37,170 nt of DNA from Candidatus Dormiibacterota bacterium. Its GTDB lineage: Bacteria > Chloroflexota > Dormibacteria > Aeolococcales > Aeolococcaceae. Position 1 is the first letter of the stretch. Every line of letters starts with the position of its first letter. Shown here piece after piece: positions 1-37,170 of this stretch. The stretch is from assembly GCA_036495095.1 (NCBI GenBank), contig DASXNK010000145.1, positions 1-37,170 of the forward strand. Direction: 5' to 3'. The notes beneath the pieces were generated by a model, which had not been told where the DNA came from, searched no databases, and saw nothing but the letters and a program-made list of their open reading frames with translations. Position numbers and translations under genes: made by a program.

Positions 1-1
1 C

Positions 2-1372
2 TTCGTCGCCGGCATCCTCCTGCTCGTCGCCGTCGGCCTGGTCCGGGCCGCGGCGAGCGGATGGGGGGTGGCGCCGGTGCCGGACATCCCGGCCGCCGAG
101 AGCCTCGGCCCGCTGCTCGTGCTCCGCGCCTTCGCCTCAGGCTGCTCGGCGATGACCGGGGTGGAGGCGATCGCCGACGGCGTCCCCGCCTTCAGGCCGC
201 CGGAGTGGCGGAACGCGCGCGCCACGCTCACCCTGATGATCGGCCTTCTGGTGGTGATGTTCTCGGGGATCACGGTGCTCGCGCGGCTCGACGGCGCGCT
301 GCCCTCGCCGCAGGAGACGGTGCTGTCGCAGATCGCCTCCCACACCTTCGGCCGCGGCGTGGTCTACGGGTACATCCAGTCGGCGACGACCCTCATCCTG
401 GTGCTCGCGGCGAACACCGCCTTCAGCGACTTCCCCCGGCTGCTCTTCTTCCTCGCCCGCGACCGGTACGCGCCGCGGCTGTTCCTGCGCCTCGGTGACC
501 GCCTCGCCTACAGCAACGGCATCATCGTCCTCGGAGTCGCCGCCGCGACCCTGCTGGTCGCCTTCCATGGGGCGACCGACCGGCTGATCGCGCTCTACGC
601 CGTCGGCGTGTTCATCGCCTTCACCCTCTCGCAGAGCGGGATGACGGTGCGCTGGTGGCGGCGGCGCGAGCCCGGATGGGCACGCAGCCTTCCGGTCAAC
701 GCCCTCGGAGCCACGCTCTCCGGCTGCGTGCTCGTGATCATCGCGGTGACCAAGTTCACCGAGGGGGCGTGGGTGATCGTGGTCCTCATCCCCCTGATCA
801 CCCTTCTGCTCTCGCGGATCCACCGCTACTACGTCGCCGTGGAGCGGCTCACCTCGCCGAAGGCGCCGCCGCCGTCGGAGCGCATCTCGGGCTCGCCGTC
901 CTCGCAGGCGGCGCGCGAGCGCGGCCTCCCTCCCGCCGAACAGGTGGAATCCCCGAACGAGATCGTCCACCTGCTGCTCGTCCCCATCGCCTGGCTCGAC
1001 CTCCCCTCGCTGCGCGCCCTCGCCTACGCGGTCTCGCTCGGCCAGCCCGTGCTCGCGCTCCACGTCGCCACCGACGAGGAGGACGTCCAGCGCATCCAGC
1101 TCTGCTGGTCCGCGTGGGGCGAGCACGTCCCGCTCGAGGTGATCATGTCCCCATACCGCATCATCGCGGCGCCGATCGCCAACTACGTCCGCGCGCTCCA
1201 CCGGCCCCGCCCGGACCTCACCATCACCTGCATCCTCCCCGAGCTCGCGGTGACGCGGTGGTGGCAGCACCCGCTGCACGACCACCTGGCGCTGCGGGTG
1301 CGCAGCCTGCTCCGCCTCCACTCCGGCACCGTGGTCACCTCGGTGCCATATCACCTGGACCCCGGGCGATGA
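2..1372 (+). CDS. APC-superfamily permease, KimA-like (5' end outside window)
   Basis: The C-terminal part of a large membrane transporter; the frame is open to the left edge, so the N-terminus is missing. Several hydrophobic segments are followed, from about base 950, by a soluble domain of about 140 residues that resembles the universal-stress-protein-like tails of APC permeases. The stretch GCSAMTGVEAIADGVPAF is very like the motif of KimA/YdaO-type potassium importers and their APC relatives, so potassium or amino-acid uptake at the cytoplasmic membrane is likely. The family call rests on this motif and the topology; the substrate is inference. The stop codon overlaps the ATG of the following relic (ATGA), as in a coupled gene pair. 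Confidence 0.8.
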   Translation, partial: FVAGILLLVAVGLVRAAASGWGVAPVPDIPAAESLGPLLVLRAFASGCSAMTGVEAIADGVPAFRPPEWRNARATLTLMIGLLVVMFSGITVLARLDGALPSPQETVLSQIASHTFGRGVVYGYIQSATTLILVLAANTAFSDFPRLLFFLARDRYAPRLFLRLGDRLAYSNGIIVLGVAAATLLVAFHGATDRLIALYAVGVFIAFTLSQSGMTVRWWRRREPGWARSLPVNALGATLSGCVLVIIAVTKFTEGAWVIVVLIPLITLLLSRIHRYYVAVERLTSPKAPPPSERISGSPSSQAARERGLPPAEQVESPNEIVHLLLVPIAWLDLPSLRALAYAVSLGQPVLALHVATDEEDVQRIQLCWSAWGEHVPLEVIMSPYRIIAAPIANYVRALHRPRPDLTITCILPELAVTRWWQHPLHDHLALRVRSLLRLHSGTVVTSVPYHLDPGR

Positions 1373-1677
1373 GCGCGAGGCGGCCACCCGACCAGGACAT
1401 CCTCACCGTCGGCGCCTCCGGCGACCTCGCCCGGCGCGAGCTACCGCCGGCGCCGGCCGGCGCCGGCGAGCGGCTGCTCCACGACGCCCTCGTCGGGGGC
1501 CGCACCCCGTTGATCCGCTCCCTCGACCCGATCCTTGGATCGCCTCCGCCGGTGGCGTTCGACGCGGCGGCGACCCGGGGACCGGCCGTGGCCGACCGGT
1601 TCCTGGCTCCATGGCGCTGGGATCCAGGCGGCGTCGAGCGGGACCGCACCGTCCGCGCCCCCCTCCGGGTCGGCTGA
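1369..1677 (+). pseudogene. Collapsed glucose-6-phosphate dehydrogenase (zwf) relic
   Basis: The 102-codon frame opens with DILTVGASGDLARRELPPA, which matches the N-terminal Rossmann motif of G6PD (usually FGASGDLARRKLLPA). It then jumps directly to ERLLHDALVGGRTPL, SLDPILG and GPAVADRFLAP, which match the extreme C-terminus of G6PD. About 370 internal residues, including the substrate and catalytic core, are missing, so it cannot be an active dehydrogenase. The two ends are joined in frame without a stop, and the ATG overlaps the upstream transporter stop. It could be a decaying gene or an assembly collapse. The frame is also antisense to the end of the MFS gene. Confidence 0.75.
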
Positions 1678-3225
1678 CGCCACCGCCGCCGGCACCGCGC
1701 CTGCTGCGGCCACCGGCATCGGTGCGGCGGCCCGCCGCGCCGTCCGGTCGGGGAGCATCAGCGCCAGCGGCGCGCCGAGCGCGGTGATGCCGGCGGTCAG
1801 CAGGAAGACGTCGCCGAGGGCGCCGGCGAAGACGTGCACCTGGAGCACGCTGTAGAGGAGGAGGACGCCCGCCCGCCCCTGGGAGGCGATCTGCTGGAGC
1901 AGCGGGAAGCCGGGGTCGACGGCGGGGAGCAGCGCCGCCCGGTCGGCGAACTGCTGGGCCTGGTGCTGGGCGAGGATCGAGCCGAGCACGGCGAGCCCCA
2001 GCGCCCCGGCGACCCGCTGGATGATGTTCTGCATCGCGCTCGCCCGCACCACCAGCGCGGTGGGGAGCGTCGACATGGCGGCGGCCATCAGCGGCATGAA
2101 CGACAGGCCCATCCCCAGGTTGCGGATCGCCATCCATCCCATGATCGTCGCCCGCGGTGTCTCCACCGCGATCGAGTGCATCAGGTACGACGCCAGCGCG
2201 ACCAGGAGGACGCCGATCGCCACCGGCCAGCGTGCACCGATGCGGTCGAAGAGCCAGCCGGAGAGGGGCATCATCACCACCGTCACCAGCGCCGGCGGGA
2301 GCAGGGTCAGGCCGGTCTCGAACGGGCCGAGGCCCTGCGCCTGCTGGAGGAAGAGCGGGATGAAGTACAGGGAGGCGAAGAGACCGATCACGAGGACGGC
2401 GATCAGCACCGCGGAGATCGAGAACGCCGGTGATCGGAAGACGCGGAGGTCGAGCATCGGCTGCTCGACGGACAGCTCGACGACGACGAAGATCGCGAGG
2501 CAGGTGACGCCGAGCAGCAGCAGGAGGCGGATCCCGTAGGAGTCCCAGTGCCAGCGCTCGCCCTCGGAACATGCCAGCAGCAGCGCGAACAGTCCAGCGG
2601 AGACGGTCAGCCAGCCAAGCAGGTCGAGGCGCTGGCCCGAGACCGTGGGAAACCGCGGCAGCACCATCAGGGAGAGGGCGATGGCGGCGATCCCGATGGG
2701 GACGTTGATGAAGTAGATGAGCCGCCAGCTCACGTACTCGACGAGCCAGCCGCCGAGGGTCGGACCGATCGCCGGCGCGAAGATGACCCCGAGGCCGAAG
2801 ACGCCCATCGCCGTGCCGATGCGTTCGCGCGGGACGATCCGGTAGACCATCGCCTGCGACACCGCCGGGAGCAGGCCGCCGCCGGCGGCCTGGACGATGC
2901 GGAAGACGATCATCTCCTGGATGCTCGTGGCCAGGCCGCAGAGCGCCGAGCCGGCGACGAACAGCGCGAGCGCGGCATTGAGGACGCGGTCGAGCCCGTA
3001 GCGGTCGGCCAGCCAGCCGCTGAGCGGCACCACCACGCCGAGCCCCAGGGTGTACCCGGTCGCCACCCAGAGCACCTGGTCGGCGGCGGCGCCGAGCTCG
3101 ACCTGCATGGTGGGGATGGCGACGTTGACGATGCTGGTGTCGAGCACCGCCATGAAGCTGCCGATCATCACCACCGCGACCGGCAGCAGCCAGCCCTCCG
3201 AGTGTCGAGTGGGAACCCGGTTCAC
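1441..3225 (-). CDS. DHA2-family MFS drug-efflux transporter (EmrB/QacA type)
   Basis: Proton-driven multidrug exporter in the cytoplasmic membrane. The N-terminus carries the DHA2 signature VLDTSIVNVAIPTM, then GWLADRYGLDRVL (motif A) and GPTLGGWLV with NVPIGI. About 14 hydrophobic segments follow, ending near base 1740. I chose the GTG at 3225 because GGAGG lies five bases before it; an in-frame ATG at 3258 lacks a ribosome site. The start codon is also the first three bases of the recurrent palindrome. The last roughly 78 residues, Arg/Ala-rich and not transporter-like, are read antisense through the zwf relic, so the original stop was probably lost. It is divergent from the thioredoxin gene. 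Confidence 0.85.
   Translation of the reverse strand: MNRVPTRHSEGWLLPVAVVMIGSFMAVLDTSIVNVAIPTMQVELGAAADQVLWVATGYTLGLGVVVPLSGWLADRYGLDRVLNAALALFVAGSALCGLATSIQEMIVFRIVQAAGGGLLPAVSQAMVYRIVPRERIGTAMGVFGLGVIFAPAIGPTLGGWLVEYVSWRLIYFINVPIGIAAIALSLMVLPRFPTVSGQRLDLLGWLTVSAGLFALLLACSEGERWHWDSYGIRLLLLLGVTCLAIFVVVELSVEQPMLDLRVFRSPAFSISAVLIAVLVIGLFASLYFIPLFLQQAQGLGPFETGLTLLPPALVTVVMMPLSGWLFDRIGARWPVAIGVLLVALASYLMHSIAVETPRATIMGWMAIRNLGMGLSFMPLMAAAMSTLPTALVVRASAMQNIIQRVAGALGLAVLGSILAQHQAQQFADRAALLPAVDPGFPLLQQIASQGRAGVLLLYSVLQVHVFAGALGDVFLLTAGITALGAPLALMLPDRTARRAAAPMPVAAAGAVPAAVASADPEGGADGAVPLDAAWIPAPWSQEPVGHGRSPGRRRVERHRRRRSKDRVEGADQRGAAPDEGVVEQPLAGAGRRRR
3211..3225. promoter_or_regulatory. Palindromic motif I, copy 1 (MFS / thioredoxin gap)
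   Basis: On the minus strand it reads GTGAACCGGGTTCCC, an imperfect copy of GTGAACCNGGTTCAC. It sits between the divergent MFS and thioredoxin-hsp20-lon genes, about 60 bp before the thioredoxin ATG and covering the likely MFS start codon. One site could therefore act on both directions. Confidence 0.5.
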
Positions 3226-3285
3226 ACCTCCCTCCGGTCGGGACCCATGTTTGAGCATCGAGGATTCCGAGGTATTCCACCGCGC

Positions 3286-3753
3286 ATGACCGACACCGAC
3301 GGCCGGCCCGCCGCGCAGGTCATCACCTGCCCCACCTGCGGCAGCACCAACCGCGTCCCCAACGCCGCGCGGGGCAAGCCCACCTGCGCCCGGTGCCACA
3401 ACCCGCTCCCGTGGCTGGTGGCCGCGGGCGACGCCGACTTCGACCGGGTCGCGGTCGACAGCGACCTCCCCGTCCTGGTCGACCTCTGGGCGCCCTGGTG
3501 CGGGCCGTGTCACATGCTGGCTCCACACGTCGAGAAGGCCGCCCAGACCTTCGCGGGCCGCCTCAAGGTGGTCAAGGTGAACGTCGACGAGGCCCCGCGA
3601 GTCGCCGAGCGCTTCGGGGTGCGGGGCGTCCCGACGCTCCTCGTCCTCGACCACGGCGGGCCGGTGGCGCGGCAGGTCGGGGCGCTCCCGGGGAGTCAGC
3701 TGGAGCGCTGGATCGAGGGCGCTCTCGTCCAGTCCGCCGCGGGCCGTTCCTAG
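3286..3753 (+). CDS. trxC: Thioredoxin-2 type thioredoxin with N-terminal zinc ribbon
   Basis: Cytoplasmic disulfide reductase of 155 residues. The first 40 residues hold two Cys pairs (CPTC and CARC), the zinc-binding ribbon of TrxC. The thioredoxin fold follows with the active site WAPWCGPC and the cis-proline region GVPTLLV. Start ATG at 3286; longer upstream openings in this frame run through antisense MFS sequence and were rejected. It is the first gene of a rightward set with hsp20 (33 bp gap) and lon, so a role in oxidative and protein-folding stress is likely. The symbol follows the domain layout; orthology was not tested. Confidence 0.9.
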   Translation: MTDTDGRPAAQVITCPTCGSTNRVPNAARGKPTCARCHNPLPWLVAAGDADFDRVAVDSDLPVLVDLWAPWCGPCHMLAPHVEKAAQTFAGRLKVVKVNVDEAPRVAERFGVRGVPTLLVLDHGGPVARQVGALPGSQLERWIEGALVQSAAGRS

Positions 3754-3786
3754 GCCTTCCGGGGAGACCTTCCAGGAGGAGAGGCG

Positions 3787-4194
3787 ATGCTGGTCTGGCG
3801 TCGAGATCCCATCCGGCTCGGTGAGCTCGCCGACGAGACCGGCGACGAGCCCGGGATCGAGTGGAGGCCCGACCTCGACATCTACGAGACGCCCGAGGAG
3901 TTCCTCCTCGTCCTCTGCCTGGCCGGGGTCTCCGCCGACGACATCGACCTCACCGTTCTCGGCACCACCCTGACCGTCGCCGGACGGCGGATCGTCGAGC
4001 TGCCCCCGCAGGCGCGGCCGATGCTCCTCGAGTGCCCGCGCGGACGCTTCCTGCGGCGCATCCGGCTGCCGGCGCGCTGCGACATGGAGGGGGTGGGAAC
4101 GCGGCTCGCCGACGGCCAGCTCGTCGTCCGGGTGCCGAAGAGCGCGGCGGTGCCCGTGCAGGTCGCCGTCACCGTCTCCGAGGACCGGCGATGA
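3787..4194 (+). CDS. Small heat-shock protein (Hsp20 / alpha-crystallin)
   Basis: ATP-independent holdase of 135 residues that binds unfolding proteins in the cytoplasm. The alpha-crystallin domain spans about residues 24-130, from WRPDLDIYETPEEF through LAGVSADDIDLTV to the conserved C-terminal part ADGQLVVRVPK. A strong ribosome site (AGGAGG) lies ahead of the ATG. Its stop overlaps the lon start (ATGA), so the two are translationally coupled: the holdase and the protease that removes damaged clients are made together. The C-terminal I-x-I oligomerisation motif is not obvious. Confidence 0.92.
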   Translation: MLVWRRDPIRLGELADETGDEPGIEWRPDLDIYETPEEFLLVLCLAGVSADDIDLTVLGTTLTVAGRRIVELPPQARPMLLECPRGRFLRRIRLPARCDMEGVGTRLADGQLVVRVPKSAAVPVQVAVTVSEDRR

Positions 4195-6557
4195 GCGAGA
4201 TCACGCCCCCGATCGCGATGCCGGGCGAGCAGGTCCTCCCCGCGCTGCTGCTGCCCACCGTGGCCGTCCTCCCCGGGCTGCTCGGGCCGCTCGAGGTGAG
4301 CGGACCGCAGGTCGCGGCGGTCGAGGCGGCGGCGGCCGAGAGCTGTCCACTCGCGCTCCACTGGGCGGGCCCGGGCGCCTCCGAGAGCTCGGCGCCGAAC
4401 CCGCACACCGCCCCGGCGATCGGCGTCTCGGCGGGGATCGCCCGCCTGGTGCGTCTGCCCACCGGCGGGGTGCGGCTGCTCATCCAGGGCACCGCCCGGG
4501 TGCGCCGCCTCGACGTCGTCGCCACCGAGCCGGTGCTCCGGGAGAGGGTGCGGCCGATCGAGGTGCCCCGGGCATCGCTCGAGGGCAACCCGCTGCGCGA
4601 CGCGGTGCTGAACAGCCTGCGCGCCGTCGTCCAGATGTCGCCGACGATCCCCGACGAGGCGGCGGTGATGGCCGCCAACCAGAACGATGCCGGGGAGCTC
4701 GCCGACGTCGTCGCCGGTGTCCTCGAGCTCTCCGCGGCGGACCGGCAGCAGGTGCTGGAGACCATCGATCCGGTCGCCCGGCTCGAGCTGGTGCTGCGAC
4801 TCTGCGAGCAGAAGCGCAGCCTGCTCGAGGTGTCCCAGCAGATCCAGCACCAGGCGAGCGAACGCGCGGGGGCGCAGCAGCGCGAGTACCTGCTCCGCGA
4901 GCAGCTGAAGGCGATCCAGCGCGAGCTCGGCGAGCTCGACCCCCAGGAGGCGGAGGTCGCCGAGCTGCGGCGCCAGGCCGAGGCGGCGGACCTCTCCCCC
5001 GAGGTGCGCTCCGAGGTCGAGCGCGAGCTCTCACGTCTCGAGCGACTGAACGCGGCGTCGCCCGAGTACGCGATCGTGCGCACCCGGCTGGACTGGATCC
5101 TGTCGCTCCCCTGGGGCCCTCCCCCACCGGTGGAGATCGACCTCGACGCCGCCCGCCGCGTCCTCGACGAGGACCACCACGGGCTGGAGAAGGTCAAGGA
5201 CCGCATCATCGACCACCTCGCCGTGGTCGCCCTGCGCGGCGGCGCGAGGGGACCGATCCTCTGCCTGCTCGGTCCGCCCGGCGTCGGCAAGACCTCGCTC
5301 GGCCAGTCCATGGCGCGAGCGATGAACCGGCCCTTCGTGCGCGCCTCGCTGGGCGGCATCCGCGACGAGGCGGAGATCCGCGGCCACCGGCGCACCTACG
5401 TCGGCGCGCTGCCCGGCCGGATCATCCAGGGGATGCGCCGGGCGAGCGCCCGCAACCCGGTGTTCATGCTCGACGAGGTCGACAAGCTTGGCCTCGGCTA
5501 CCAGGGAGACCCTGCGGCCGCGCTCCTCGAGGTCCTCGACCCGGCGCAGAACTCGAGCTTCACCGACACCTACCTCGACCTGCCCTTCGACCTGTCGCAG
5601 GTGTTCTTCGTCTGCACGGCGAACCAGCTCGACACCATTCCCGGCCCGCTGCGCGACCGCATGGAGATCATCGAGCTGAGCAGCTACACCGAGGCGGAGA
5701 AGCGCGAGATCGCCCGCCGCCACCTGCTTCCCCGCGTGCTGTGCGAGCACGGGCTGCCCCAGGACGCGATCGAGATCGACGACGGCGTCCTCAGCGAGCT
5801 GATCCGCGGCTGGGCGCGGGAGGCCGGGGTGCGCCAGCTGGAGCGGCAGCTCGCCGCCTGCTGCCGCAAGGTGGCGCGCGAGCGGCTGCGGGGACGCACC
5901 GAGCCGGTGCGCGTCACCCGCGACCTCCTGGTCGAGTGGCTCGGCCCGGAGCGCGCCGACGACATCGGCATCGAGGAGGAATCGTCGATCGGCGCCGCGA
6001 CCGGGCTCGCCTGGACGCCGGTCGGCGGCGAGGTGCTGAGCGTCGAGGCGGCGGTGGTCCCCGGCAGCGGACGTCTGACCCTGACCGGTCAGCTCGGCGA
6101 CGTCATGCAGGAGTCCGCGCGCGCCGCGATCACCTGCGCACGGCTGCGCGCCGAGCGGCTCGGGCTGCCCGCGGACTTCTTCGCGCGGCACGACCTCCAC
6201 CTCCACGTCCCCGCCGGGGCGGTGCCCAAGGACGGGCCGTCGGCGGGGGTGACGATGGCGACCGCGCTCGTCTCGGCGGCGACGGGGCGGCGGGTGAACC
6301 GCTGCTGGGCGATGACCGGGGAGATCACCCTCCACGGTCTCGTGCTCCCCATCGGCGGGGTGAAGGAGAAGGTGCTCGCCGCGGATCGCGCCGGGGTGGA
6401 GGGCGTGCTCCTGCCGCGCCGCAACCAGCGCGACCTCGTCGACATCCCCGCCGAGGTGCGCGAGCGCAGGCGGATCGAGTTCGTCGACACCGTCGACGAG
6501 GTGCTCGACCGGGTCCTGGCGCCGGCGGGGGAGCGGGAGCTCGTCGCCCCGATCTGA
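4191..6557 (+). CDS. lon: ATP-dependent protease Lon
   Basis: Cytoplasmic AAA+ serine protease of 788 residues, the usual Lon length. An N-terminal substrate-binding domain and a coiled-coil region (about 210-300) precede the AAA+ module with Walker A GPPGVGKT near 361 and Walker B VFMLDEVDKL. The C-terminal peptidase domain carries the Ser-Lys dyad: Ser near 684 in PKDGPSAGV and Lys near 725 in GGVKEKVLAADRAG. The ATG overlaps the hsp20 stop by four bases. The gene converges on clpB with only 13 bp between the stops. Confidence 0.97.
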   Translation: MSEITPPIAMPGEQVLPALLLPTVAVLPGLLGPLEVSGPQVAAVEAAAAESCPLALHWAGPGASESSAPNPHTAPAIGVSAGIARLVRLPTGGVRLLIQGTARVRRLDVVATEPVLRERVRPIEVPRASLEGNPLRDAVLNSLRAVVQMSPTIPDEAAVMAANQNDAGELADVVAGVLELSAADRQQVLETIDPVARLELVLRLCEQKRSLLEVSQQIQHQASERAGAQQREYLLREQLKAIQRELGELDPQEAEVAELRRQAEAADLSPEVRSEVERELSRLERLNAASPEYAIVRTRLDWILSLPWGPPPPVEIDLDAARRVLDEDHHGLEKVKDRIIDHLAVVALRGGARGPILCLLGPPGVGKTSLGQSMARAMNRPFVRASLGGIRDEAEIRGHRRTYVGALPGRIIQGMRRASARNPVFMLDEVDKLGLGYQGDPAAALLEVLDPAQNSSFTDTYLDLPFDLSQVFFVCTANQLDTIPGPLRDRMEIIELSSYTEAEKREIARRHLLPRVLCEHGLPQDAIEIDDGVLSELIRGWAREAGVRQLERQLAACCRKVARERLRGRTEPVRVTRDLLVEWLGPERADDIGIEEESSIGAATGLAWTPVGGEVLSVEAAVVPGSGRLTLTGQLGDVMQESARAAITCARLRAERLGLPADFFARHDLHLHVPAGAVPKDGPSAGVTMATALVSAATGRRVNRCWAMTGEITLHGLVLPIGGVKEKVLAADRAGVEGVLLPRRNQRDLVDIPAEVRERRRIEFVDTVDEVLDRVLAPAGERELVAPI

Positions 6558-6570
6558 TCTGCCAGGACCC

Positions 6571-9204
<2,634 letters not shown>

Positions 9205-9295
9205 CTCGCCTTCACCTCCTGGGTCGCCCCTACCCCGTCGACACCGACGGCGAAACCGCCCGGCGCGTTTGGGGCCGGGTGCTCGGCGGTGCGGA

Positions 9296-9841
9296 TCACG
9301 GTTCTCGGTCGCTGACCCCGGTCCCGTCCCCGGTCGCATCCTGGCCGGTGGCGCGCTCGCCGTTCGCGGGACGGCGGCTGACCACGACCTGCGCGGGTCG
9401 CAGCACCCGCTCGTGGAGCCGGTAGCCGGGACGCAGCTCGGTGGTGACCGTGTCCTCGTCGAGGTCGGGGCGCTCGTCGGTGAGCACCGCCTCGTGGCGG
9501 CCCGGATCGAAGGGCTGTCCGACGGTCTCGACGGGCACCACTCCCTGGGCGGCGAGCACCTCCTCGAACTGTCGCAACACCTGGCGGAGCCCGACGACGA
9601 GCGGGTCGGTCGGCGCCGCGGCGTCGAGGCCGCGGCGCAGGTTGTCGAGCACCGGCAGCAGGCTGCGGCTCAGCGGCTCGACGCCGAACCGCAGCAGCTC
9701 GGCGCGCTCGATCTCGGCCCGCCGTCTCAGGTTCTGCAGATCTGCGGAGAGCCGCAGGTAGCGGTCGTCCAGAATTTCCTCGGGTCCCTGGCCGGCGGGC
9801 GCCTCGGCCTCGCCGATCCTGCCGTCGCGTGCGTTGTCCAT
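9296..9841 (-). CDS. grpE: Nucleotide-exchange factor GrpE
   Basis: Homodimeric co-chaperone that releases ADP from DnaK. The 181-residue frame has the GrpE pattern: an acidic N-terminus, a long helix ([19 protein letters not shown]), the [12 protein letters not shown] segment, and the C-terminal beta domain with [13 protein letters not shown] and [17 protein letters not shown]. Start ATG 9841 is preceded by GGGAGG; longer upstream starts run into dnaK and were rejected. It lies 109 bp after dnaK, with a strong hairpin in that gap. Confidence 0.95.
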
Positions 9842-9884
9842 GACGTCCGGGCCTCCCTGAGCCGTGCCCGTCACCGACCCCAGA

Positions 9885-9915
9885 GGAGGGCGGCGGCTAC
9901 GGTCCGCCGCCCTCC
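9885..9915 (-). terminator. Hairpin between dnaK and grpE
   Basis: A perfect 12-bp stem (GGAGGGCGGCGG / CCGCCGCCCTCC) with a 7-base loop lies about 36 bp after the dnaK stop. No T-run follows, so it may be a partial terminator or an mRNA processing or stabilising hairpin that sets DnaK above GrpE and ClpB. Confidence 0.5.
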
Positions 9916-9950
9916 GAATGGAGAGGAGAGGTTCCGGGCGTGGCTCCTCG

Positions 9951-11846
9951 TCAGACCTCTTTGAACTCGGCGTCCACGACATCGTCGGCGGTCGCCGATC
10001 CCTGGGCGGCCTCTCCGCCGGAGCCGTTGCCGCCCGACGACCGCCCACCGGTGGCCGCGTGCACCGCCTCGCCGATCCTCGACAGGCTCTGCTGCAGGTC
10101 GGCGCTGGTGCGCCGCATCATCTCGAGGTCGTTGTTCGTGATCGCGTCGCGCACCGCGCGGACCTTCGACTCGATCTCGCCGCGCAGGTCGCCGGGCACG
10201 CGCTCGCCGGCGTCCTGGAGCGCCTTCTCGGCCTGGTAGGCGATCGCGTCCGCCTGGTTGCGCGCCTCGACCGCCTCGGCCCGGCGCCGGTCCTCCTCGG
10301 CGTGCGCCTCGGCCTCACGGATCATCCGGTCGACCTCGTCCTTCGACAGGGTGGTGGCGCCGGTGATCGTCACCCGGTTCTCCTTGCCGGAGGCGCGGTC
10401 CCTCGCGGTCACGTGGAGGATGCCGTTGGCGTCGACGTCGAAGGTGACCTCGATCTGGGGCACACCGCGCGGAGCCGGCGGGATGCCCTCGAGCTTGAAG
10501 GTGCCGAGCACGCGGTTGTCCTGCGCCAGCGGCCGCTCGCCCTGGAGGACGACGATCTCGACGCTCGTCTGGTTGTCCGCGGCGGTCGAGAAGCTCTGCG
10601 TCTTCGACGTGGGGATGGTCGTGTTGCGCTCGATGATCTTGGTCATCACCCCGCCCTCGGTCATCAGCCCGAGGCTCAGCGGGATGACGTCGAGGAGCAG
10701 GACGTCCTTGACGTCTCCGGTCAGCACCCCCGCCTGGATGGCGGCCCCGATGGCGACCACCTCGTCGGGGTTGACGCCGCGGTGCGGCTCCTTGCCGGTC
10801 AGCTCCTTCACCAGGTTCTGGATCACCGGCATGCGGGTCGCGCCGCCGACGAGGATGACCTCGTCGAGGTCCTTGGGGGTGAGCCCGGCGTCCTTCAGGG
10901 CCTCCTGGAACGGCTTGCGGCAGCGCTCGGTGAGGTCGGCGGTCAGCTGCTCGAACTTCGCCCGGGTCACGGTGTACTGGAGGTGCTTCGGACCGTTGGC
11001 GTCGGCGGTGATGAAGGGGAGGTTGATGTCGGTCTCCACCCGCTGGGAGAGCTCGATCTTCGCCTTCTCCGCCGCCTCGGTGAGCCGCTGCAGCGCCTGG
11101 CGGTCCTTGCGCAGGTCGATGCCGTTGTCCTTGCGGAACTCGTCGGCGAGCCAGTCGACGATGCGGCGGTCGTAGTCGTCGCCGCCGAGGTGGGTGTCGC
11201 CGTTGGTCGCCTTCACCTCGACGACGCCCTCGCCGACCTCGAGCACGGAGACGTCGAAGGTGCCGCCGCCGAGATCCCAGACGAGGATCCTCTCGTTCGT
11301 TTTCTTGTCGAGGCCGTAGGCGAGCGCCGCCGCGGTCGGCTCGTTGATGATGCGGACGACGTTGAGACCGGCGATCTCGCCGGCGTTCTTCGTCGCCTGG
11401 CGCTGGGCGTCGTTGAAGTACGCCGGGACGGTGATGACCGCGTCGGTGACCTTCTGCCCGAGGTAGGCCTCGGCGTCGGCCTTCAGCTTCTGCAGGATCA
11501 TCGCCGAGATCTGCTCGGGGGTGTATCGCTGCCCCATCACCTCGATCTCGACGCGGCCGTCGCGACCGGCGACGACCTTGTACGGGACCTGCTTGGTCTC
11601 CTCCTGCACCTCCTCGATCCTGCGGCCCATGAAGCGCTTGATCGAGTAGACGGTGTTCTCGGGGTTGACGGCAGCCTGCCGCCGGGCGACCTGCCCGACG
11701 AGCCGCTCGCCGGTGCGGGTGAAGGCGACCACCGAGGGCGTGGTCCGGCCCCCCTCGGCGTTGGGGATGACGGTGGGCTCGCCGCCCTCCATCACCGCGA
11801 TCACGCTGTTGGTGGTGCCCAGGTCGATTCCGACGGTCTTGGCCAT
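9951..11846 (-). CDS. dnaK: Chaperone DnaK (Hsp70)
   Basis: Cytoplasmic Hsp70 of 631 residues. The ATPase domain starts with the classic [14 protein letters not shown] phosphate loop and contains [31 protein letters not shown] and [10 protein letters not shown]. The substrate-binding domain follows ([15 protein letters not shown]), then a helical lid and the conserved tail [11 protein letters not shown]. It sits 20 bp after ftsH and before grpE on the same strand; dnaJ is absent from the window. Its own upstream gap is too short for a promoter, so expression probably starts ahead of ftsH. Confidence 0.98.
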
Positions 11847-11866
11847 ATCGTCTGGTCCTCCTCTCC

Positions 11867-13858
11867 TCAGGTCGCCACCGGAGAGTTGCTTCCGATTCCC
11901 ACGCGCTCCACCTCGCGCACCGGTGAGGCGGGGACCGACACGATGCATTCCCGGAGCTCGTCGAGGCTCATCGACTCGCGCTCCTCGAGCACAGAGATCA
12001 CGGTGGTGAAGGCCTCACGGTGGCTGCTCAGCAGCTCCTGTGCGGTCCGGTCGGCAGCGGCCATCAGCCGCTGCACCTCGCGATCGGCGGCGACGGCGAG
12101 CTCGGCGCTGCCGGCGATGCCGCCGAACACGGACGGGGGCTCGTCGGGGTCGCGCGCGCGCAGCGAGACCGGAGGCAGCTCCTCCCCCATCCCCCAGCGC
12201 TCGACCATCCGCCGCGCCAGCGTCGTCGACTGCTGGAGGTCGTCCTCCGCGCCCGAGCTGACGTCGCCGAGCACGATGAGCTCGGCCGCCCTGCCGCCGA
12301 CGCCGACCGCGAGCCGCGCGCGGCAGTAGGCGCGGGTGACGTTGACACGGTCCTCGAGCGCGAACTGGGTCACCCCCAGCGCGCGTCCGTGGGGCACGAT
12401 CGAGATCCGCTCGGGGGGATCGGCATCGGCGTTCCAGTAGGCGACGAGCGCGTGCCCGGCCTCGTGGACGGCGACACGGCGCCGGTCGTCCTCGGTCATC
12501 GCCAGCCGCCGGCGGGCGCCGAGGAGGACGCGCTCCTGGGCCTCGCGAAGGTCCGCCTCGGTGACCATCTCGCGACCCGCCCTGGCGCCGGCCAGCGCCG
12601 CCTCGTTCACGAGGTTCGCAAGGTCGGCGCCGCTGAACCCGGGGGTGCGCCGCGCCCACGCCTCGAGGTCGACGTCAGCTCCGAGCGGCACCTGGCGGGT
12701 GTGGATCCGCAGGATCTCGAGACGCCCGTCGCGGTCGGGAAGGCCGAGGGTGATCTGGCGGTCGAAGCGCCCGGGACGGAGCAGCGCCGGATCGAGGATC
12801 TCGGGACGGTTCGTCGCCGCGAGGACGATGACCCCGGTGTCCTTCTCGAACCCGTCCATCTCGACGAGCAGCTGGTTGAGCGTCTGCTCCCGTTCGTCGT
12901 TGCCGATCGAGAGGCTCATCGACCGCCGGCCGCCGATGGCGTCGATCTCGTCGATGAAGATGATCGACGGCTGCATCTGCTTCGCCCGCTCGAAGAGGTC
13001 GCGGACCCGGGACGCGCCGACGCCGACGAACATCTCGACGAACTCGGTGGCGCTGGTGGCGAAGAAGGGCACGTTCGCCTCTCCCGCCACCGCCCGTGCC
13101 AGCAGCGTCTTGCCGGTGCCGGGGGGCCCGGTGAGCAGGACCCCGTGCGGGATGCGCGCGCCGAGACGAAGGTAGCGCTGGGGGTTGCGGAGGTAGTCGA
13201 CGATCTCCTGGCAATCCTCCCTGGCCTCGTCGACCCCGGCGACGTCCCTGAAGGTCGTGGTCGGCCGCTCCTCGGTGTAGAGGCGGGCGCGGCTCCTGCC
13301 GACGCCGAGCGCCATCCGCTGGCCGGTCGCCCCCTGGTAGCCGATCCAGCCGAGGAGCGCCAGGGTGGCGAGGCCGCTGAGAACGTTGAGGAAGCCGAAG
13401 AGCGCCTGTCCGGGCGGCCCGGTCGAGGAGATCTCGACGTTGCTCTTGATCAGCAGCGGCAGCAGCTGGTCGTCGGTGAGCGGCGGCAGGTTGGTCTGCA
13501 CGTGCGAATAGGCCGGCGCCCCATTGACGTTGGGCCAGCGGATGTCGTGGCGGAGGGTGGCCTCGAGGTTGTCGCCGTGGAAGACGACGCTCGACACCTG
13601 GTTGCGGACGAGCTGGTCGCGGAACACGCTGTAGGGCACCTCCGCGGTGCTCGGCGGCCGCTCGGCGAGGACCAGCAGCGTGTTCCAGGCGAGGAGCAGG
13701 AGGAGGAGGCCCACCCACGACCTGAGAGGCACCCGCCTGCGAGGACCAGGTTGCTCCGGCGATCGGGGCCCCTGGAGCCAGGTGGTCTGCCTCTGCGGTG
13801 TCATGCCACGACCTCCCTCGTCGATCCTGGCCTCCCACTCGGGATGGCGTCGCCTCAT
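11867..13858 (-). CDS. ftsH: Membrane AAA+ zinc protease FtsH
   Basis: Membrane-anchored metalloprotease of 663 residues. A transmembrane segment near 47-63, an extracytoplasmic region, and a second segment near 152-174 are followed by the AAA+ module (GPPGTGKT about 244-251, [10 protein letters not shown], second region of homology) and the zinc site HEAGH near 465. The ATG at 13858 has GGAGGAG nine bases upstream. An in-frame ATG at 13804 also has a good site, so the first 18 residues are uncertain. It is first in the ftsH-dnaK-grpE-clpB run, with palindrome copy 2 about 80 bp ahead. Confidence 0.95.
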
Positions 13859-13937
13859 CGCTGGTCGCTCCTCCAGGGGGTGTTGGGGGCACTACCCGGG
13901 GTTGCGACGGCGCCAAACCCGAGCCGGCGTAGGGTCC

Positions 13938-13952
13938 GTGAACCGGGTTCAC
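13938..13952. promoter_or_regulatory. Palindromic motif I, copy 2 (upstream of ftsH operon)
   Basis: GTGAACCGGGTTCAC, the only copy that is a perfect palindrome around its central base. It lies in the 135-bp gap between the ftsH start and the end of the glycosidase gene. It is therefore the best candidate control site for the ftsH-dnaK-grpE-clpB operon. Confidence 0.6.
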
Positions 13953-13993
13953 GCGATTTGGCCCCAGGGTGCGCGGCGCCCAGCAGGCGGAGG

Positions 13994-16021
13994 TCAGCAG
14001 CCGCCGGCGAACGTCAGGGTGTACACGGCGCCCTCGCTCATCGTCATCACCACCCCCTGCGCCGCCGGCGTCGCCGGGACCGGGTGCCCGGTCGTGTCGA
14101 CGGCGGAGAGCAGCTGCGCACCGGTGATCGGCACGGTCGTACGCCCGGTCACCGCCGAGATCGCGGTCGCCCGCCAGGGCGAGGTGCACGACCGCGGCCG
14201 GACCACGATGCCGCGCTCCCCGTCGAAGGAGCGCGCGGTGACCGCACCGCCCTCGACGTACCGCCAGTCACCGCCCGGAACCGACTCGGCGACGCCCGTC
14301 CCCCTGGAGGTCGCGAGCGAGAGCACCGCGCCGACCCTTGCGGCGAGGCTCGCGGGGATCGACCGGCCGTCGGCCCAGGTGGTGTCGAAGTACATCGCCG
14401 GCGTGCCGTACACGGTGCTCGAGATCGCGTGGACCATCACGTCCTCCGGCATCGCGTCCCAGCCGTCGCCGTCGATGAGCAGCCCCGGATCGGCGGCGGT
14501 GACGATCCTGGCCCTCCGGTCCCAGTCGGCCTCGCTCCAGGAGTCGTAGAGACGCACCGCGTCCTCGACGCCGGTGAACTGCGGCGCGGCCGCTCCGCCG
14601 TCGATCAGCGCGTCGGCGCGCTCCGCGTGCGCCGCGGTGTACAGCCCGTCGAGGTAGCGGTGGAGGGCGAGCGCGCCGGACGCGGCCTCGGGCCGGGAGA
14701 GCCGCCCGGGCGGGGGGATGGCATACGTCCAGTCGAGCTTGAGCCCGTCGGCGTTCAGCTCACCCGAAGCGCCACCGAGAAGAGTCGTCATGGTCCGTGC
14801 GATCTCGGCGGCGAACCCGGGCTGGGTGGGGTCCACGATCGGCGGCGGTCCCGCTCTCGGCGGTTGCAGGGTGTCGCTCGGTGGCCGGACGGCGCCGTGC
14901 ACCCAGAGGGGCCACCAGAGGAGGACGCGCAGCCCGTCGGCGTGCAGGCCGTCGATGAGCCGGCGCAGCCCGTCGTTGCCGCCGAAGCGGGGGCCGTCCG
15001 CCGCGGGGACGCCGAGGCTCGCCTGCCAGCGGGAGTCGATGATCACGGTGAACCGGTCCACGTGGTACCGCCGCCGCCAGCTGGCGACGAAGTGGCGCAC
15101 CCAGTCGGCGGTGAAGCGAGGGCTGTCCCGCTCGGCGTGGAGCGCCACCTGCTCCCCCCAGGTGGAGACGAGCGGCTGCGACCACCACCTCGGGCGGTCG
15201 CGGGACGGGGTCGCCATCCCCATGCGCTCGAGGACGTCGTGGTACGCGTGCAGGCCGCTCCACGGGTCGGGAGCGACGGTGACGGCGAAGCTCGGGAAGC
15301 GGACGACGCCATGCTCGGGTGGCCCCGCCCCGAGGTCGGCGCCCTCGTCGACGAACCGCCGCGGATAGTCGACGGTCACCGCGCCGTCGCGGCCGAGACC
15401 GATGGTGGTGGCGCTCGGGATCTCCGCCAGCCCGATGCCGATCCAGCCCGGCGCGGCGTGGAGCTCGAGGGCCATCGGCGGCGGCGCGAACGGTCGCCAC
15501 CCGACGGTCGAGACCGTCGGTGTCGCGGTGGTTGCGGGCACCCTGGGGTCCGGGGTGAAGCCGGTGTCGATCGTGGCCATGTCCAGCCCCCGCACGCCGT
15601 CGTCGAAGAATGCGGTCGTGACCGTGTCGGCGGCGCTGGCGGCGATGGAGAACGACACCGTGAAGGCGTCCGCCGACGGTCGGAGGACCGCCTCCTGGAG
15701 AGGGGCGCCGGCGGCATCGCTCAGCCCCACCTGCAGCGCGCCGTCGCGCGCCTCGGTGTGCGCGTGAACGCCGCGGGGAAACGCCGTCCCGCTCGAGACG
15801 GTCAGCGGCAGGTCGGTGTAGACCCGCCCATCCGGAGCGGCGAGGGTGACAATCGCGGAGTCGGGCTCGGCCCACAGCGTGTACGAGCGCTCCGCGAGCC
15901 GGATCGGGGCGGTCCGGGTGGGGGCCTTCTCGGTCATCGGCGGGGTGGGGGTCTGCGACGAGCACGACGGCGTCGCCCCGAGCGCGGCGAGACCGGTCAG
16001 GACGATGAGAACCTGGTTCAC
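13994..16021 (-). CDS. Exported glycoside-hydrolase-like protein (GH31/GH36-type barrel)
   Basis: The 675-residue product starts with a hydrophobic signal (VLIVLTGLAALGATPSC); the Cys near 20 could be lipidated but the lipobox is weak. A beta-rich N-terminal half (to about 280) precedes a TIM-barrel-like half with TVIIDSRWQASLG, then GLHADGLRVLLWWPLW and DGLKLDWTY near 431. These resemble strands of alpha-glycosidase clans, with Asp 431 in the nucleophile position. The substrate is unknown and the family call is by pattern only. I prefer the GTG at 16021; an ATG at 16033 adds four residues but has no ribosome site. The start codon coincides with the palindrome. Confidence 0.6.
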   Translation of the reverse strand: MNQVLIVLTGLAALGATPSCSSQTPTPPMTEKAPTRTAPIRLAERSYTLWAEPDSAIVTLAAPDGRVYTDLPLTVSSGTAFPRGVHAHTEARDGALQVGLSDAAGAPLQEAVLRPSADAFTVSFSIAASAADTVTTAFFDDGVRGLDMATIDTGFTPDPRVPATTATPTVSTVGWRPFAPPPMALELHAAPGWIGIGLAEIPSATTIGLGRDGAVTVDYPRRFVDEGADLGAGPPEHGVVRFPSFAVTVAPDPWSGLHAYHDVLERMGMATPSRDRPRWWSQPLVSTWGEQVALHAERDSPRFTADWVRHFVASWRRRYHVDRFTVIIDSRWQASLGVPAADGPRFGGNDGLRRLIDGLHADGLRVLLWWPLWVHGAVRPPSDTLQPPRAGPPPIVDPTQPGFAAEIARTMTTLLGGASGELNADGLKLDWTYAIPPPGRLSRPEAASGALALHRYLDGLYTAAHAERADALIDGGAAAPQFTGVEDAVRLYDSWSEADWDRRARIVTAADPGLLIDGDGWDAMPEDVMVHAISSTVYGTPAMYFDTTWADGRSIPASLAARVGAVLSLATSRGTGVAESVPGGDWRYVEGGAVTARSFDGERGIVVRPRSCTSPWRATAISAVTGRTTVPITGAQLLSAVDTTGHPVPATPAAQGVVMTMSEGAVYTLTFAGGC
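16007..16021. promoter_or_regulatory. Palindromic motif I, copy 3 (glycosidase / BON gap)
   Basis: On the minus strand it reads GTGAACCAGGTTCTC and begins exactly at the likely GTG start of the glycosidase. It is about 30 bp before the divergent BON gene, so the same site could control both. Confidence 0.5.
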
Positions 16022-16051
16022 ACCACCCCCCATTCGGGGTAGGGAGTGCCC

Positions 16052-16552
16052 ATGGCTCGGGAGATCCACGCTGCCGACACCGCGATCGCCCGTGCCGTCG
16101 AGGTGGCCCTGCGCTACGACGACCAGATCCCCGAGGGGCTGACCGTCGAGGTGGCCGGCGGTCACGTCACCCTCGGCGGCGAGCTCAACTGGGAGTGGGA
16201 ACGCCGGGAGGCCGAGCGGGTGGTGGGTGCGGTCCCCGGGGTGCGCGGGGTCACCAACCTGATCCGGCTCCACCCCGCGCCACCGGAGGCGCTGCCGCCG
16301 CCGCACCACCGGCTGCGCAGCCGCGAGAACGGCTGGGTCGCATTGGAGGACACCCGGGAGAAGTGCGAGCTCTACTTCCGTGGACTGATCCTGATCACGT
16401 CGGAGGCGCCGACGGCGCCGCTCCGGGAGCATGCGAGAAGCCTCGCGCGGGACCTCGTGCTCGAGCGCTGGGACCTCGATCAGACCCGCTGGGTGCCCGA
16501 GCGTGATCCCGTCATCGAGCGCCTGAAGGACGAGCAGGGACTGACCGGCTGA
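16052..16552 (+). CDS. BON-domain protein
   Basis: A 166-residue protein whose first 75 residues form a BON domain: AREIHAADTAIARAVEVAL, then GLTVEVAGGHVTLGGELNW and the VPGVRGVTNLI ending. BON domains bind phospholipid or other ligands and occur in envelope and osmotic stress proteins. No signal peptide is seen. The C-terminal half, with DTREKCELYFRGLILITSE and a charged helix, is not recognised. ATG 16052 follows an AGGGAG site; a GTG six bases earlier is less likely. It is divergent from the glycosidase. Confidence 0.75.
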   Translation: MAREIHAADTAIARAVEVALRYDDQIPEGLTVEVAGGHVTLGGELNWEWERREAERVVGAVPGVRGVTNLIRLHPAPPEALPPPHHRLRSRENGWVALEDTREKCELYFRGLILITSEAPTAPLREHARSLARDLVLERWDLDQTRWVPERDPVIERLKDEQGLTG

Positions 16553-16566
16553 CCGCGGGTCCACGG

Positions 16567-16593
16567 GGAAGGGGGGCGCGGCGGCCCCCTTCC
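16567..16593. terminator. Bidirectional hairpin between convergent genes
   Basis: A 9-bp perfect stem (GGAAGGGGG / CCCCCTTCC) with a 9-base loop lies between the BON stop and the stop of the converging HdeD-like gene. There is no clear T-run, but the position fits a shared terminator. Confidence 0.6.
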
Positions 16594-16606
16594 GGTCGTC
16601 CGTCGA

Positions 16607-16855
16607 TCACGTGTGGAAACGGCGGTTGATCTGGCGCAGCCGCCATCCCTGGGTGATCTCGGTGAAGCCGAGGATCAACGCCCAGACGGCGACCAGCACG
16701 GCGAGGAAGAGAACGGTGATGCCGGGATAGGCGATCGCGATCAGCCCGAAGATCACCGCGGCGACACCCCGGATCAGGTGGAGCCACCAGTACCGCGACG
16801 CCTCGGCGACGATGCGGACGACGGGGTCGCTCCCGATGATGGGGTCGTTCAGCAT
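16607..16855 (-). CDS. Short HdeD-like (DUF308) membrane protein
   Basis: An 82-residue protein with YWWLHLIRGVAAVIFGLIAI and two adjoining hydrophobic segments, which resembles the two-helix repeat of HdeD/DUF308 acid-stress membrane proteins. Full HdeD has about six helices and 180 residues, so this is one third of it. The ATG has a strong AGGAGG site, which argues for a real short gene and not a fragment. Function unknown; membrane stress is a guess from family and neighbours. Confidence 0.75.
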   Translation of the reverse strand: MLNDPIIGSDPVVRIVAEASRYWWLHLIRGVAAVIFGLIAIAYPGITVLFLAVLVAVWALILGFTEITQGWRLRQINRRFHT

Positions 16856-16931
16856 GGAAGGGCCTCCTGTGCGGGGGACGGTGGTCGGCCATTACCCTCG
16901 CGACGGCGGCCGCGAAACGCCCACCGTGCGC

Positions 16932-17190
16932 CTACCGCTCCCGGACGGCGTAGGTCAGGTGCGCCACCCTCGGGGAAGGCTCCGCGCGGACCGGCACCAG
17001 GGCCACGCGGCGCGCGTCCACGCCCTCGAACAGGCGGATACCCGAGCCGAACAGCACCGGCGACAGCGCGATCGAGAACTCGTCGATCAGGCCGGCGTTC
17101 ACGTACTCCAGGATCGTCGCGCCGCCGCCCGCGATGCGGACGTCGCGGTCGCCGGCGGCCTCGCGGGCCTGGTCGAGCGCGGACGGCCGA
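16932..17190 (-). pseudogene. Truncated RibD/dihydrofolate-reductase-family protein
   Basis: The minus-strand frame reads ALDQAREAAGDRDVRIAGGG, then ATILEYVNAGLIDEFSIALSP, VLFGSGIRLFEG and a final VAHLTYAVRER. This is the C-terminal half of the RibD-C/DHFR-like reductases of about 190 residues. The N-terminal half, with the start and much of the NADPH site, is absent: upstream the frame has no plausible start and runs into the palindrome 17227-17241. I read it as a 5'-deleted relic. Confidence 0.7.
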
Positions 17191-17226
17191 CATCCTCGTT
17201 GGCGCCATGGCCCGGCCGGAGGGGGT

Positions 17227-17241
17227 GTGAAGCAGGTTCAC
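17227..17241. promoter_or_regulatory. Palindromic motif I, copy 4
   Basis: GTGAAGCAGGTTCAC, one mismatch from the consensus, extended by flanks to a 21-bp symmetrical element (17224-17244). It lies between the ferritin-like gene stop and the DHFR relic, so its former target may be the truncated gene. Confidence 0.45.
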
Positions 17242-17258
17242 ACCCCTCTCCGGAGCCG

Positions 17259-17810
17259 CTAGAGCGCGGCCGACGCCCCGTGCTCCTGGAGGATGGTGAG
17301 CATGTCTTCGGCGTGCTCCTCCTCGACCGCGAGGATGCCGCGCAGCATCTCCGTCGTGGTCGGGTCCTTGTCGTCGAGCCAGCGGATGATCTCCTGGTAG
17401 CTGGCGACGGCGACGCGCTCGGCGACGAGGTCCTCGCGCACCATGTCGAGGAGGTGGGCGCCCTCCATGTACTCGGAGTGGGCGCGAGTGGTCAGCCCTT
17501 CGGGGTTGAAGTTCGGCTCCCCGCGCAGCTGGGTGATCCGCGCTGCGACCCGGTCGACGTGCATCATCTCCTCGTTGGCATGCTGCAGGAACTCCTGGGC
17601 GACCGCGGTCGAATTGGGCCCGCTGGCGCTGAAGTAGTGACGCTTGTAGCGGAGCACGCAGACGATCTCGGTGGCGAGCACCTCGTTGAGCACCGTGATG
17701 ACGCGCTCGCGGTCGGCCCCGTAGGCGTCGGTGATCGCTCCGCACTCGATGTGCTGCCGGGCGCGCTGGCGCAACGTCTTCACATCGGTGAGAAATCCGG
17801 TGGTGGTCAT
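17259..17810 (-). CDS. Ferritin-like di-iron protein (bacterioferritin type)
   Basis: A 183-residue four-helix protein with ferritin-type ligands: LATEIVCVLRYKRHYF in helix A, ANEEMMHVDRVAARI (ExxH) in helix B, EDLVAERVAVASYQEII in helix C and VEEEHAEDM in helix D. It probably stores iron or acts in peroxide defence. The ATG overlaps the stop of the upstream fused thioredoxin reductase gene (ATGA), and AAGGAG gives its own site. The coupling suggests an iron/redox unit. DPS-like or bacterioferritin subtype not settled. Confidence 0.85.
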   Translation of the reverse strand: MTTTGFLTDVKTLRQRARQHIECGAITDAYGADRERVITVLNEVLATEIVCVLRYKRHYFSASGPNSTAVAQEFLQHANEEMMHVDRVAARITQLRGEPNFNPEGLTTRAHSEYMEGAHLLDMVREDLVAERVAVASYQEIIRWLDDKDPTTTEMLRGILAVEEEHAEDMLTILQEHGASAAL

Positions 17811-19531
17811 CGCCTCTCTCCTTGCCGCAGGTACTGGTGGATGAGGGAGATGGCGGTGGCGCCGTCGCCGACCGCCGCCGCGACCCTCCGCATCGACCGG
17901 TTGCGGACGTCGCCCGCCGCGAACACCCCGGGCACGCTGGTCTCGAGCAGATACGGGTCGCGCTCCCTCCCGTCGCCGCCGTCCAGGCCCCGCCGTGCAT
18001 GGTCGAGCCCGGTCAGCAGGTAGCCGCGCGGGTCGCGCTCGAGCGTGTCCGCCAGCCAGTCGGTGCATGGCTCGGCGCCGATGAAGACGTACATCGACGT
18101 CACCGGCAGGACCTCGCGCTCACCGCTGTCTCGATGCCACACGGTGGCACGGGTGAGATGGTCGTCCCCCTCGACCGCGACGACCTCGGACTGCAGGTGC
18201 ACCGCGACCTGCGGCGTCCGCTCGATCCGGTCGACGAGGTACTTGGACATGTCCTGGGTCAGCCGATCGGCGAGCACCAGCAGGTGGACGCGGCGCGCAT
18301 ACCCGGAGATGTGCAGCGCCGCCTGCCCGGCGGAGTTGCCCCCACCGACGACGGCGACCTCCTCCCCCGCGCAGAGCATCGCCTCGGCGGCGTCGGCGCC
18401 GTAGTAGACGCCGCGGCCCTCGAGACGGTCGGCGCCATCGGCCGGGAGGCGGCGGTAGTGGACGCCGCTGGCGATCACCACCGCACGGGCGGTGAGGCGC
18501 CCGCCGTCGGTGTCGTGGATCACCCGGTAGGGGTCCGAGACCTCGAGCCGGGTCACGGTCCGCGGGGTGATCATGTGCGCGCCGAAGCGCTTCGCCTGCG
18601 CGAGCGCGCGGCGGGTGAGCTCGCCCCCGCTCACCCCGGCGGGGAAGCCCAGGTAGTTCTCGATCCTGGAGCTCAGCCCGGCCTGTCCTCCCGGGGCCTC
18701 GCGCTCGACCACCGCGGTGCTGAGACCCTCGGTGGTGGCGTACACGGCTGCGGCCAGCCCGGCGGGACCGGCGCCGATGATCACCACGTCGTAGAAGGGC
18801 GTGTCGGTGCGCGCGGACAGCCCGAGACGTCCGGCGAGCTCCTCGTTCGACGGGTTGAACAGCTCCACGCCGCCGGGCAGGAGCACGAGCGGAAGCGTGG
18901 AGCCCTCGCCACCCCCGGACTCGAGGAGCCGGTGCGCCTCGGGATTCCCCTCGAGGTCGTACCAGGCGAAGGGCACCTGGTTGCGGGAGAGGTAGTGGCG
19001 GACGCGGTGGCTCTCGGCGTCCCACCGGTGCCCGACCACGCGCACCATCTCCGCAGGCGGAGGATGCTCGGCGCTCCAGTCGTCGAGCAGGTCGTCGACC
19101 ACCGACAGCAGCCGGTCCTCCGCCGGCTGCCACGGCTCGACGACGTAGTCGTCGATCGCCCCGGTGTCGATCGCCTGGATCGCCGACTCGGTCTCCGTGT
19201 ACGGGACGAGCAGCACCGCCCGGATCCCCGCCTGCTGCCGGCGCGCCTGGGTGAGGAGCTCGAGCGCCGACGCCGTGCCCTGCTGGGCGATCACCAGCGC
19301 CACCGGCGTGCCGGCATCGCTGAGCCGGTGCAGCGTCGCCAGCGCCTGCTCGCCGCCGTGCGCCCGCAGGATCCGGAAGCATCGGTGGTAGCGGTGGCGC
19401 AGCTCGCGGGTCAGGGCACGCAGGGTCTCGCGGTCCTCGCCGATCGCGAGGATCACGGGGCGCCGCCCACGCGCCTCCTCGCGACCCGCCGTGGATTCGG
19501 ACTGTGCCGTCGACGAGCTCGTCCCGATCAC
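17807..19531 (-). CDS. Fused response-regulator / thioredoxin-reductase-like flavoprotein
   Basis: 574 residues in three parts. Residues about 25-150 resemble a receiver domain, but the phosphorylated Asp is replaced by Gln (VALVIAQQG, near 83). Residues about 165-240 resemble a glutaredoxin fold without a CxxC (VVGHRWDAES). From 248 on is a flavoprotein with the FAD site IIGAGPAGLAA, the NADPH site VVGGGNSAG and GVFAAGDV. The redox CxxC of true thioredoxin reductase is absent (GVYYGADAAEA), so electrons must go elsewhere. The architecture is a known fused family of unclear role. GTG start, weak ribosome site; coupled to the ferritin-like gene. Confidence 0.85.
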   Translation of the reverse strand: MIGTSSSTAQSESTAGREEARGRRPVILAIGEDRETLRALTRELRHRYHRCFRILRAHGGEQALATLHRLSDAGTPVALVIAQQGTASALELLTQARRQQAGIRAVLLVPYTETESAIQAIDTGAIDDYVVEPWQPAEDRLLSVVDDLLDDWSAEHPPPAEMVRVVGHRWDAESHRVRHYLSRNQVPFAWYDLEGNPEAHRLLESGGGEGSTLPLVLLPGGVELFNPSNEELAGRLGLSARTDTPFYDVVIIGAGPAGLAAAVYATTEGLSTAVVEREAPGGQAGLSSRIENYLGFPAGVSGGELTRRALAQAKRFGAHMITPRTVTRLEVSDPYRVIHDTDGGRLTARAVVIASGVHYRRLPADGADRLEGRGVYYGADAAEAMLCAGEEVAVVGGGNSAGQAALHISGYARRVHLLVLADRLTQDMSKYLVDRIERTPQVAVHLQSEVVAVEGDDHLTRATVWHRDSGEREVLPVTSMYVFIGAEPCTDWLADTLERDPRGYLLTGLDHARRGLDGGDGRERDPYLLETSVPGVFAAGDVRNRSMRRVAAAVGDGATAISLIHQYLRQGERR

Positions 19532-19578
19532 GCGGCCCAGCTACCCGTGCGCGACACGGCCGAACCGCCGGCCCGGGT

Positions 19579-19593
19579 GTGAACCGGGTTCTC
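19579..19593. promoter_or_regulatory. Palindromic motif I, copy 5 (upstream of flavoprotein)
   Basis: GTGAACCGGGTTCTC lies 48 bp before the GTG start of the fused flavoprotein, in the 88-bp gap after the Trypco1-like gene. Confidence 0.55.
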
Positions 19594-19619
19594 GGTGCGT
19601 GTGTTCGCCCGCCCGCCGG

Positions 19620-19928
19620 TCACGCGGGCACCGGCGGGGTCCAGGTCAACGACACCTTGAACCCCGGGCTCGTCGACTCCCGCGCCACGATGACCCCACC
19701 GTCGCTGCGCAGGTCGATCGAGAAGCCGATCTCCACCCGGCCGAGCTCCCAGGCGCCCGCGGGGCGAACCGCGAGATCCCTCTCCAGACGGCGGTGCAGC
19801 GAGGTGGCCACCTCGGTGAGGCTCTCGCCGATCTCGTCGATCCGGCTCGAGAGCCTGTCCGTGAGCGCCCCGTTCTGCACCACCTCACCGATCCGCGGAT
19901 CCGGCTTCACCTCGACGAGGATGTCCAT
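19620..19928 (-). CDS. CU044_2847 / Trypco1-like small protein
   Basis: A 102-residue protein. The C-terminal half, LGRVEIGFSIDLRSDGGVIVA and GFKVSLTWTPP, matches the beta-rich pattern of the CU044_2847 family, also described as the trypsin-co-occurring domain 1. A helical middle (LTDRLSSRIDEIGESLTEVA) precedes it. Such proteins are found next to trypsin-like proteases and in predicted conflict or signalling modules; function unproven. ATG 19928 has GGAGG eight bases upstream. A trypsin-like protease gene lies 2.6 kb away on the same strand. Confidence 0.65.
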   Translation of the reverse strand: MDILVEVKPDPRIGEVVQNGALTDRLSSRIDEIGESLTEVATSLHRRLERDLAVRPAGAWELGRVEIGFSIDLRSDGGVIVARESTSPGFKVSLTWTPPVPA

Positions 19929-20015
19929 GGGTATGGCCTCCACAAATGCGGGGTTCGCGCCCACCGGCACCGATCCACCTGGGTCGCCGGCCCATTGCCG
20001 AAACCTCCCGATCCT

Positions 20016-20030
20016 GGGAACCGGGTTCAC
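20016..20030. promoter_or_regulatory. Palindromic motif I, copy 6 (upstream of Trypco1-like gene)
   Basis: GGGAACCGGGTTCAC lies 88 bp before the Trypco1-like start, in the 175-bp gap after the next leftward gene. Confidence 0.5.
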
Positions 20031-20103
20031 AGGCCGGCCGTGGGACGTCCGGTGCGATGACATCGCCTCCGCGCGGCGCCCGCCGGCTGAGCGCCGGCGT
20101 CGA

Positions 20104-20484
20104 TCACGCGTTGTCCGCGGCCTCGAGCTCCCGCCGCCAGGGTGCGAGCCGGTTGAACGCCCACTCCTGGAGCGCCCACAGCTGGTCCATGAGCTGGTCG
20201 ACTCGTTCGGGGATCCCCCACTCCTCCATGGACACACGTTCGGCGGTGGTGCCCTCGATCACCGCCCGGGCGTGGCTGTGCACCTCGGCGGCGTGGCCGG
20301 CGAGGTCGTCGGTGACCGTGGGCAGCCCGCGGAGGTGCGTCTCCTCGCAGCTCCGGATCACCTCGTCGATCCTGTTGACCAGGCCACGGAGCCGGCGCCG
20401 CGGCTCGCCGTCACGGGCCGCGAGGTCGACCGAGCGGCGCAGCTCGAGGGTCGCCCGACCGAGAAGGCCGGTCGTCCTGGTCAT
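20104..20484 (-). CDS. Hypothetical alpha-helical protein
   Basis: 126 residues, not recognised. It is predicted to be largely helical and charged, with LRGLVNRIDEVIRSCEETHLRGL and WALQEWAFNRLAPWRREL, and has no signal peptide or membrane segment. ATG 20484 is chosen by codon pattern; the ribosome site is weak and a start at 20577 is possible. Same strand as the Trypco1-like gene and separated from it by palindrome copy 6. Confidence 0.5.
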   Translation of the reverse strand: MTRTTGLLGRATLELRRSVDLAARDGEPRRRLRGLVNRIDEVIRSCEETHLRGLPTVTDDLAGHAAEVHSHARAVIEGTTAERVSMEEWGIPERVDQLMDQLWALQEWAFNRLAPWRRELEAADNA

Positions 20485-20787
20485 GACGCCCGCTGCCCGC
20501 TCGCACGACAGCGGCCGCAGCGTTGGCACCGGCTCCAGCTGAACACGGTCGGATCCTCCAAGAACGGCTCGGATCACCCACTACCCAACCGGACTCGGGA
20601 GAACGCCTGGGGGCCGTGGACCTCGGGTTCGTCGAGCAGCAGGAGGAAGGCGTGGCAGTCGCCGGCCCCGGAGTCACCGATGATCCCCGGTCCGTTGCCC
20701 GGCGACGCGGACATAGGGGAGATAATCGGTGGGAGTCGTCCATCGAGGAGATGGAGCCGACGTCGGGCGGCCCGCCCGAGGAGCTGT
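20485..20787. other. Intergenic region ahead of PucR gene
   Basis: About 300 bp between divergent genes. A GATAAT at 20721-20726 could be a -10 box for the PucR gene, but the nearest TTGCCC lies 20 bp away, so the promoter is not convincing. I see no palindrome of either recurrent type. Confidence 0.3.
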
Positions 20788-22470
20788 ATGAAGGTGACGC
20801 CGCCGAGGGGCAGCGAGACGGTCGCCCAACTCCGCTCCCAGCTGTCGAACCTGGTCCGCATCTTTGCGCTGTCGCTGCTGATGTTCGACCAGCGCGACGA
20901 GCGGGCGATCCTCGACATGGCGGCGGCCGCGGTCGCCGACCTCGGCCCCTTCTGGGCGGACGCCGGCTTCCTGGTCCGGGACGGAGGGCTCGAGCCCCAC
21001 GGCTATGGACACCGGGGGAACCCCTCCGAGGTCGCCGAGCAGGTGGAGAGGCTGGAGGGCCGGGACGGGGCGGTGTTCCTCTCGGGACTCGCCTGGTCCT
21101 GGGCCTACGCGCTGGGCAGCCGCGGCCATCTGGTCGTCGCGGCCGGCGCGGAGCCACCGGAGGCGGAGCGATTCCTGCTGCGGGTGCTCGCCCAGCAGGC
21201 GGGTGCGGCGATCAGCGGCGCGATGCTCCAGCGGAGCGCGCTGCGGCACAGCGCGGAGCTGAGCTCGCTCAACGAGCAGCTGGCGGCGCACGTGGGCGGC
21301 CTGGAGCGCCGCGCCCGCGACTATCAGGCGTTGCTCCGGACCTCGGTGGCCGGGGAGGGGGAGGCGGGGATCGCGCGGGTGATGCACGAGCTCACCGGCC
21401 TCCCGGTGGCGATCGAGGATGGCTTCGGGAACCTCAGGGCGTGGGCGGGCCCGGGCCGGCCCGACCCCTATCCCCGGCCCGACCGGCGGCACCGGACGGA
21501 GCTCCTCCGCCGCGGGCGCTCGGCGCCGGGACCGCTGCGGGCCGGCGACCGCCTCGTGGCCGTGGCCCAGCCCCGCGGCGACATCATCGGCGTCGTCGCC
21601 CTCGTCGATCCCGACGGCCGGGCCGGGCCGCTCCAGGCCCTCGACCTCGAGCATGCGGCGCTGCTCCTGTGCACGGAGCTGATCCACGGGCGCAGTCTCG
21701 CCGACATGCAGCTGCGGCTGAGCCGGGACCTCGTCGACGACCTCTGCGGCGGCACCGACGAGGCCGGCGCGATGGCCAGGGCCGGCGCGCTCGGGCACGA
21801 CCTCGGCCGCAGGCACCAGGTGGCGGTGGTGAACTGGACCGGAGCGGAGCCCCTCATGCTGGCACGGGCCGTGGAGCGCTGCGCCGCCGCGATGGACCTG
21901 GGCGGGCTGCTGGGCAGGCGGCAGGCGCGGGTGGTTCTCGTCGCCCACCTCCCCGACCGCTGGAGCGGACGCGAGCAGTGGCTCGAGCTGCAGCGGGCGG
22001 TGGCGCGTGAGCTCCGGTCCGCGGCCGTCGCCGTCGGCGTCGGTGGCGTGGCCGCCGTGATCGACGCGATCCCGCGCTCCTGCGAGGAGGCCTTCCAGGC
22101 GCTCGCCATCCGCCAGGCGTCGCAGGACCGCTTCGGGGTGACCATGTTCGAGGAGCTGGGCATGTACCGCCTCCTCGCCGCCTGTGAAGACACCGGGGAG
22201 ATCGACCGGTTCGTCCAGGAGTGGCTTGGAGCGCTGCTGGACTACGACGCCGCCCACCACTCCCGCCTGGTGAGCACGCTCTCCCATTACTGCGACACCG
22301 GTGGAAACTACGATCGCGCCGCCGAGGTGCTCAACATCCACCGCAGCACCCTCCGCTACCGCCTCCAGCGCATCCGCAAGATCACCGGCCGCGACCTCGC
22401 CGACGTCGACACCAGCTTCCACCTCCACGCCGCCACCCGGGCATGGAGGTTCCGCCAGGGGTCGGACTGA
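20788..22470 (+). CDS. PucR-family transcriptional regulator
   Basis: 560 residues. An N-terminal GAF-like half (FALSLLMFDQRDERAILDMA, then VLAQQAGAAISGAML) is followed by a helical linker, a GGDEF-like central region and the C-terminal PucR helix-turn-helix GNYDRAAEVLNIHRSTLRYR (about 515-535). Such one-component activators respond to metabolites such as purines or amino acids; the ligand here is unknown. ATG 20788 has GAGGAG four bases upstream. It converges on the protease gene. Confidence 0.85.
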   Translation: MKVTPPRGSETVAQLRSQLSNLVRIFALSLLMFDQRDERAILDMAAAAVADLGPFWADAGFLVRDGGLEPHGYGHRGNPSEVAEQVERLEGRDGAVFLSGLAWSWAYALGSRGHLVVAAGAEPPEAERFLLRVLAQQAGAAISGAMLQRSALRHSAELSSLNEQLAAHVGGLERRARDYQALLRTSVAGEGEAGIARVMHELTGLPVAIEDGFGNLRAWAGPGRPDPYPRPDRRHRTELLRRGRSAPGPLRAGDRLVAVAQPRGDIIGVVALVDPDGRAGPLQALDLEHAALLLCTELIHGRSLADMQLRLSRDLVDDLCGGTDEAGAMARAGALGHDLGRRHQVAVVNWTGAEPLMLARAVERCAAAMDLGGLLGRRQARVVLVAHLPDRWSGREQWLELQRAVARELRSAAVAVGVGGVAAVIDAIPRSCEEAFQALAIRQASQDRFGVTMFEELGMYRLLAACEDTGEIDRFVQEWLGALLDYDAAHHSRLVSTLSHYCDTGGNYDRAAEVLNIHRSTLRYRLQRIRKITGRDLADVDTSFHLHAATRAWRFRQGSD

Positions 22471-22546
22471 TCGCACCCTCACGGGGGGAGATGCGCGGCG
22501 CCGGCCTCGAGCACCACCCGCGGTGGCTGGCCCACCTGGGACGCGG

Positions 22547-23467
22547 TCAGCGCCGCCACCGCCTCCTGAACGTCCCCGACCCGGGGGGGGATCCGGCCGT
22601 GAACGCCTCGGTGCCGAAGGCCGGCTGGACGCCCCCCAGGTCGGTGTGGCTGTGCAGGTACGCGAGCTCGCGGCTCAGGTCGCCGACCCCGTTGGTGCCG
22701 GGGACGGGGACGAGGTCCACAGTGCTGAGGACGCCGAGGGCCCGGCCCTGGGAGTCGAGGTAGGCGCTCCCGGAGTCGCCGGGGATCCCGGGCGACCTGG
22801 TCAGCACCCGATGGCTCCAGCCGTTGCCGCAGTCACCGAGGCTGACGCCCTGCTTCGACGCCAGCGGCGCGAGACCCATGGCCAGCTCGGAGTGGCCGTA
22901 CCCGTAGATCTGCTCGCCGGTGGATGTGCCCGCGGCGGAGATCCCGACCGGGCCGCCCCAGGTCGGGATCGACGGGTTGACCGAGCCCAGGTCGGCCGGA
23001 TCCAGCTCGACGAGCGCCAGGTCGTTGTACCGGCAGGCGCTCGAGTCGGTCTCGTGCAGCCCCTTCATGGTCAGCCAGGAGCTGTAGACGATCTTCCCGG
23101 GATGCTTCGCGCCGCGGATGTCGACCGGTGTGCCCAGAGGCAGCGACGACGCCGTGCATCCATCGGTGGTGCCGGTCGCATCGGTGCTGGAGCAGTGCGC
23201 CGCCTGGCCGACATACACGTGCGCGCGGTTCGTGAAGATGAAGTTCGCGGTGCACTGCGCGCCGTTCGTGTACAGCTGCACGCCGGGGTGGACGGTCGCC
23301 GCCGCGGCCGGAGCCCATGTGGGCGCCGCCGACACCGAGGAGGATGTGCCGCCGGCGAGGGATCCGGCCGACACCATGACGGCGAGTGGAGCGCTGAGAC
23401 GGTGCACCGGTCCGGTCCTCCTGGAGGTTCGATGGGTCGTCCGCCGCGGGCCGAGCTCGTCCGTCAT
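22547..23467 (-). CDS. Exported trypsin-like serine protease (S1 family)
   Basis: 306 residues. A signal peptide (about 20-48, ending SVSAA) precedes a chymotrypsin fold with all three catalytic residues visible: His 91 in VYVGQAAHC, Asp 149 in YNDLALVEL and Ser 232 in PGIPGDSGSAYL. Cysteines near the active site fit secreted S1 disulfides. The ATG overlaps the stop of the upstream exported protein (ATGA), so the two are coupled and probably act together outside the cell. Substrate unknown. Confidence 0.88.
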   Translation of the reverse strand: MTDELGPRRTTHRTSRRTGPVHRLSAPLAVMVSAGSLAGGTSSSVSAAPTWAPAAAATVHPGVQLYTNGAQCTANFIFTNRAHVYVGQAAHCSSTDATGTTDGCTASSLPLGTPVDIRGAKHPGKIVYSSWLTMKGLHETDSSACRYNDLALVELDPADLGSVNPSIPTWGGPVGISAAGTSTGEQIYGYGHSELAMGLAPLASKQGVSLGDCGNGWSHRVLTRSPGIPGDSGSAYLDSQGRALGVLSTVDLVPVPGTNGVGDLSRELAYLHSHTDLGGVQPAFGTEAFTAGSPPGSGTFRRRWRR

Positions 23468-24441
23468 CGCAAGGGTTGCGGGTCGGCCCACGGGCTGCCC
23501 ACCCAGGTGGTTCCGACGCCCACCACCCGCTGCGCGTGTCCATCGCTGGCCGACGCGACGGCCCCGCCGCTCCCATCGCCGCGCAGCAGGGCGACGCTCC
23601 CGACCCGCGGAAGCGCGACCCCGTGGTCGTCCTTCTCCGTCCCCGAGGAGCCGATCTCGTCGCCGTTGACGGACGCCAGGTAGGTGTGCCCGGGGGCGTC
23701 GCTGGAGCCGTCCGAATGGAGGACCACCAACGCGATCCAGCCTGCTCCGACGCCGGCGCGGGCCGCGTTGCTCTGGCTGCTCGCATGCGACGCGGATCCG
23801 CTGTGGGCGGCGTCGCTCGTCGACTCGGCGACGGTGGTGGTCACCACCCCGCCCTCGCCGAACCCGAGGTCGAGAAGAGCGCCCCGGGTGTGAGCCCGCG
23901 AGCCGCTCTGGGTGGCGGTGGCGTCGCCGTCCCACCCGGCGACGGCCAGCCGGAGCAACGAGTTGGAGGGGACCACGGCGGCGGCGCCGTTCGCGTACCC
24001 GTTGGCGGGCACCTGGCCCTCGCTCACGTTCTCGCCCGCCAGCCGGAGCTCGCGCCCCTCGCCACCCGAGGAGTTGCGTCCCGCCTGCGCGCTCGTGCAG
24101 CTCAGGCAGGTGGCGAGGAGATCGAGGTTCAGCCCGTAGGCGTCCGCCTCGAGCGGACCGGCGTCCTGGATCTCGGCCCGGGAGGCCGGGATGCCGGCGG
24201 GCGGTGCGTCACTCGTGCGCACCGCGGGGCGGGGCGCGGCGCCGGGGACGGGAGCGGCAACCACCGCCGAGGCCGGGCCGCCCGGCGCCGTGCGGGTGGC
24301 TGCGACCACCGCCGGGCCGGCGGGGCCGTGATCGGCGCCGGAGGCGTGGCCCGCGCCGGCGTGAACGGCACCCACCGCGCAGACGGCGAGAGTTCCGGCC
24401 ACACCGGTGAGGAATCGGTTCCAACCCAGCTGCTCAGCCAA
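23464..24441 (-). CDS. Exported Ala/Gly/Ser-rich protein of unknown function
   Basis: 325 residues, not recognised. An N-terminal hydrophobic stretch (FLTGVAGTLAVCAVGAVHAGA) looks like a signal peptide. A low-complexity Ala/Pro segment (about 35-85) leads to a region with a CLSC pair and the more ordered SLLRLAVAGWDGDATAT and GAGWIALVVLHSDG. The TTG start at 24441 is chosen for the strong GGAGGTGA just before it. It is first in an operon with the serine protease, so it may be the substrate, a carrier or a wall component. Motif II lies 60 bp ahead. Confidence 0.7.
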   Translation of the reverse strand: MAEQLGWNRFLTGVAGTLAVCAVGAVHAGAGHASGADHGPAGPAVVAATRTAPGGPASAVVAAPVPGAAPRPAVRTSDAPPAGIPASRAEIQDAGPLEADAYGLNLDLLATCLSCTSAQAGRNSSGGEGRELRLAGENVSEGQVPANGYANGAAAVVPSNSLLRLAVAGWDGDATATQSGSRAHTRGALLDLGFGEGGVVTTTVAESTSDAAHSGSASHASSQSNAARAGVGAGWIALVVLHSDGSSDAPGHTYLASVNGDEIGSSGTEKDDHGVALPRVGSVALLRGDGSGGAVASASDGHAQRVVGVGTTWVGSPWADPQPLR

Positions 24442-24500
24442 TGATCACCTCCGGCCAATACCCAGTCGATGGTGGCCACCGTACCGGGACTCGCCGGTCA

Positions 24501-24532
24501 CGTCATCGACAGTCCTGACCAGCTTCGCCTCG
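24501..24532 (-). promoter_or_regulatory. Promoter-like motif II, copy a
   Basis: On the minus strand the core CTGTCGATGACG ends 60 bp before the exported-protein start. GAAGCTGGTC lies directly upstream of the core, in the place of a -35-like element. Same orientation as its downstream gene. Confidence 0.5.
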
Positions 24533-24704
24533 TCACTTCGCACTAGGCGCGGCGGCGACTCCGCTCGCCGGAAAACAGGTCATGTGAGTGATGTCCCGGT
24601 GCGGGCGCCGGCGGACACTGGTGGTGATCCACAGCGAGAGGATCGGTGGCAACGAAGGTGGCCGCGGGCCACCCGCGGATTCACACAGCGGAGGAGGCAG
24701 AACC

Positions 24705-25136
24705 ATGAGGATGGGTGTGCGTCTCGCCGGCGTGGCGGCGGTCGTCCTGCTCGCCGGCACGGTGTCGACGGGTACGGCGGCACTCGCCGCGACCACGACC
24801 GGCGCCGCGATCCCGGCCCAGGGCGTCGGCGTTCTGGACCACGGGCATTTCGGTCACGACCGTGGACATGGACGTTGGAGTCACGGTGGCTTCGACCGGG
24901 GCGGTCGGGGTCACGGCGAACGCTACGTCCTGGCCAGCTGGGGTCGCGGAGGCGGCTACGACCAGGGCGGCTGGGGTCGCGGCGGCGATGGCCGCGGCGG
25001 CGACGGCTATGGCTATGGCCGCGGCGGTGACGGCGGCGGCTATGGCTACGGCCGCGGCGGTGACGGCGGCGGCTATGGCTATGGCCGCGGCACGGGTTTC
25101 GGCGGTCATGGGGGTCTCGGCTTCGGCCCGAGGTAG
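24705..25136 (+). CDS. Secreted Gly/His/Tyr-rich repeat protein
   Basis: 143 residues. A clear signal peptide (about 1-29, ending ALAA) is followed by a His/Asp/Gly-rich stretch (HGHFGHDRGHGRWSHGG) and tandem GYGYGRGGDGG repeats to the C-terminus. The composition suggests an unstructured cell-surface or metal-binding protein, perhaps structural; no enzyme domain. The ATG at 24705 follows GGAGGAGG. It is divergent from the exported-protein/protease operon. Confidence 0.8.
   Translation: MRMGVRLAGVAAVVLLAGTVSTGTAALAATTTGAAIPAQGVGVLDHGHFGHDRGHGRWSHGGFDRGGRGHGERYVLASWGRGGGYDQGGWGRGGDGRGGDGYGYGRGGDGGGYGYGRGGDGGGYGYGRGTGFGGHGGLGFGPR
25005..25091 (+). repeat. 33-bp in-frame tandem repeat
   Basis: Two full 33-bp units (25005-25037, 25038-25070) and a partial third encode GYGYGRGGDGG. 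The two full units differ at one base, so they are recent and could vary in number between strains. Confidence 0.85.
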
Positions 25137-25149
25137 AGGCTCCTGACCG

Positions 25150-25191
25150 CCGGGCGGGCGTCGGTGGCGATCGTCGCCGGCGCCCGCCCGG
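25150..25191. terminator. Strong bidirectional hairpin
   Basis: An 11-bp perfect stem (CCGGGCGGGCG / CGCCCGCCCGG) with an inner GGCGA/TCGCC pairing lies between convergent stops at 25136 and 25199. No T-run; position and strength fit a two-way terminator. Confidence 0.75.
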
Positions 25192-25198
25192 AGGATGG

Positions 25199-25648
25199 TC
25201 AGCTCGCGCTCCTCGAGTGCACCCTCTGAACCGGCCACCACTTCTCGTGCGCACGAGGCATTCCCCCGCCGGCGTTCCGGCGCGGCCGGGCGGTGAGCCG
25301 CGACCCCCTCCTGGATGCGGCCCCGCGGAGGTCCACCCGGGACACCGGCAGATCGAGGGCGACCTCGATGTACAGCGTCTGTTCGTCCAGCGCAGCCACG
25401 AGCTCCTCCATCACCGGTGGCGGAGCCGCCAGCAGCACCGCCGCGTCGAGCTGACCGATGCAGGCGCCCAGGAGGTCGCGCGCGTCGCGACCGACCGCTG
25501 CGCTCCGATCCGCGTGGAACTCCAGCACATAGGCGTATGCGATCAGCGCCTCCGCGGCTGCGGGCACGGTCACTCCCGCGCTCCTCGCGGCGTCGTACCG
25601 GTCGCGGGCCCTGCCCAGCTGATCGGGGTGTCCGCCGTTGTCAGCCAT
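25199..25648 (-). CDS. Hypothetical protein
   Basis: 149 residues, not recognised. The first 100 residues look helical (LIAYAYVLEFHADRSAAVGRDARDLLG, VMEELVAALDEQTLYIEVALDLP); the C-terminal 45 are Arg-rich and poorly ordered. ATG 25648 has GGAGA upstream. Promoter-like motif II lies 61 bp ahead. Confidence 0.5.
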   Translation of the reverse strand: MADNGGHPDQLGRARDRYDAARSAGVTVPAAAEALIAYAYVLEFHADRSAAVGRDARDLLGACIGQLDAAVLLAAPPPVMEELVAALDEQTLYIEVALDLPVSRVDLRGAASRRGSRLTARPRRNAGGGMPRAHEKWWPVQRVHSRSAS

Positions 25649-25708
25649 CTCGATTCTCCAATGCCCGTGAGCCGCGCTCGGACACAGGGTAGGAACTCGA
25701 ATCCGCAC

Positions 25709-25740
25709 CGTCATCGACAGAAGCGGCTAGCTTTGACGTC
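25709..25740 (-). promoter_or_regulatory. Promoter-like motif II, copy b
   Basis: Core CTGTCGATGACG on the minus strand, with CAAAGCTAGCC upstream of it, 61 bp before the hypothetical gene start, almost the same spacing as copy a. Confidence 0.5.
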
Positions 25741-25782
25741 GGTCGTTCACCGAGGTTGACGAGAGCGCGTTGCCCCCGCACC

Positions 25783-26538
25783 CTAGGTGAGCCCGCGCTC
25801 GAGCGCGTAGCGCGTCGCCGCGCTCCTGCTCGCCACCCCGATCTTGCGGAAGACGGATCGCAGATGAGCTGCGACGGTGTGCTCGCTCAGGTGCAGCCGC
25901 CTCGCCACCTGCGCATTGGTGAGTCCCTCCGCGACCACCCGCAGGACGCCGATCTCCCGATCCGTGAGGCCGGGCATGCCCCCGCGCGCGCCCGACCCGC
26001 CGGCCGGTGGCGGCATCTGCGCCACCGCGCGGAGGTCGGCGTCGAGGCGCCTCGGTGCCGACCACATGGACCCCCGGGCCGATCGTCGGGAGGCGCGGCA
26101 GCAACGGCGCGATGCGCGGCGCCTCGGCGGGGTTGCACCGGCCGTGAGGGCGCGGTGACCGGTGCCGGCGGGGGCCGGCTCGCCGCCCGGCAACCGGCCG
26201 GCCTCGCCGGCGGTGTCGCCAGCCTCCTGCTCGGTGCGCGCACAGGTCTCGCGACGCGGATAGGCGGCGTTCAGGAGCTCCTCCTGCCAGTCGAGCAGAC
26301 GCTCATGGAGTGCGTGGGTGGTGGTCGCGCTCGACACCGCCACCGGGACGACGAGCCCGCCGGCCTCGAGAGCACGTCGCCAACGGGGCAGCATTCCCAC
26401 CCCCACCTCCTCGCGCTGGAGATGGCGCTGCTCGAGGATCTCGAGCAGTGTGTCGACGGCCGCGATCCCGGCTCGAGCGCGCCGCTGGCGGTCCTTCTCC
26501 GTGTCGATGTCGCCGGCCCGGTTCTCGAGAGCGGTCAT
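25783..26538 (-). CDS. LuxR-HTH regulator with an N-terminal unknown domain
   Basis: 251 residues. Residues 1-100 match the stand-alone protein at 32693-33058: [54 protein letters not shown]. The C-terminal 65 residues are a full LuxR helix-turn-helix ([20 protein letters not shown], then [20 protein letters not shown]). The linker between (about 110-175) is Arg-rich and unlike a folded domain; codon preference moves to another frame around 26101-26160, so a frameshift there is possible. ATG 26538 overlaps the stop of a leader peptide and has no ribosome site of its own. Confidence 0.75.
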
Positions 26539-26588
26539 CACCGGGTACCGTCGACCGGTCGCCGTGAGTGGGTCGGTTCGCTGCTCAT
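26538..26588 (-). CDS. Candidate 16-residue leader peptide
   Basis: A short frame, [16 protein letters not shown], begins with ATG 26588 after a near-ideal AAGGAGG and ends with TGA sharing one base with the ATG of the LuxR gene (TGATG). Translation of the regulator probably depends on ribosomes leaving this frame. It could be plain coupling or a sensing leader; no attenuator hairpin is evident. Confidence 0.5.
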
Positions 26589-27011
26589 CTCTCGCCTCCT
26601 TGGTCAGGGATCGGCGCGACCCGTGGGTCGTCACCGTCCGGTGCTGCCAGTCGACCGGAGTGTCTCAGCGGCTCAGTTGCGGATCCCGGGCGACATCGCT
26701 GCGAAGCGGGAGACCGAGAGTCGGGAGGACGACCACCGGCGCGACACCTGTGGCGCCGCGCGTGCGGTGTGACATCGCACCTCTCGACAGCGGTGGCTCC
26801 CCAGCTGCTGTGGCTGTCCGTGCGATCAGGTTGACGCACGCCCGAGGGCGGCTGCGCCGTTCATCTGAACGGAATCGTCATCGTTCGTTTGGAGGAGAGG
26901 CGATCACGCCGCCGTCGGGTGGCGACTCGCCGCACCGCGGTTCGACTGGGGGCGGGACTGGGGCAACCCGGATGCGATGACGCTGGGATGAATGGTACCC
27001 GGTGACGCATC
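26589..27011. other. Divergent intergenic region between LuxR and kinase genes
   Basis: About 420 bp without a supported gene and visibly less GC-rich than its neighbours. It holds the perfect inverted repeat 26857-26872, followed by GGAGGAGAGG at 26891, which looks like a ribosome site but has no start codon at the right distance. Confidence 0.4.
26857..26872. promoter_or_regulatory. Perfect inverted repeat, candidate operator
   Basis: CCGTTCATCTGAACGG, two 7-bp arms around TC, lies in the LuxR/kinase divergent gap. The TGAAC half-site recalls motif I but the spacing differs. Confidence 0.4.
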
Positions 27012-28559
27012 ATGAGGAAAGAGACGATCGGGCAATGTCTCGTCTTCGCCGGCCGAGTGCTCCCCCGCAGTCTGGCGGAGACCGGCCACATGTGCCAAGG
27101 CTCTATGCTGCGATTCGTGCACCGTTTCAGGAATGGAAGGTTGCCTGAACGCCTGGCCCCGTTCGCCGTCGGTGTGGTCGGCGTTGCCGCCATCTCCGCC
27201 GCAATCGGTGCGATCAGGGGCCTTGGGACCACCGTGCCCTCGCTCAGCTCGGCCTATCTGCTGCTCGTGCTCTGGATGGCCGCGCGCTACGGCTGGGGAG
27301 CGGCGCTCTGGGGTACGGTGCTGTCGTGCCTCGTCTACGACTTCTTCTTCGTCGCCCCCTACCTGGCCTTCCTCCCCCTCAGCGCCGAGGATGGGGAGGA
27401 GGCGATCGTGCTGCTCGTCTTCGCGCTGGCGGGGGGGCGCCTGGTCGCGTCGGTCGCCGCACCCATGGCCGAGGCGGCGGCGCGGGCCCGGGAGTCGGGC
27501 ACCCTCTACGACCTCGCGGTCACCGCGCTCCGCGACCGCCAGGCCACGTCGGTGCTGTCGAACCTCTGCGAGCGGGCGCGCGAGGTCGGGCATCTCAGCA
27601 CCATCAGCCTGGTGGAGGTGCGGCCGGGTGAGGCGCGGACGGTGGCCGGCGACGAGCTGTCCGAGGCTCAGCTGCACGCGGCACGCCACGCGTACGACGA
27701 GGGCACCGCATCGGGGACGGAAGCCACGGATTGCCGGCTGAACACGCTGCGCGGCGGTCGGCCGCAGGCGGCCACCGAATACCTGCTGCTCCGCAGCGGG
27801 ATCGCCGTGCTCGGACGGCCGGCCCAACGTCCCGACGAGACCGACCAACGCCTGCTGGAGGCGCTGCTGGGGCTGACCAGCCTCATCCTCGAGCGCCGGC
27901 GCTGGGCCGCGGTGATGGAGGAGGAGCGGCAGCGGATCGCGCGCGACATCCACGACGACACGCTGCAGACCATGGGGGCCATGGCCCTCCGCCTCGACCT
28001 CCTGTGCGAGGAGATCCAGGACCCGCGCCAGCGCGAGATGGTCGACCAGCTGCTCACCCTGGCCAGGGATTCGTCGGAGCGCCTCCGCTCGATCGTCTTC
28101 GAGCTCCGCTCCGACCTCCTCGAGGAGGGCTTGACGAAGGCGATCACGGCCGCCACCCACGACCAAGCTGCCGAGGCGGGCATCGATCATCGAGTGACCG
28201 GGCACCTCACCGCCGAGCCACCCCTGGAGGTCGCTCTCGCCCTCTACCGCATCGCCCAGGAGGCCCTGGCGAACGTGCGCAAGCACGGCGAGGCGAGCCG
28301 GGTGGAGGTCTCCCTGGCGGAGGAGGGTGGCACCCTCCGGCTGCGGGTGGTCGACGACGGCCGGGGCTTCGATCCGGCGGCGGCCACCCAGCACCTCCCC
28401 ACCGGTACGCGGGGCCGGGACCGCCGGTTCGGGTTGCGCTCGATGAGCGAGCGCGCCCGGCTGATCGGTGGCCAGCTCACGGTCAGCAGCGTGCCCGGAC
28501 AGGGCACCGTGGTCGAGGCGCGGGTGCCGGTCAGGACCGGGCCGCGAGCGGCCGCGTAG
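27012..28559 (+). CDS. Sensor histidine kinase with DUF4118 membrane domain
   Basis: 515 residues. Several transmembrane segments in a KdpD-like DUF4118 domain (FAVGVVGVAAISAAIGAI, SAYLLLVLWMAARYGWG, LSCLVYDFFFVAPY) are followed by a GAF-like region, a HisKA_3 helix with the phosphorylated His near 314 (ERQRIARDIHDDTLQ) and a HATPase domain (IAQEALANVRKHG, VVDDGRGFD, GQGTVVEARVP). It autophosphorylates and should pass the phosphate to a NarL-type regulator, most simply the adjacent one at 28570-29256. Start 27012 is the first ATG; 27105 is equally possible since both ribosome sites are weak. Confidence 0.9.
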   Translation: MRKETIGQCLVFAGRVLPRSLAETGHMCQGSMLRFVHRFRNGRLPERLAPFAVGVVGVAAISAAIGAIRGLGTTVPSLSSAYLLLVLWMAARYGWGAALWGTVLSCLVYDFFFVAPYLAFLPLSAEDGEEAIVLLVFALAGGRLVASVAAPMAEAAARARESGTLYDLAVTALRDRQATSVLSNLCERAREVGHLSTISLVEVRPGEARTVAGDELSEAQLHAARHAYDEGTASGTEATDCRLNTLRGGRPQAATEYLLLRSGIAVLGRPAQRPDETDQRLLEALLGLTSLILERRRWAAVMEEERQRIARDIHDDTLQTMGAMALRLDLLCEEIQDPRQREMVDQLLTLARDSSERLRSIVFELRSDLLEEGLTKAITAATHDQAAEAGIDHRVTGHLTAEPPLEVALALYRIAQEALANVRKHGEASRVEVSLAEEGGTLRLRVVDDGRGFDPAAATQHLPTGTRGRDRRFGLRSMSERARLIGGQLTVSSVPGQGTVVEARVPVRTGPRAAA

Positions 28560-28569
28560 GCGGGGCCGC

Positions 28570-29256
28570 TCAGCGCTCGATCAGCCGGAGCTCCACCGCC
28601 CGGGCCAGCACCTCCAGCTTGGAGTGCGCGTTCAGCTTGCTGCTGAGATTGCGAAGGTGGCTGCGAACGGTGACGTAGGCGATGCCCAGCCGGGCGGCGA
28701 TGCCGCGGTTGTCGAGACCCTCGGCCAGGAGTCGCAGGATCTCGTGCTCGCGGGGCGTCAGCCGGTCGAGCAGCTCGGTGACGCCCCCGGAGCCGGTGAT
28801 CAGCCCGGCCAGCGTGGCGGCCGGGATCAGGAGCTCGCCGGCGGCGGCGCGACGGACGGCGTCCACCAGCTCCGATGCCGGCTGCGTCTTCAGCAGGTAG
28901 CCGCGGGCGCCGGCCTTGACCGCCTCCCGGAGGAGCGCGTCGTTCCTGACCATGCTGAGGAACAGCACCCGGAGCGCGGGCTGCCGCTCACGAAGCCTCG
29001 CCGCAACCTCGGCGCCGGTCGCATCGGGAAGCTGGTAGTCGATCAGCAGGAGGTCGGGACAGGTCGCCGGCGCGAGCGTCAGCGCCTCGGCGGCGTCACC
29101 GGCGACGCCGACCACCTCGAGATCCGCGTGCTGGTCGAGGAGCAGGCGGATCCCGTCCGCCACCACCGGGTGGTCATCGACGATCAGCACGCGCACGGGC
29201 GAGCGCTGCCGGCCGCCAGGGGCCGGGCTCCGCCAGCCGTTCCCGTTCACTGTCAT
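28570..29256 (-). CDS. NarL/FixJ-family response regulator
   Basis: 228 residues: receiver domain with VLIVDDHPVVADGI, the phosphorylated Asp in LLLIDYQLPDATG and the Lys of YLLKTQP, followed by a LuxR-type HTH (LTPREHEILRLLAEGLDNRG, then GIAYVTVRSHLRNLSSKL). It converges on the DUF4118 kinase with 10 bp between stops, an unusual convergent arrangement for a cognate pair. The 97-bp gap upstream is shared with the divergent receiver protein. Confidence 0.92.
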   Translation of the reverse strand: MTVNGNGWRSPAPGGRQRSPVRVLIVDDHPVVADGIRLLLDQHADLEVVGVAGDAAEALTLAPATCPDLLLIDYQLPDATGAEVAARLRERQPALRVLFLSMVRNDALLREAVKAGARGYLLKTQPASELVDAVRRAAAGELLIPAATLAGLITGSGGVTELLDRLTPREHEILRLLAEGLDNRGIAARLGIAYVTVRSHLRNLSSKLNAHSKLEVLARAVELRLIER

Positions 29257-29353
29257 GTTGGTCGCCCGAGTCTAGTGGTCGAGGAGGCACGCGCGATCTA
29301 CTCCATTTGGCGGGTTTCCCGCGGCGCAATGCCATGCGAGGGTGAACGGGACC

Positions 29354-29752
29354 ATGCCTCAGGAATCACCGATCAGCGTGCTCATCGCCGACGACGACCA
29401 GCGCATGGTGGACACCCTCACCGCGCTGATCGAGAGCAGGCCGTTCCTCCGGCTGGCCGGAGTCGGCGGTGACGCCACCGAGGCCGTCGCCATCGCGACC
29501 CAGGTCCGGCCCTGCGTGGCGCTGCTCGACGTGAGGATGCCGGGCGGCGGCGCATCCACCGCTCGATCGATCCGCGCGGCGTCGCCGCGAACGCGCTGCG
29601 TCGCGCTCTCCGCCTACTGCGACCTCGACAGCCTCGCAGCGATGCGTGAGGCCGGTGTGGTCGACTACCTGCTCAAGGGGAGGGCCTCCGTCGCCGACAT
29701 CGTCCGGGCAATCCGGCGCGCGGCCGGCCAGGACGGGGATCGGCCCACCTAG
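29354..29752 (+). CDS. Stand-alone receiver-domain protein
   Basis: 132 residues, a single CheY-like receiver domain without output: VLIADDDQRMVDTL (acidic pocket), phosphorylated Asp in VALLDVRMPGG, Ser/Thr in CVALSAY and Lys in YLLKGRAS. It may compete for or relay phosphate from a NarX-like kinase. ATG 29354 with GAGGG upstream; an in-frame GTG at 29342 is possible. Its stop is 5 bp from the converging small gene. Confidence 0.88.
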   Translation: MPQESPISVLIADDDQRMVDTLTALIESRPFLRLAGVGGDATEAVAIATQVRPCVALLDVRMPGGGASTARSIRAASPRTRCVALSAYCDLDSLAAMREAGVVDYLLKGRASVADIVRAIRRAAGQDGDRPT

Positions 29753-29757
29753 GCCAC

Positions 29758-30048
29758 TCAGTTCTCCCCGAGCACGATGTGGGGCTGGATCCCGTTGTCG
29801 AGCGACCACGCTCCCACCGCCGGGGCGGGACGCTCCTCCTCCTGCGCCAGCTCCCGACGGCGGCCGCGAGCGAGGCGGGTGGCGGCACGAGCGACCGCCT
29901 CCAACGCCGACTGCTGATCGCCGTGGGTGCCGGCCATCAGCGAGGCGAGATGCTCCACCGCGAGGTCGACGTCGTCGGCCGGCTCCGGAAGCGGACGCTC
30001 CGGGGCCGACAGCCGGTCGGGGTGTGCCAGGGTGGCGGTGGCGCTCAC
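29758..30048 (-). CDS. Small unknown protein B1 of duplicated cassette
   Basis: 96 residues, not recognised. The C-terminal part, RRRELAQEEERPAPAVGAWSLDNG, is clearly related to protein B2 (30253-30507); the N-terminal helix region is longer than in B2. GTG start, overlapping the stop of A1 (GTGA), so it is coupled. No signal or membrane segment. Confidence 0.6.
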   Translation of the reverse strand: MSATATLAHPDRLSAPERPLPEPADDVDLAVEHLASLMAGTHGDQQSALEAVARAATRLARGRRRELAQEEERPAPAVGAWSLDNGIQPHIVLGEN

Positions 30049-30200
30049 GGGGTCTCCTCCGAGGGGGTTTCGACGACGACATGCGCCTCGTACCGGGTGC
30101 AGCTTGCGCGCAGCCGGTCGAGGGCGGCGACGGCGGCGGAGCGGGTGCGGTAGCCCACGCAGAGGGCCGGACCGTCGGGTGATTCGAGGATGGCGAACAT
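30045..30200 (-). CDS. Small unknown protein A1 of duplicated cassette
   Basis: 51 residues: MFAILESPDGPALCVGYRT, a helix AAVAALDRLR, and HVVVETPSEETP. The pattern beta-beta-helix-beta suggests a small folded domain. It is the same length as A2 and about three quarters identical. The ATG is preceded by AGGAGA at the same place as in A2; a longer start at 30278 would run through motif II and was rejected. Confidence 0.65.
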   Translation of the reverse strand: MFAILESPDGPALCVGYRTRSAAVAALDRLRASCTRYEAHVVVETPSEETP

Positions 30201-30252
30201 TCGGCGGGCTGTCTCCTGACGGTCGGGTGCGGGGCGCGCCGCTCGGAGAACG

Positions 30253-30507
30253 TTAGGCGCCGCCCATCCGACCGTCATCGACAGAACCGACTAAGTTCGG
30301 AGCGCGGTCGCCCGTTCGGAGTGAGGACCGACGAGCGCGGCCCTCACGAGTTCTCGCCAGGTCGGGTCGGGCGTCGGGCAGCATGCCGTTGTCGAGCGAC
30401 CACGCTCCCATCATCGGGACCGGGCGCTCCTCGTCGAGACGCACCTCGCGCCGGCGGCGGCGGCCCAGCTGGGTCGCGGCACGGGCGAGGGCGGCGATGG
30501 CGGTCAC
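30253..30507 (-). CDS. Small unknown protein B2 of duplicated cassette
   Basis: 84 residues. AIAALARAATQLGRRRRREV and EERPVPMMGAWSLDNG match B1; the last 35 residues do not, and they overlap motif II copy c, so the ancestral stop may have been lost. GTG start overlapping the A2 stop (GTGA). Confidence 0.55.
   Translation of the reverse strand: MTAIAALARAATQLGRRRRREVRLDEERPVPMMGAWSLDNGMLPDARPDLARTREGRARRSSLRTGDRAPNLVGSVDDGRMGGA
30273..30302 (-). promoter_or_regulatory. Promoter-like motif II, copy c
   Basis: Core CTGTCGATGACG with GAACTTAGTCGG upstream, 73 bp before A1. It overlaps the C-terminal codons of B2, so the end of B2 and this element share DNA. Confidence 0.5.
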
Positions 30508-30659
30508 GGTGTCTCCTCGGGCGGGGTCTCCACGACGACGTGTCCCTGGTAGACGCCGCCACTCTCGCGCAGCCGCTCGAGGGCTGCGACAGCGCCCGCG
30601 AGGGTGCGGAAGCCGACGCAGAGCGCCGGTCCGTCGGGTGATTCGAGGATTGCGAACAT
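30504..30659 (-). CDS. Small unknown protein A2 of duplicated cassette
   Basis: 51 residues, MFAILESPDGPALCVGFRT with AVAALERLRES and HVVVETPPEETP, a paralogue of A1. ATG 30659 preceded by AGGAGA. It lies 70 bp after the GAF/LuxR regulator on the same strand and could be transcribed with it. The longer frame from 30770 overlaps that regulator and was rejected. Confidence 0.65.
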   Translation of the reverse strand: MFAILESPDGPALCVGFRTLAGAVAALERLRESGGVYQGHVVVETPPEETP

Positions 30660-30729
30660 CAGCGGCTTTCTCCTGACAAACATCGTCGCTCCCGCCGCCG
30701 GCGCCCAGGCCTGTACGTCGGGACAGTCT

Positions 30730-31914
30730 TCACCTGTTGAGCGGCCGCGAATCAGCCGGTCTGTCGCCACGCTGGACGACGAGACGGGTCAGGTCGACGC
30801 GGGAGTCCACACCGAGCTTGTGGAAGATATGGCGGAGGTGATAGCCGACGGTGTGGGGCGAGAGGAACGTCGAGGCGGCGACCTCGCGATTGGTGCGTCC
30901 CTCGCTCACCAGCTCCGCGACGCTGCGCTCGGTCTCGGTGAGGCTCTCCCACCCCAGTGCCGGATGGTGGCTCCGCCGTTCGGGAGCGACGGGGCGGTCG
31001 CCGGTGGCCGCCATCGGCGGCGGCAGGAAGCGCAGCAGCGCGCCGATGACCTCGCTGCCGTCGGCGACGGTCTCGCAGGCCACCAGCGCCGAGCCTCCGG
31101 GCGGCACCGGGAGCTCGAACGCACCGCGCTGCTGCCCGGACAGGGTCGACGAGACGAGGTCCCAGAGCAGACCCCGGTCGATGTCGTGCAGCAGCTTGAC
31201 CGCCGGGGCGTTGGTGTACATGGTGTGCCCGTTGAGGGCCACCAGGGCCCCACGCGCACCCCGCCGGGCGCGCAGGAACCGTTCGAGCAGGAACCGGTCG
31301 GCGGCGGGGTTCGCGCCGACGAGGCGGTGCTCGATGAGCCGGGCAGACCGCTTGGCCACCGCCAGCATCAGCGAGTGCGACCCCTCCACCGAGCAGGTCA
31401 GGTCGACCACGCCGAGAACCGAGCCCGTGATCGGGTCGAAGATGGGGGCCGCGGCGCAGGCCATCTGGCCGAGGGCGTCGGCGAAGTGCTCACTGCCGGT
31501 CACCATCGACGGTGCCCGTTCCTCGAGCGCCGTGCCGATGGCGTTGGTGCCGACCCGGCTCTCCTGATAGGAGGAACCGGGCGCGAGACTGATCCGGTCG
31601 AGGTTGGCACCCAGAGCTCTGTCGCGGAACAGACGATCGAGGATGTGCCCGTGCCGGTCGGCGAGCAGCAGGCCCATCGATGTGGACTCGAGGTCCTCGA
31701 CCAGACGGTCCAGGACGGGACGGGCGGCGCGCTCGAGACGCTCGTCGCCCGGCGCCGAGGGTTGGTGGGGAACCACCAGCCGGTCGGGCTGAAGGTCTGA
31801 CGCGAGCGACCGGTGCCACGAGGCGGCGATCTCGGGACGGACCGCGGCGCTCGTGGATCCGGTGGAGCGGAGCTCGTCGAGTGCGACACGCAGGTCGAAC
31901 CGGTCTTCTGCCAT
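30730..31914 (-). CDS. AcoR-like GAF sensor with LuxR-type HTH
   Basis: 394 residues. The N-terminus has the AcoR pattern (RPEIAASWHRSLASDLQPDR) and a GAF-like domain (GLLLADRHGHILDRL, GTNAIGTALEERAP, GVVDLTCSVEGS). In classical AcoR a sigma-54 AAA+ domain and Fis HTH follow; here the C-terminus is a LuxR HTH (LTETERSVAELVSEGRTNRE, then FLSPHTVGYHLRHIFHKLGV). It is a one-component regulator of unknown ligand. ATG 31914 follows AAGGAGA; a start at 32124 would absorb motif II and was rejected. Confidence 0.85.
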   Translation of the reverse strand: MAEDRFDLRVALDELRSTGSTSAAVRPEIAASWHRSLASDLQPDRLVVPHQPSAPGDERLERAARPVLDRLVEDLESTSMGLLLADRHGHILDRLFRDRALGANLDRISLAPGSSYQESRVGTNAIGTALEERAPSMVTGSEHFADALGQMACAAAPIFDPITGSVLGVVDLTCSVEGSHSLMLAVAKRSARLIEHRLVGANPAADRFLLERFLRARRGARGALVALNGHTMYTNAPAVKLLHDIDRGLLWDLVSSTLSGQQRGAFELPVPPGGSALVACETVADGSEVIGALLRFLPPPMAATGDRPVAPERRSHHPALGWESLTETERSVAELVSEGRTNREVAASTFLSPHTVGYHLRHIFHKLGVDSRVDLTRLVVQRGDRPADSRPLNR

Positions 31915-32290
31915 CTTGGGTCTCCTTCGCCCCCCATTCGCGATCGACGGCGTTTGGGCCGGCCGATCCGTGATCAGGCGATCACCGGCGGGCGATGCCG
32001 GCGAGCGCACATCGGGGGGGGAACTCCGAGACTGCTCCTCATTCTCAGGTTCCCCTTGACCGTGCGAACGCGATGCGCCAGCACCCTCGAGATCAACGGT
32101 AGGCATCATGATGCAGTGCGTCATCGACAGAACCGACGAACTCCAGAGCGCGACGCTCTAGTCGAGAATGACGGTGCGCAATAGTCATCACCGGCGATGA
32201 CATGGCGGGGACGTCGCGACATCATCGGTCTCCGCGCGTCGTCGAGCCATCGCGACTCGAGGACCAGGACCGAACGAGGAGGTGCACAGC
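31915..32290. other. Leader and divergent gap upstream of GAF/LuxR regulator
   Basis: About 375 bp. Contains motif II copy d (32119-32150) and the inverted repeat GTGATC-AGGC-GATCAC at 31970-31985, a possible operator in the roughly 200-bp leader. The frame of the regulator stays open through the leader, but codon pattern and ribosome site favour 31914. I see no other gene. Confidence 0.4.
32119..32150 (-). promoter_or_regulatory. Promoter-like motif II, copy d
   Basis: Core CTGTCGATGACG with GGAGTTCGTCGG upstream, on the minus strand, 205 bp before the GAF/LuxR start. Copies c and d share the 18-bp GTCGGTTCTGTCGATGAC. Confidence 0.5.
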
Positions 32291-32464
32291 ATGGAGGGCC
32301 ATATCCCAACGCCGGTCGCGACTGCACCGATGGTGGAGGACCTCATGCGCAGCCACCTGACAGCCGAGTGCGCGACCGGGCTCGACGGCGGGGCCGCCTG
32401 CTCCGCATGCCTGGCGCACCGGCTGCGGGCCTACGCTCCGGTGGGCGCCCGGAGGCGGTCATGA
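32291..32464 (+). CDS. Small Cys-containing protein
   Basis: 57 residues, not recognised. TAECATGLDGGAACSACLAH holds three cysteines, two as CSAC, which may bind a metal. A strong GAGGAGGTG lies before the ATG. Its stop overlaps the next start (ATGA), which supports both being real. Confidence 0.6.
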   Translation: MEGHIPTPVATAPMVEDLMRSHLTAECATGLDGGAACSACLAHRLRAYAPVGARRRS

Positions 32465-32667
32465 CCTGGTGGGTGCGCCCCGACGGCGCGGTGCGGTGGC
32501 TCGAGCACATCGACGGCCCCCCGGCGGAGCTCCCGCCGCCGACAGCTTGGGAGCGGTTCGGCGACCGCGTCGAGGTTCTCCGTGAGCGGCTGGCGCGGGG
32601 GGACGACGTCATGACCCTCGCGCTCCTCCTGTTCGTGGTGCCGTCGGTCATCCTCGCGCTCCCCTGA
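32461..32667 (+). CDS. Small protein with C-terminal membrane segment
   Basis: 68 residues, not recognised. A Trp-rich start (MTWWVRPDGAVRWLEHIDGP) and a charged helix precede a hydrophobic tail (MTLALLLFVVPSVILALP), so it is likely tail-anchored. Coupled to the previous small gene by an ATGA overlap. Confidence 0.6.
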   Translation: MTWWVRPDGAVRWLEHIDGPPAELPPPTAWERFGDRVEVLRERLARGDDVMTLALLLFVVPSVILALP

Positions 32668-32692
32668 GCCACGCTCCCTTCGCCGTCACCAT

Positions 32693-33058
32693 CTAGGCGC
32701 CGTCGACCCAGACCGAGCGCCGGCGGCCGTCGGCGTCACCCTCCTCCTCCGCTCGGAGCAGCTGCTCACGTCCGGGCAGCACCGCATTCAGCAGCTCGTC
32801 CTCCCAGTCCATCAGGGCTCCGTGCAGCCGCACCGTGTCCCGCATCGCCAGGATGTGCGCCGGAACCGACAGGCCGCCCGTCTCCTCCAGGCAGGCGATC
32901 CACTCCGGGAGCGGGGGGACGAAGCGCGGTCGCCGGGCCAGGTGGTGCTGCTCCACCGCCTCGAGCACCATGTCCACGGCCTCGATCCCGCGCCTGGCCT
33001 GCCGCCGCCGGGCGGCGGTGACGGCGAGGCCGGCCACAGCGAAGCGAACGCCGGTCAT
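32693..33058 (-). CDS. Stand-alone unknown domain, partner of kinase/LuxR hybrid
   Basis: 121 residues: RQARRGIEAVDMVLEAVEQHHL, LPEWIACLEETGGLSVP, ALMDWEDELLNAVLPGRE. It matches the N-terminal domain of the LuxR regulator at 25783-26538. It begins 3 bp after the stop of the hybrid gene on the same strand, with no strong ribosome site, so it is coupled. No signal or membrane segment. Function unknown; a partner or sensor for the adjacent regulator is likely from the fusion in the paralogue. Confidence 0.65.
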   Translation of the reverse strand: MTGVRFAVAGLAVTAARRRQARRGIEAVDMVLEAVEQHHLARRPRFVPPLPEWIACLEETGGLSVPAHILAMRDTVRLHGALMDWEDELLNAVLPGREQLLRAEEEGDADGRRRSVWVDGA

Positions 33059-33061
33059 GCC

Positions 33062-34459
33062 TCAACGTCCGCCATCGGTGGGGACCACCGCGATTCCGGC
33101 GCGATGCGCAACGGCGATCGCCTCGGTGCGGGATCCCACCTGGACCTTGGCCAGGATGTTGGACACGTGAAACTTCACGGTGCGCTCGCTGATGAACAGC
33201 CGTCCCGCGATGTCGCGATTGCGCAGCCCTGCCATCATCAGCCCGAGCACCTCGCGCTCACGCTGTCCCAGCTCGGCGAGGCGGCGCGCCGCCGGGTTCT
33301 CCGGCGCGGGGGCGCGGTGGTCGTGCAGCGGGAGGGCGCAGCTGAAGGTCGTGCCCCACTGCGGGTTGGAGTCCAGGGCGACCCGGCCGCGCAGCTCGCC
33401 CGCCAGCCGGCGGACATCGGCGAGCTCGCGCTCGCGGCGCTCGGCGCCATCCTCGAAGCCGAGGCCGTTGTCCGCCACGATGATGATCAGCGACTCGTCG
33501 GTCAGCCGCCAGAGCAGGCGACACTTGTCGGCTCCAGGGTGCCGGGTCGCGTTGAGCGCGGCGAGCCGCGTGATCAGACGCGCCGCATGGGCGACGGCGT
33601 ACGGGACCTGAGCAGCCTCATCGGCCTCGATGTCCTCGACCAGCCGGACCCCTGCACTCTGCAGGGTCCCACGCACCTCCACCTCGACCTCGGCGAAGAT
33701 GGCCCCGATCAACGCGTGACCTGAGGCGTCCCTGGCGTCGGCCTCGGCCTGCAGGTCGAGCAGCCCGCGCGAGGCCATGGCGATGGCCTTGGCGATCCCG
33801 GGCGGCGTCGCCTGTGCACCCGCCGCTCCGGTGGCGCCGCGCAGCGTGTGCAGCAGCGACGACAGCGTCGTCGCATGGCGGCTCCGGAGCTCCAGGCGAA
33901 TCCGCTCGCGCTCCTGGCTCATCGCGTGGGAGAACTCGAGCGTGCGCGGCGGCGGATCGTCGTCGATGGCGCGTAGCCGCGCGGCGGCCCGTCTGACCAC
34001 ACGCATGGCGGCTTGCCCCTGGCCCGGTGTGGTACTCATGCGAGCCCTGTCGCCGACGATCAATGCAACGGTGATCTCGGGCGAGGTGACGACCCACCCG
34101 GTCACGTGCAGACCGCCCACCACGTCGGGCAGCTCCAGCCGCGACACCCCGCTCTCCACCGGCAGCCCGATCTCGACGAGATGCGTCCACTCGACGGAGG
34201 CCAACCGCTGGCGCGCGCCGTTCTGGGCTGCGATCTGCACCGGAAGGGTGGATGATCCCGGGGTCACCAGCACCAGCGCGGCGTGCGGGAGCACCGGCAC
34301 CAGCGCCCTCCGTGCCTGCTCTGCGATCGCATCGAGAGGTGCTGTGGCCAGCTCGGCCAGCGCCTCGGTGTCCAGCCACCTGCCCGTCCCGGGGCCGTGC
34401 AGGACGTTCACCTCCCAGCTGCCGGATGGCGCCTTCGACGACATCGGGGTTGCGGTCAT
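33062..34459 (-). CDS. Histidine-kinase-like / LuxR-HTH hybrid without receiver
   Basis: 465 residues. A GAF-like N-terminal half (about 30-160), a HisKA_3-like helix (QERERIRLELRSRHATTLSS), a HATPase-like domain (IIIVADNGLGFEDG, WGTTFSCALPLHD) and a C-terminal LuxR HTH (LGQREREVLGLMMAGLRNRD, then FISERTVKFHVSNILAKV). The His-Asp of the kinase motif is Arg 192-Ser 193 here, so it should not autophosphorylate at the normal site, and there is no receiver domain. It probably acts as a one-component ATP-binding or ligand-binding regulator. ATG 34459 with GGAG eight bases upstream. Confidence 0.8.
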   Translation of the reverse strand: MTATPMSSKAPSGSWEVNVLHGPGTGRWLDTEALAELATAPLDAIAEQARRALVPVLPHAALVLVTPGSSTLPVQIAAQNGARQRLASVEWTHLVEIGLPVESGVSRLELPDVVGGLHVTGWVVTSPEITVALIVGDRARMSTTPGQGQAAMRVVRRAAARLRAIDDDPPPRTLEFSHAMSQERERIRLELRSRHATTLSSLLHTLRGATGAAGAQATPPGIAKAIAMASRGLLDLQAEADARDASGHALIGAIFAEVEVEVRGTLQSAGVRLVEDIEADEAAQVPYAVAHAARLITRLAALNATRHPGADKCRLLWRLTDESLIIIVADNGLGFEDGAERRERELADVRRLAGELRGRVALDSNPQWGTTFSCALPLHDHRAPAPENPAARRLAELGQREREVLGLMMAGLRNRDIAGRLFISERTVKFHVSNILAKVQVGSRTEAIAVAHRAGIAVVPTDGGR

Positions 34460-34505
34460 GGTGTTCTCCAGGTCGATATCTGATGCGGCGTCGCCGTTTG
34501 CTTCG

Positions 34506-34526
34506 GCCGCCGGCAGACCCGGCGGC
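34506..34526. other. Hairpin in leader of hybrid regulator
   Basis: An 8-bp stem (GCCGCCGG / CCGGCGGC) with a 5-base loop lies about 50 bp before the hybrid start. It may be an operator or a leader structure. Confidence 0.35.
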
Positions 34527-34607
34527 TGGTATGAGGATGGGCGGCAGCGAGCCACGGCCACATCACGCGGCCGCGTAGCCTCCTGCGAAACGCGTCGGTC
34601 ATTGCCG

Positions 34608-34630
34608 GCCACTCCGGCTGACGGAGTGGC
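34608..34630 (-). terminator. Hairpin after CoA-transferase
   Basis: A 9-bp perfect stem (GCCACTCCG / CGGAGTGGC) with a 5-base loop lies about 85 bp past the CoA-transferase stop. No T-run; a terminator is likely from the position. Confidence 0.45.
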
Positions 34631-34713
34631 TGGAAGTGCGTTCCATGCCTCGCGACGCGCGAGATCGAACGCGATTCGACCGGATGACCGGTTGGCGGCG
34701 CGCGGTCCGGTCC

Positions 34714-36651
34714 TCACGGCGCCGGCTCGCGCCGCAGCCCGTTACTCGCCGTCTGACGGTCCCGGTAGACGGTCCCCTGCAGCCTCGCTCGCGCCAGATG
34801 ACCGGCGAGCTGCCGGCGGAAGAACGCGTTGGTGGAGTGCCGGGTCGAGGATACGAAGTAGCGCTCGTTGTTCCGGGCGACCATCGCCGAGAACGCCTCG
34901 GTCGCCGCGGACGCGATCGCGAAGTTGTCATAGTTGACGATCACGTGCACGCGACGCCCCAGCGCGGCGAAGCGCGCGTCGAGGAAGCCGGCGAGCTCCG
35001 CGACATCGGCGTCGGTGTCGAGGGTCAGGCCCTCGAAGTTCACGTAGGCGACGTTCTCGCCGGGGTCATAGCGGACACGGTCCTCGAGCGCGGTCGGCGT
35101 CGCCCGGCGAAGCTCCATCGGACCCTCCCGGAAGATTCGGGAGTCCATCTCGCGCAGGCCGGGCGCGATCTCGGGCCTGAACGCCATCTGCTGCAGCACG
35201 TCGCGCTCGACGTCGAGGCCTGGAGCGATCTCGATCAGCTCCAGCCCGGCGTCGGTGAGCCGGAACACGGCGCGCTCGGTGATGTAGAGCACGCTCTGGC
35301 ACTGGGCGCGCGCATAGGGTCCGCTGAAGGTCACCTGCGTGACCCGATCAATGAACTTCAACGCCCGGGATTCCTGCACGATCCGAAGCCGTCCGTGCTC
35401 GACGGCGACCTTGGCGCGGGCCGCGAACGTCCCCAGGAAGTACAGTGCGCGCGCGTTCTGCGTGATGTTGATGAAGCCGCCCGCCCCGGCGAGGCGGTCG
35501 CCGAAGCGACTCACGTTGACGTTGCCCTCGGCGTCGACCTCCGCAGCGCCCAGGAACGCCTGATCGAGCCCGCCACCGTCGTAGAAGTCGAACTGATGGG
35601 CCTGGTCGATCACCGCCTGGGCGTTGGCCACCGCGCCGAAGCTCAATCCCCCGGCGGGGATACCACCGATGCCGCCGGGCTCGACCGTCAGCGTGATGGA
35701 GTCGAGGATGCCCTCCTCGTGGGCCACCGACGCGACGCCCTCGGGGATCCCGATGCCGAGGTTGACGACCGAGTTCATCCGCAGCGCCATCGCCGCCCGG
35801 CGCGCGATCACCTTTCGCGGGGTCAACGGCAGCGGCGCCAGCCCCGACTCGGGCAGGGTGATCTCGCCGGCGTATGCCGGGTTGTACTCCTCTGCAAACG
35901 TCTGCGGGTGGTGGTGGGGCGGCGCGACGACGACGGCGTCGACGAGCACACCGGGCAGCACGACGTGGTGCGGGCGACCGGTGTGTCGCGCGGTCACCCG
36001 CTCCACCTGCGCGATGACCACGCCGTCCGAGTTCCTGGCGGCCTGGGCCATCGACAGCGTGTCCAGCGTGAGCGCCTCCCGCTCCATCGTGATGTTGCCC
36101 TCGGGGTCGGCGGTGGTCCCGCGCACCAGGGCGACGTCGATCGGGAACGCCGGGTAGAACAGGAACTCGTCGTCGCCGATGCTGATCCGCTTCACCACCT
36201 CACGCGTGGCGCGGGCGTTGACCCGCCCACCCTCCACGCGGGGATCGACGAAGGTGTGCAGACCGACCTTGGTCACCAGGCCGGGCCGTCCTGCCGCGAT
36301 CTCTCGGAACAGATGCGACATCACCCCCTGCGGCAGGCAGTAGGCCTCCAGCAGCTCCGCACGCGCCATTGCCCCCAGCTTCGGAACCAGTCCCCAGTGG
36401 CCGCCGATGACGCGCACCGGCATGCCCTCGTGGGCGAAGTGGTTGAGCCCCCGCTCGTGACCGTCGCCCTGGCCCGCCGCATAGGCCAGGGTGAGCCCCC
36501 GCGGCGAGCCGGTGGCCAGGAAGCGCTTCTCGAGCGCCACCGCGAGGGCCTCGGGGAAGCCGATGCCGACGAAGCCGCTGGTGGCGATGGTGTCGCCGTC
36601 GACGACGATCCGCGCGGCATCGGCGGCGGAGATGACCTTGTCGCGCCGCAT
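34714..36651 (-). CDS. Family I acyl-CoA:carboxylate CoA-transferase (long form)
   Basis: 645 residues; moves CoA between short-chain acyl-CoAs and carboxylates such as acetate in the cytoplasm. An alpha part ([19 protein letters not shown]) and a beta part ([23 protein letters not shown]) are fused in one chain, as in Pct/YdiF. The likely catalytic Glu is in [15 protein letters not shown]. About 120 extra residues at the C-terminus ([20 protein letters not shown]) are typical of long variants; role unknown. ATG 36651; the ribosome site is weak. The secreted-protein gene upstream ends 5 bp earlier. Confidence 0.9.
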
Positions 36652-36656
36652 CTCCG

Positions 36657-36938
36657 CTATCCCGCGCCGTGCACGGCGCCGGACGGATCGACCGGGACGG
36701 ACACAGGTGGGACGGTCACCTGCATTCCAGGGTCCATGACCTTTCCGTTGATGACGGTCGGGCCGAGGCCCACCGTGATCGGCCCCACCCTGGGGGCGAC
36801 GAACGTCATCGCCGGGGCGGTGGACCCGGGCGGCTCGGGTGCCGTCTCCGCGCTCGCGCCGGCGGCACCGCCGGCGATGGCGAGCAGGCCGGTGGTTGCC
36901 GCCACCGCGGTCCGGAGGCGCCTTCGGCTGAAGCTCAT
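36657..36938 (-). CDS. Small secreted protein
   Basis: 93 residues. A Tat-like or Sec signal ([20 protein letters not shown], cleavage after ASA) is followed by a Pro/Gly/Val-rich mature part ([18 protein letters not shown]) with no cysteines. Not recognised; cell-surface location likely. AGAGGG precedes the ATG. The next leftward gene is the CoA-transferase; the next rightward one encodes a similar GP-rich product. Confidence 0.7.
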
Positions 36939-36968
36939 GGTGTGCCCTCTGCTGCGGTGGTGGGAGAC

Positions 36969-37170
36969 TCAGCCGGCGGCGACGTTGCCCGCGGACACGA
37001 CCGCGGTGCCGACCTGCGCCGGTCCGATGATGGTGGGGCCGATCACCGCGGCCACCTGTCCGAGGCTGGGGCCGATGAACACGAGCCCGCCGCCCTGACA
37101 GACCTTGTTCTCGGTCCCGGCGGTCGCGCCCTGCCCCTCCGCGCTGTGATTGCTGCAGGCGTCGGGACCA
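36969..37170 (-). CDS. GP-rich secreted-type protein (5' end outside window)
   Basis: The C-terminal 66 residues of a minus-strand frame open to the right edge. [22 protein letters not shown] recalls the [11 protein letters not shown] stretch of the neighbour, and two cysteines (ACSNHS, KVCQGG) could pair outside the cell. The signal peptide, if any, lies beyond the edge. Confidence 0.6.

Follow-up and report, generated by a model that had tools for sequence, protein, structure and literature searches.

Five promoters of this bacterium, four in the window (the whole stretch of 37,170 nucleotides analysed here) and one on another contig (C178), appear to form one small regulon, each being predicted to combine a promoter for an ordinary sigma factor with an activator box overlapping the -35 region, a reading to which we assign a probability of about two in three. 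A single regulator probably turns on the five genes or operons jointly, and the regulon is a new one of a familiar kind.

Promoter sites and their targets

The sequence-only reading of the window had described four promoter-like elements with a perfect 12-bp core, facing leftward toward the next gene. Indeed, CTGTCGATGACG is present without mismatch at 24501, 25709, 30273 and 32119, always on the minus strand, with no other exact match in the window, and the core-to-start distances given (60, 61, 73 and 205 bp) are correct, with starts at 24441 (TTG), 25648 (ATG), 30200 (ATG) and 31914 (ATG). GTTCTGTCGATGACG, thought to be shared exactly or nearly so by three copies, is exact in two of the window copies, the third reading CTTCTG and the fourth GGACTG. 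The GAAC/AAAG/GGAG/GAAG bases, which had been placed 18-20 bp before the core, begin 14 bp before it throughout, or about 20 bp ahead of its centre. The sites (exact cores, ungapped alignment) and their targets are as follows:

24501-24526, minus strand: site A, upstream box (24507-24526) and -35 ATGACG (24501-24506)
24478-24483, minus strand: site A, -10 TACGGT, 17 bp after the -35; predicted transcription start near 24470
23464-24441, minus strand: site A target, 325-aa exported-looking protein; TTG start after GGAGGTGAT; no family match
25709-25734, minus strand: site B, upstream box (25715-25734) and -35 ATGACG (25709-25714)
25686-25691, minus strand: site B, -10 TACCCT; predicted transcription start near 25678
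25199-25648, minus strand: site B target, 149-aa protein; no family match
30273-30298, minus strand: site C, upstream box (30279-30298) and -35 ATGACG (30273-30278)
30250-30255, minus strand: site C, -10 TAACGT; predicted transcription start near 30242
29758-30200, minus strand: site C targets, overlapping genes for 51-aa (30048-30200) and 96-aa (29758-30048) proteins
32119-32144, minus strand: site D, upstream box (32125-32144) and -35 ATGACG (32119-32124)
32096-32101, minus strand: site D, -10 TACCGT; predicted transcription start near 32088
30730-31914, minus strand: site D target, 394-aa regulator with a DhaR-like N-terminal half and a LuxR/GerE C-terminal domain

The fifth promoter, site E, stands upstream of a pyruvate kinase gene on C178, the product of which matches both pyruvate kinase domains, and the unit also holds a gene for a receiver-domain protein. 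Behind the regulator gene of site D are two small genes (30504-30659 and a frame ending near 30340). The targets had been summarised as small-protein and exported-protein genes; such genes are present, but the list was incomplete, as it lacked the regulator gene and the pyruvate kinase gene on the other contig. Leaders computed from the -10 positions are predicted to be about 30, 31, 43, 175 and 52 nt long for sites A to E.

Several observations were made around these sites. Site E lies in a stretch (C178:4893-5600) between the pyruvate kinase gene and a divergent Fur-family gene, which is followed by katG. Beyond the box on its upstream side, sites D (32119-32165) and E (positions 4918-4970 of locus L018, the same stretch) have TCGACTAGAGCG and CGCGC in common, which may be a second element or the trace of one promoter having been copied from the other. 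The small-gene pair is duplicated in tandem (30026-30200 with 30485-30659 at 80% identity, and 29779-29894 with 30373-30488 at 77%); only the copy starting at 30200 has a promoter directly upstream, the other standing behind the regulator gene. The genome has four clear copies of the family to which the 51-aa protein belongs (65-76% identical to this protein), and neither Pfam nor NCBIfam gave a match. One of these genes (C123:3723-3872) is followed by that of a 95-aa partner resembling the 29758-30048 product, and the motif was not found at this paralogue or at C25:17073-17210. Divergent from site A, the plus strand at 24706-25137 has what looks like a signal-peptide-like start, followed by in-frame 36-nt repeats that encode Gly/Tyr-rich sequence. 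In the left part of the window, a partly palindromic 12-mer, GAACCCGGTTCA, recurs at 3213, 13939 and 19580, and is possibly the element that the sequence-only reading had called motif I.

The core lies at the -35 region

Ungapped alignment of the five copies revealed a second block, CCTACCGT, 16-23 nt downstream of the core, past an unconserved stretch of 15 nt. The T, A and final T of this block (TAnnnT) never vary among the five copies, and the 60 nt following each core contain a single TAnnnT, every time at offset 18. The core ends in ATGACG, so that the spacer from ATGACG to TAnnnT is 17 bp in five of five. The -10 variants are TACCGT (twice), TAACGT, TACCCT and TACGGT; on the minus strand of the window TAnnnT is rare, with 12 occurrences in 37 kb, four of these in the regulon promoters. 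The ATGACG hexamer matches TTGACA at four of six positions and TTGACG at five of six. Weaker conservation extends a further 14 bp upstream from the core, reaching about 20 bp beyond the -35, and gives an upstream box with a consensus of about RAAGnTnGTCGGTTCTGTCG, which abuts and overlaps the -35. No significant symmetry was detected in this box (best dyad 0.475 paired, shuffled mean 0.50).

The genome's own genes were used to see whether TAnnnT serves as its housekeeping -10, with a sample of 873 kb made of stretches covering about 20% of the genome. Among 690 TAnnnT sites, ATG followed at 6, 7, 8 and 9 nt in 23, 39, 15 and 27 cases, compared with about 2-11 at other distances. This peak is the mark of leaderless genes with the -10 at its usual place, and its strength in the sample suggests that leaderless genes are common in the organism. 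TTGAC[A/G] before TAnnnT was commonest at 17-18 nt, in nine of the 15 pairs with a spacing of 8-27, the numbers being small. In 145 putative leaderless promoters the commonest -10s were TACCCT, TACCAT, TACGCT, TACGGT and TACCGT, which include three of the four regulon variants. A gene which, by reading its sequence, we take to be radC has TTGACA-N17-TACCGT directly before its ATG. The same TAnnnT -10 has been documented, together with leaderless transcription, in M. tuberculosis (PMC3898074). Given TAnnnT at fixed spacing as the housekeeping -10 of the genome, the core, as judged from the alignment, covers the -35 (ATGACG) and the bases just upstream, not the -10. An earlier suggestion that the core itself might lie at -10 is thus not borne out, as it is the second conserved box downstream that matches the housekeeping -10; the broader proposal of one shared promoter class facing the next gene is strongly supported.

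Occurrence in the genome and in relatives

The exact 12-mer CTGTCGATGACG occurs nine times in the 4.375-Mb assembly (96.6% complete), and its reversed control does not occur. The nine comprise the four window sites, the C178 promoter and four copies in apparent coding sequence, three of which fall within long frames, while the one on C144 is at what looks, by eye, like the start of a gene with a good ribosome-binding site. Read on the opposite strand, the 12-mer can encode Val-Ile-Asp-Ser, and this would account for such a coding-sequence background. With up to two mismatches, the core gave 21 matches in the window where 8.0 were expected, mostly background.

A genome-wide search for the core together with TAnnnT, at up to three mismatches, returned five exact sites and five with two mismatches, but not one with a single mismatch, and TAnnnT was absent from four of the two-mismatch sites; within these limits neither a one-mismatch site nor a clear two-mismatch promoter was found as a further regulon member. 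A weak candidate is C200:10543 (CTCTCCATGACG with TACGGT). A sequence-only profile built from the five sites gave these 36-44 bits and no other place in the genome more than 16 bits, the next match being coding; as the profile was trained on the same five sites that it finds, the evidence is the gap in scores and not the scores themselves. In the 873-kb sample GTCGATGAC occurs 40 times, with TAnnnT at the regulon spacing in these five only, and the 9-mers common to at least four of 687 sampled TAnnnT sites at one offset are those of the regulon class only.

Beyond this genome, over 400 genomes of the phylum yielded no convincing copy of the promoter. An exact-pattern search of 60 genomes gave nothing convincing, and the best matches of a profile search in 31 genomes of the family (three loci, 18-19 bits) lie in apparent coding sequence. 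At up to three mismatches, 399 other genomes of the phylum gave 11 single matches, not each inspected, compared with three for the control; the genome sets searched overlap. Six members of the class carrying related regulators showed nothing convincing for the motif, and no repeated promoter elements of note were seen in the nearest regulator clusters of two genomes (G089 and G051). A literature search on TGTCGATGAC gave no promoter motif among the matches listed, and one on ECF42 with TGTCGA gave no match.

Proposed mechanism and candidate activators

We propose that each promoter joins a housekeeping (sigma-70 type) core, with -35 ATGACG, a 17-bp spacer and -10 TAnnnT, to the upstream box. 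The off-consensus -35 and the shared box at about -57 to -36 suggest a class II activator, which, bound to the box, would contact RNA polymerase at the -35. Features of both promoter types are seen: a TTGACA-like -35 at a distance in the range of 16-18 bp from a -10 of the housekeeping type (ATGACG at 17 bp, five of five), and a shared box abutting and overlapping the -35, the conserved bases starting 14 bp ahead of the core and running on into the -35. Activation would then extend to five units, namely the exported protein, the 149-aa protein, the small-protein pair, the DhaR-like/LuxR regulator with its small genes, and pyruvate kinase with the receiver-domain protein.

The putative activator, as to its identity, its binding and its action, is probably one of the LuxR-type regulators encoded in the same cluster. 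The first candidate, held tentatively, is the 30730-31914 protein, which would be autoregulated. It comes first because the promoter is found at its own gene and because it has no full-length relative, in parallel to the motif: in 109 other genomes of the class none was found, the matches covering the N-terminal part only. Another candidate, which we consider unlikely, is a NarL-type regulator encoded nearby with its likely partner:

28570-29256, minus strand: NarL-type response regulator; no motif upstream
27012-28559, plus strand: sensor histidine kinase (DUF4118, HisKA_3), likely partner of the 28570-29256 regulator

The NarL-type regulator has 53% identical relatives in genomes where the motif was not found. 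Arguing from the co-occurrence of regulator and motif is weak, as it draws on one genome and the two same-genus genomes are only 67-68% complete. A second kinase-like stretch, at C99:21637-22281, is 71% identical to the C-terminal part of the histidine kinase.

Alternative readings

It had been left open whether the motif marks a sigma-factor class or an activator site, and of the two the activator is favoured, owing to the ordinary -10 and spacer and to conservation about 20 bp upstream of the -35, which is more than a -35 needs. A dedicated alternative sigma factor might instead read an extended -35 (CTGTCGATGACG) and the CCTACCGT box directly, with no activator, as the invariant 12-bp block, the identical spacing in five of five and the very small regulon would allow. 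This we hold to be unlikely, since the -10s are ordinary housekeeping variants, conservation extends well upstream of the -35, the geometry of ECF41 promoters is not that found here, and no sigma-factor gene was seen among the target genes examined. Many alternative sigma factors control their own gene, autoregulation being common, not universal. Somewhat less probable again is a variant in which a dedicated sigma factor, or another factor binding RNA polymerase, reads the 12-bp extended -35 with an ordinary -10, making this a promoter class so far seen in a single species.

The box could also be an operator, at which a repressor, or a regulator with a dual role, would block the -35, the promoters being ordinary in other respects; it does overlap the -35, and the targets include a gene for a regulator, a situation known from autorepressors. 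The off-consensus -35 (ATGACG vs TTGAC[A/G]) is nevertheless better suited to activation and the dyad typical of repressor operators was not found, making this reading improbable. That the copies reflect chance similarity, or a repeated element with no regulatory meaning, is very hard to credit: the genome has a very high G+C content and another four exact 12-mers lie in apparent coding sequence, but the reversed control gave none, two separate conserved blocks flank unconserved sequence, all five copies stand upstream of genes, and no other 9-mer is common to at least four of the 687 TAnnnT sites.

Comparison with known systems

Class II activator promoters are known for LuxR/NarL-family regulators such as NarL and DevR/DosR. 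As in those promoters, the box here abuts and overlaps the -35, and LuxR-type regulators are encoded beside the targets; however, the box is unlike the NarL and DevR/DosR sites, activator binding is putative and a dyad was not detected. LuxR-type proteins often bind dyads.

The TAnnnT promoters of M. tuberculosis resemble those described here in their -10 and in the many leaderless genes (PMC3898074), but no -35 consensus was found in that study, whereas here the -35 region does not vary among the five promoters, which also have an upstream box in common. The ECF41 sigma-factor promoter, TGTCACA-N16-CGTC, shares with the present sites a TGTC at the upstream element and a very small regulon (PMC3426412). 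An ECF41-like promoter was rejected, as CGTC was not found 15-17 nt after TGTCGAT in the five sites and the TAnnnT -10 is too far from TGTC. The Pcauto motif of Clostridium autoethanogenum, whose TetR-family regulator was tested in vivo (PMC6873888), is likewise the motif of a limited gene set and is served by the housekeeping sigma factor together with a regulator, while the regulator here is a candidate.

Taken as proposed, the five sites make up a complete and checkable regulon, its transcription starts predicted, in a bacterium represented here by a draft assembly only. The analysis also offers a simple route to assign a shared motif to the -35 or the -10 from sequence, with the genome's own leaderless genes as the yardstick. 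For the organism, the regulon would link pyruvate kinase, encoded on a different contig, to a signalling cluster with many LuxR-type regulators.
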